From: Ignavibacteriales bacterium CG_4_9_14_3_um_filter_34_10
GTDB lineage: Bacteria; Bacteroidota; Ignavibacteria; Ignavibacteriales; Melioribacteraceae
DNA: 35,736 bases
Direction of reading: 5' to 3'
Assembly: GCA_002790395.1 (NCBI GenBank)
Contig: PFVB01000194.1
Span: 1-35,736 of the forward strand
This document shows positions 1-35,736 of the stretch, one piece after another. Position 1 is the stretch's first letter. Each line of letters starts with the position of its first letter. Both the position numbers and the translations under genes were made by a program. Below the pieces are notes generated by a model. The model had not been told where the DNA came from, did not search any database, and saw nothing but the letters and a program-made list of their open reading frames with translations.

Positions 1-2
1 AA

Positions 3-443
3 GGTGTAAAAATTGTGACTGTAGTTTTACACATTGGGTTAGGAACATTTAGACCTGTTGAAGTTGAAGATTTGACAAAACACAAAATGGATTCTGAATT
101 TTTTGAAATATCTCCTGAAACTGCCAACATTATTAATCATGCATTAAATGAAAAGAAAAATATTTTTGTAGTTGGAACAAGTGCTGCCCGTGCTCTGGAA
201 ACGTCAACAACTTCAGAAGGGTTCTGCAAGCCAAATTCGGGATGGACAGATAAATTTATCTTTCCACCTTATGATTTTAAAATTGCAAAAAAACTTATTA
301 CAAATTTCCACATGCCTGAATCAACATTAATTATGCTTGTAGCCGCATTTGCAGGGTATAATCTAACAATGAAAGCATATAAGAAAGCCATGAAAGAGAA
401 ATATAGGTTTCTTAGCTATGGCGATGCGATGATAATCCTGTAA
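3..443 (+). CDS. queA: S-adenosylmethionine:tRNA ribosyltransferase-isomerase, C-terminal part (5' end outside window)
   Basis: This is the C-terminal 146 residues of QueA, which transfers and isomerises the ribosyl group of S-adenosylmethionine onto 7-aminomethyl-7-deazaguanine in tRNA, giving epoxyqueuosine, in the cytoplasm. The reading frame is open from the first base of the window, so the gene is cut by the window edge; the family is normally about 340-350 residues. Family-typical blocks are visible: LHIGLGTFRPVE near the beginning, GWTDKFIFPPYDFK in the middle and NFHMPESTLIMLVAAFAG near the end. The GTG at 15 lies inside the conserved block and is not a real start. The stop is followed after one base by the ispD start, so the two are probably co-transcribed. 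Confidence 0.93.
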   Translation, partial: GVKIVTVVLHIGLGTFRPVEVEDLTKHKMDSEFFEISPETANIINHALNEKKNIFVVGTSAARALETSTTSEGFCKPNSGWTDKFIFPPYDFKIAKKLITNFHMPESTLIMLVAAFAGYNLTMKAYKKAMKEKYRFLSYGDAMIIL

Positions 444-444
444 T

Positions 445-1149
445 ATGAAAGTCTTTGCTATTATTCCATCAGGCGGAAAAGGAAGTAGAACAAGCGAGAG
501 TGTACCGAAGCAATATATAAAGTTTTCTAATAAAGAAATGATTGCGTATACTCTCGATGTTTTTCAGAAATGTGAGCATGTTGATTCAATTGTAATTTCT
601 GCTCAGCAAGAATATTTTAATTTGTTAGATGAATTGAAAACAAAATATTCCTTAACAAAAATTTCCAATTTTGTAATTGGCGGCGATACTCGACAGAAAT
701 CTGTTTTGAGTGCATTAAGAAGTATTGAGGCAGATCCAAAAGATTTGATTATTATTCATGATGCTGCCCGTCCGTTGCTAAATCAGGATATCTTGACAAA
801 AGCTATAAAAAAAGCTTTATTTTCCGATAATATTACGGTTGCAATTAAAGCAAAAGATACTTTAGCAAGTGGTGATAATAAAATTGAAAAATACTTCAAC
901 CGAGAGGAGATATATTATATTCAAACTCCACAGATTTTCAGATATAATGATTTGATTAAAGCATTTGAGTTGGCAGAAAAAGAAAGTTTTTATGCCACTG
1001 ATGAATCAATGTTGGTTAGAAATTTGGGAAAAGATGTAGCGATTGTTGAAGGCTCATCGTTAAATATAAAAATAACAACTGATGATGACATCCGTTTGTT
1101 TCGTTTGATTGCAGAAAAATTATTTGAATCTAATAATCAAAATATATAA
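445..1149 (+). CDS. ispD: 2-C-methyl-D-erythritol 4-phosphate cytidylyltransferase
   Basis: The 234-residue protein matches IspD, which couples CTP to 2-C-methyl-D-erythritol 4-phosphate in the MEP isoprenoid pathway. The nucleotide-binding signature at residues 9-23 (SGGKGSR then PKQY, with R15 and K22 in the catalytic positions) and the HDAARP block at 105-110 are diagnostic, and the end carries the usual TTDDDIRLFRLI element. The first glycine-rich motif begins SGG rather than the more common AAG, a tolerated variation. Length is normal for the family. ATG at 445 follows the queA stop by one base. CDP-ribitol pyrophosphorylase homologues are related, but the isolated single-domain form and housekeeping context favour IspD. 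Confidence 0.93.
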   Translation: MKVFAIIPSGGKGSRTSESVPKQYIKFSNKEMIAYTLDVFQKCEHVDSIVISAQQEYFNLLDELKTKYSLTKISNFVIGGDTRQKSVLSALRSIEADPKDLIIIHDAARPLLNQDILTKAIKKALFSDNITVAIKAKDTLASGDNKIEKYFNREEIYYIQTPQIFRYNDLIKAFELAEKESFYATDESMLVRNLGKDVAIVEGSSLNIKITTDDDIRLFRLIAEKLFESNNQNI

Positions 1150-1175
1150 GTTGCATAAAAATTTATGGTGAATTA

Positions 1176-1838
1176 ATGTTAAACTTAATTTTCATAATTC
1201 TTCTATCGTACCTTGTAGGTTCAATACCTACAAGTATAATTGTAAGTAAACTAGCAAATGGTATAGATATAAGAAAACACGGGAGCGGTAATGCCGGAGG
1301 CACTAATGTTTTTCGTGTTCTTGGTTGGAAGTATGGCGTTTTTGTCATTCTTTTTGATGCACTCAAAGGCGCAATTGCCGTTGTAATAATTTCTCGTCTT
1401 TATCTTGGAAGTTTTCCATTTCCAAATGCAACCCCTTTTGATGATTTTACTTTAGTTCAAATTATTTCCGGATTGTTTGCAGTAGTCGGACATATTTGGA
1501 CTGTATTTGCCGGATTTAAAGGAGGCAAAGGAATAGCAACAGGACTTGGCATTTTAATTACTATTATAACAGTTGACATGTTGATAGCACTTGGAGTTTT
1601 TATACTTGTTGTTACTTTATCAAGATACGTTTCTCTTGGATCAATTTTAGCCGCAGTTTCAATTCCATTTATTTTAATTATTCGTGAAAATATTTTTAAT
1701 GTTCATATTTATGGATATGGAACTATTCTTCCTTTCTCATTTGCTATTGCGTTATTGATTTTATTTACTCACCGAAATAACATCAAAAGATTGATGTTGG
1801 GAATTGAAAGTAAAATTAGTTTAAAGAAAAACAAATAA
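1176..1838 (+). CDS. plsY: Glycerol-3-phosphate acyltransferase PlsY (acyl-phosphate dependent)
   Basis: PlsY is an inner-membrane enzyme that transfers an acyl chain from acyl-phosphate to sn-glycerol 3-phosphate, the first step in phospholipid synthesis. The 220-residue protein has several hydrophobic membrane segments and the family motifs GSGNAGGTN (residues 36-44, with Gly where Ala is usual in GSGNxGATN) and FKGGKGIATGLG (about 114-125). It ends in a lysine-rich tail. It lies between ispD (26-bp gap) and gpsA (1-bp gap); gpsA makes its substrate, so the pairing makes metabolic sense. The start ATG 1176 gives the expected hydrophobic N-terminus. Confidence 0.95.
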   Translation: MLNLIFIILLSYLVGSIPTSIIVSKLANGIDIRKHGSGNAGGTNVFRVLGWKYGVFVILFDALKGAIAVVIISRLYLGSFPFPNATPFDDFTLVQIISGLFAVVGHIWTVFAGFKGGKGIATGLGILITIITVDMLIALGVFILVVTLSRYVSLGSILAAVSIPFILIIRENIFNVHIYGYGTILPFSFAIALLILFTHRNNIKRLMLGIESKISLKKNK

Positions 1839-1839
1839 T

Positions 1840-2835
1840 ATGAAAGTCGCTGTTCTTGGTGCAGGAAGTTGGGGAACTACATTATCAATATTACTCGAAA
1901 ATAATGGCCATGATGTAACTCTGTGGGAGTATAAAAAAGATTATGCAAAATATCTTTTTAAACATAGAGAGAACAAGATATTCCTCCCCGGAATTTCTAT
2001 TCCAAAAACTATTAACATCACATATCATTTAGCAGAAGCAGTTGAAAATCAACATTTAATTGTTTTAGCTGTTCCAACACAATTTATCAGGAGTGTTGTT
2101 AGCAAATTTCCGAAGATAAATTATTCAAATACCACTTTAGTAAGTGTTGCAAAGGGAATCGAAAAAGATACTCATTTAACAGTTTCGCAAATACTCCATG
2201 ATGAAATTCCAAGTATTGAAAGAGAAAATATTGGTGTACTTTCCGGACCAAGCCACGCAGAAGAAGTCAGCAGAAGAATTCCAACTGCTGTTGTTGCTGC
2301 AAGTGAAAACCAAGCAACGGCAGAATTAATTCAAGCCACATTTATGAATTCTTATTTCAGAGTTTATTCATCAACTGATCTTACTGGTGTGGAACTTGGA
2401 GGAGCTTTGAAGAATGTAATTGCCGTTGGAGCCGGGATTATTGACGGAGCAAAATTTGGTGACAATACCAAGGCTGCAATTATGACTCGTGGCATTGCAG
2501 AGATTTCGCGATTAGGAATTTCTATGGGCGCTAATCCATTAACATTTTCCGGTTTATCAGGAATGGGCGATTTAATTGTCACTTGCATGAGTAGGCATAG
2601 CAGGAATAGATATGTAGGAGAACAAATTGGAGCGGGAAATAAATTAAAAGATATATTAAAAAAAATGGAAATGGTTGCTGAAGGAGTTGAAACCTCAAAA
2701 TCAGTTTTTCTTTTGGCAGAAAAATATCATGTGGACGTTCCTATCTCAAAAGCGGTATATCAAATTTTGTTTGAAGACAAAGACCCAATCAAAATCACAT
2801 ACGATTTAATGACTCGAGAAATGAAACCGGAATGA
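1840..2835 (+). CDS. gpsA: Glycerol-3-phosphate dehydrogenase [NAD(P)+]
   Basis: GpsA reduces dihydroxyacetone phosphate to sn-glycerol 3-phosphate for phospholipid synthesis in the cytoplasm. The 331-residue protein has the N-terminal Rossmann motif GAGSWGTTL (residues 7-15), the VSVAKGIE element with K105, the LSGPSHAEEV block (134-143) and the catalytic-lysine segment GGALKNVIAVGAGI with K191. Length is typical. It directly follows plsY, whose acyl acceptor it produces, and precedes recG by 12 bp. No unusual features were seen. Confidence 0.96.
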   Translation: MKVAVLGAGSWGTTLSILLENNGHDVTLWEYKKDYAKYLFKHRENKIFLPGISIPKTINITYHLAEAVENQHLIVLAVPTQFIRSVVSKFPKINYSNTTLVSVAKGIEKDTHLTVSQILHDEIPSIERENIGVLSGPSHAEEVSRRIPTAVVAASENQATAELIQATFMNSYFRVYSSTDLTGVELGGALKNVIAVGAGIIDGAKFGDNTKAAIMTRGIAEISRLGISMGANPLTFSGLSGMGDLIVTCMSRHSRNRYVGEQIGAGNKLKDILKKMEMVAEGVETSKSVFLLAEKYHVDVPISKAVYQILFEDKDPIKITYDLMTREMKPE

Positions 2836-2847
2836 TAAAATTTCATC

Positions 2848-5019
2848 ATGTCATTATCACTGAATGATTCAACACAATATTTAAAATCAGTTAGTCCCCA
2901 AAAAGCAAGCTTGCTTAGTTCGGTAGGAATTAATTCCGTACAAGATTTGCTTTATTACTTCCCTTTCAAATATCTCGACAGAAGAAAGATTGTCAAATCA
3001 GATCAATTAAATCAATATTTATCAAAAGGCTTCGATGGCGAAGTGACTTTAATTGCATGTGTTGATTTCAAAGAAAGCTACTATTTTGGAAAGAAGCGTA
3101 TGATGAAAGTTGTAATGAAAGATGACAAAGGTTTTTTTGATTTAGTGTGGTTTAGAGGAATTGAGTATTTTCAGCAGAAATTTATTGAGGGAGAATTCTA
3201 TGCTATTTCGGGCAAACCGGTTTTAACCAAATATAATCACATCCAAATCGTTCATCCTGATTTTGATAAGCTCGACAATTCGGAAGCACAGGATTATTTA
3301 CACACAGGCAGAATCATCCCATTTTATAGGATTCCCGAAAAGTTACGCAAAAACAAATTTGGTGACCTTAGCTTAAGAAAACTAATATTTCAAGTAGTTG
3401 AAAAATATTCAAATCTTGTTGAAGAAAGATTGCCGACTTCAATTATTAAACGATTCAATATTCTTGATATTAATTCAGCGATTAAGAACCTCCATTTTCC
3501 AAGTAGCAATGAAACTTTGGAAAAAGCATTGTACAGAATGAAGTTTGAAGAATTGTTTTTTTTCGAATTAATGATGGCAATCAGAAAACATAAAATTAAA
3601 TATTTACTCAAAGGAAATTCATTTCAGGTTCATCCAAGGATAATTAATAAGCTACTTTCAAAATTTTCTTTTGAATTAACTCAATCACAGCTTGAAGTAC
3701 TAAGTGAAATTCGAAAAGATTTAGAAAGCAGCCAACCGATGAACAGACTATTACAAGGTGATGTTGGTAGCGGTAAAACTGTTGTTGCTTTAATTTGCTT
3801 GTTAATCGTTTCAAATAATAACATGAAATCAGTGCTTTTAGTACCTACTGAAATTCTTGCACGACAACATTTTCAAACCATCACAAACTATTTGAAAGAT
3901 TTTAATATAGAAATCATACTGATAATTGGTGGAATGCGCAAGAAAGAAAAAGATAATGTTTTTAATAAAATCAGCAATTCTAAAAATTGTATTGTAATTG
4001 GAACTCATGCATTATTTGAAGAAAATGTAAGAATAGATAATCTTGGATTAGTTGTAATTGATGAACAACATAAATTTGGTGTGCTGCAAAGATCAAAAGT
4101 TATCAGTAAAGGAAAATCCCCCGATGTTTTAATTATGACTGCTACACCAATTCCTCGGACACTTTCACTAACTGCATTTGGTGATTTAGATTTATCAATC
4201 ATTAAAAAAGTGCCCTCAAACAGACAACAAGTAAAAACATTTTTGCGGAATGAAAAAGCTCTTGATAAAATTTATTCGTTTATAAAATCTCGAGTTGACA
4301 ATGGCGAACAGGCATTTATTGTTTATCCTGCAATTGAAGAAAATGAAAACTCGGAATTGAAATCAGCAGAAAAATATTTTGTTGAATTATCACAATCTTA
4401 TTTTAAAGATTACAAGTTGGCACTTTTGCATGGTAAAATGACAACAGAAAAGAAAGATGAAGTTATGAATAATTTCAAGAATAAAACATTTAACATTCTA
4501 ATTTCTACAACTGTTATCGAAGTTGGTATTGATATACCGAATGCATCAGTAATATTAATAAACAACGCCGAAAGATTTGGATTGTCACAACTTCATCAAA
4601 TGCGGGGAAGAGTAGGAAGAGGCGAAGCACAATCATATTGTATTTTAGTAACAAAACAGAGAATAGAAAAAAGAACTCCTGTTGACTTGGAGTTTAATTT
4701 TTTATCATCGCAACAAATTGAACAAAACAAAACACTGATTCGATTAAATTCGATTGAAAAACATTCTGATGGATTTAAACTTGCTGAAATTGATTTAAAA
4801 CTACGAGGGCCGGGAGAAATACTTGGACTAAAACAATCGGGGATTCCAGAATTTATTTTTAGCGACTTAACGAAGGATCTTGAAATACTAGAAATTGCAA
4901 GAAGAGTAGCTTTTGAAATAATTGATAATGATCCACGATTATTGAACCCGCAAAATATTATTCTCAAAAAAATACTTGATGTTAATAATTGGGGAAAAGT
5001 TCCTTACTTCAGAGTTTGA
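2848..5019 (+). CDS. recG: ATP-dependent DNA helicase RecG
   Basis: RecG is a double-strand DNA translocase that remodels stalled replication forks and branched recombination intermediates. The 723-residue protein has an N-terminal wedge/OB-fold region (roughly residues 60-140) followed by two superfamily 2 helicase lobes. Visible motifs are Walker A GDVGSGKT (304-311, K310), DEQH (405-408), TATPIPRT (431-438) and the C-terminal QMRGRVGRGEAQSYC block, characteristic of RecG. It is at the long end of the usual family size. ATG 2848 lies 12 bp after gpsA. No convincing terminator follows; the next 108 bp contain a putative promoter for the downstream ligase unit. Confidence 0.96.
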   Translation: MSLSLNDSTQYLKSVSPQKASLLSSVGINSVQDLLYYFPFKYLDRRKIVKSDQLNQYLSKGFDGEVTLIACVDFKESYYFGKKRMMKVVMKDDKGFFDLVWFRGIEYFQQKFIEGEFYAISGKPVLTKYNHIQIVHPDFDKLDNSEAQDYLHTGRIIPFYRIPEKLRKNKFGDLSLRKLIFQVVEKYSNLVEERLPTSIIKRFNILDINSAIKNLHFPSSNETLEKALYRMKFEELFFFELMMAIRKHKIKYLLKGNSFQVHPRIINKLLSKFSFELTQSQLEVLSEIRKDLESSQPMNRLLQGDVGSGKTVVALICLLIVSNNNMKSVLLVPTEILARQHFQTITNYLKDFNIEIILIIGGMRKKEKDNVFNKISNSKNCIVIGTHALFEENVRIDNLGLVVIDEQHKFGVLQRSKVISKGKSPDVLIMTATPIPRTLSLTAFGDLDLSIIKKVPSNRQQVKTFLRNEKALDKIYSFIKSRVDNGEQAFIVYPAIEENENSELKSAEKYFVELSQSYFKDYKLALLHGKMTTEKKDEVMNNFKNKTFNILISTTVIEVGIDIPNASVILINNAERFGLSQLHQMRGRVGRGEAQSYCILVTKQRIEKRTPVDLEFNFLSSQQIEQNKTLIRLNSIEKHSDGFKLAEIDLKLRGPGEILGLKQSGIPEFIFSDLTKDLEILEIARRVAFEIIDNDPRLLNPQNIILKKILDVNNWGKVPYFRV

Positions 5020-5074
5020 TAAAGCAATTTCTTACCTTTTTTTTAAAATAATTTTACAAAAAGTTTATAATTAC

Positions 5075-5102
5075 TTGCAAATGAAATTTAAATAATTATA
5101 TT
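5075..5102 (+). promoter_or_regulatory. Putative sigma-70-type promoter for the ATP-grasp/GNAT/KamA unit
   Basis: TTGCAA at 5075-5080 and TATATT at 5097-5102 are separated by 16 bp in the recG to ligase gap. A transcript from here would start near 5109 and place the GGAG at 5118 a few bases downstream, with a very short leader. The region is extremely AT-rich, so chance matches are likely, and the promoter consensus of this organism is unknown. Confidence 0.35.
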
Positions 5103-5117
5103 TCAGTAAAATTTTTT

Positions 5118-5129
5118 GGAGTTTTTATA
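5118..5129 (+). promoter_or_regulatory. Shine-Dalgarno (GGAG) plus ATA that probably starts the first ATP-grasp gene
   Basis: GGAG at 5118-5121 is followed after five bases by ATA at 5127-5129. The downstream frame has no ATG, GTG or TTG until 5325, yet the codons between encode a plausible N-terminal domain. This pairing decides the start of the following gene. A sequencing error changing ATG to ATA is a serious alternative. Confidence 0.5.
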
Positions 5130-6203
5130 AAAACATTTTTACCAAATAAAAAATTAAGAGTAGCTCTTACATATAACTTAAAACCATCTGAAAATTCTTC
5201 CTTTTTCTCTAATAATTATCCTCAGTTTGCAGGTGATTTTGATAGGGGTGAAGATTATTATGCCGAGTGGGATGAATGGGAAACTATTAATGCTGTAAAA
5301 AATGCTTTAGAAAAATTTCACGAAGTGATTTTGATTGAAGCTGATATAAATGCTTACAAAAAATTTCTGGAGGAAAAACCGGACATTGTTTTTAATATTG
5401 CCGAAGGCAGTGTAGGATTAAGCCGCGAAGCTCAAATTCCATCGATACTTGATTTCTTAAACATTCCGTATACTGCAAGCGACCCTTTGACTCTTTCAAT
5501 TTGTTTAAATAAAGCAAGGACAAAAGAAATTCTTTCTTATTACAAAATCCCAACAGCCCGATTTTCATTGGTGTATTCAACGAAAGAATTAATTGAATCA
5601 AACCTTGAGTTTCCAATTATTATTAAGCCTATTGCAGAAGGCTCTAGTAAGGGAGTTTTTGATTCTTCTCTTATTTATTCAGCAACGCAAGTTAATGGTT
5701 TTATTGATAAGTACATTAATGAGTATCGACAACCATTGATCGCTGAAGAGTTTCTACCAGGACGGGAATTTACAGTCGCATTAATGGGAAATGGAAATGA
5801 GTTGGAGGTTTTACCAATTGTCGAAATTAATTTTGCGGCTTTGCCAAAAGATATAAACCCAATATATTCCTATGAAGCAAAATGGATTTTTGACAGCCCT
5901 GAACATCAGTTGGACATGTATTTATGCCCTCCGGATATAGATTCAGACTTAGAAAGCAGAATCAAAAAAACATGCGTTGATACATTCAATGCATTAAATT
6001 GTAAGGATTGGAGTAGAATAGATATTAGGCTTGATAAGAATAATATTCCTAATGTCATTGAAGTAAATCCGTTACCTGGAATTCTGCCTGACCCTAAAAA
6101 TAATTCATGCTATCCAAAGTCAGCAAGAGTTGCAGGATTGAATTACGATGATATGATTAATAATGTTTTGCACTTTGCTCTCAAGCGATATGGTATGTCA
6201 TGA
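5127..6203 (+). CDS. ATP-grasp ligase resembling D-alanine-D-alanine ligase (first copy), probable ATA start
   Basis: The frame encodes about 358 residues if it begins at ATA 5127. The segment upstream of the first canonical codon (GTG 5325) reads RVALTYNLKP and then EDYYAEWDEWETINAVKNAL, which looks like the N-terminal domain of a ligase, so GTG 5325 would truncate the fold. In this numbering ATP-grasp features are EGSSKG (171-176), YEAKW (249-253), RID (297-299) and the metal-binding EVN (312-314). These match D-Ala-D-Ala ligase, which joins amino acids through an acyl-phosphate. However, the catalytic Tyr after YEAK is Trp, and the loop after EVN reads PLPGILPD instead of the usual TSPGMTSHS type, so the substrate is probably not D-Ala-D-Ala. 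The stop overlaps the next gene by 4 bp (ATGA). A peptide or amino-acid ligase is the safest description. Confidence 0.8.
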   Translation: MKTFLPNKKLRVALTYNLKPSENSSFFSNNYPQFAGDFDRGEDYYAEWDEWETINAVKNALEKFHEVILIEADINAYKKFLEEKPDIVFNIAEGSVGLSREAQIPSILDFLNIPYTASDPLTLSICLNKARTKEILSYYKIPTARFSLVYSTKELIESNLEFPIIIKPIAEGSSKGVFDSSLIYSATQVNGFIDKYINEYRQPLIAEEFLPGREFTVALMGNGNELEVLPIVEINFAALPKDINPIYSYEAKWIFDSPEHQLDMYLCPPDIDSDLESRIKKTCVDTFNALNCKDWSRIDIRLDKNNIPNVIEVNPLPGILPDPKNNSCYPKSARVAGLNYDDMINNVLHFALKRYGMS

Positions 6204-7234
6204 TTAATAATTCAAGAATATTAATTTGTTATAACGAGCCATTTAGTTTTTATGAAAATTACTTGGGCAAGGAAAATACAGATAATGCAAAAATTGATTT
6301 GTCAGAAACTGAATTCAAAAATAATTTAGAAATCATTTCTGCTTTGTTATCAAATCATTTTAGCAGCGTTGAAACTTTTGGATTTACTTCCGACATCAAT
6401 CGTGCAATCAATAAAATAGAATTATATTCTCCCGATGTCATTTTTAATTTCGTTGAATCAATTGAAGGCAATTCAAAGTATGAAATTTATGCAACCGGGT
6501 TGTTTGATCTTTTCGGGATTAAATATACTGGCAATAATCCATTATGCTTGGCTAATTGTCTATTCAAAGAAAGAACTAAACAGCTTTTAAAATTCAAGAA
6601 TATCGACACTCCTGATTATTTAGTTATTACAAAAAGGACAAAACTTATTGAAACAGAATTTAAGTTAAATTTTCCGGCAATACTAAAACTTGCAAGCGAA
6701 GATGCAAGCATTGGTATTTCAGAAAATTCTGTTGTAAATAATTTTTATGAATTAAAAAAACAAGTGAATTATCTCCGAAGAAATTTTGGTGCTGATATTA
6801 TCGCAGAAGAATTCATTAAAGGAAGAGAATTAAACATAGCTGTTTTAGCTGATAAATTACTTCCAATTTCGGAAATCAGTTTTTCCGGATTGCCTGAAGA
6901 ATTTCCTGCAATAGTTACTTATGAAGCAAAATGGTCACCTGATAGTATTTATTTTAAGTATAGTAATCCGATATGTCCGGCTGAGCTTGAGCCCGAAATC
7001 CAAGCAGAGATTTACAGAGTTGCATTTAATGCATATACAACATTGGGATGTAGAGATTACGCAAGAGTTGATATTCGTTTATCAGAAAAAAATATCCCAT
7101 ATGTAATTGAAGTTAATCCTAATCCTGATATTTCACCTGATGCAGGTTTTGTTCGTGCAGCCAATGCTGCAGGAATTAGCTATGAAAATCTACTGTTAAA
7201 AATTTCAGAATGTGCATTTAACAGAAATGATTAG
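6200..7234 (+). CDS. ATP-grasp ligase resembling D-alanine-D-alanine ligase (second copy)
   Basis: The 344-residue protein is a diverged paralogue of the preceding gene, sharing the FNF.E block (82-86), YTGNNPL, CLFKERTK (120-127), YEAKW (241-245), RVD (289-291) and EVNPNPD (304-310). ATP-grasp enzymes activate a carboxylate as acyl-phosphate and attack it with an amine. Two changes separate it from true D-Ala-D-Ala ligase: the serine-rich EGSS loop reads EDAS (167-170, Ala at the Ser150-equivalent of E. coli DdlB), and the catalytic Tyr after YEAK is Trp. The C-terminal loop reads SPDAGFVRAANAAG. It overlaps the upstream ligase by 4 bp and the GNAT gene by 8 bp, implying translational coupling. 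Substrate unknown; two consecutive ligations or a heteromeric enzyme are both possible. Confidence 0.85.
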   Translation: MINNSRILICYNEPFSFYENYLGKENTDNAKIDLSETEFKNNLEIISALLSNHFSSVETFGFTSDINRAINKIELYSPDVIFNFVESIEGNSKYEIYATGLFDLFGIKYTGNNPLCLANCLFKERTKQLLKFKNIDTPDYLVITKRTKLIETEFKLNFPAILKLASEDASIGISENSVVNNFYELKKQVNYLRRNFGADIIAEEFIKGRELNIAVLADKLLPISEISFSGLPEEFPAIVTYEAKWSPDSIYFKYSNPICPAELEPEIQAEIYRVAFNAYTTLGCRDYARVDIRLSEKNIPYVIEVNPNPDISPDAGFVRAANAAGISYENLLLKISECAFNRND

Positions 7235-7697
7235 AGAAATCAACAATAACGACAGAGAGCAACTGCTTAAATTAATTGAAGCAGTCGATGAATTTAATCA
7301 GGAAGAAAAAAAAGTTGCCATTGAATTAATCGATGATGCACTTTCAAATTCCGGAAGTACATATAAAATATTTGTTTACGAAAACTCTGGACTAATTGAA
7401 GGATATTATTGTATTGGTAAAAGAGCTTTAACAGGTGGAGTTCATGATCTTTATTGGATCGCTGTAAAACGGGATTGCCAGTCGAAAGGGATTGGCAAAC
7501 AACTAATTGATCATGCAGAAGACTATGTTGAAAGTAATAATGGAAACTGGTTATTAATTGAAACTTCGTCTAAAGACAATTATACAAAAACACGAAATTT
7601 TTATATTAGGAATTTTTATTCTATCGTCGCGGAGATAAAAGATTTTTATAGTGAAGGCGACAACTTAATTATCTTTGGTAAATATCTAAAAAGTTAG
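7227..7697 (+). CDS. GNAT family N-acetyltransferase
   Basis: The product of 156 residues is a single GNAT domain. GNAT enzymes move an acyl group from acyl-CoA to an amine. The acetyl-CoA pyrophosphate loop is visible as QSKGIGK, preceded by a beta strand HDLYWIAVKRD and followed by the helix QLIDHAEDYV; the later strand WLLIETSS and helix KTRNFYIRNFY also fit the fold. I prefer ATG 7227, which overlaps the ligase stop by 8 bp; an in-frame GTG at 7212 would add five residues. It sits between the ATP-grasp pair and a KamA enzyme. A GNAT partner of a lysine 2,3-aminomutase recalls AblB, the beta-lysine acetyltransferase, but AblB is clearly longer, so function cannot be transferred. Confidence 0.85.
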   Translation: MIREINNNDREQLLKLIEAVDEFNQEEKKVAIELIDDALSNSGSTYKIFVYENSGLIEGYYCIGKRALTGGVHDLYWIAVKRDCQSKGIGKQLIDHAEDYVESNNGNWLLIETSSKDNYTKTRNFYIRNFYSIVAEIKDFYSEGDNLIIFGKYLKS

Positions 7698-7708
7698 AGG
7701 AAATATAT

Positions 7709-8854
7709 ATGGAATTATGGCAACAAATGATTAGAGACAGTGTGCATTCTGTCGATCAATTGGTTGAAAAATTTAATCTTGATAGAAGTGTTGCAGAAAA
7801 CCTTGACCAATTTTTTCAAGCAAGAATTAATCCTTATTATTTAAGCTTAATTCGTTACCCTGGCGACCCAATTTGGAAGCAATGCGTACCCGATAAATTA
7901 GAACTTGAAGATATTGATGGATTTGAAGACCCACTCGCAGAAGATCAAATGAGTCCTGTTCCCAATATTACTCACAGATATCCTGACAGATGCTTATTCC
8001 TTGTAACAAGTCAATGTGGAATGTACTGCCGATTTTGCACAAGGAAAAGAAAAGTTGGTGACTCAGAAAAAATTTCTATGAAACAACTGGAATCCGCTTT
8101 TCAGTACATTGAACAACATACTGAAATTAGAGATGTAATTCTTTCAGGAGGAGACCCGTTAATGCTTACGGATTATTTGTTAGAAAGAATTTTGAAAAGA
8201 CTGCGTGCAATCACACATGTAGAAATAATTCGTATTGGAACAAAAATGCCTTGTGTTCTTCCACACAGAATTACACCAAAGCTATGTGACACAATTAAAA
8301 AATATCATCCAATTTATATAAACACTCACTTCAATCATCCTTGGGAAATTACTGAAGAGAGTATGCGTGCATGTGGAATGCTTGTAGATGCCGGTTGCCC
8401 GGTTAATAATCAATCTGTATTAATGAAAGGTGTGAACGATGATCCTGCTGTGATGAAAGAATTATTACATAAGCTTTTAAAAATGCGTGTCCGACCGTAT
8501 TATTTATTCATGGCTGATGAGACGAAGGGCGCCGGACATTTCAGAACTTCGCTTGAAAAAGGATTGGAGATTTTGGATAATTTGCGGGGACATACTAGCG
8601 GACTTGCAATTCCTCATTTTGTAATTGATGTTCCGGGAGGTGGTGGAAAAATCCCAATGTTACCAAAATATATTTTACATCGCGATGAATCAAAAATAAT
8701 TCTCAGAAATTATAAGAATGAGCATTTTATTTTTCATGAACCGCATTTATCTGAGACTAATGAAAATAAGAAATCCAATCAACCATCGATAACCAAGTTG
8801 AATAATATGGAAGTAAAAATGAATCTTGAAGAAATTATATTGGACAATAACTAA
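7709..8854 (+). CDS. KamA-family radical SAM aminomutase (lysine 2,3-aminomutase-like)
   Basis: The 381-residue protein belongs to the PLP- and SAM-dependent aminomutases, which shift an alpha-amino group to the beta carbon. The iron-sulphur motif CGMYCRFC supplies C103, C107 and C110. The PLP lysine is K314 in DVPGGGGK. D270 (in FMADETKG) and D307 (in IDVPGG) are spaced 37 residues apart, exactly as D293 and D330 of clostridial lysine 2,3-aminomutase, which bind the lysine side-chain amine; this favours lysine over glutamate as substrate. An AGAGG-type ribosome site (7695-7700) overlaps the GNAT stop. A C-terminal tail after about residue 345 is polar and not obviously conserved. EpmB, which makes beta-lysine for EF-P, is a related alternative, but no EpmA lies nearby. 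It ends overlapping the opposite-strand thioredoxin-like gene by 4 bp. Confidence 0.9.
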   Translation: MELWQQMIRDSVHSVDQLVEKFNLDRSVAENLDQFFQARINPYYLSLIRYPGDPIWKQCVPDKLELEDIDGFEDPLAEDQMSPVPNITHRYPDRCLFLVTSQCGMYCRFCTRKRKVGDSEKISMKQLESAFQYIEQHTEIRDVILSGGDPLMLTDYLLERILKRLRAITHVEIIRIGTKMPCVLPHRITPKLCDTIKKYHPIYINTHFNHPWEITEESMRACGMLVDAGCPVNNQSVLMKGVNDDPAVMKELLHKLLKMRVRPYYLFMADETKGAGHFRTSLEKGLEILDNLRGHTSGLAIPHFVIDVPGGGGKIPMLPKYILHRDESKIILRNYKNEHFIFHEPHLSETNENKKSNQPSITKLNNMEVKMNLEEIILDNN

Positions 8855-9357
8855 TCATTCAAAATTATTTGTTCTAAATCTTTTTCCAAAGTTTCTTTTG
8901 GCGATTCTATTATGCGTCCGATTTCATTACCGCTTTTATAAACAATCATAGTTGGAACCAGTTCGATGTTCAGGGATTCAATCTGTATGAGCGCTTGTTT
9001 TTTTCGGTCAACAGCAATTATTTCATAACTTTCTTTTGGAAAATTCAGGAAGTCAAATATCTTAAGCAGGTGAGGTACTTCCCTGCGACTGTCTGAGCAC
9101 CAAGTCCCCATCACAATTGTTATTTTAACATTTTCGAGTTCATCCTTGAAAGTTTTTACTAACGTAGTATCAACAGCATAATATTCATATTCCTCATTAA
9201 ACCAATGTATAAATGACGAATCCATTAAATTAGATCTATCTATAACACCAATGAGCATTGGCTGATTTTTCTTTTCATCAACAACAGTTTTAAATTTTGT
9301 CTGTGCGTAACAATCAAAGTAAAAAGTAAAGACAATAACTATTAAAAAGAATTTCAT
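8851..9357 (-). CDS. Secreted thioredoxin-like protein with a single active-site cysteine
   Basis: The 168-residue protein starts with a hydrophobic signal peptide (about residues 1-19, ending near CYAQ), so it likely acts in the periplasm. A thioredoxin fold is indicated by the strand VKITIVMGTWCSDSRREVPHL (C87) and the cis-proline segment ELVPTMIVY (P135). The usual CXXC is CSDS, leaving C87 as the only cysteine in the mature protein; ordinary dithiol oxidoreductase chemistry is therefore unlikely. The WCxDSxREVP form recurs in Bacteroidota-type thioredoxin-like proteins of unknown role, as far as I recall. Its start overlaps the nadK stop by 4 bp, so the two are co-translated. It converges on the KamA gene. 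Confidence 0.8.
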   Translation of the reverse strand: MKFFLIVIVFTFYFDCYAQTKFKTVVDEKKNQPMLIGVIDRSNLMDSSFIHWFNEEYEYYAVDTTLVKTFKDELENVKITIVMGTWCSDSRREVPHLLKIFDFLNFPKESYEIIAVDRKKQALIQIESLNIELVPTMIVYKSGNEIGRIIESPKETLEKDLEQIILND

Positions 9358-10244
9358 AAATCTCCTTTCCCGTTTCTTATATCAATTCCCCAAAAAAGTT
9401 TTTTCCGAAGTGTATCGTAATAATTATTTGATTTCAAATGAATTAATTTAATTGGTTTATCACTTTTAAATATATCAATTGTAATAGGAGACTGCTTATT
9501 TAAAACTCTCTGTCCGTCACAATTAATTTGAATGGAGGGAATAGCAGAATCCACTTTGACCCTGATAAAATGTTCTGTCGATAAAACCAAATGTCTCATT
9601 GTTAAAGTATGCGGTGAAATGGGGCTCAAAGTAAATACATTAGCTTTAGGACTTACTATTGGTCCACCTGTAGAAAGTGAATATCCGGTTGAGCCTGTAG
9701 GGGTTGCAAGTATTATTCCATCTGCAGTAAAAGTAGTTACGTAATTATCATCAACTTCAATAGTAAGCTTTATCATTTTCGGATAAGGTCCTTTATCAAT
9801 CACAATATCATTGATTGCAAATAAAATTTCATTACTGTCATTCAATAATTTCCCTTCTAATGCAATCCGATCCTCAATTTCAAAATTGTTATTATTTATA
9901 CTTTCGAGAAGTGACCTAATATTCATAATATCAAATTCAGCAAGGAAACCAAGCTTGCCGATGTTTAATCCAATCATAGGTTTATTATATTGATAAACTT
10001 CGTAAGCAGTATTTAACATTGTTCCATCGCCGCCGATAGAAACAATTATATCGCTATTTTTAATAACTTTTGCTTTGTCATGAATTTTACTAATGTCAAA
10101 ATAACTGCTGGTAATGAATTCTGTATTTACTATTGATTCATCAATTTGAAAGTCAAACTTAAATTCAATTAATGCCTGTATAAATTGCATAAGAACCGGA
10201 ACAATTTCAGGTTTTGTTATATTTGGAATAATGCCAAATCTCAT
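9354..10244 (-). CDS. nadK: NAD kinase
   Basis: NadK phosphorylates NAD to NADP in the cytoplasm. The 296-residue protein contains the GGDGT motif at residues 71-75 (with the catalytic Asp), IGKLGFLAEF (95-104) and the glycine/threonine-rich substrate loop ATPTGSTGYSLSTGGP (180-195), all diagnostic. Length is typical. It follows the ABC exporter by 18 bp and overlaps the thioredoxin-like gene by 4 bp. No anomalies were seen. Confidence 0.96.
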   Translation of the reverse strand: MRFGIIPNITKPEIVPVLMQFIQALIEFKFDFQIDESIVNTEFITSSYFDISKIHDKAKVIKNSDIIVSIGGDGTMLNTAYEVYQYNKPMIGLNIGKLGFLAEFDIMNIRSLLESINNNNFEIEDRIALEGKLLNDSNEILFAINDIVIDKGPYPKMIKLTIEVDDNYVTTFTADGIILATPTGSTGYSLSTGGPIVSPKANVFTLSPISPHTLTMRHLVLSTEHFIRVKVDSAIPSIQINCDGQRVLNKQSPITIDIFKSDKPIKLIHLKSNNYYDTLRKKLFWGIDIRNGKGDL

Positions 10245-10262
10245 AGATAGCCTTTGGTCTTT

Positions 10263-12116
10263 TTAAATATCTCTAAACTGTAAATCATATAATTTTTTAT
10301 AAATTCCATTTTCTATTTTAATCAGCTCGTCATGACTGCCACGCTGAATAATTTTCCCTCTGTCAAGCACTAGTATTGTATTTGCATTTCTGACCGTACT
10401 TAATCGATGTGCGATAACAAACGTGGTTCTTTTTTCCATTAATCTCTCAATCGCTTCCTGTACTAAAATTTCCGATTCATTATCAAGCGCTGAAGTAGCT
10501 TCATCAAGAATCATGATAGGTGGATTTTTCAGAAGAGCTCTTGCAATTGAAAGTCTTTGGCGCTGTCCTCCCGATAATTTTGTCCCCCTTTCCCCGATGA
10601 TTGTATCATACTTATTTGGCAATTCCATTATAAAATTATGAGCATTGGCAGCTTTCGAAACCTCAATAATTTTTTCGAGTGGGAAATCTTTTAATCCGTA
10701 AGCAATATTATTTTTAACTGTTTCATGAAACAAAACTGTTTCTTGAGTCACTATTCCAAGAAATTTTCTAACATCAAAAATATTTATGTCTTTTATATCA
10801 ATTCCATCAAACAAGATTTTTCCACTTATCGGGTCAAAATAACGTGCAAGTAAATCTACTAATGTCGTCTTCCCGGCACCGCTACTGCCAACAAGAGCAA
10901 TTATTTCTCCCTTTGATACTTTAAAACTTACTTGGTCCAAAATTAGATCGTCGCCGTCATCATACTTAAATGAAATATCTTTGAACTCAATGCCAGAAAC
11001 AAAATCATTAATTTGAATAGGATTTACAGGATCTTTAATTGCAGGATCTTGATCAAGAACTTCAAATATTCTGTAACCGGCAGCGATAGCTTCTTGAACT
11101 TTATTGTTTATTCCTGACATCTGTTTTAATGAAGGCAGTATTTGAAAAATCGAAAATAGAAATCCAAGGAATTTACTTGCTTCAAGTTCTTTATCAACAA
11201 CCACAAGTTTACCACCATAAAATATGATTACAATTCCTACAGTTACTCCAATAATTTCTGTTGTAGGTCCAGATATTGCACGCAGCCTTGCACGTTTCAA
11301 TATTCTTTTAAAATATTTATACGTATGACTTTCAAACTTCTTAATCTCATATTTCTCCATATTGAATGCTTTCACAATTTTAATTCCAGAAATAGTTTCA
11401 TTCAAAATGGTGGTAATCCAGCCGATACTTTTATTTAGAAATACTGTTTGCTTTCGGATTTTCGTGCCGATTACGGCAATAATAATTATTGAAAAAGGTA
11501 AAATAAGAAGTGAAATGAGTGTCAATTGCCAACTGATGGTAACAGCAATAAAAATGAAGACAAATATTGTCAGTGGTTCTTTAAATAAACTTAAAAATAT
11601 TGCAGATACACTAGCTTGAATTATTGTAACATCATTTGTAATTCTCGAAATCAAGTCGCCTGTTCTCTCGTTTTTAAAATAACTCATTGGCAATTTATGC
11701 AGGTGTTCATACAATTTATTTCTAATATCCTTAATGATTCCTTGCTCAGCATAAACCAGGAAATATTCCTGTAAATAGTGAAATATATTTTTGAGAATAA
11801 ATGCAACAAGAATCAACGAGCAGATTTTAAACAAGATATCCAATATGTCCCCCGTAAACACAAAGGAATTGAATGCATTGGAAATTTGTTCTTTTATATT
11901 TTGAAACCAATCAAGAGAAATTGTATTAGTTTTATTTTTTATAATTGAATTAACCGGACTGGCTTTACCTTTCAAGAAAAGTGTATCAAGAAGTGGGATG
12001 GTCAGATAAATTGACAAACCATTTAATAATGCATATAAAAAAGTGCTTATTACTGCAATTAAGATATATTTCCAATATGGTAAAAAATATTTAATAAGTC
12101 TGCTAAAAACTTTCAA
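10263..12116 (-). CDS. ABC exporter, MsbA-like (fused membrane domain and ATPase)
   Basis: The 617-residue half-transporter has an N-terminal six-helix exporter domain (about residues 15-330) and a C-terminal ATPase with Walker A GSSGAGKT (410-417), signature LSGGQ (514-518), Walker B IMILDEA (534-540) and switch His570. Such proteins flip lipids, lipid-linked glycans or drugs across the inner membrane. A long periplasmic stretch between the first two helices (about 50-90) is typical of several Bacteroidota-type homologues. The start is TTG 12116: an in-frame stop lies 21 bp upstream and no ATG or GTG intervenes; GAGAGAG sits just before it. Position next to surface-glycan genes supports lipid A or glycolipid export, but a multidrug role cannot be excluded. 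Confidence 0.88.
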   Translation of the reverse strand: MKVFSRLIKYFLPYWKYILIAVISTFLYALLNGLSIYLTIPLLDTLFLKGKASPVNSIIKNKTNTISLDWFQNIKEQISNAFNSFVFTGDILDILFKICSLILVAFILKNIFHYLQEYFLVYAEQGIIKDIRNKLYEHLHKLPMSYFKNERTGDLISRITNDVTIIQASVSAIFLSLFKEPLTIFVFIFIAVTISWQLTLISLLILPFSIIIIAVIGTKIRKQTVFLNKSIGWITTILNETISGIKIVKAFNMEKYEIKKFESHTYKYFKRILKRARLRAISGPTTEIIGVTVGIVIIFYGGKLVVVDKELEASKFLGFLFSIFQILPSLKQMSGINNKVQEAIAAGYRIFEVLDQDPAIKDPVNPIQINDFVSGIEFKDISFKYDDGDDLILDQVSFKVSKGEIIALVGSSGAGKTTLVDLLARYFDPISGKILFDGIDIKDINIFDVRKFLGIVTQETVLFHETVKNNIAYGLKDFPLEKIIEVSKAANAHNFIMELPNKYDTIIGERGTKLSGGQRQRLSIARALLKNPPIMILDEATSALDNESEILVQEAIERLMEKRTTFVIAHRLSTVRNANTILVLDRGKIIQRGSHDELIKIENGIYKKLYDLQFRDI

Positions 12117-12231
12117 ATTCTCTCTCGTTAATGATTATATTAATTTTATTAGCAAAACTACTATATTTTTATCTACAAAACATATATTTGAAATTGATAT
12201 TATAAATTTGTTTTCTTCAAAGGAGGTGAGT
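12117..12231. promoter_or_regulatory. Divergent intergenic region between the ABC exporter and the Stealth gene
   Basis: This 115-bp AT-rich gap must hold the promoters of both divergently transcribed genes unless one reads from elsewhere. On the plus strand two octamers fit the Bacteroidota TAnnTTTG -7 pattern (12183-12190 and 12203-12210), but no well-placed upstream TTG element supports either one. I cannot fix exact promoter positions. Confidence 0.4.
12220..12229 (+). promoter_or_regulatory. Near-perfect Shine-Dalgarno of the Stealth gene
   Basis: AAGGAGGTGA matches ten consecutive bases of the canonical complement to the 16S rRNA 3' end. It is the strongest ribosome site I noticed in the window and lies five bases (from GGAGG) before TTG 12232, which identifies that TTG as the start. 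Confidence 0.8.
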
Positions 12232-13233
12232 TTGAAAATAGATATTGTCTATACTTATGTTGACGGCAATGACCAAAATTGGCTGCAAAAAAAATCTTTT
12301 GCAGAAGACTCCACAAATATAATCGAACATAATGCAAATGACTCAGCCCGTTATATGGATAATGAAGAACTGAAATATTCCCTTCGTTCAATTGAGAAAT
12401 ATGCTCCTTGGATTAACAATATTTTTATTTTAACTGATAATCAAACTCCTGCTTGGCTTAATATTGGTAATACGAAAATAAAAGTGATTGACCATAAAGA
12501 TATATTTTATGATAAATCAAGTCTTCCTTGCTTCAATGCCAAAGCAATTGAAACGCAAATTCATCACATTGAAAATTTATCCGAAAGATTTATTTATTTT
12601 AATGATGATATGTTCCTTGGTCGACTTACTTGTCCGGAAGATTTTTTTGACAAAGATGGTAAACCGAACATTTTCGTATCTGAGTTTTTTCCTTTCCCAA
12701 GCAAAAAAGCGTTTGATTTTGATAAAAGAGTTGACTCAAGGAAAAATGATTATCAGGAATCGGTAATCAGATCGAGGATTCTTTATAAAAATAAATTTAA
12801 CAAATCTATTTATTACAATATCAGGCATGGCGTAAAACCATTATTAAAATCAGTTTTATTCAAATTGGAAAAAGCATTAGCCGATGATGTAAAGAGAACA
12901 AGTTCAAGTAAATTTCGAAGTGGTAATGATATAATGATGTTTCACCTTTGTCAGTTTTACTGCCTGCATAAAAAACTTGGCAATCCAATCTATCTTAAAT
13001 CAGTTGTAAATACTATGGCAATCAAAAATATTATTGCCTCAGTCAGTAAAAATAATTTTGCTTTTATAAATTTAGAAAACAATGCCCTTGATAGTTTCCT
13101 TCGCAAACTTCAGCTTGTCAAACCATTTATATATTGTCTGAATCAAACTCCTGCTACACCTGATTCAAATTTAATTCTAATGAAAAATTTTTTGGAATTA
13201 TATTTTCCTCATAAATCTAAATTTGAAAAATGA
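12232..13233 (+). CDS. Stealth-family sugar-phosphate transferase (capsular polysaccharide phosphotransferase-like)
   Basis: From TTG 12232 the product is 333 residues and begins with the Stealth CR1 motif IDIVYTYVDGND. The CR2 block follows: DNEELKYSLRSIEKYAPW, then IFILTDNQTPAWL, DHKDIF, LPCFNAKAIE and ERFIYFNDDMFLG. Weaker CR3 and CR4 signals lie at NIRHGVKPLLKS and in the last third. Stealth proteins transfer sugar-1-phosphates to glycans, forming phosphodiester links in capsules and surface polymers, and are related to the eukaryotic GlcNAc-1-phosphotransferase. The frame is open further upstream, but the Shine-Dalgarno and the CR1 position define the start. It is transcribed alone on the plus strand, divergent from the exporter and converging on a glycerophosphotransferase-like gene four bases away. 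Confidence 0.88.
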   Translation: MKIDIVYTYVDGNDQNWLQKKSFAEDSTNIIEHNANDSARYMDNEELKYSLRSIEKYAPWINNIFILTDNQTPAWLNIGNTKIKVIDHKDIFYDKSSLPCFNAKAIETQIHHIENLSERFIYFNDDMFLGRLTCPEDFFDKDGKPNIFVSEFFPFPSKKAFDFDKRVDSRKNDYQESVIRSRILYKNKFNKSIYYNIRHGVKPLLKSVLFKLEKALADDVKRTSSSKFRSGNDIMMFHLCQFYCLHKKLGNPIYLKSVVNTMAIKNIIASVSKNNFAFINLENNALDSFLRKLQLVKPFIYCLNQTPATPDSNLILMKNFLELYFPHKSKFEK

Positions 13234-13237
13234 AGAT

Positions 13238-14293
13238 TCATATTTGAAAGCCGTTGGCTTTTAATTCCGATTGTATTTTCTCTGCAGCTCTTTTTCCTGC
13301 AAGCCCATCAAGTTTAAGAAATAAAATCCGATTGGCTTTTTGCCGTTCAGCTGATTTTTCTTTAGGATTTGCAAGACATTTTTTTATGGCATCTTTTGCT
13401 TCATCAAAATTTTCAACCTGTGTACTGATTTTTTTTATCATTTCAATTATTGCCGGAATAGTTTTCTCTGATTCAGGAACATTAAATGTGACGACTGGTT
13501 TATCAAATGCACAGAATTCTCCAATCAACGAATTGTAATCGCCAACAAATACATCTGTAATCATTAGGTATTGAGTAATATCATGTTCTTTCAGATAAAT
13601 TATACCGCCGATATTTTTTAATTTACTAATATATTTTTGATCTGTCCAAGTGTGAACAGTTACCAGCAGATTGTATTCTTCAGATAATTCTGATATTCGA
13701 TTAATCCATTTATCAATTTGTGAAAGACCTGCAACATTCCAAGTGCTTGAGAATAGAACGGTCTTTTTCTCAGGATTAATTTTCTTTCTGTTTTTAATTT
13801 CATTCAAATATTCAAGGCTATATTCACCATTAAACGCTTTATCTAATTTTGGATACCCAATCGGGAATGTAGTTGTAATCCCATTTTTTCTGGCAAGATT
13901 TACCTGCTCTTCACTTGAGACAAAATACACATTGAACTCATTATAATTTCTTGCTGAAGTCCAACTTTTGAATTGATAAAGTCCATGGTCAAATCCAAAT
14001 TTTATAATTTTTTTAACAGGAAATTTATATGGCATCTGTCGCCCCATAATAACTGCCTTCGGAAAGACAGGCATTTTTTTATATGAAACCTTTAAAGATT
14101 CTAAATACTTTCTTGTTTTTTTATTCTTGGCAACAATTGTAACATTATTCAAATATTTTTTTATTGGCAAAAACATCTCATAATCAAGAGGATCAGCACA
14201 GTAAAAAACAAACTCATTATTCCCAATAAAAATATTTTTTAAATGCCAGATTATTTTATACGGATATTTATAGATGTAATATGAAAGTACCAT
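13238..14293 (-). CDS. CDP-glycerol glycerophosphotransferase-like protein (TagB/SpsB family)
   Basis: The 351-residue protein resembles poly(glycerol/ribitol phosphate) transferases, which move a polyol-phosphate from a CDP-activated donor to a glycan. Visible features are GFDHGLYQFKSW (with the acceptor-site type HG), YFVSSEEQ followed by FPIGYPKLD, the VLFSSTWN strand, and the donor-site block VFVGDYNSLIGEFCAFDKPVV. The N-terminal region (about 1-90) is diverged and basic. In Gram-negative bacteria such enzymes can decorate LPS or capsule with phosphoglycerol. It begins directly after the heptosyltransferase-family gene stops (no gap) and converges on the Stealth gene. Substrate is an inference; a UDP-GlcNAc epimerase-like GT-B fold is an alternative reading. 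Confidence 0.75.
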   Translation of the reverse strand: MVLSYYIYKYPYKIIWHLKNIFIGNNEFVFYCADPLDYEMFLPIKKYLNNVTIVAKNKKTRKYLESLKVSYKKMPVFPKAVIMGRQMPYKFPVKKIIKFGFDHGLYQFKSWTSARNYNEFNVYFVSSEEQVNLARKNGITTTFPIGYPKLDKAFNGEYSLEYLNEIKNRKKINPEKKTVLFSSTWNVAGLSQIDKWINRISELSEEYNLLVTVHTWTDQKYISKLKNIGGIIYLKEHDITQYLMITDVFVGDYNSLIGEFCAFDKPVVTFNVPESEKTIPAIIEMIKKISTQVENFDEAKDAIKKCLANPKEKSAERQKANRILFLKLDGLAGKRAAEKIQSELKANGFQI

Positions 14294-15322
14294 TTATACA
14301 AACTTTAATTTAATTTCTTTTAACACAGATTCAACAGAAATTGAATTCATACAATTAAAATGCCCAAGCGGACACTTTTTTGAACCGTGACTTCCGCAAG
14401 GACGACAATCCAGATTTACCTCAAACACTTTGTCATTTTCTCTGAACGGGAAGTATCCTATTTCTTTAACAGTTGGTCCAAAAAAAGCGAACACATCTGT
14501 CTTCATCGCATTTGCAATATGCATCGCACCACTGTCATTGCATATCATTAGATCGCATAATTCGATTACTGCAGCAGATTCAAGCACAGATAATTCACCT
14601 GCAAAATTAACATAATTTCTGTCTGGTTTAATTTCTTCACATAATTCTCTTTCAACCTTGCTGCCAACAAAAACCACTCCGTAATTATTTATCGTCAATT
14701 GAGAAATAAGTTTTTTATAATTTTCTTTTGGCCACTTCTTCGTTTCCCACATTGAACCCGGTGCTATTGCAATCAGCTTTACTGATATTTTTTTTAATTC
14801 ACTAATTTTGTTTTTAACTTCAAATCTCATTTCTGATGTTGGATATAATTCTGTTTGTACATCATTTTCATTTATACCGAAGGGCGAAAGCAGATGCAGA
14901 TTTTTTTTAATCTTCAAAGTATCTGATAAGTGTTCAACTTTGATATTATAAAATATTTGCGAAAGCCACCTTCTAAAACCAACACGATACTTAATTTTCA
15001 TAAAAGAAATCAGAAGACCAGTAGTAACTGAACTGTGCAGACTCAACAACAAATCATAGTTGTTTTTTCGAAGGCGTAAAGCATTCATAATAAATGATTT
15101 TAGTTTGTCGTTTTTTTTGTCAAACTTAATCACCGAATTGATATAAGGAGTGTTCTGAAGAACTTCATAATTTTCTGCTGAAACAAGCACATCGATTATT
15201 GCTGATGAAAATTTATTTTTTACAGCCTTGATTAACGGAGTAATTAAAATAACATCTCCAAGAAAAGCGGTTTGTATTATCAATATTTTACTGATTTTAT
15301 CTTTATCAATTTTCAGAATCAT
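14294..15322 (-). CDS. Glycosyltransferase family 9 protein (lipopolysaccharide heptosyltransferase-like)
   Basis: The 342-residue protein has the GT9 layout: N-terminal ILIIQTAFLGDVILITPLIKAVK with the catalytic-type Asp23 in the GD motif, a central VKLIAIAPGSMWETKKWP donor-binding segment, and the C-terminal NDSGAMHIANAMKTDVFAFFGPT. Heptosyltransferases add heptose from ADP-heptose to the inner core of LPS on the cytoplasmic side of the inner membrane. A cysteine-rich C-terminal stretch (CRPCGSHGSKKCPLGHFNC) is a common feature of WaaF-like members. It lies 3 bp after the GT4 gene. Which sugar is transferred is not visible. Confidence 0.88.
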   Translation of the reverse strand: MILKIDKDKISKILIIQTAFLGDVILITPLIKAVKNKFSSAIIDVLVSAENYEVLQNTPYINSVIKFDKKNDKLKSFIMNALRLRKNNYDLLLSLHSSVTTGLLISFMKIKYRVGFRRWLSQIFYNIKVEHLSDTLKIKKNLHLLSPFGINENDVQTELYPTSEMRFEVKNKISELKKISVKLIAIAPGSMWETKKWPKENYKKLISQLTINNYGVVFVGSKVERELCEEIKPDRNYVNFAGELSVLESAAVIELCDLMICNDSGAMHIANAMKTDVFAFFGPTVKEIGYFPFRENDKVFEVNLDCRPCGSHGSKKCPLGHFNCMNSISVESVLKEIKLKFV

Positions 15323-15325
15323 TTT

Positions 15326-16429
15326 TTATTCAACCAGTAATTGTTTAAATAATTCCAAATATTCATTGCCGTAATGAAGCACATCATTTTCTTTGACAGA
15401 TTCCATTGCATTTTTACCTAATGTGAGTCTTTCATTCTTATTTTCAATCAGCCTGATAATAGCTTGAGCCAGCGATTCTGAATTCTGAGGCTCGACAAGA
15501 ATTCCATCAATTCCATCGTTAATAATTTCCGGAATTCCGCCGGCTTTTGTTGCGATTACAGGCAAACCCATTGCTTTTGCTTCAAGTATCGAGGATCCGA
15601 GCCCCTCCATTTTTGAACTCAAAACAAAAATATCAAACAGCTTCACGTAGGGAACAACATTTTCCTGAAAACCAACAAATCGAAAATTTTTCATCAACCC
15701 ATATTCTTTAACCAAAGATTCCATTTCATCTTTTAATATTCCATCGCCAACACATAAAAATATTGATTGAAAATATTTTTGCACAATAATTTTTGAAGCT
15801 CTAATAAAGTTTGGATAATCTTTATGACCAACAAATGCAGATGTATTTCCAATCACAAAGGATGACTCATGTAATTGAAGCTTATCTCTTAATTTATTCA
15901 AAGACTCGATTGTTTTATATTTTGTAGTATCGATGCAATCCTTAATAGTAATCAATTTATTGTTTATTCTTTCATCAATACTCATAACTTGTTTAATGAA
16001 ATCCGATACACATACAATTTTGTTTAGCATATTTGTTTTGTACTTGAACGTACTGAAAAGGTTTTTTCTGATTGCAAAATCAACTCTTCTGACAGCGACA
16101 AGTTTTACTTTCCTGACAAACAACTTTACTAAAAGAGCAATTGAGAGAGCATGTGATGAATGTGCAACAATTAAATTAATATTCTCTTTATAACATACCT
16201 GTAAAAGTTTAAATGCAGTAAAGAAATCAAGTTCATTTTTGTAATTTACTTCAATCTTAGAAAGTTTTTTTTTATTACATTTTTTCCCCATCATTGAATT
16301 CTCTGTACAAGCCATAACAGAAAAAATATTTTTGTCCGATAAAAATTGATGCAAATACAAAGCCTGCTGCTGACCGCCTCTCCAATTTTTATCAACATCG
16401 ATATGTAAAACTCTTAATTCGCTTTGCAT
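15326..16429 (-). CDS. Glycosyltransferase family 4 protein
   Basis: The 367-residue protein has the GT-B fold of family 4: an N-terminal domain beginning LRVLHIDVDKNWRGGQQQAL, a VVAHSSHAL-type segment, a linker VCVSDFIKQVM, and a C-terminal domain with FVGFQENVVPYVKLFDIFVLSS and the donor-binding EGLGSSILEAKAMGLPVIATKAGGIPEII. Such enzymes extend LPS core or O-chain using nucleotide sugars in the cytoplasm. Its start overlaps the preceding GT2 gene by 16 bp. The sugar and acceptor cannot be deduced. Confidence 0.9.
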   Translation of the reverse strand: MQSELRVLHIDVDKNWRGGQQQALYLHQFLSDKNIFSVMACTENSMMGKKCNKKKLSKIEVNYKNELDFFTAFKLLQVCYKENINLIVAHSSHALSIALLVKLFVRKVKLVAVRRVDFAIRKNLFSTFKYKTNMLNKIVCVSDFIKQVMSIDERINNKLITIKDCIDTTKYKTIESLNKLRDKLQLHESSFVIGNTSAFVGHKDYPNFIRASKIIVQKYFQSIFLCVGDGILKDEMESLVKEYGLMKNFRFVGFQENVVPYVKLFDIFVLSSKMEGLGSSILEAKAMGLPVIATKAGGIPEIINDGIDGILVEPQNSESLAQAIIRLIENKNERLTLGKNAMESVKENDVLHYGNEYLELFKQLLVE

Positions 16430-17154
16430 GTTTTAATATATTTTAGATAAACGCCGATTGCTGAATTCAGGCATAGTAAAAGACCCTCTTTTCCGTCCAT
16501 AAAACCAAATTTAATAAAATACATATTAAGAAACTTTGCAAAGCCAAGAAATACCGATGATAAAACCGAATATTTTTTCCCCTTATCTGATAATTTTTGT
16601 GCTGCCAAGTCGGAATAGTAATTCATCTTTTTAATGTGTTGAGAAATGCTTTGATATGGATAATGAAGTAGTCTTGAATTTATTCTGCCCCGCTCTTCGT
16701 CAACAATTAATGATTCATGCAAAATATCGTCATTGTATTTTGCTTTTCGTTTATCAAATAGTCTTTTGGGGAAGTCATTATTCCAACCGCAATGTTTAAT
16801 CTCTTTCCCTAAATAAAATGAAGATCTTTTAATGTAGTAACAATTAAACTTCGGATTTGATAAGACGGCAATTATCTCATCCTTTAGCTCTTCAGTTACG
16901 TATTCATCGGCATCCAAAGAAAGCACCCAGTTATAGGATGTTTTATCAACAGCGGATTGTTTGGCTTTTCCAAATCCTTCCCAGTTAATGGAAAAGATTT
17001 TACAATTATATTTTTTGCATATCTCGATTGTTCTGTCTGTTGATCCGGTATCACAGATAACAATTTCATCAACCCACAAAATTGAATTAAGCAATTTTTC
17101 TATGTTAGCTTCTTCATTTTTTGTTATAATCGCTACGGAAAGTTTTTCACTCAT
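16414..17154 (-). CDS. Glycosyltransferase family 2, LPS-core WaaE/KdtX-like
   Basis: The 246-residue protein is a short GT-A enzyme: LSVAIITKNEEANIEKLLNSI at the N-terminus, CDTGSTDRTIEI, the metal-binding LSLDADEYV, and a C-terminal ILHESLIV with the HE pair typical of WaaE/KdtX-like beta-glucosyltransferases. Those add a hexose to the inner core of LPS. Two weakly hydrophobic segments near the C-terminus may associate with the membrane. Its start overlaps the upstream GT4 stop by 8 bp and its end overlaps the next gene by 16 bp. Confidence 0.88.
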   Translation of the reverse strand: MSEKLSVAIITKNEEANIEKLLNSILWVDEIVICDTGSTDRTIEICKKYNCKIFSINWEGFGKAKQSAVDKTSYNWVLSLDADEYVTEELKDEIIAVLSNPKFNCYYIKRSSFYLGKEIKHCGWNNDFPKRLFDKRKAKYNDDILHESLIVDEERGRINSRLLHYPYQSISQHIKKMNYYSDLAAQKLSDKGKKYSVLSSVFLGFAKFLNMYFIKFGFMDGKEGLLLCLNSAIGVYLKYIKTCKAN

Positions 17155-18298
17155 TTTCTTTACCGCTTATTATATTCAGAATTAATTTTGCTCTCTCATC
17201 CCAAAGCAGAGTTTTTGCATATTCATAAATATTATCACTGATTTTTTTTAACATTTCAATATCACTCAATATTGCTATCAGTTTTTTCTTTAAATCATTT
17301 TGATTACCTGGCTCGAAAAAAAATCCGGTCTGATTTTCCTGAATTAATTCTCTGGTAGTTGATAGATCAGATCCCAACACAGGAATTCCACACGAATAAT
17401 AATCAAATATTTTTAATGGCGAAGTAAGATTCTTGTTGAAAAAAGTTGGCTGAAGTGGAACGATTCCGATTAATGTTTCTTGAAGTAATTTATAAATTTT
17501 TTCTTTTTCTAACCAGCCCGTTACAATCACTTTTTCGCTGAGACTCATTGAAACTATTAACTTTTCTATTGACTGGATTTCTTTTTTGCTTTTACCTCCG
17601 ATTAATAAAAGCTTGTTTCCGACTGCGATTTCAGAAAACACATTTAACAAATCCTCAATTCCCTTATGTGAATCAAATGAGCCAATGTAGCTTAAATATT
17701 TTCTCTCTTTAAAATTTGCTTTATATATTTTATTGATACCGGTACGTACTAAATAATATTTATCATAATTAGTGATTGCATTTTTATACAAATTAATTTG
17801 CGTTTGTTGTAAGCAAAACACTCCATCTAACTGCGGAATATATTTTTTTTCATATCTCGAAAGGCGCTTTTGTGTATTTGTCTTTTTCTTATCAGTAATA
17901 CTTAAATCAGCAAAAAAATCGTGGGTTTCATAAAATACTTTTACAGTCTTTTTCTTTATCCGAACAAGCCACGGTAAAAATTTTGTACTGCGAGTTATAA
18001 TAGCATCAAACTTTTCTGTTTTTAATTGTCTTTCAATTCGAAAATAAACTTGAAGGAAAAAGAGCCAATTAGTTTTTAATCCGAGTAAAGACTTAATTCT
18101 GATCAAGTAAAAGTTTGATGGCATATTTATACTATATGTATTTCGCATAATATCAGCAGTGCTTTCAACAGAATTATCTTTTAAAAATAAAAACAATTTA
18201 TCAGTGACTTTTGATAATGATATTGCATTGTACATAACAAAAGTCATGCTTGGAGAGTTTGATGGAAATTTACCTGTATGGACATAAATTAGTTTCAT
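17147..18298 (-). CDS. Glycosyltransferase family 4 protein
   Basis: From ATG 18298 the product is 383 residues and begins MKLIYVHTGKFPSNS, a normal GT4 N-terminus. An in-frame GTG at 18319 adds seven residues and would overlap the upstream stop by 4 bp (GTGA), so it is also plausible. GT4 features include FDAIITRSTKFLPWLVRI, VFYETHDFF, YLSYIGSFDSHKGIEDLLNVF and a donor-site FDYYSCGIPVLGSDLSTTRELI. It probably adds a sugar during LPS or surface-glycan synthesis. A C-terminal extended helix AKLILNII ends the protein. Confidence 0.85.
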   Translation of the reverse strand: MKLIYVHTGKFPSNSPSMTFVMYNAISLSKVTDKLFLFLKDNSVESTADIMRNTYSINMPSNFYLIRIKSLLGLKTNWLFFLQVYFRIERQLKTEKFDAIITRSTKFLPWLVRIKKKTVKVFYETHDFFADLSITDKKKTNTQKRLSRYEKKYIPQLDGVFCLQQTQINLYKNAITNYDKYYLVRTGINKIYKANFKERKYLSYIGSFDSHKGIEDLLNVFSEIAVGNKLLLIGGKSKKEIQSIEKLIVSMSLSEKVIVTGWLEKEKIYKLLQETLIGIVPLQPTFFNKNLTSPLKIFDYYSCGIPVLGSDLSTTRELIQENQTGFFFEPGNQNDLKKKLIAILSDIEMLKKISDNIYEYAKTLLWDERAKLILNIISGKENE

Positions 18299-18315
18299 GT
18301 TTTTGAATTGCTTTC

Positions 18316-19524
18316 TCACAATACTTTATTAAAAATTTTTGAAAGTGATTCGGTCAATGTTTTCCGATCATATTTATAAACAAATTTTTCATTAACATTT
18401 TTGTTTAATTCTCCTTTTATAAAATCATTATAAACATTAGTAATTGTTTTTTCAACCGAACCGTTTTCGTTTTCTATCCCAATATAAACGGTACCATATT
18501 CCTTCAACCATTCTGACAGTTCTCCTCGAAATCTAATAATCGCTAGAATTGGTTTTCTCAAATAAATGTACTCAAATATTTTTCCTGTAAATACTTCTGA
18601 CTGCGGGGTATTTGAAGCAAGCAGCAACAAGACATCTGATTCAGCCAGCATCCGAATCGAAATATTATGTGGCTGATATTTTGTGAATCTTATTTCACTT
18701 TTTAACTCAGCATATTTAGCAAGCCATTTTTTATTACCTTCTTGTCCGACCACATTAAAATCAATATTAGAAAAATCTATCTTTTCTGATTTTCTTAACT
18801 TTACCAAACCATCAAACAATTCAGTCGGAGAACTTTTTTTTGTAAATCTGCCAGTGTAAATAATTTTGAGTTTCTTATCATTTACAGATTCAACTTCTGG
18901 AATATGTTTATAATCATCAACATCATAACCATTATAAATACAGAAAGTTTTGCTTGGGTCATCAATTATCGAGGCGAAATTATTTTGAGCTTTTTTTGTA
19001 ACGGTTGTAATTGCTGAAGTTTTTGAAAGAATATTTCTTTCGATATCAATAATTGCTTTATTGTTTCTGTTGAAATTTGGATCAAAAGTCCATTCATCTC
19101 TGAAATCGGCAATCCATGGAATTAAATATTTTTGAGAAATTTTATATGCCAGCAAATTTGATGAATGCGGAGGTGTAGTTGAAAAGATTAAATCAATTTT
19201 ATTTTTTCTTAATATTTTTTTTATTTTTAACATCACTAAGTAATTCCAAAACTGATGTTGATCGATATATTTATCTCGCAAAAACAAACGGACAATCTTT
19301 TTCCCTAAAATAAAACCCAAATCAATTATCCTGTAGATTCGCTTTACATCAGAAACATCTTTTAGTAGCGATTCATCAAATATTTTCACTCTGTGTCTAG
19401 AAGTTATTACAACCGATTCAAAACCGAATACATAAAGATACTTTATAAATTTGCTGATTCGCTGAACTGCAGGTCCTCCCTCAGGAGGGAAATAATACGA
19501 TATAATCGAAACTTTTCTTTTCAT
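18316..19524 (-). CDS. Glycosyltransferase family 4 protein, WbuB-like
   Basis: The 402-residue protein starts with VSIISYYFPPEGGPAVQRISKFIKYL, the glycine-rich N-terminal loop seen in WbuB-type family 4 enzymes. TTPPHSSNLLAYKI, IPWIADFRDEW, ITTVTKKAQNNF, IIYTGRFTKKSSPTELFDGL and EVFTGKIFEYIYLRKPILAII follow in the usual order. WbuB-like enzymes add amino sugars in O-antigen synthesis, but the specificity here is not visible. It overlaps the upstream GT2 gene by 4 bp (ATGA). Confidence 0.87.
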   Translation of the reverse strand: MKRKVSIISYYFPPEGGPAVQRISKFIKYLYVFGFESVVITSRHRVKIFDESLLKDVSDVKRIYRIIDLGFILGKKIVRLFLRDKYIDQHQFWNYLVMLKIKKILRKNKIDLIFSTTPPHSSNLLAYKISQKYLIPWIADFRDEWTFDPNFNRNNKAIIDIERNILSKTSAITTVTKKAQNNFASIIDDPSKTFCIYNGYDVDDYKHIPEVESVNDKKLKIIYTGRFTKKSSPTELFDGLVKLRKSEKIDFSNIDFNVVGQEGNKKWLAKYAELKSEIRFTKYQPHNISIRMLAESDVLLLLASNTPQSEVFTGKIFEYIYLRKPILAIIRFRGELSEWLKEYGTVYIGIENENGSVEKTITNVYNDFIKGELNKNVNEKFVYKYDRKTLTESLSKIFNKVL

Positions 19525-20468
19525 ATTTTCTTAAGCAGTACATAATTTTTAAATTCTCCAAACTTTTTCCCGCGCAAAAAAACATTTTCAATAAAAGAAA
19601 TAAGTTTGTATAATATCTTTTCATGTTTATGCGGAAGCCTATATTTATTGGGTTTCCCGCTTTTTTGAAGTTTTTCTTTCCAACTTATTTTATTAACAGT
19701 TTTTTTCATGACTTGGGGATGGCTATCCTTGTACTCAGCAAGAAATGAGAGCGGACCGTAATCGAATTCTTTTGGCGCTTTATCATAATAATTATTCGCC
19801 TTGCCCTTTCCCCAATGGACTGAGTCCAAAGCTTTGCGTTTATTTTGCATTAATTCTGGAGGCCTAACCCAACCATAATGGAAGATTTCCGCATCAACTT
19901 TTGCAACCCGCAACTTTCTATGTCCACTTTCCTGTCGTGGATTTTCGTAATAATCAAAATACCTGAATGACTGAGCACTTTGCCACGAATGAATGTTTGG
20001 TAAGTTTCTAATTACTCGGATTTCCTTTGGATACCATCCATGCCCATTGTGATAATGATTATAATCGCCCCAAAAGTGTTTATAATTAAATAATAAGCCT
20101 TCGACTTCAGACTTATCAATCAATTCAGAACATCTTGACCGAATTGTTGATAAGTATTTTTCATGCACAACCTCATCTGCTTGTAAATAAAAAAGCCACT
20201 CTCCACTGCAGTTATTTTTTGCAATATCGGTTTGAATTGAATTAATCATTCCTCGCTTGAAATACTTTTCATCCCAAACCGTGTCAATAATTTTTACTTT
20301 GGGGCTGTTTATTTTTTCAATTACTTCCCTTGTATTATCATCTTCGTCACTTTTACCAACAGCAATAATAAACTCATCAATAATTGGTAAAATAGACTGA
20401 ATTGATTCCGCCACGGGATAATATAATTTAACGCCGTTTCGTACAAAAGAGAATCCGCTAATTTTCAT
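19521..20468 (-). CDS. Glycosyltransferase family 2-like protein
   Basis: The 315-residue protein shows a GT-A N-terminal domain: ISGFSFVRNGVKLYYPVAES, IIDEFIIAVGKSDEDDNTREVI and the metal-site type WLFYLQADEVVHE, where QADE replaces the more common DAD. The middle carries an aromatic-rich HYHNGHGWYPKEIRVIRN and a histidine-containing AEIFHYGWVRPPELM block, which I recall from a subgroup of bacterial GT2 proteins of unknown sugar specificity. The C-terminal third is basic. It is the first gene of the overlapping glycan run on this strand and is separated from xerD by 56 bp. Confidence 0.8.
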   Translation of the reverse strand: MKISGFSFVRNGVKLYYPVAESIQSILPIIDEFIIAVGKSDEDDNTREVIEKINSPKVKIIDTVWDEKYFKRGMINSIQTDIAKNNCSGEWLFYLQADEVVHEKYLSTIRSRCSELIDKSEVEGLLFNYKHFWGDYNHYHNGHGWYPKEIRVIRNLPNIHSWQSAQSFRYFDYYENPRQESGHRKLRVAKVDAEIFHYGWVRPPELMQNKRKALDSVHWGKGKANNYYDKAPKEFDYGPLSFLAEYKDSHPQVMKKTVNKISWKEKLQKSGKPNKYRLPHKHEKILYKLISFIENVFLRGKKFGEFKNYVLLKKI

Positions 20469-20524
20469 GTTTTTTTATTTTAAAGATACTTAATAGATAA
20501 ATAATGTTTGAACTGAACATGAAT

Positions 20525-21424
20525 TCATTCCTTTGAACCCCGAGGATGAAAATCATGGTGAACTTGCTTTATAAATTCCCTGTCAATATGTGTATAAATC
20601 TGTGTTGTAGAAATATCTGAGTGCCCCAACATTTCTTGCACAGCTCGTAAATCTGCCCCGCCTTCAACTAAGTGTGTTGCAAAAGAATGACGAAATGTAT
20701 GAGGATGAATTTCTTTTTCAATATTGGCAGCTTTAGCATATTTATTAAATATTTTCCATACTCCCATTCTGGATAATTTTGTCCCTCTGCTATTTAACAA
20801 AACTATGTTTGCACTCTTCATTTTCTTTTCAAGTGAAGGTCTGGAATTCAACAAATATTCTTTCAACCATTTTTGTGCTACAGAACCGATTGGCACCAAA
20901 CGCAGTTTATCTCCCTTACCAAGAATTCTTAATATTTCTTCATCAAAATAAACATCATTTATTTTTAGGTTAATCACTTCGGAAACACGCAGTCCCGATG
21001 AATAGCATATTTCCAAAAGTGCTTTATCTCTAAGTCCATATTTTGAGGTCAAATCCGGTAAAGATAATATTCTATCTACTTCTTCGATCGACAGTACAGT
21101 TGGCAAGCGCCTCTTAGTTTTTGTTGTTTGAAATGATTCGACTGGGTTATTCTGAATATATTGATTGCGAATTAAATACTTAAAGAATCCTCTGAATGAG
21201 GACAAGTTCCTGCTCAATGTTGTTGATTTTAAGTTTCGATTTTTCAGGAGTGTCAAATATTTTTGCAGCGTTTCAGACTTTACTTCATTCAAATCAATGC
21301 AATTAATCTCTCTTAAATAATTTATCAGATTATCAAGATCGCTCTTATATGATTTAACAGAATTTTCCGACAGGTTTTTTTCTAGCCTTAAGTAATTAGT
21401 AAATTCTTTTACAAATTCTTTCAT
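20525..21424 (-). CDS. xerD: Tyrosine recombinase XerC/XerD
   Basis: From ATG 21424 the protein has 299 residues, the usual XerD length. All catalytic residues are present: R146 (GLRVSE), K170 (GKGDK), H242 and R245 (HTFRH), H268 (LGHSD) and the nucleophile Y277 (QIYTHI). Xer enzymes resolve chromosome dimers at dif. An SAM-like N-terminal DNA-binding domain (FTNYLRLEKNLSENSVKSY) precedes the catalytic part. The open frame extends 30 codons upstream, but that part overlaps the PgpH-like gene and has the wrong character, so ATG 21424, one base after that gene's stop, is preferred. XerC versus XerD cannot be separated with certainty. Confidence 0.93.
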   Translation of the reverse strand: MKEFVKEFTNYLRLEKNLSENSVKSYKSDLDNLINYLREINCIDLNEVKSETLQKYLTLLKNRNLKSTTLSRNLSSFRGFFKYLIRNQYIQNNPVESFQTTKTKRRLPTVLSIEEVDRILSLPDLTSKYGLRDKALLEICYSSGLRVSEVINLKINDVYFDEEILRILGKGDKLRLVPIGSVAQKWLKEYLLNSRPSLEKKMKSANIVLLNSRGTKLSRMGVWKIFNKYAKAANIEKEIHPHTFRHSFATHLVEGGADLRAVQEMLGHSDISTTQIYTHIDREFIKQVHHDFHPRGSKE

Positions 21425-21425
21425 A

Positions 21426-23633
21426 TTATGAAAATTGTGGGTTGTTGTTTTCAAGCTGATTTTGGTTTGGATATCTAATTCGCTTATGAAGACTGCCAAG
21501 AAGATAATTAACAAATGAACTTTTAATAAGTTTTATATCATTAAAAGAAATAGGTGATTCATCGAGTTGCCCGGCATCAATCCTCATTTGGACTAAATTA
21601 TTAATGAGATTTCCAATCTTTTGTGCATCTGGCTCTATAACTGATTTTACAGCCGATTGACATGCATCTGCTAACATTAGGATTGCTGTTTCCTTTGAAT
21701 TTGGTTTGGGACCCGGATACTGATAATCCTCGATCTTTACATTTTCAGCTCCATAAATTTTCTTTGCCTTTTCATAAAAATAACTAACAACCATTGTTCC
21801 GTGATGCATTAGTATAAAGTCAATAATTTCTTGTGGTAAATTATTCTGCTTTGCTAATTCAACCCCTTCAGAAACATGATTGATAATAAGTTTTGCACTA
21901 TTGAAAGGATCCATGTTTTCATGAATGTTAATGTTATTTAATTGATTTTCGACATAAGAATCGGGACTGATGAGTTTGCCGATATCATGATAATATGCGC
22001 CTGCTTTTGCCAGTAGACAATTTGCACCTATCGCCAATGCTGCCGCTTCTGACATGAGTGCTATTTCGTTGGAATGAGAATTTGTTCCCGGAGCATTTTG
22101 TGCAAGTTCTCTTAAGAGTGGTGAATCTGCGCTAGCCAATTCTATTAATGTCAAATCTGTTGTAATCTTAAACAATCTTTCAATGAAGATTATTAACCCG
22201 AAAGTTAATGATGGACTGAGAACTGAATTTGCAGAAGCAAAAGAAATTGCAATAATTATTTGTTCAAAGGATTCAAATCTTTCCATTCCAAAAGCAAAAA
22301 TACTTATTGCGTATGCAGCTAAAATGAAAAGAAATGATCTAAAGACTTGACTTCGGTTTGATATATCACGGACTGTATAAGCTGCAATTCCACCAGCAAA
22401 AATATTGGTTACAACCAGCACATAATCGTTTCCTCTTAGAGCCCCAACAATCAACGAACAGATTACTGTTGTATAAAACCCAATTCTCGAATCAAATATT
22501 AACGTGAGCAGCATAGAAGCAATCGGTACAAATATCAAGTATTCAATTGAACTTTGAACATTGATGTGCATGGTTAAATATGCATTCAAACTGATTAATA
22601 ATATCACCAAGGCAATCAGCAAAAGTTTTGAATTGTCATTAAATATTTTCTTCCGAAACAAAAAAAGGTAAACTGCCAATAATGAAATAATAATCAGAAC
22701 ATGAATGAATATTCCAATATTCTGAAATAAATTTTGCGAAAAGTTAGATTCAGCTCCCTTTGCTTTTCTATAGGAATCAATTTTAGCCTTTATTTCCGGC
22801 GTGATTCTGTCATGCTTTGCGACAATCCTTTCATTCTCATTTACAATGCCAATATTTTTAGAGACTTTGGAAACAGCTTGGTCAATTGATATTTGAGTTA
22901 AATTATGGCTGTAAACCGCATTCGGGTTAAGGAAATGATAGAGATATTCTTTTGCTGCAGCAATAAAATCTTTATCATTATTATATTTATTTTCAATCGA
23001 TTGATCAATATATTTTTGTGCACTATCAACATCTGTAAAATTCCATTTTGGCATCAGCACCTGGAATTTTCCCTGCTGCAATGCAATTGAATCTTTTCCA
23101 ATTTCGGATAATCGGATGTTCAACAGCCCTGTTGAATAAATTTTTTTGAATATCTGTTCGCTAACTTTAAAGAAATCCAGGAGAATAATATTGTTAAAAC
23201 TAATATCCCGTTTTTCACGAATTGATAAGAATTTTTTATAAGCATAGTTTGAAAGGAAGGTTTTACCTAATCCTGATTCTTTATAAAGCAGTTCCGAATC
23301 CATGACTCTTAAAAAATAAGTATTATAATTATTAACCGAATCAATTAAGAGGGAATTGGTTTTATTGTCAATTACATAAACAGGAAATATCTTATTAATG
23401 GCTCGGTTTTTTTCTCTTTCATAAACAACAGGATCTTTCAAAATTTCAAAAGGCATTGAAGAAATCAAATCATTTTTGATCCAGATGGAATTAATTTTTA
23501 CTTCCGAATCAATCGCTTCTCCAGACGGAAACAATAATGTGATCAAAACTGCAGTAATTAGCGGGATTAGAACTTTAATGCGCTTGCTTTGTTTCAGCAT
23601 AAAAAGTATTTCACTTTTTATTTTTTTCATCAT
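21426..23633 (-). CDS. 7TM-HD family phosphohydrolase (PgpH-like, candidate c-di-AMP phosphodiesterase)
   Basis: The 735-residue protein has an N-terminal membrane anchor (about 20-36), a large extracytoplasmic 7TMR-HDED-type domain (about 40-300), several transmembrane helices (about 303-490) and a cytoplasmic HD domain. HD metal ligands are H520, H549-D550, H586, H610, H611 and D656, an expanded set as in PgpH. PgpH hydrolyses c-di-AMP, so this protein may control c-di-AMP in response to an envelope signal; the activity here is inferred. Adjacent methionines at 23633 and 23630 are both possible starts; the start overlaps the HAD gene by 23 bp. Confidence 0.88.
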   Translation of the reverse strand: MMKKIKSEILFMLKQSKRIKVLIPLITAVLITLLFPSGEAIDSEVKINSIWIKNDLISSMPFEILKDPVVYEREKNRAINKIFPVYVIDNKTNSLLIDSVNNYNTYFLRVMDSELLYKESGLGKTFLSNYAYKKFLSIREKRDISFNNIILLDFFKVSEQIFKKIYSTGLLNIRLSEIGKDSIALQQGKFQVLMPKWNFTDVDSAQKYIDQSIENKYNNDKDFIAAAKEYLYHFLNPNAVYSHNLTQISIDQAVSKVSKNIGIVNENERIVAKHDRITPEIKAKIDSYRKAKGAESNFSQNLFQNIGIFIHVLIIISLLAVYLFLFRKKIFNDNSKLLLIALVILLISLNAYLTMHINVQSSIEYLIFVPIASMLLTLIFDSRIGFYTTVICSLIVGALRGNDYVLVVTNIFAGGIAAYTVRDISNRSQVFRSFLFILAAYAISIFAFGMERFESFEQIIIAISFASANSVLSPSLTFGLIIFIERLFKITTDLTLIELASADSPLLRELAQNAPGTNSHSNEIALMSEAAALAIGANCLLAKAGAYYHDIGKLISPDSYVENQLNNINIHENMDPFNSAKLIINHVSEGVELAKQNNLPQEIIDFILMHHGTMVVSYFYEKAKKIYGAENVKIEDYQYPGPKPNSKETAILMLADACQSAVKSVIEPDAQKIGNLINNLVQMRIDAGQLDESPISFNDIKLIKSSFVNYLLGSLHKRIRYPNQNQLENNNPQFS

Positions 23634-24471
23634 AAACCAATTTTAAAAATTCTGCCGTTCCGTCTTCATTATTTGTACGATCGCAAATAAAATCAGCATG
23701 GTATTTGATTTCATTTATTGCATTTGCAACCGCAACTTTTACACCAACAACATCAAACATTTCCCTGTCATTATGCCAGTCACCAATCGCAGCGATATTA
23801 TTATGTTTTATGCCCAGATATTTTGCAAGTTTTTGTATTCCTGTACCTTTATTTGAACCATTTTTTCTGATCTCATAATAATAAATATCGCCTCTGCTGT
23901 AGGATTTATAATATGAATAGGTTAACCCGAATGTATATGGAAAATTCATTTTAGTCATAAAGTTTTTTATACCGTCTTTAAAATCACTGGAAACCACAAC
24001 TTCAAGGGTGGATTTCAAATAAGAATTATAATCATCCACTTCCTGATATTTAGCACCATATTTTTCCAGTAATGATTGAATGATTGAATTTTCTTCAGTG
24101 TACAGAATTGCTTCCGGTTGACATAATGCGATTTTCAAAAGTAATTTGTCAGCCAACTCAATTGCACGGGTTACATATCTTTTTGGAACAAAAGATTCAA
24201 ATAGAATTTTTTCTTCAGGATAACTTTTAATTAAACAACCATCTAATGAAATAAGGGGTGTTTGTATTTCTAAAGTTTTTGCATGATCGATTATTGCAGA
24301 ATGCAATCTCCCGCTTGCAAAAGAAAAACGCACACTCATTTTCCTAAGTTTTTTCACAAGGTCAATCGTTTCATGCCCTATTTCATTGTTATTATTTAAT
24401 AATGTTCCGTCAAGATCGAATACTATCAGTTTAATATTTCTCAGTATACTTGAATCAATTTTATTTTCCAT
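23611..24471 (-). CDS. HAD-superfamily phosphatase, Cof type
   Basis: The 286-residue protein has HAD motif I at VFDLDGTLL (nucleophile D19, acid D21), motif II at FASGR (51-55), motif III K208 in SNKGTG and motif IV IGDWHNDREMF (D231, D235). The C2B-type cap between residues about 85 and 195 marks the Cof family, which dephosphorylates sugar phosphates, nucleotides or flavin precursors. Substrate cannot be read from sequence. It overlaps the symporter by 11 bp upstream and the PgpH-like gene by 23 bp downstream, so the group is probably one transcript. Confidence 0.88.
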   Translation of the reverse strand: MENKIDSSILRNIKLIVFDLDGTLLNNNNEIGHETIDLVKKLRKMSVRFSFASGRLHSAIIDHAKTLEIQTPLISLDGCLIKSYPEEKILFESFVPKRYVTRAIELADKLLLKIALCQPEAILYTEENSIIQSLLEKYGAKYQEVDDYNSYLKSTLEVVVSSDFKDGIKNFMTKMNFPYTFGLTYSYYKSYSRGDIYYYEIRKNGSNKGTGIQKLAKYLGIKHNNIAAIGDWHNDREMFDVVGVKVAVANAINEIKYHADFICDRTNNEDGTAEFLKLVYDEKNKK

Positions 24472-26392
24472 CTTCCGCTTTTTTAATGTTAGTATATAAT
24501 ACTGTTATTGAAATTGAAGAAATTATTACTGCATAAAACCCATACAACAATTCACCAAAAATAATCTTGCCTGTTGCGAACAATGCTGAATAAACCAGAA
24601 CAACACCAAAAATCCAATTAATAAATAACCGGGAATAACCGGAATCAGCAACTGCATTTTTGCATTTTGATCTTATATTGTTCCACCCGGGACCACCAAC
24701 ATGAATTTTTTCATAAAACCTGATTAAAACTTTTTCATCCGTTGGTTTTGTGATTAGTGTAACAATAACCCATACTATGGTTGTTCCCAAAACTGTAGGA
24801 TAAAGTGTCATCGGTGATTCAATTCCAAATCCAAACCGAGCCGTTGGGTAAATTATTAATGGAGCTATCATTGCAGAGATCTCCGACCATGCATTGATTC
24901 TCCACCAATACCAGCGTAAAATCAGCACGGCTCCAATACCTGCACTTGAATTAATAATAAATTCCCACGCACCCGAAATTGTTGTCAGCAGATATTTTGT
25001 TATTAACAACGAACTAATCACAAGAAAAACAATAGCAATTCTCGACACAAAAATATATTTTTTTTCATCACCGGTTTTATGAATAAACCTTCTATAAAAA
25101 TCATTGATTAAATATGAAGTTCCCCAATTCAACTGTGAAGAAATGGTTGACATATAAGCAGCCAAAAAAACTGCAATCATCATTCCAAGAATTCCGGTAG
25201 GAAGATATTTTACCATTAGTTTGGGATACATAATTCCGGGGTCAACTGTATTCTCAAAACTTTCATAAAAATTGCTATTACTAAATTTTTCCAACTTTGC
25301 GAGCAGGATTGGATCTGAAACTTCATTATGAAAATCTATTTTACTTTTTTTATGTTCTTTAAATATCTCAAATGCCTGAGAATATTCCTGAATGATTTTT
25401 TCATCATTAATTTGCTGCGGAGTCAATCTTGGCAATAAAATCATCGCCGCCAATGCAACAATTATCCAGGGCCATGGACGCAAAGTGTAATGAGCAATAG
25501 TAAACCAAAGTGTTGCAAGCAATGAATGTTTTTCATCTTTTGCAGACATCATTCTTTGGGCAATATATCCGCCTCCACCCGGATCTGCACCCGGATACCA
25601 CGAAGACCACCATTGCAATCCGATATGAGCAAAGAAAGCTCCAAACGACATTGATAAAGCTCCCCCAAATATTGGACTCAAATTATTTACTGATGAAATT
25701 TTGGGAGTAAATTCAAAAATCCAATCAGATAATTGACTTTTCATTCCTGACAAACCGCCAACCGCAGGAATATCAACCACAACAATTGCTAAAAAAACAC
25801 ATCCAAGCATTGCAATTATAAATTGAATTGCATCAATTCGAGCTGTACCCAGAAGCCCCGAAGCGGAGGCATATAATGAAATAATAATCATACATATACT
25901 TACTAATAAAAATGAATCTAAATCAGGAATTGTAACCTGAAAAATCTTTTCCATTGCTTTATTAACCCAAGAAAGAACAATGGCATTCATTAAAAAGCCT
26001 AAATATATTGCTCTGAATCCACGAAGAACCGCAGCAGGTTTCCCCGAATACCTCAATTCAACAAATTCGACATCAGTCAATATTTCTGCACGCCGCCAAA
26101 GCTTTGCATAGAAAAACACTGTTAACATGCTGCCTAACGCCATATTCCACCAAAGCCAATTACCCGCAATCCCGTTTTTTGCAACCAGTTCAGTAACCGC
26201 TAATGGAGTATCGGCAGCAAATGTTGTTGCAACCATTGCCGTTCCTGCTAACCACCAAGGAAGATTTCTACCGGAAAGAAAAAATTGATTTGTATCTTTT
26301 CCTGCTTTTTTTGAATAATAAAAAGCAATTGCAAAAATAATTGCAAAGTAAATTGCAATTACAAGCCAATCCAATAAACTTAGTCCAAACAT
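24461..26392 (-). CDS. Sodium:solute symporter (SSS family) with a large charged loop
   Basis: The 643-residue membrane protein has the SSS core of multiple helices: WLVIAIYFAIIFAIAFYY at the start, GRNLPWWLAGTAMVATTFAADTP, and the LPTGILGMMIAVFLAAYMSTISSQLNWGTSYLIND block with the usual sodium-site type serines. SSS carriers import sugars, amino acids or osmolytes with sodium. A hydrophilic, charged segment of about 65 residues (about 321-385) lies between two helices, and a PGADPGGGGYIAQR loop (267-280) is distinctive. The substrate is unknown. It begins with ATG immediately next to the stop of the second symporter gene. Confidence 0.9.
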   Translation of the reverse strand: MFGLSLLDWLVIAIYFAIIFAIAFYYSKKAGKDTNQFFLSGRNLPWWLAGTAMVATTFAADTPLAVTELVAKNGIAGNWLWWNMALGSMLTVFFYAKLWRRAEILTDVEFVELRYSGKPAAVLRGFRAIYLGFLMNAIVLSWVNKAMEKIFQVTIPDLDSFLLVSICMIIISLYASASGLLGTARIDAIQFIIAMLGCVFLAIVVVDIPAVGGLSGMKSQLSDWIFEFTPKISSVNNLSPIFGGALSMSFGAFFAHIGLQWWSSWYPGADPGGGGYIAQRMMSAKDEKHSLLATLWFTIAHYTLRPWPWIIVALAAMILLPRLTPQQINDEKIIQEYSQAFEIFKEHKKSKIDFHNEVSDPILLAKLEKFSNSNFYESFENTVDPGIMYPKLMVKYLPTGILGMMIAVFLAAYMSTISSQLNWGTSYLINDFYRRFIHKTGDEKKYIFVSRIAIVFLVISSLLITKYLLTTISGAWEFIINSSAGIGAVLILRWYWWRINAWSEISAMIAPLIIYPTARFGFGIESPMTLYPTVLGTTIVWVIVTLITKPTDEKVLIRFYEKIHVGGPGWNNIRSKCKNAVADSGYSRLFINWIFGVVLVYSALFATGKIIFGELLYGFYAVIISSISITVLYTNIKKAEDGK

Positions 26393-27853
26393 TTATGATC
26401 CGGTTTTGCTTAATGATAGTTTGCTTAAAATTTTACCGATTAATAAAGAAGTAACAACCCCAATGAATGTGTACCAAGTCCATCCGACTAATTTTAACGT
26501 AACAAAAGTAATCATGACAAATATACCGCCCACAAAAGCCGCAAGCGCATCCTCCTGCTTTGCCTCCTTCACTAATATCCCAAGCAGGAAAGTCCCCAAA
26601 AGCCCACCATAAGTAAATGAAGCTATACTTAATGCTAATTCAACAACAACTGCAGGAGAATTCATGAAGAAGAGGGCTGAGAATATCAGCATCAGCGCCC
26701 ATAAAATTGAAAAATATCTCGATAATTTCAATTCCTTTTCTGGATTTATATTTTTATTGAAGGGTTTATACAAATCAAGCATAGCAGACGATGACAACGA
26801 GGAAATTGAACCAGCAAGTGTGGACAATGCTGCTGCAAACAATCCGGCAATTATTAATCCCGAAAATCCGGAAGGAATCTTTTCGATAATAAATTTGGGA
26901 AATATTTCATCAGCTTTTAATAACGAAAGAGAATCCAATGAGGCGCCTGAATAGTATGTATAAAGTGCAACACCGACAAATAAAAATATAGCAAATTGTA
27001 AAATTACAATTATCCCACTGCCGATAATTGCTTTTTGCGCTAACTTCAATTCCCTTGTAGTTAACAATCTTTGAACAACTAGTTGATCAGTTCCATGAGA
27101 TGCCATTGACAAAAAAGCTCCGCCAATTAGTCCGCCAAATATTGTGTATGGCTGCCTGATAAACTCATTAAAACCAAAGTTAATGCCTGAGTTAAAAAAA
27201 ACGAACTTGTTATTATTTAATCCAAACGAGATAATAGAATTTAGCCCACCAGTAAGATCAGAAACAATTACAACAAGTGCAATTATAGCGCCACCCAAAT
27301 AAATAAACATCTGAATTACATCAACCCAAATTATTCCTTTTACACCGCCGATATAAGTGTACATTAAAGCAAAAACTGCAATAATTAAAATAGCTACCGG
27401 ATACGAAATATTTAACATTAGTTTTAACGGAATTGCAGTAGCAAATAGTCGAACTCCATCCGCAGCTACGCGTGTGAATAAAAACACAATCGAAGCAAAC
27501 CTTCTTGTTTTACCCCCAAACCTATTTTCCAAAAACGCATATGCTGTGCTTAAATCGCCTTTGAAATATGCAGGAAGCAGAAAATATGCAACAAAAATTC
27601 GCCCAATCAGATATCCAAATGTAACTTGCAAGAAAGAAAGATTAGTCAGATAGGCAAGACCCGGGATCGAAATGAATGTTAGGCTGCTTGTTTCTGCTGC
27701 GACAATTGAAAAACAAACTGCCCACCATGGAACTTTTGAACTACCAAGGAAATAGTCTTTGGCTGACTTTTGCCTTCCACCTGATAAACTACCGATTATC
27801 GAAATTACAATTAAGTAAGCGATAATAATTGTGTAATCAATAATGCTAACCAC
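26393..27853 (-). CDS. Sodium:solute symporter (SSS family)
   Basis: The 486-residue protein is a second, shorter SSS transporter with about 13 predicted helices. Typical elements are SIVAAETSSLTFISIPGLAY, YTYIGGVKGIIWVDVIQMF and IPSGFSGLIIAGLFAAALSTLAGSISSLSS. It uses a GTG start at 27853, ten bases after the STAS gene stop. Substrates could be sialic acid, galactose-like sugars, proline or others; I cannot choose. The tandem placement with a diverged larger paralogue, with no gap between them, suggests co-regulation. Confidence 0.92.
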   Translation of the reverse strand: MVSIIDYTIIIAYLIVISIIGSLSGGRQKSAKDYFLGSSKVPWWAVCFSIVAAETSSLTFISIPGLAYLTNLSFLQVTFGYLIGRIFVAYFLLPAYFKGDLSTAYAFLENRFGGKTRRFASIVFLFTRVAADGVRLFATAIPLKLMLNISYPVAILIIAVFALMYTYIGGVKGIIWVDVIQMFIYLGGAIIALVVIVSDLTGGLNSIISFGLNNNKFVFFNSGINFGFNEFIRQPYTIFGGLIGGAFLSMASHGTDQLVVQRLLTTRELKLAQKAIIGSGIIVILQFAIFLFVGVALYTYYSGASLDSLSLLKADEIFPKFIIEKIPSGFSGLIIAGLFAAALSTLAGSISSLSSSAMLDLYKPFNKNINPEKELKLSRYFSILWALMLIFSALFFMNSPAVVVELALSIASFTYGGLLGTFLLGILVKEAKQEDALAAFVGGIFVMITFVTLKLVGWTWYTFIGVVTSLLIGKILSKLSLSKTGS

Positions 27854-27862
27854 AATTAACTA

Positions 27863-28222
27863 CTATATTGTTTCTAAATCTTGAACTGCTTCCTCAACAG
27901 AACTAAATATAGGAAGAATTCGATTTAGTTGAGAAATATCAATTAGTCTAGAAACATTTTTCTGAGGAGCGGCAAGTCTGATATGTCCTTCTTCTGCTTG
28001 TAAAATTCTATATGCAAGCAATATCGAACTCAATCCCGAACTGTCACAATATTCCACAGAAGATAAATCAAAAATAAGTTTTTTGATACCTTCTGTATGA
28101 AGAAGAATCGTTAATTCACCTTTTACTAATCCGGAAATTTGTGAGTCAAATCTTTCTTCATTCAACTTGAATATAGCAATGTCGCCATTTCTTTTAATCT
28201 CAAAGTTAATATTTTCAGTCAT
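27863..28222 (-). CDS. STAS-domain protein, anti-sigma factor antagonist-like
   Basis: The 119-residue single STAS domain resembles SpoIIAA/RsbV. The phosphorylation loop is EYCDSSGLSSILL (about 58-69), with the DSSG serines as the likely phospho-acceptors, preceded by the strand IKKLIFDLSSV. Such proteins sequester anti-sigma kinases when unphosphorylated. No partner serine kinase or PP2C phosphatase lies in the window, so its partner is presumably encoded elsewhere. It is 25 bp downstream of the unknown protein gene and 9 bp upstream of the symporter. Confidence 0.88.
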   Translation of the reverse strand: MTENINFEIKRNGDIAIFKLNEERFDSQISGLVKGELTILLHTEGIKKLIFDLSSVEYCDSSGLSSILLAYRILQAEEGHIRLAAPQKNVSRLIDISQLNRILPIFSSVEEAVQDLETI

Positions 28223-28247
28223 AGTTCACATTCATTAAGTTTTTATT

Positions 28248-28772
28248 CTAAAACATCCTTATGGAATTTAATAAATTTTTGTATGAATTTTCAGAAATTA
28301 TTTCAGGTTTAACTTGAAAATTATAATATTTATCTGAGTTATGTTTTTCAAAACCAATCGAAAAATCCGAATGAGAAAATCTTATCAGATAATTATTAAA
28401 AAGATTGTTTCCTATTGAAAGATCTATCGTAATGTCAAATTTTTTATCAATAAGATTTGTCAAAAAATCTGCTTTGGGAAAACCACAAAAATTAATATCA
28501 ATAGGATTATAATTGATAAATTGCACTGATTTAATATTGCTAAATCGGCTGTATCCCGTTGAAGGAATTATTATTGTTAATTCTTTTTTACGTACGACAA
28601 AATATTCAATAATCTCTGAAAGAGCATTATCCATCAAAGCAGGTTCTCCTGCCAATAATAAAACACTTTTTGAAGAACTGATAAATTTACTGAATAAATT
28701 ATGTGTCTTCCTGGTTTTCTTAAACTTAAACGATAAAAACAATTCTGCAGTTGAATGAATAATTTTATTCAT
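28248..28772 (-). CDS. Protein of unknown function, weakly like DUF6913/GT9-type sequences
   Basis: I do not recognise this 174-residue protein with confidence. It has a basic N-terminus (FKFKKTRKTHNLFSK), strands SVLLLAGEP and LTIIIPS, a GFPKADFLTNLIDKKFDITIDLS segment and SHSDFSIGF. The pattern 'FDxxIDLS ... S.DFxIGF' recalls a small Bacteroidota family (DUF6913, from memory) and the N-terminal half of GT9 heptosyltransferases, but the GT9 catalytic motifs are absent. It starts two bases after the ligA stop and probably shares its transcript. No signal peptide or membrane helix is visible. Confidence 0.7.
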   Translation of the reverse strand: MNKIIHSTAELFLSFKFKKTRKTHNLFSKFISSSKSVLLLAGEPALMDNALSEIIEYFVVRKKELTIIIPSTGYSRFSNIKSVQFINYNPIDINFCGFPKADFLTNLIDKKFDITIDLSIGNNLFNNYLIRFSHSDFSIGFEKHNSDKYYNFQVKPEIISENSYKNLLNSIRMF

Positions 28773-28774
28773 GA

Positions 28775-30784
<2,010 letters not shown>

Positions 30785-31639
30785 CTATTTGTTTTTTTCG
30801 TCTTTGATGTAAAGAAATTTCAATCCCGTTGAATCAATGAAAACATTTTTTATTTCTCCTTTTTTTCCCGAGAAGTTTAATGGCTTTCCATTCAACAATA
30901 AGCTAACTGCTCCGGCATCACCAAGCAAAACAGAAAAATTATGTGAAGCACTCAAAGTTTTTACTGAATCTTTGCCTATATGAAACTCGTCTTGGTTTGA
31001 TTTATCAATTATAATTCTAACCCAAACTTTTTGTGATGCTTTAATCTGCAATTTCAATTTGCCGTTTTTCGTTGAATCCATCAAAGTGGAATCGTTGTTT
31101 GCAAAATTAAATCGCTCCGAATCATCATATCTTTCTCTGCTTTCCAGTACTTCGTCGAAGGGTTTCTGCTGAACAACTATAGTATCACTTCCTTTTATAA
31201 AAAGTAAATATACCAAAGCAAAAATCACTAGAATTGAGATGCCCAAAATTGGAATCAGAATCTGTTTATTATACCCAGCCGAATAATTTGTAACCGGATT
31301 GGTCAATTCAGGCGAAACAAAAACTTTGGTCTTTGTTGGCTTGGGCGTCTCATGAACATCCGCAGAGTTTGGTATCACACTATATTCCGATAACTTTCCG
31401 GCTTTTGCCAATTCATATTTTTGTATTACTTCAGTAGATTCCAAGCCAATAGAACCGGCATATTCTCTTAAAAACGCCCTAATGTACAATTCATCAATAA
31501 CATTAAACTCCCCGTCTTCAATCGCTTTTAAAAATTTTATATCAATTCGCGTGCGATTATAAATAGATTCCAGAGAAATATTTTTTTCTTCTCTTACCCG
31601 TTTTAATTCTTCTGCTAAATTTTTTAAGTCTTCATTCAT
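30785..31639 (-). CDS. RodZ-like helix-turn-helix membrane protein (DUF4115)
   Basis: The 284-residue protein has an N-terminal HTH_25-type domain (about residues 5-78, LKRVREEKNISLESIYNRT), a linker rich in Thr/Pro/Lys, one transmembrane helix (about 127-148) and a C-terminal DUF4115-like domain (about 192-280, VWVRIIIDKSNQDEFHIG ... LLLNGKPLNF). This is the architecture of RodZ, which links MreB filaments to the cell-wall machinery; the HTH binds MreB rather than DNA in known cases. The C-terminus would be periplasmic. It lies between rsmB (11-bp gap) and ligA (no gap). Confidence 0.85.
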   Translation of the reverse strand: MNEDLKNLAEELKRVREEKNISLESIYNRTRIDIKFLKAIEDGEFNVIDELYIRAFLREYAGSIGLESTEVIQKYELAKAGKLSEYSVIPNSADVHETPKPTKTKVFVSPELTNPVTNYSAGYNKQILIPILGISILVIFALVYLLFIKGSDTIVVQQKPFDEVLESRERYDDSERFNFANNDSTLMDSTKNGKLKLQIKASQKVWVRIIIDKSNQDEFHIGKDSVKTLSASHNFSVLLGDAGAVSLLLNGKPLNFSGKKGEIKNVFIDSTGLKFLYIKDEKNK

Positions 31640-31650
31640 TTTTTTCTAAC

Positions 31651-33015
31651 CTAAAATTTTCTAATTAATCCTGCTGCAAACGCTCCATCCATTTGGTGAA
31701 TATGAGGGAAGGTCTGAACACAACCGTTTACATCTACCAAATCAGATTTCACAAAATCTTTTGAGTTTATCAAACTGAAATTCGGATTTTCAAAAAGGAA
31801 TTTTTTTACTATTCCAAAATTCTCTTCCGCCTCAATCGTGCATGTACTGTAAACAATTACACCACCAACTTTGACTAACTTTGCTGCATGAGAAATTAAT
31901 TCATATTGAGTTTTATTTAATTTCCTTATATCAAGATTGTCCCGTTTCCATTTAATGTCAGGTTTTTTCGTCAATGTGCCTAAACCACTGCATGGTGCAT
32001 CAATTAAGATTCTGTCAAAATCATTTTCCTCGAATTCAGTTGCATCAGCTTCAACAAGTTTAACATTTTGAACTCCCAGTCTTTGTAAATTTTTCTCAAG
32101 AATTTTTATTCGGCTTTCATATTTATCCAACGCAACAATTTGACCTTCATTGTTCATCATGTCAGCTAAAATAGAAGTTTTTCCACCCGGAGCTGCGCAC
32201 ATATCCAATACGCGGTGTTCTGGTTTCACATCTAAAAGGATACAAGACAGCAATGTGCTTTCATCTTGAATCGCAAAATATCCTTTTGCAAAATATTCCC
32301 AGTCCGCAATATTTACCAAATTATTCAATTTGATTAAGCCTTCCACAAAATTGGATTTTGAATATTTCAGCTCAACCTGGTCCAATAGACTACAAAGTTC
32401 AGCTTCGTTTGTTTTTAAATTATTAACGCGTAATGATAAACGAGGCTTGTCATTATTGGCTGTCATTAATGCTTCTGTAAATTCACGTCCGTAAATATTA
32501 ACCCATTTTTTAACAAGCCAAACCGGATGCGAGTAAAAGACACTTAGATAATTAACTAAATCTTCTTGGGGATTTGGAAATCGGAGTGATTCTTTATTCT
32601 TAATTATGTTACGCAGAACCGCATTTGTTAGGTCAGCCGGTTTCTGTCCCTGTATTTTTTTTATAAACTCCACTGCTTCATTTACAGCAGCGTAATCAGG
32701 AATTTTATCCAAATATAAAATTTGATAGAGTGCAACACGCAAAGTATTTTTTATATTTGGAATACACTTCGAATATTGCCCTTTATAAAAACCATTTAAT
32801 ATCCAATCAATCTTACTTAAAAACCGAATCACACCGTGAACAATCTCGAATAGCAATGCTTTGTCGATTGATTTCAGTTCGGATCCCTTTAATTCCATTT
32901 CAAGGATTTTATCTAAATAAGCATCTGTTCTATCGATTCTATTTAAAATTTTTACTGCTAATCCTCTAACACCCTCATAAAAATCTGTCGACTCCTGAGA
33001 AATAGATTCATTCAT
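31651..33015 (-). CDS. rsmB: 16S rRNA m5C967 methyltransferase
   Basis: RsmB methylates C967 of 16S rRNA with SAM. The 454-residue protein has an N-terminal NusB-like RNA-binding domain (about 10-145) and a Rossmann methyltransferase domain with DMCAAPGGKT (271-280), motif IV APCSGLGT (C342) and motif VI YSTCTIEAEEN (nucleophile-type C392). The double-cysteine arrangement is that of active m5C methyltransferases. It is the first gene of the rsmB-rodZ-ligA run and is separated from rpmE by 108 bp including a terminator, so it needs its own promoter. Confidence 0.94.
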   Translation of the reverse strand: MNESISQESTDFYEGVRGLAVKILNRIDRTDAYLDKILEMELKGSELKSIDKALLFEIVHGVIRFLSKIDWILNGFYKGQYSKCIPNIKNTLRVALYQILYLDKIPDYAAVNEAVEFIKKIQGQKPADLTNAVLRNIIKNKESLRFPNPQEDLVNYLSVFYSHPVWLVKKWVNIYGREFTEALMTANNDKPRLSLRVNNLKTNEAELCSLLDQVELKYSKSNFVEGLIKLNNLVNIADWEYFAKGYFAIQDESTLLSCILLDVKPEHRVLDMCAAPGGKTSILADMMNNEGQIVALDKYESRIKILEKNLQRLGVQNVKLVEADATEFEENDFDRILIDAPCSGLGTLTKKPDIKWKRDNLDIRKLNKTQYELISHAAKLVKVGGVIVYSTCTIEAEENFGIVKKFLFENPNFSLINSKDFVKSDLVDVNGCVQTFPHIHQMDGAFAAGLIRKF

Positions 33016-33079
33016 TTAATCACCCAAAAACAATTTGGAAAAATTTATACAAAACTAAATATTTTTTCTGTGGAATGTT

Positions 33080-33112
33080 ATAAAGAAGAAAAGCTACATC
33101 GGATGTAGCTTT
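33080..33112 (-). terminator. Rho-independent terminator downstream of rpmE
   Basis: A perfect 10-bp stem (33090-33099 with 33103-33112, AAAGCTACAT/ATGTAGCTTT) and a 3-base loop lie 11 bp past the rpmE stop. In the transcribed (minus) direction the stem is followed by a T-rich run TTTTCTTCTTTAT. This separates rpmE from rsmB. Confidence 0.85.
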
Positions 33113-33123
33113 ATTAAAGAAAT

Positions 33124-33384
33124 TTACTGAGCGTTTTTTTTCAAACCGTACTTTTTATTAAATCTTTCAACACGCCCTGTTGAATCGACTATTTTCTGCT
33201 TTCCGGTGAAAAAAGGATGCGATTTATCAGAAAGCTCAAGTTTTACTAATGGATAAGTATTTCCATCGCTCCAAACAATAGTTTCACTTGTCTGTACTGA
33301 AGATCTTACTAAAAATGAATGATCAACAGAAATATCTTGAAATACTACAGGTCTGTAATTACTAGGATGAATACCTTTTTTCAT
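33124..33384 (-). CDS. rpmE2: 50S ribosomal protein L31 type B
   Basis: The 86-residue protein begins [17 protein letters not shown] and contains the type B block [12 protein letters not shown] and C-terminal [12 protein letters not shown]. It has no cysteine, so it lacks the zinc ribbon of the C+ form and belongs to the zinc-independent L31 class. Type B L31 is often induced under zinc starvation in bacteria with both forms, but in this group it may be the only copy. It is isolated by a 71-bp gap upstream and an intrinsic terminator downstream, so it is likely monocistronic or the last gene of the sigma/anti-sigma transcript. Confidence 0.95.
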
Positions 33385-33421
33385 TGAAATCTACCTTAAT
33401 TTATTTTTTTCAGTAGCAAAT

Positions 33422-33479
33422 ATAAGAAAAGCTAATAAGTCAAACAACAAAACTTCTACTTTTTCGAAGCTTTTCTTAT
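33422..33479. repeat. 12-bp inverted repeat at the end of the putative anti-sigma gene
   Basis: ATAAGAAAAGCT (33422-33433) and its exact reverse complement (33468-33479) are 34 bp apart. One arm lies in the last codons of the 33456 gene, the other in the gap before rpmE. It could form a stem in the transcript, but the loop is long and no strict T-run follows, so I do not call it a terminator. Confidence 0.5.
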
Positions 33480-34058
33480 CGAATCAATTTTGCTTCTCAT
33501 CGAGTCCATTTCACCTTTTTGGGCTGGAACTCTAACTCCAAATCCACTGAACTGTTCACTGCCTGCCAAAACTCCAAATTCATTTTGTTGATTCACATTT
33601 TGATTTTGCTTCATTGCCTTATCAATATCAATGGTTTTGCCTGAAAATTGCATATTCTGAGGAGATTTCAATGCGAAACTAGACTTCTGTGATTTGTCGT
33701 TTTTCGTGATTTTATCTGCTGTTTTATTTTGATCAATTTTTTTCACTTCATTCAATGAACCGGAATTAATTTTATTCAACTTTGTAGGAGTATCGATTAA
33801 TGGTGAAACAGATTGATTGTCGTTAATATTCATAATGACAATCAATATTAACATTAAAACAACCAAAGAAAAAGCTGGCTTAAAAAATCTGCCAAATGTA
33901 AATTCTTTTTCTTCCTTAAATTTTGAATTGAAGTTTCCATTCTGAATTCTTGACATCAGCTTAAATTCAAAATCCGGAGGGGTTTGAATTTTAGGTAAAT
34001 TATGTAAATCATTGGTTAGATTTTCAAAATTATTATCACTGTAAGATTTTTTTTCCAT
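33456..34058 (-). CDS. Putative membrane anti-sigma factor (no zinc motif)
   Basis: The 200-residue protein has a cytoplasmic N-terminus (about 1-60), one transmembrane helix (about 61-77, PAFSLVVLMLILIVIMN) and a polar, Asn/Lys/Gln-rich C-terminal region that would be periplasmic. Its N-terminal element LHNLPKIQTPPDFEFKLMSRI resembles the segment after the zinc-finger of anti-sigma factors. There are no cysteines, so a ZAS zinc motif is absent. It follows the ECF sigma gene by 3 bp, the classical position of a cognate anti-sigma. The role is inferred from position and topology, not from sequence similarity. Confidence 0.7.
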   Translation of the reverse strand: MEKKSYSDNNFENLTNDLHNLPKIQTPPDFEFKLMSRIQNGNFNSKFKEEKEFTFGRFFKPAFSLVVLMLILIVIMNINDNQSVSPLIDTPTKLNKINSGSLNEVKKIDQNKTADKITKNDKSQKSSFALKSPQNMQFSGKTIDIDKAMKQNQNVNQQNEFGVLAGSEQFSGFGVRVPAQKGEMDSMRSKIDSIRKASKK

Positions 34059-34061
34059 AAG

Positions 34062-34649
34062 CTAATCCTTATAAATATTTTTAAGCAATTTTTGAAGTTG
34101 AGACCTTCCTCGATTGATTCGCGATTTTACCGTACCAATCGACAACCCGCTAATCTCAGCAATTTCTTCATAAGATAATCCCTGTACATCGCGCAAAATC
34201 ACTATCTCTCTATAAACCGGCTTCACTTTTAACAATGCCTGCTGAATCAAATCATTTTTAATATTGCTATCGGTCTGAACCTCGGGCGAAAAAAAAGTTT
34301 TGTCTGCAACCTGAATTGATTTTTCATCATCATCATGCGGAGATAATGAAAAAATCACCCTTCGTTTGCGGCGCTTTAATTCATTTTTAGCAAGATTCCC
34401 GGCAATAGTATAAATCCATGTTGAAAACTTTGCAAAAGAACGATAAGAATTTTTATTCAAATAAAATTTAATCATTGTTTCTTGAACGATATCACTACTG
34501 ATATCTTTATCCCCGACAAATCTGTAAACAAAATTCATTAGCGGATCTTTATAACGTTTAACCAACAATTCGTAAGCTCCAATCGTATCATTATCTTGAA
34601 ACTCCTTGATTAAATCTTCATCTTTTAATTCTGTTAAAGTTTTTTTCAA
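34062..34649 (-). CDS. RNA polymerase sigma factor, ECF type (sigma-70 family)
   Basis: The 195-residue protein has sigma region 2 (YELLVKRYKDPLMNFVYRFVGD, DIVQETMIKFY and KFSTWIYTIAGNLAKNELKRRKRR) and region 4 (LLKVKPVYREIVILRDVQGLSYEEIAEISGLSIGTVKSRINRGRSQL in pieces, about 140-190). Regions 1 and 3 are missing, as in ECF sigma factors that direct RNA polymerase to stress or envelope genes. The start is TTG 34649; an in-frame stop lies 9 bp upstream and the next methionine is deep inside region 2. No Shine-Dalgarno is evident. The putative anti-sigma gene follows by 3 bp. Confidence 0.92.
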   Translation of the reverse strand: MKKTLTELKDEDLIKEFQDNDTIGAYELLVKRYKDPLMNFVYRFVGDKDISSDIVQETMIKFYLNKNSYRSFAKFSTWIYTIAGNLAKNELKRRKRRVIFSLSPHDDDEKSIQVADKTFFSPEVQTDSNIKNDLIQQALLKVKPVYREIVILRDVQGLSYEEIAEISGLSIGTVKSRINRGRSQLQKLLKNIYKD

Positions 34650-34706
34650 CGTTTTTTATACTATTAGTTTATAATTTTGTTTCAAAAATAATAAATGCTT
34701 TTTTAA

Positions 34707-35729
34707 CTATTGAACAATTTTTGAGATAAGGATCGACAGGATTGATTTATTATCAAGTGGAGTTGATTTGATTGAAATGTCAGCTTCTAATAAAGCTTTA
34801 ATTGCATTTCGCATTTTTTCTTCATTTCTCAAATAAACAGCTTTTTCACAGTTTTTATAAAAATAAGGGGATACTCCTGCTATTTTGGCTGCTTCCATAA
34901 ATGGTAATTTTTGAGTAGAGATATCAATGATTTTCACAACTGTTGAAATAAATCTGATCAATAATCCAACTATGTTGCTTATTGTCCTTTCATCACCTTT
35001 ATCAAGCAACGAATAAGCTATTTCAAGAGCCTTTGCTTTATCACGAACAATAATTGCATCCAACAAATTAAAAACATTATATTCTTTCGTAAAAGAGGCT
35101 AAATTCTCTATCAACTCTATCGTAATTTCTTGGTTTTCAGATAAAAAACTGGAGAACTTTGTTAAATTCATTTCAAGCAGAGATTTATCTTCGCCAACAA
35201 AATCAATCAACGATTCGGCATTTTGACGATTGATTTTCAGATTCAACTTCGCAGCTCTGCTTACAGTCCAGGATGTCAATTCATTTCTATTAAGATCACG
35301 CGCTTCAAATAAATATTTTTTTTCAATTAATACTTTGTTGAGTTTCTCACGCATGTCAATTTTTTTGCCTTTTTGGGTGATAACCAAAAAAGTAAATTCA
35401 GAAGGATTCTGTATGTATTCGATAAAATTTTTTTTATCATTTAAGAGTTCAAAATTCTTCAAGGTGATTAATTTTTTGCCGCCACTAAAAGGAAAAGAAT
35501 ATGCCAAATCAACAATTTGATTAATATCGCTGCTTTTTTGCAGTTCAATATCTTCCATGTCAAAGTCACTTAAAATAAATTCTGATAGGGTTTTCTTAAT
35601 CAGACTTACAGCATTTGAAATTGTAAATTCATCCTCGCCGAAAAGAAAATAGACAGGAAGTAAATTTTCTTTTTTTAAGTACTTATTAATATTATAAATC
35701 GATTCTATCGCAATATCTTCTTTAGCCAT
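34707..35729 (-). CDS. holA: DNA polymerase III subunit delta
   Basis: The 340-residue protein matches HolA, the clamp-loader subunit that opens the beta sliding clamp. The N-terminal LLPVYFLFGEDEFTISNAVSLIKK and the strand GGKKLITLKNFELL, followed by FLVITQKGKKIDMREKL and the C-terminal helical collar domain (about 215-335, FNLLDAIIVRDKAKALEIAYSLLDKGDE), fit the family. Length is typical. Its ATG at 35729 is seven bases from the window end, so its upstream context is not visible. It is 57 bp upstream of the sigma gene. Confidence 0.93.
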   Translation of the reverse strand: MAKEDIAIESIYNINKYLKKENLLPVYFLFGEDEFTISNAVSLIKKTLSEFILSDFDMEDIELQKSSDINQIVDLAYSFPFSGGKKLITLKNFELLNDKKNFIEYIQNPSEFTFLVITQKGKKIDMREKLNKVLIEKKYLFEARDLNRNELTSWTVSRAAKLNLKINRQNAESLIDFVGEDKSLLEMNLTKFSSFLSENQEITIELIENLASFTKEYNVFNLLDAIIVRDKAKALEIAYSLLDKGDERTISNIVGLLIRFISTVVKIIDISTQKLPFMEAAKIAGVSPYFYKNCEKAVYLRNEEKMRNAIKALLEADISIKSTPLDNKSILSILISKIVQ

Positions 35730-35736
35730 TATTTTT

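Follow-up and report, generated by a model that had tools for sequence, protein, structure and literature searches.

The first of two adjacent ATP-grasp ligase genes in the window, the whole 35,736-nt stretch of DNA analysed here, very probably begins translation at an ATA codon (5127-5129), judging from a comparison of orthologous loci in which the same site is almost always occupied by ATT, ATC or ATA. The comparison bears directly on the position of the start, its conservation, the coding signal that follows it and the overlaps between downstream genes. The explanation that, taken as a whole, we consider likely is that the ATA is a true start, that it is kept weak by selection and that it throttles a coupled operon. 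For IF3-dependent throttling as the function of the weak start, which is a separate matter, we lean only slightly in favour.

The locus

The frame is open from 5085, as the initial annotation had it; an in-frame stop ends at 5084, and the frame closes with the TGA at 6201-6203. It was also correct that no ATG, GTG or TTG lies in frame upstream of GTG 5325, where the list of open reading frames begins the gene, and that DNA coding for a ligase N-terminus is present upstream of that codon; we place its beginning at about 5151. The proposed spacing of a GGAG followed by five nucleotides and then the ATA is likewise borne out by the sequence. Codons are numbered throughout from the first K of KLRVALTYN as 0 (window position 5151), which places ATA 5127 at -8 and TTA 5154 at +1. 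The features at this end of the operon are as follows.

5075-5102, forward strand: TTGCAA-N16-TATATT, a candidate promoter-like site preceding the operon (consensus scan, 9/12)
5118-5121, forward strand: Shine-Dalgarno (SD) core GGAG, 5 nt ahead of the ATA (sequence; anti-SD duplex of -5.9 kcal/mol at the given spacing)
5127-5129, forward strand: ATA, putative start codon of the first ATP-grasp gene (aligned codon ATT, ATC or ATA in 72 of 76 orthologues allowing ±1 codon, in 60 exactly there)
5127-6203, forward strand: first ATP-grasp ligase gene, 358 codons plus stop (Pfam Dala_Dala_lig_C, 110 bits; AlphaFold2 model; best PDB matches D-Ala-D-Ala ligases)
5130-5153, forward strand: predicted N-terminal extension, codons -7 to 0, from the AUA start to the ancestral start position (third-position excess of differences; in-frame stops in 0 of 59 rows)
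5154-5156, forward strand: TTA (Leu), at the position of the ATG or TTG start of outgroup orthologues (outgroup alignment, codon +1)

The protein read from ATA 5127 starts IKTFLPNKKLRVALTYNLKP and runs to 358 codons. Of 72 clade orthologues, 68 carry a TATATT[TGA] motif in the 70 nt that precede the start, mostly at -32 to -40, against a mononucleotide-shuffle rate of 0.21, and the leader of the gene is likely to be short. A structured leader or riboswitch was considered and rejected, two 81-nt folds of the leader being no stabler than those of shuffled sequences (z of 0.19 and 0.15).

Orthologues and their sampling

Orthologues were sought in 58 related genomes, which gave about 40 close ones, and in 294 genomes of the class Ignavibacteria, of which 188 had a match at an E-value of 1e-80 or better; the loci taken from this larger search are a chosen sample of its matches. 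Named genome contigs were scanned as well and yielded 58 loci. From 174 loci, 22 duplicates and five lacking a usable anchor or upstream DNA (L031, L096, L101, L109 and L110) were removed to leave 147; the locus of the isolate Stygiobacter electus (L061) is a duplicate of L044. The structure alignment comprised the window and 54 orthologues, taken from 95 full-length candidates. In a FastTree phylogeny of the 147 proteins the window's order, comprising three families, groups with the sister family f13 in a clade of 77 rows (local support 92). We chose to set aside one member, L106, which lies on a long branch inside the clade and has ATG at +1, and our counts rest on the remaining 76; since these are related, the counts across them are not independent. 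The contig of L106 is titled Candidatus Aenigmarchaeota archaeon and carries a bacterial ligase gene with an ATG start, a locus that is possibly mis-binned or transferred.

Conservation of the probable start codon

An in-frame AUU, AUC or AUA codon (AUH) stands behind an SD-like stretch, defined as anti-SD pairing of -2.5 kcal/mol or better 3-9 nt ahead of the codon, in 72 of the 76 distinct orthologues (ATT in 57, ATC in eight, ATA in seven). It is found at codon -8 in 60, at -7 in six and at -9 in six. ATG, GTG and TTG are all absent from codons -11 to +1 in 29 of the 76, the window's gene among them, and ATG and GTG are absent from that interval in 70. At the AUH site itself ATG is found in none of the 76, and the codon profile is free of it everywhere from -12 to -4. 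An in-frame stop at codons -13 to -9 in 22 orthologues means that no start further upstream is usable there. Counted from the AUH codon, the proteins in the rows printed are 352-367 residues long.

Among the three options initially offered for the window's ATA, a true start is the best fit to this pattern. That the ATA is really an ATG, altered by a mistake in sequencing or assembly, is hardly credible: the window's genome is admittedly a draft of 236 contigs, but independent assemblies in quantity, including four one-contig genomes (G008, G035, G046 and G048) and the isolate S. electus, carry ATT, ATC or ATA at the site and in no case ATG. A private decay of the start is unlikely because the site, the SD spacing and the protein length are conserved across the order.

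Ribosomes might instead reach the gene through coupling to recG, or through frameshifting or re-initiation after an AUG further upstream. There is indeed a short frame, ATG AAA TTT AAA TAA (MKFK-stop), at 5081-5095 in another frame, but its ATG is positioned before the promoter-like TATATT box, and about 60 nt separate recG from it. Moreover, when every frame is read from 14 nt before the start to codon +2, an ATG turns up in only 14 of 72 orthologues, lying after the AUH in 11 of these and just before it in three (L080, L057 and L052). We regard entry of this kind as very improbable.

The four clade members that depart from AUH start with GTG at -4 (L009) or ATG at -3 (L023, L024 and L152); the weak start can therefore be dispensed with. 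In L024 and L152 an out-of-frame GGA-ATTTTT-ATT relic lies upstream of the ATG, and this looks like a lineage whose AUU start was lost through an indel. In L017 the SD score favours a TTG at -5 over the AUH.

These same departures can be cited for a reading in which the AUH start is real and unregulated, being good enough for a rarely needed enzyme with no selection towards AUG: a few lineages did move to ATG or GTG and retained the gene. Against it, interchanges among ATT, ATC and ATA number at least nine by parsimony on the tree and none leads to ATG at the site, whereas 129 of 135 neighbouring genes begin with ATG, and a well-spaced SD has been retained. The want of ATG among nine changes is modest evidence alone, having a chance of about 0.03 by our own arithmetic if the three third-base changes are equally likely. 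Altogether we find an unregulated start unlikely, though it is the most serious competitor to a start held weak by selection.

Coding character of the predicted N-terminal extension

Translation from the AUH codon predicts that the eight codons which follow it are coding. In 23 disjoint pairs of close relatives, differences at the first, second and third positions of codons -7 to 0 number 18, 20 and 37 (p 0.003). The same pairs give 38, 28 and 24, with no third-position excess, in codons -16 to -9, and 10, 8 and 37 in the protein core. In-frame stops are absent from codons -7 to 0 in all 59 rows, whereas 25 of the 59 have them in codons -16 to -9. Overall, therefore, the DNA 3' of the AUH site appears to evolve as coding sequence and that 5' of it does not. 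The signal is not uniform: among the 28 rows that lack any NTG at +1 the differences in disjoint pairs (6, 9 and 11) fall short of significance, and those in all close pairs (79, 169 and 95) are contrary to the coding expectation.

The principal competitor for the AUH site as a place to begin is the Leu codon at +1 (TTG in relatives, TTA in the window), or else GTG 5325. The former draws some plausibility from the TTG at +1 in 39 of the 76 clade orthologues and from outgroups that begin there with ATG or TTG. However, 36 of the 76 have no NTG at +1 (TTA, TTT, TTC or CTN instead), and even in the 31 rows that do have TTG there the extension looks coding (differences of 16, 10 and 29; p 0.002) and the median SD energy is -8.2 at the AUH compared with 0 at +1. 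SD energy, coding signal and the 36 rows together rule against TTG at +1 as the sole start. A start at GTG 5325 would cost the protein its predicted first strand (residues 11-16) and the helix at 51-61 in the AlphaFold2 model (pLDDT 89). Nor did we find any orthologue that starts at the 5325 position without the upstream segment: all readable N-termini encode a VALTYN-type strand upstream of it. A downstream start of either sort is thus very improbable, and translation from ATA 5127 is again the preferred reading.

The coding signal also stands out when the ligase is set among other genes. In a 400-kb sample of the one-contig relative G008, where a dicodon model called 350 genes, the ligase orthologue ranked second for coding signal ahead of the first canonical start. 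With a weaker single-codon model no gene in the same 400 kb, the ligase orthologue included, rose above threshold.

Outgroups and the direction of change

Outside the clade, families f7, f10, f18 and f19 and the contigs with Deltaproteobacteria titles and a readable anchor have ATG at +1 or thereabouts. Families f8 and f15 start mostly with TTG at +1, and f5 with TTG at -3. Since the ATG or TTG start of these outgroups lies nine codons downstream of the AUH, the start has apparently moved. Within the clade the codon at +1 is TTG in 39, TTA in 18, TTT in eight, CTG in four, CTT in three, CTA in two and TTC and ATG in one each. The simplest reading of these data is that the start shifted upstream from the ATG or TTG to the AUH codon and that the old start then decayed to Leu and Phe codons. 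An evolutionary path may thus be visible, from an ATG or TTG start to an upstream AUH start to loss of the old one.

Other families show other codons in a comparable place. In f20 and f24 (L171-L176) an ACG, and in f14 (L091, L182 and L183) a CTG, stands behind an SD, either preceding canonical codons or next to them, and some of these loci also carry a TTG or ATG further downstream. We note them as leads only.

Neighbouring genes and predicted products

The ligase gene lies behind recG and is followed by three genes on the same strand.

2848-5019, forward strand: recG, upstream (70 of 76 clade loci have it on the same strand; three of the six exceptions have no listed neighbour)
6200-7234, forward strand: second ATP-grasp ligase gene (its ATG overlaps the first gene's TGA by 4 nt)
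7227-7697, forward strand: GNAT acetyltransferase gene (8-nt overlap with the second ligase gene; Pfam Acetyltransf_7, the longer frame 7212-7694 having been scanned)
7709-8854, forward strand: KamA-family (lysine 2,3-aminomutase-like) radical SAM gene (TIGR00238, 304 bits, cut-off 199.2)

The two Ddl-like ligases, GNAT and KamA (5127-8854) form a set behind recG that is conserved across the order. The 4-nt overlap of the two ligase genes recurs in 57 of the 65 orthologous loci measured, and the second ligase gene overlaps the GNAT gene in 60 of 61. The three neighbours counted favour canonical starts: RecG has ATG in 11 of 11, the second ligase in 62 of 63 (one TTG) and GNAT in 56 of 61 (five GTG or TTG), leaving GTG or TTG in six of the 135.

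The first ligase belongs to the D-alanine--D-alanine ligase (ATP-grasp) superfamily by its match to Pfam Dala_Dala_lig_C (110 bits, cut-off 24), and the best PDB matches of its model are solved Ddl enzymes (TM 0.7-0.8). Its best score against the NCBIfam Ddl subfamily and equivalog models is 183.5 bits, under the cut-off of 243. By these sequence matches it is a relative of Ddl, and we do not call it a true Ddl. The KamA-family protein likewise scores 459.7 bits against lys_2_3_AblA, under the cut-off of 525.4. As a guess from gene content, the ligases, KamA and GNAT may make an acetylated β-amino-acid peptide. A search of open-licence papers for the gene cluster gave no match.

infC and start codon usage in the same genomes

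Of 38 genomes, 37 yielded a gene for IF3. Thirty infC loci of the same order were fetched and the motif was located in 23, whose rows were read by eye; 22 of these readable loci have ATT or ATC behind an SD, the start of L133 not being clear. Such starts must therefore work in these bacteria. ATC is preferred in infC, and ATT in the ligase gene.

Weak starts nevertheless seem to be rare there, tolerated though they appear to be by the ribosomes. A general laxity in start selection was rejected as an explanation, since only three genes stood out among the top rows of the G008 scan in combining a coding signal with a non-canonical codon behind an SD: the ligase gene, a truncated-looking glycosyltransferase-like frame and an EutN-like CTG gene. 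The infC gene itself ranked only 190th because it has a GTG a few codons in, and short cases of this type are therefore missed by the scan.

The last of the three (L214, G008:C1 about 225266-225550, minus strand) has a CTG directly behind a strong SD (-11.6) and no ATG, GTG or TTG for 18 codons; it likely starts at the CTG, and is presumably an EutN/CcmL-like microcompartment shell gene. The glycosyltransferase-like frame (L220, G008:C1:345091-345987), its identity guessed by eye, shows an extended coding stretch ahead of its first canonical start and looks truncated or broken.

A possible mechanism

These observations can be accommodated in a simple scheme. The GGAG at 5118 would position the ribosome at ATA 5127, where initiator tRNA would place formyl-Met at AUA. 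Because IF3 would discriminate against AUU, AUC and AUA, initiation should be slow and dependent on IF3 activity. Selection would hold the codon weak, allowing swaps among these three and never to AUG. As the next two genes overlap in series, the weak first start could then set the output of a coupled ligase-ligase-acetyltransferase unit. The IF3 dependence, the low output and the translational coupling are what we infer.

More tentatively, a weak-start throttle on one biosynthetic operon could extend across the class Ignavibacteria and have survived changes of codon, with AUU, AUC or AUA in the order and one sister family and, behind an SD in other families, ACG (L171-L176) or CUG (L091, L182 and L183), the level of IF3 setting ligase-ligase-acetyltransferase output. 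If this class-wide proposal, which we rate as doubtful, were true, IF3 would be linked to metabolism beyond the translation machinery.

The material for a test is at hand in the natural AUU, AUC and AUA variants, the few ATG and GTG replacements and the infC control, which together would address whether IF3 sets metabolic output in bacteria. On the practical side, gene finders limited to ATG, GTG and TTG would truncate the ligase or misplace its start.

Comparison with known systems

The gene for IF3, infC, starts with AUU, AUC or AUA and is autoregulated through IF3. The ligase gene resembles it in having one of these codons behind an SD, conserved in distant species, and infC is present in the same genomes. 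It differs in that the product is a metabolic ligase and not a translation factor, and there would therefore be no feedback loop as in infC. The initial suggestion that ATA starts are seen mainly in autoregulated genes was half right: infC fits it, but sigR and ccpN, discussed below, are not autoregulated through IF3.

To our knowledge, non-canonical starts kept by selection are confined to few bacterial genes, mostly those of regulators or translation factors; the conserved weak start described here sits on an enzyme operon, order-wide. An enzyme gene with an AUU start is pcnB of Escherichia coli, where, as Binns and Masters are said to have found in 2002, the codon limits enzyme output. It is a single enterobacterial case, and we know of no operon coupling there.

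In Streptomyces, according to PMC5472188, sigR starts with GTC or GTT and its repression by IF3 has been shown by experiment. A strong SD and the non-canonical codon are kept in 32 of 34 species, the other two having switched to GTT, which is also weak, and the operon is partially coupled to the next gene (PMC5472188). The strong SD and conserved weak codon are shared with the ligase gene; the differences are that sigR concerns one genus and a regulator, whereas the ligase is an enzyme for which repression by IF3 is our proposal. In Staphylococcus (S. aureus), ccpN (AUA) and cvfC1 (AUU) yielded, according to PMC13009471, about 10% of the AUG output when reporters were assayed in poor medium. 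There too non-canonical starts are conserved with an extended SD, and cvfC1 is first in its operon; those cases belong to staphylococci, while the ligase start spans an order and one sister family. Listeria rnhC (ATC), among other fixed non-canonical starts in PMC13068326, is likewise an enzyme gene with a fixed weak start, but within one species in that analysis. PMC8710568, checked for Flavobacterium infC, contained no infC passage, and no paper on the ligase gene was found in the open-licence literature.

Two marks of the IF3-discriminated class to which infC, sigR and ccpN belong are seen here: a canonical start is lacking at the true N-terminus in 29 of 76 orthologues, the window's included, and in 72 of 76 a codon of the weak class follows a well-spaced SD at codons -9 to -7. 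On this comparative evidence the ligase start appears to join the infC, sigR and ccpN kind as a new member of unusually broad conservation.
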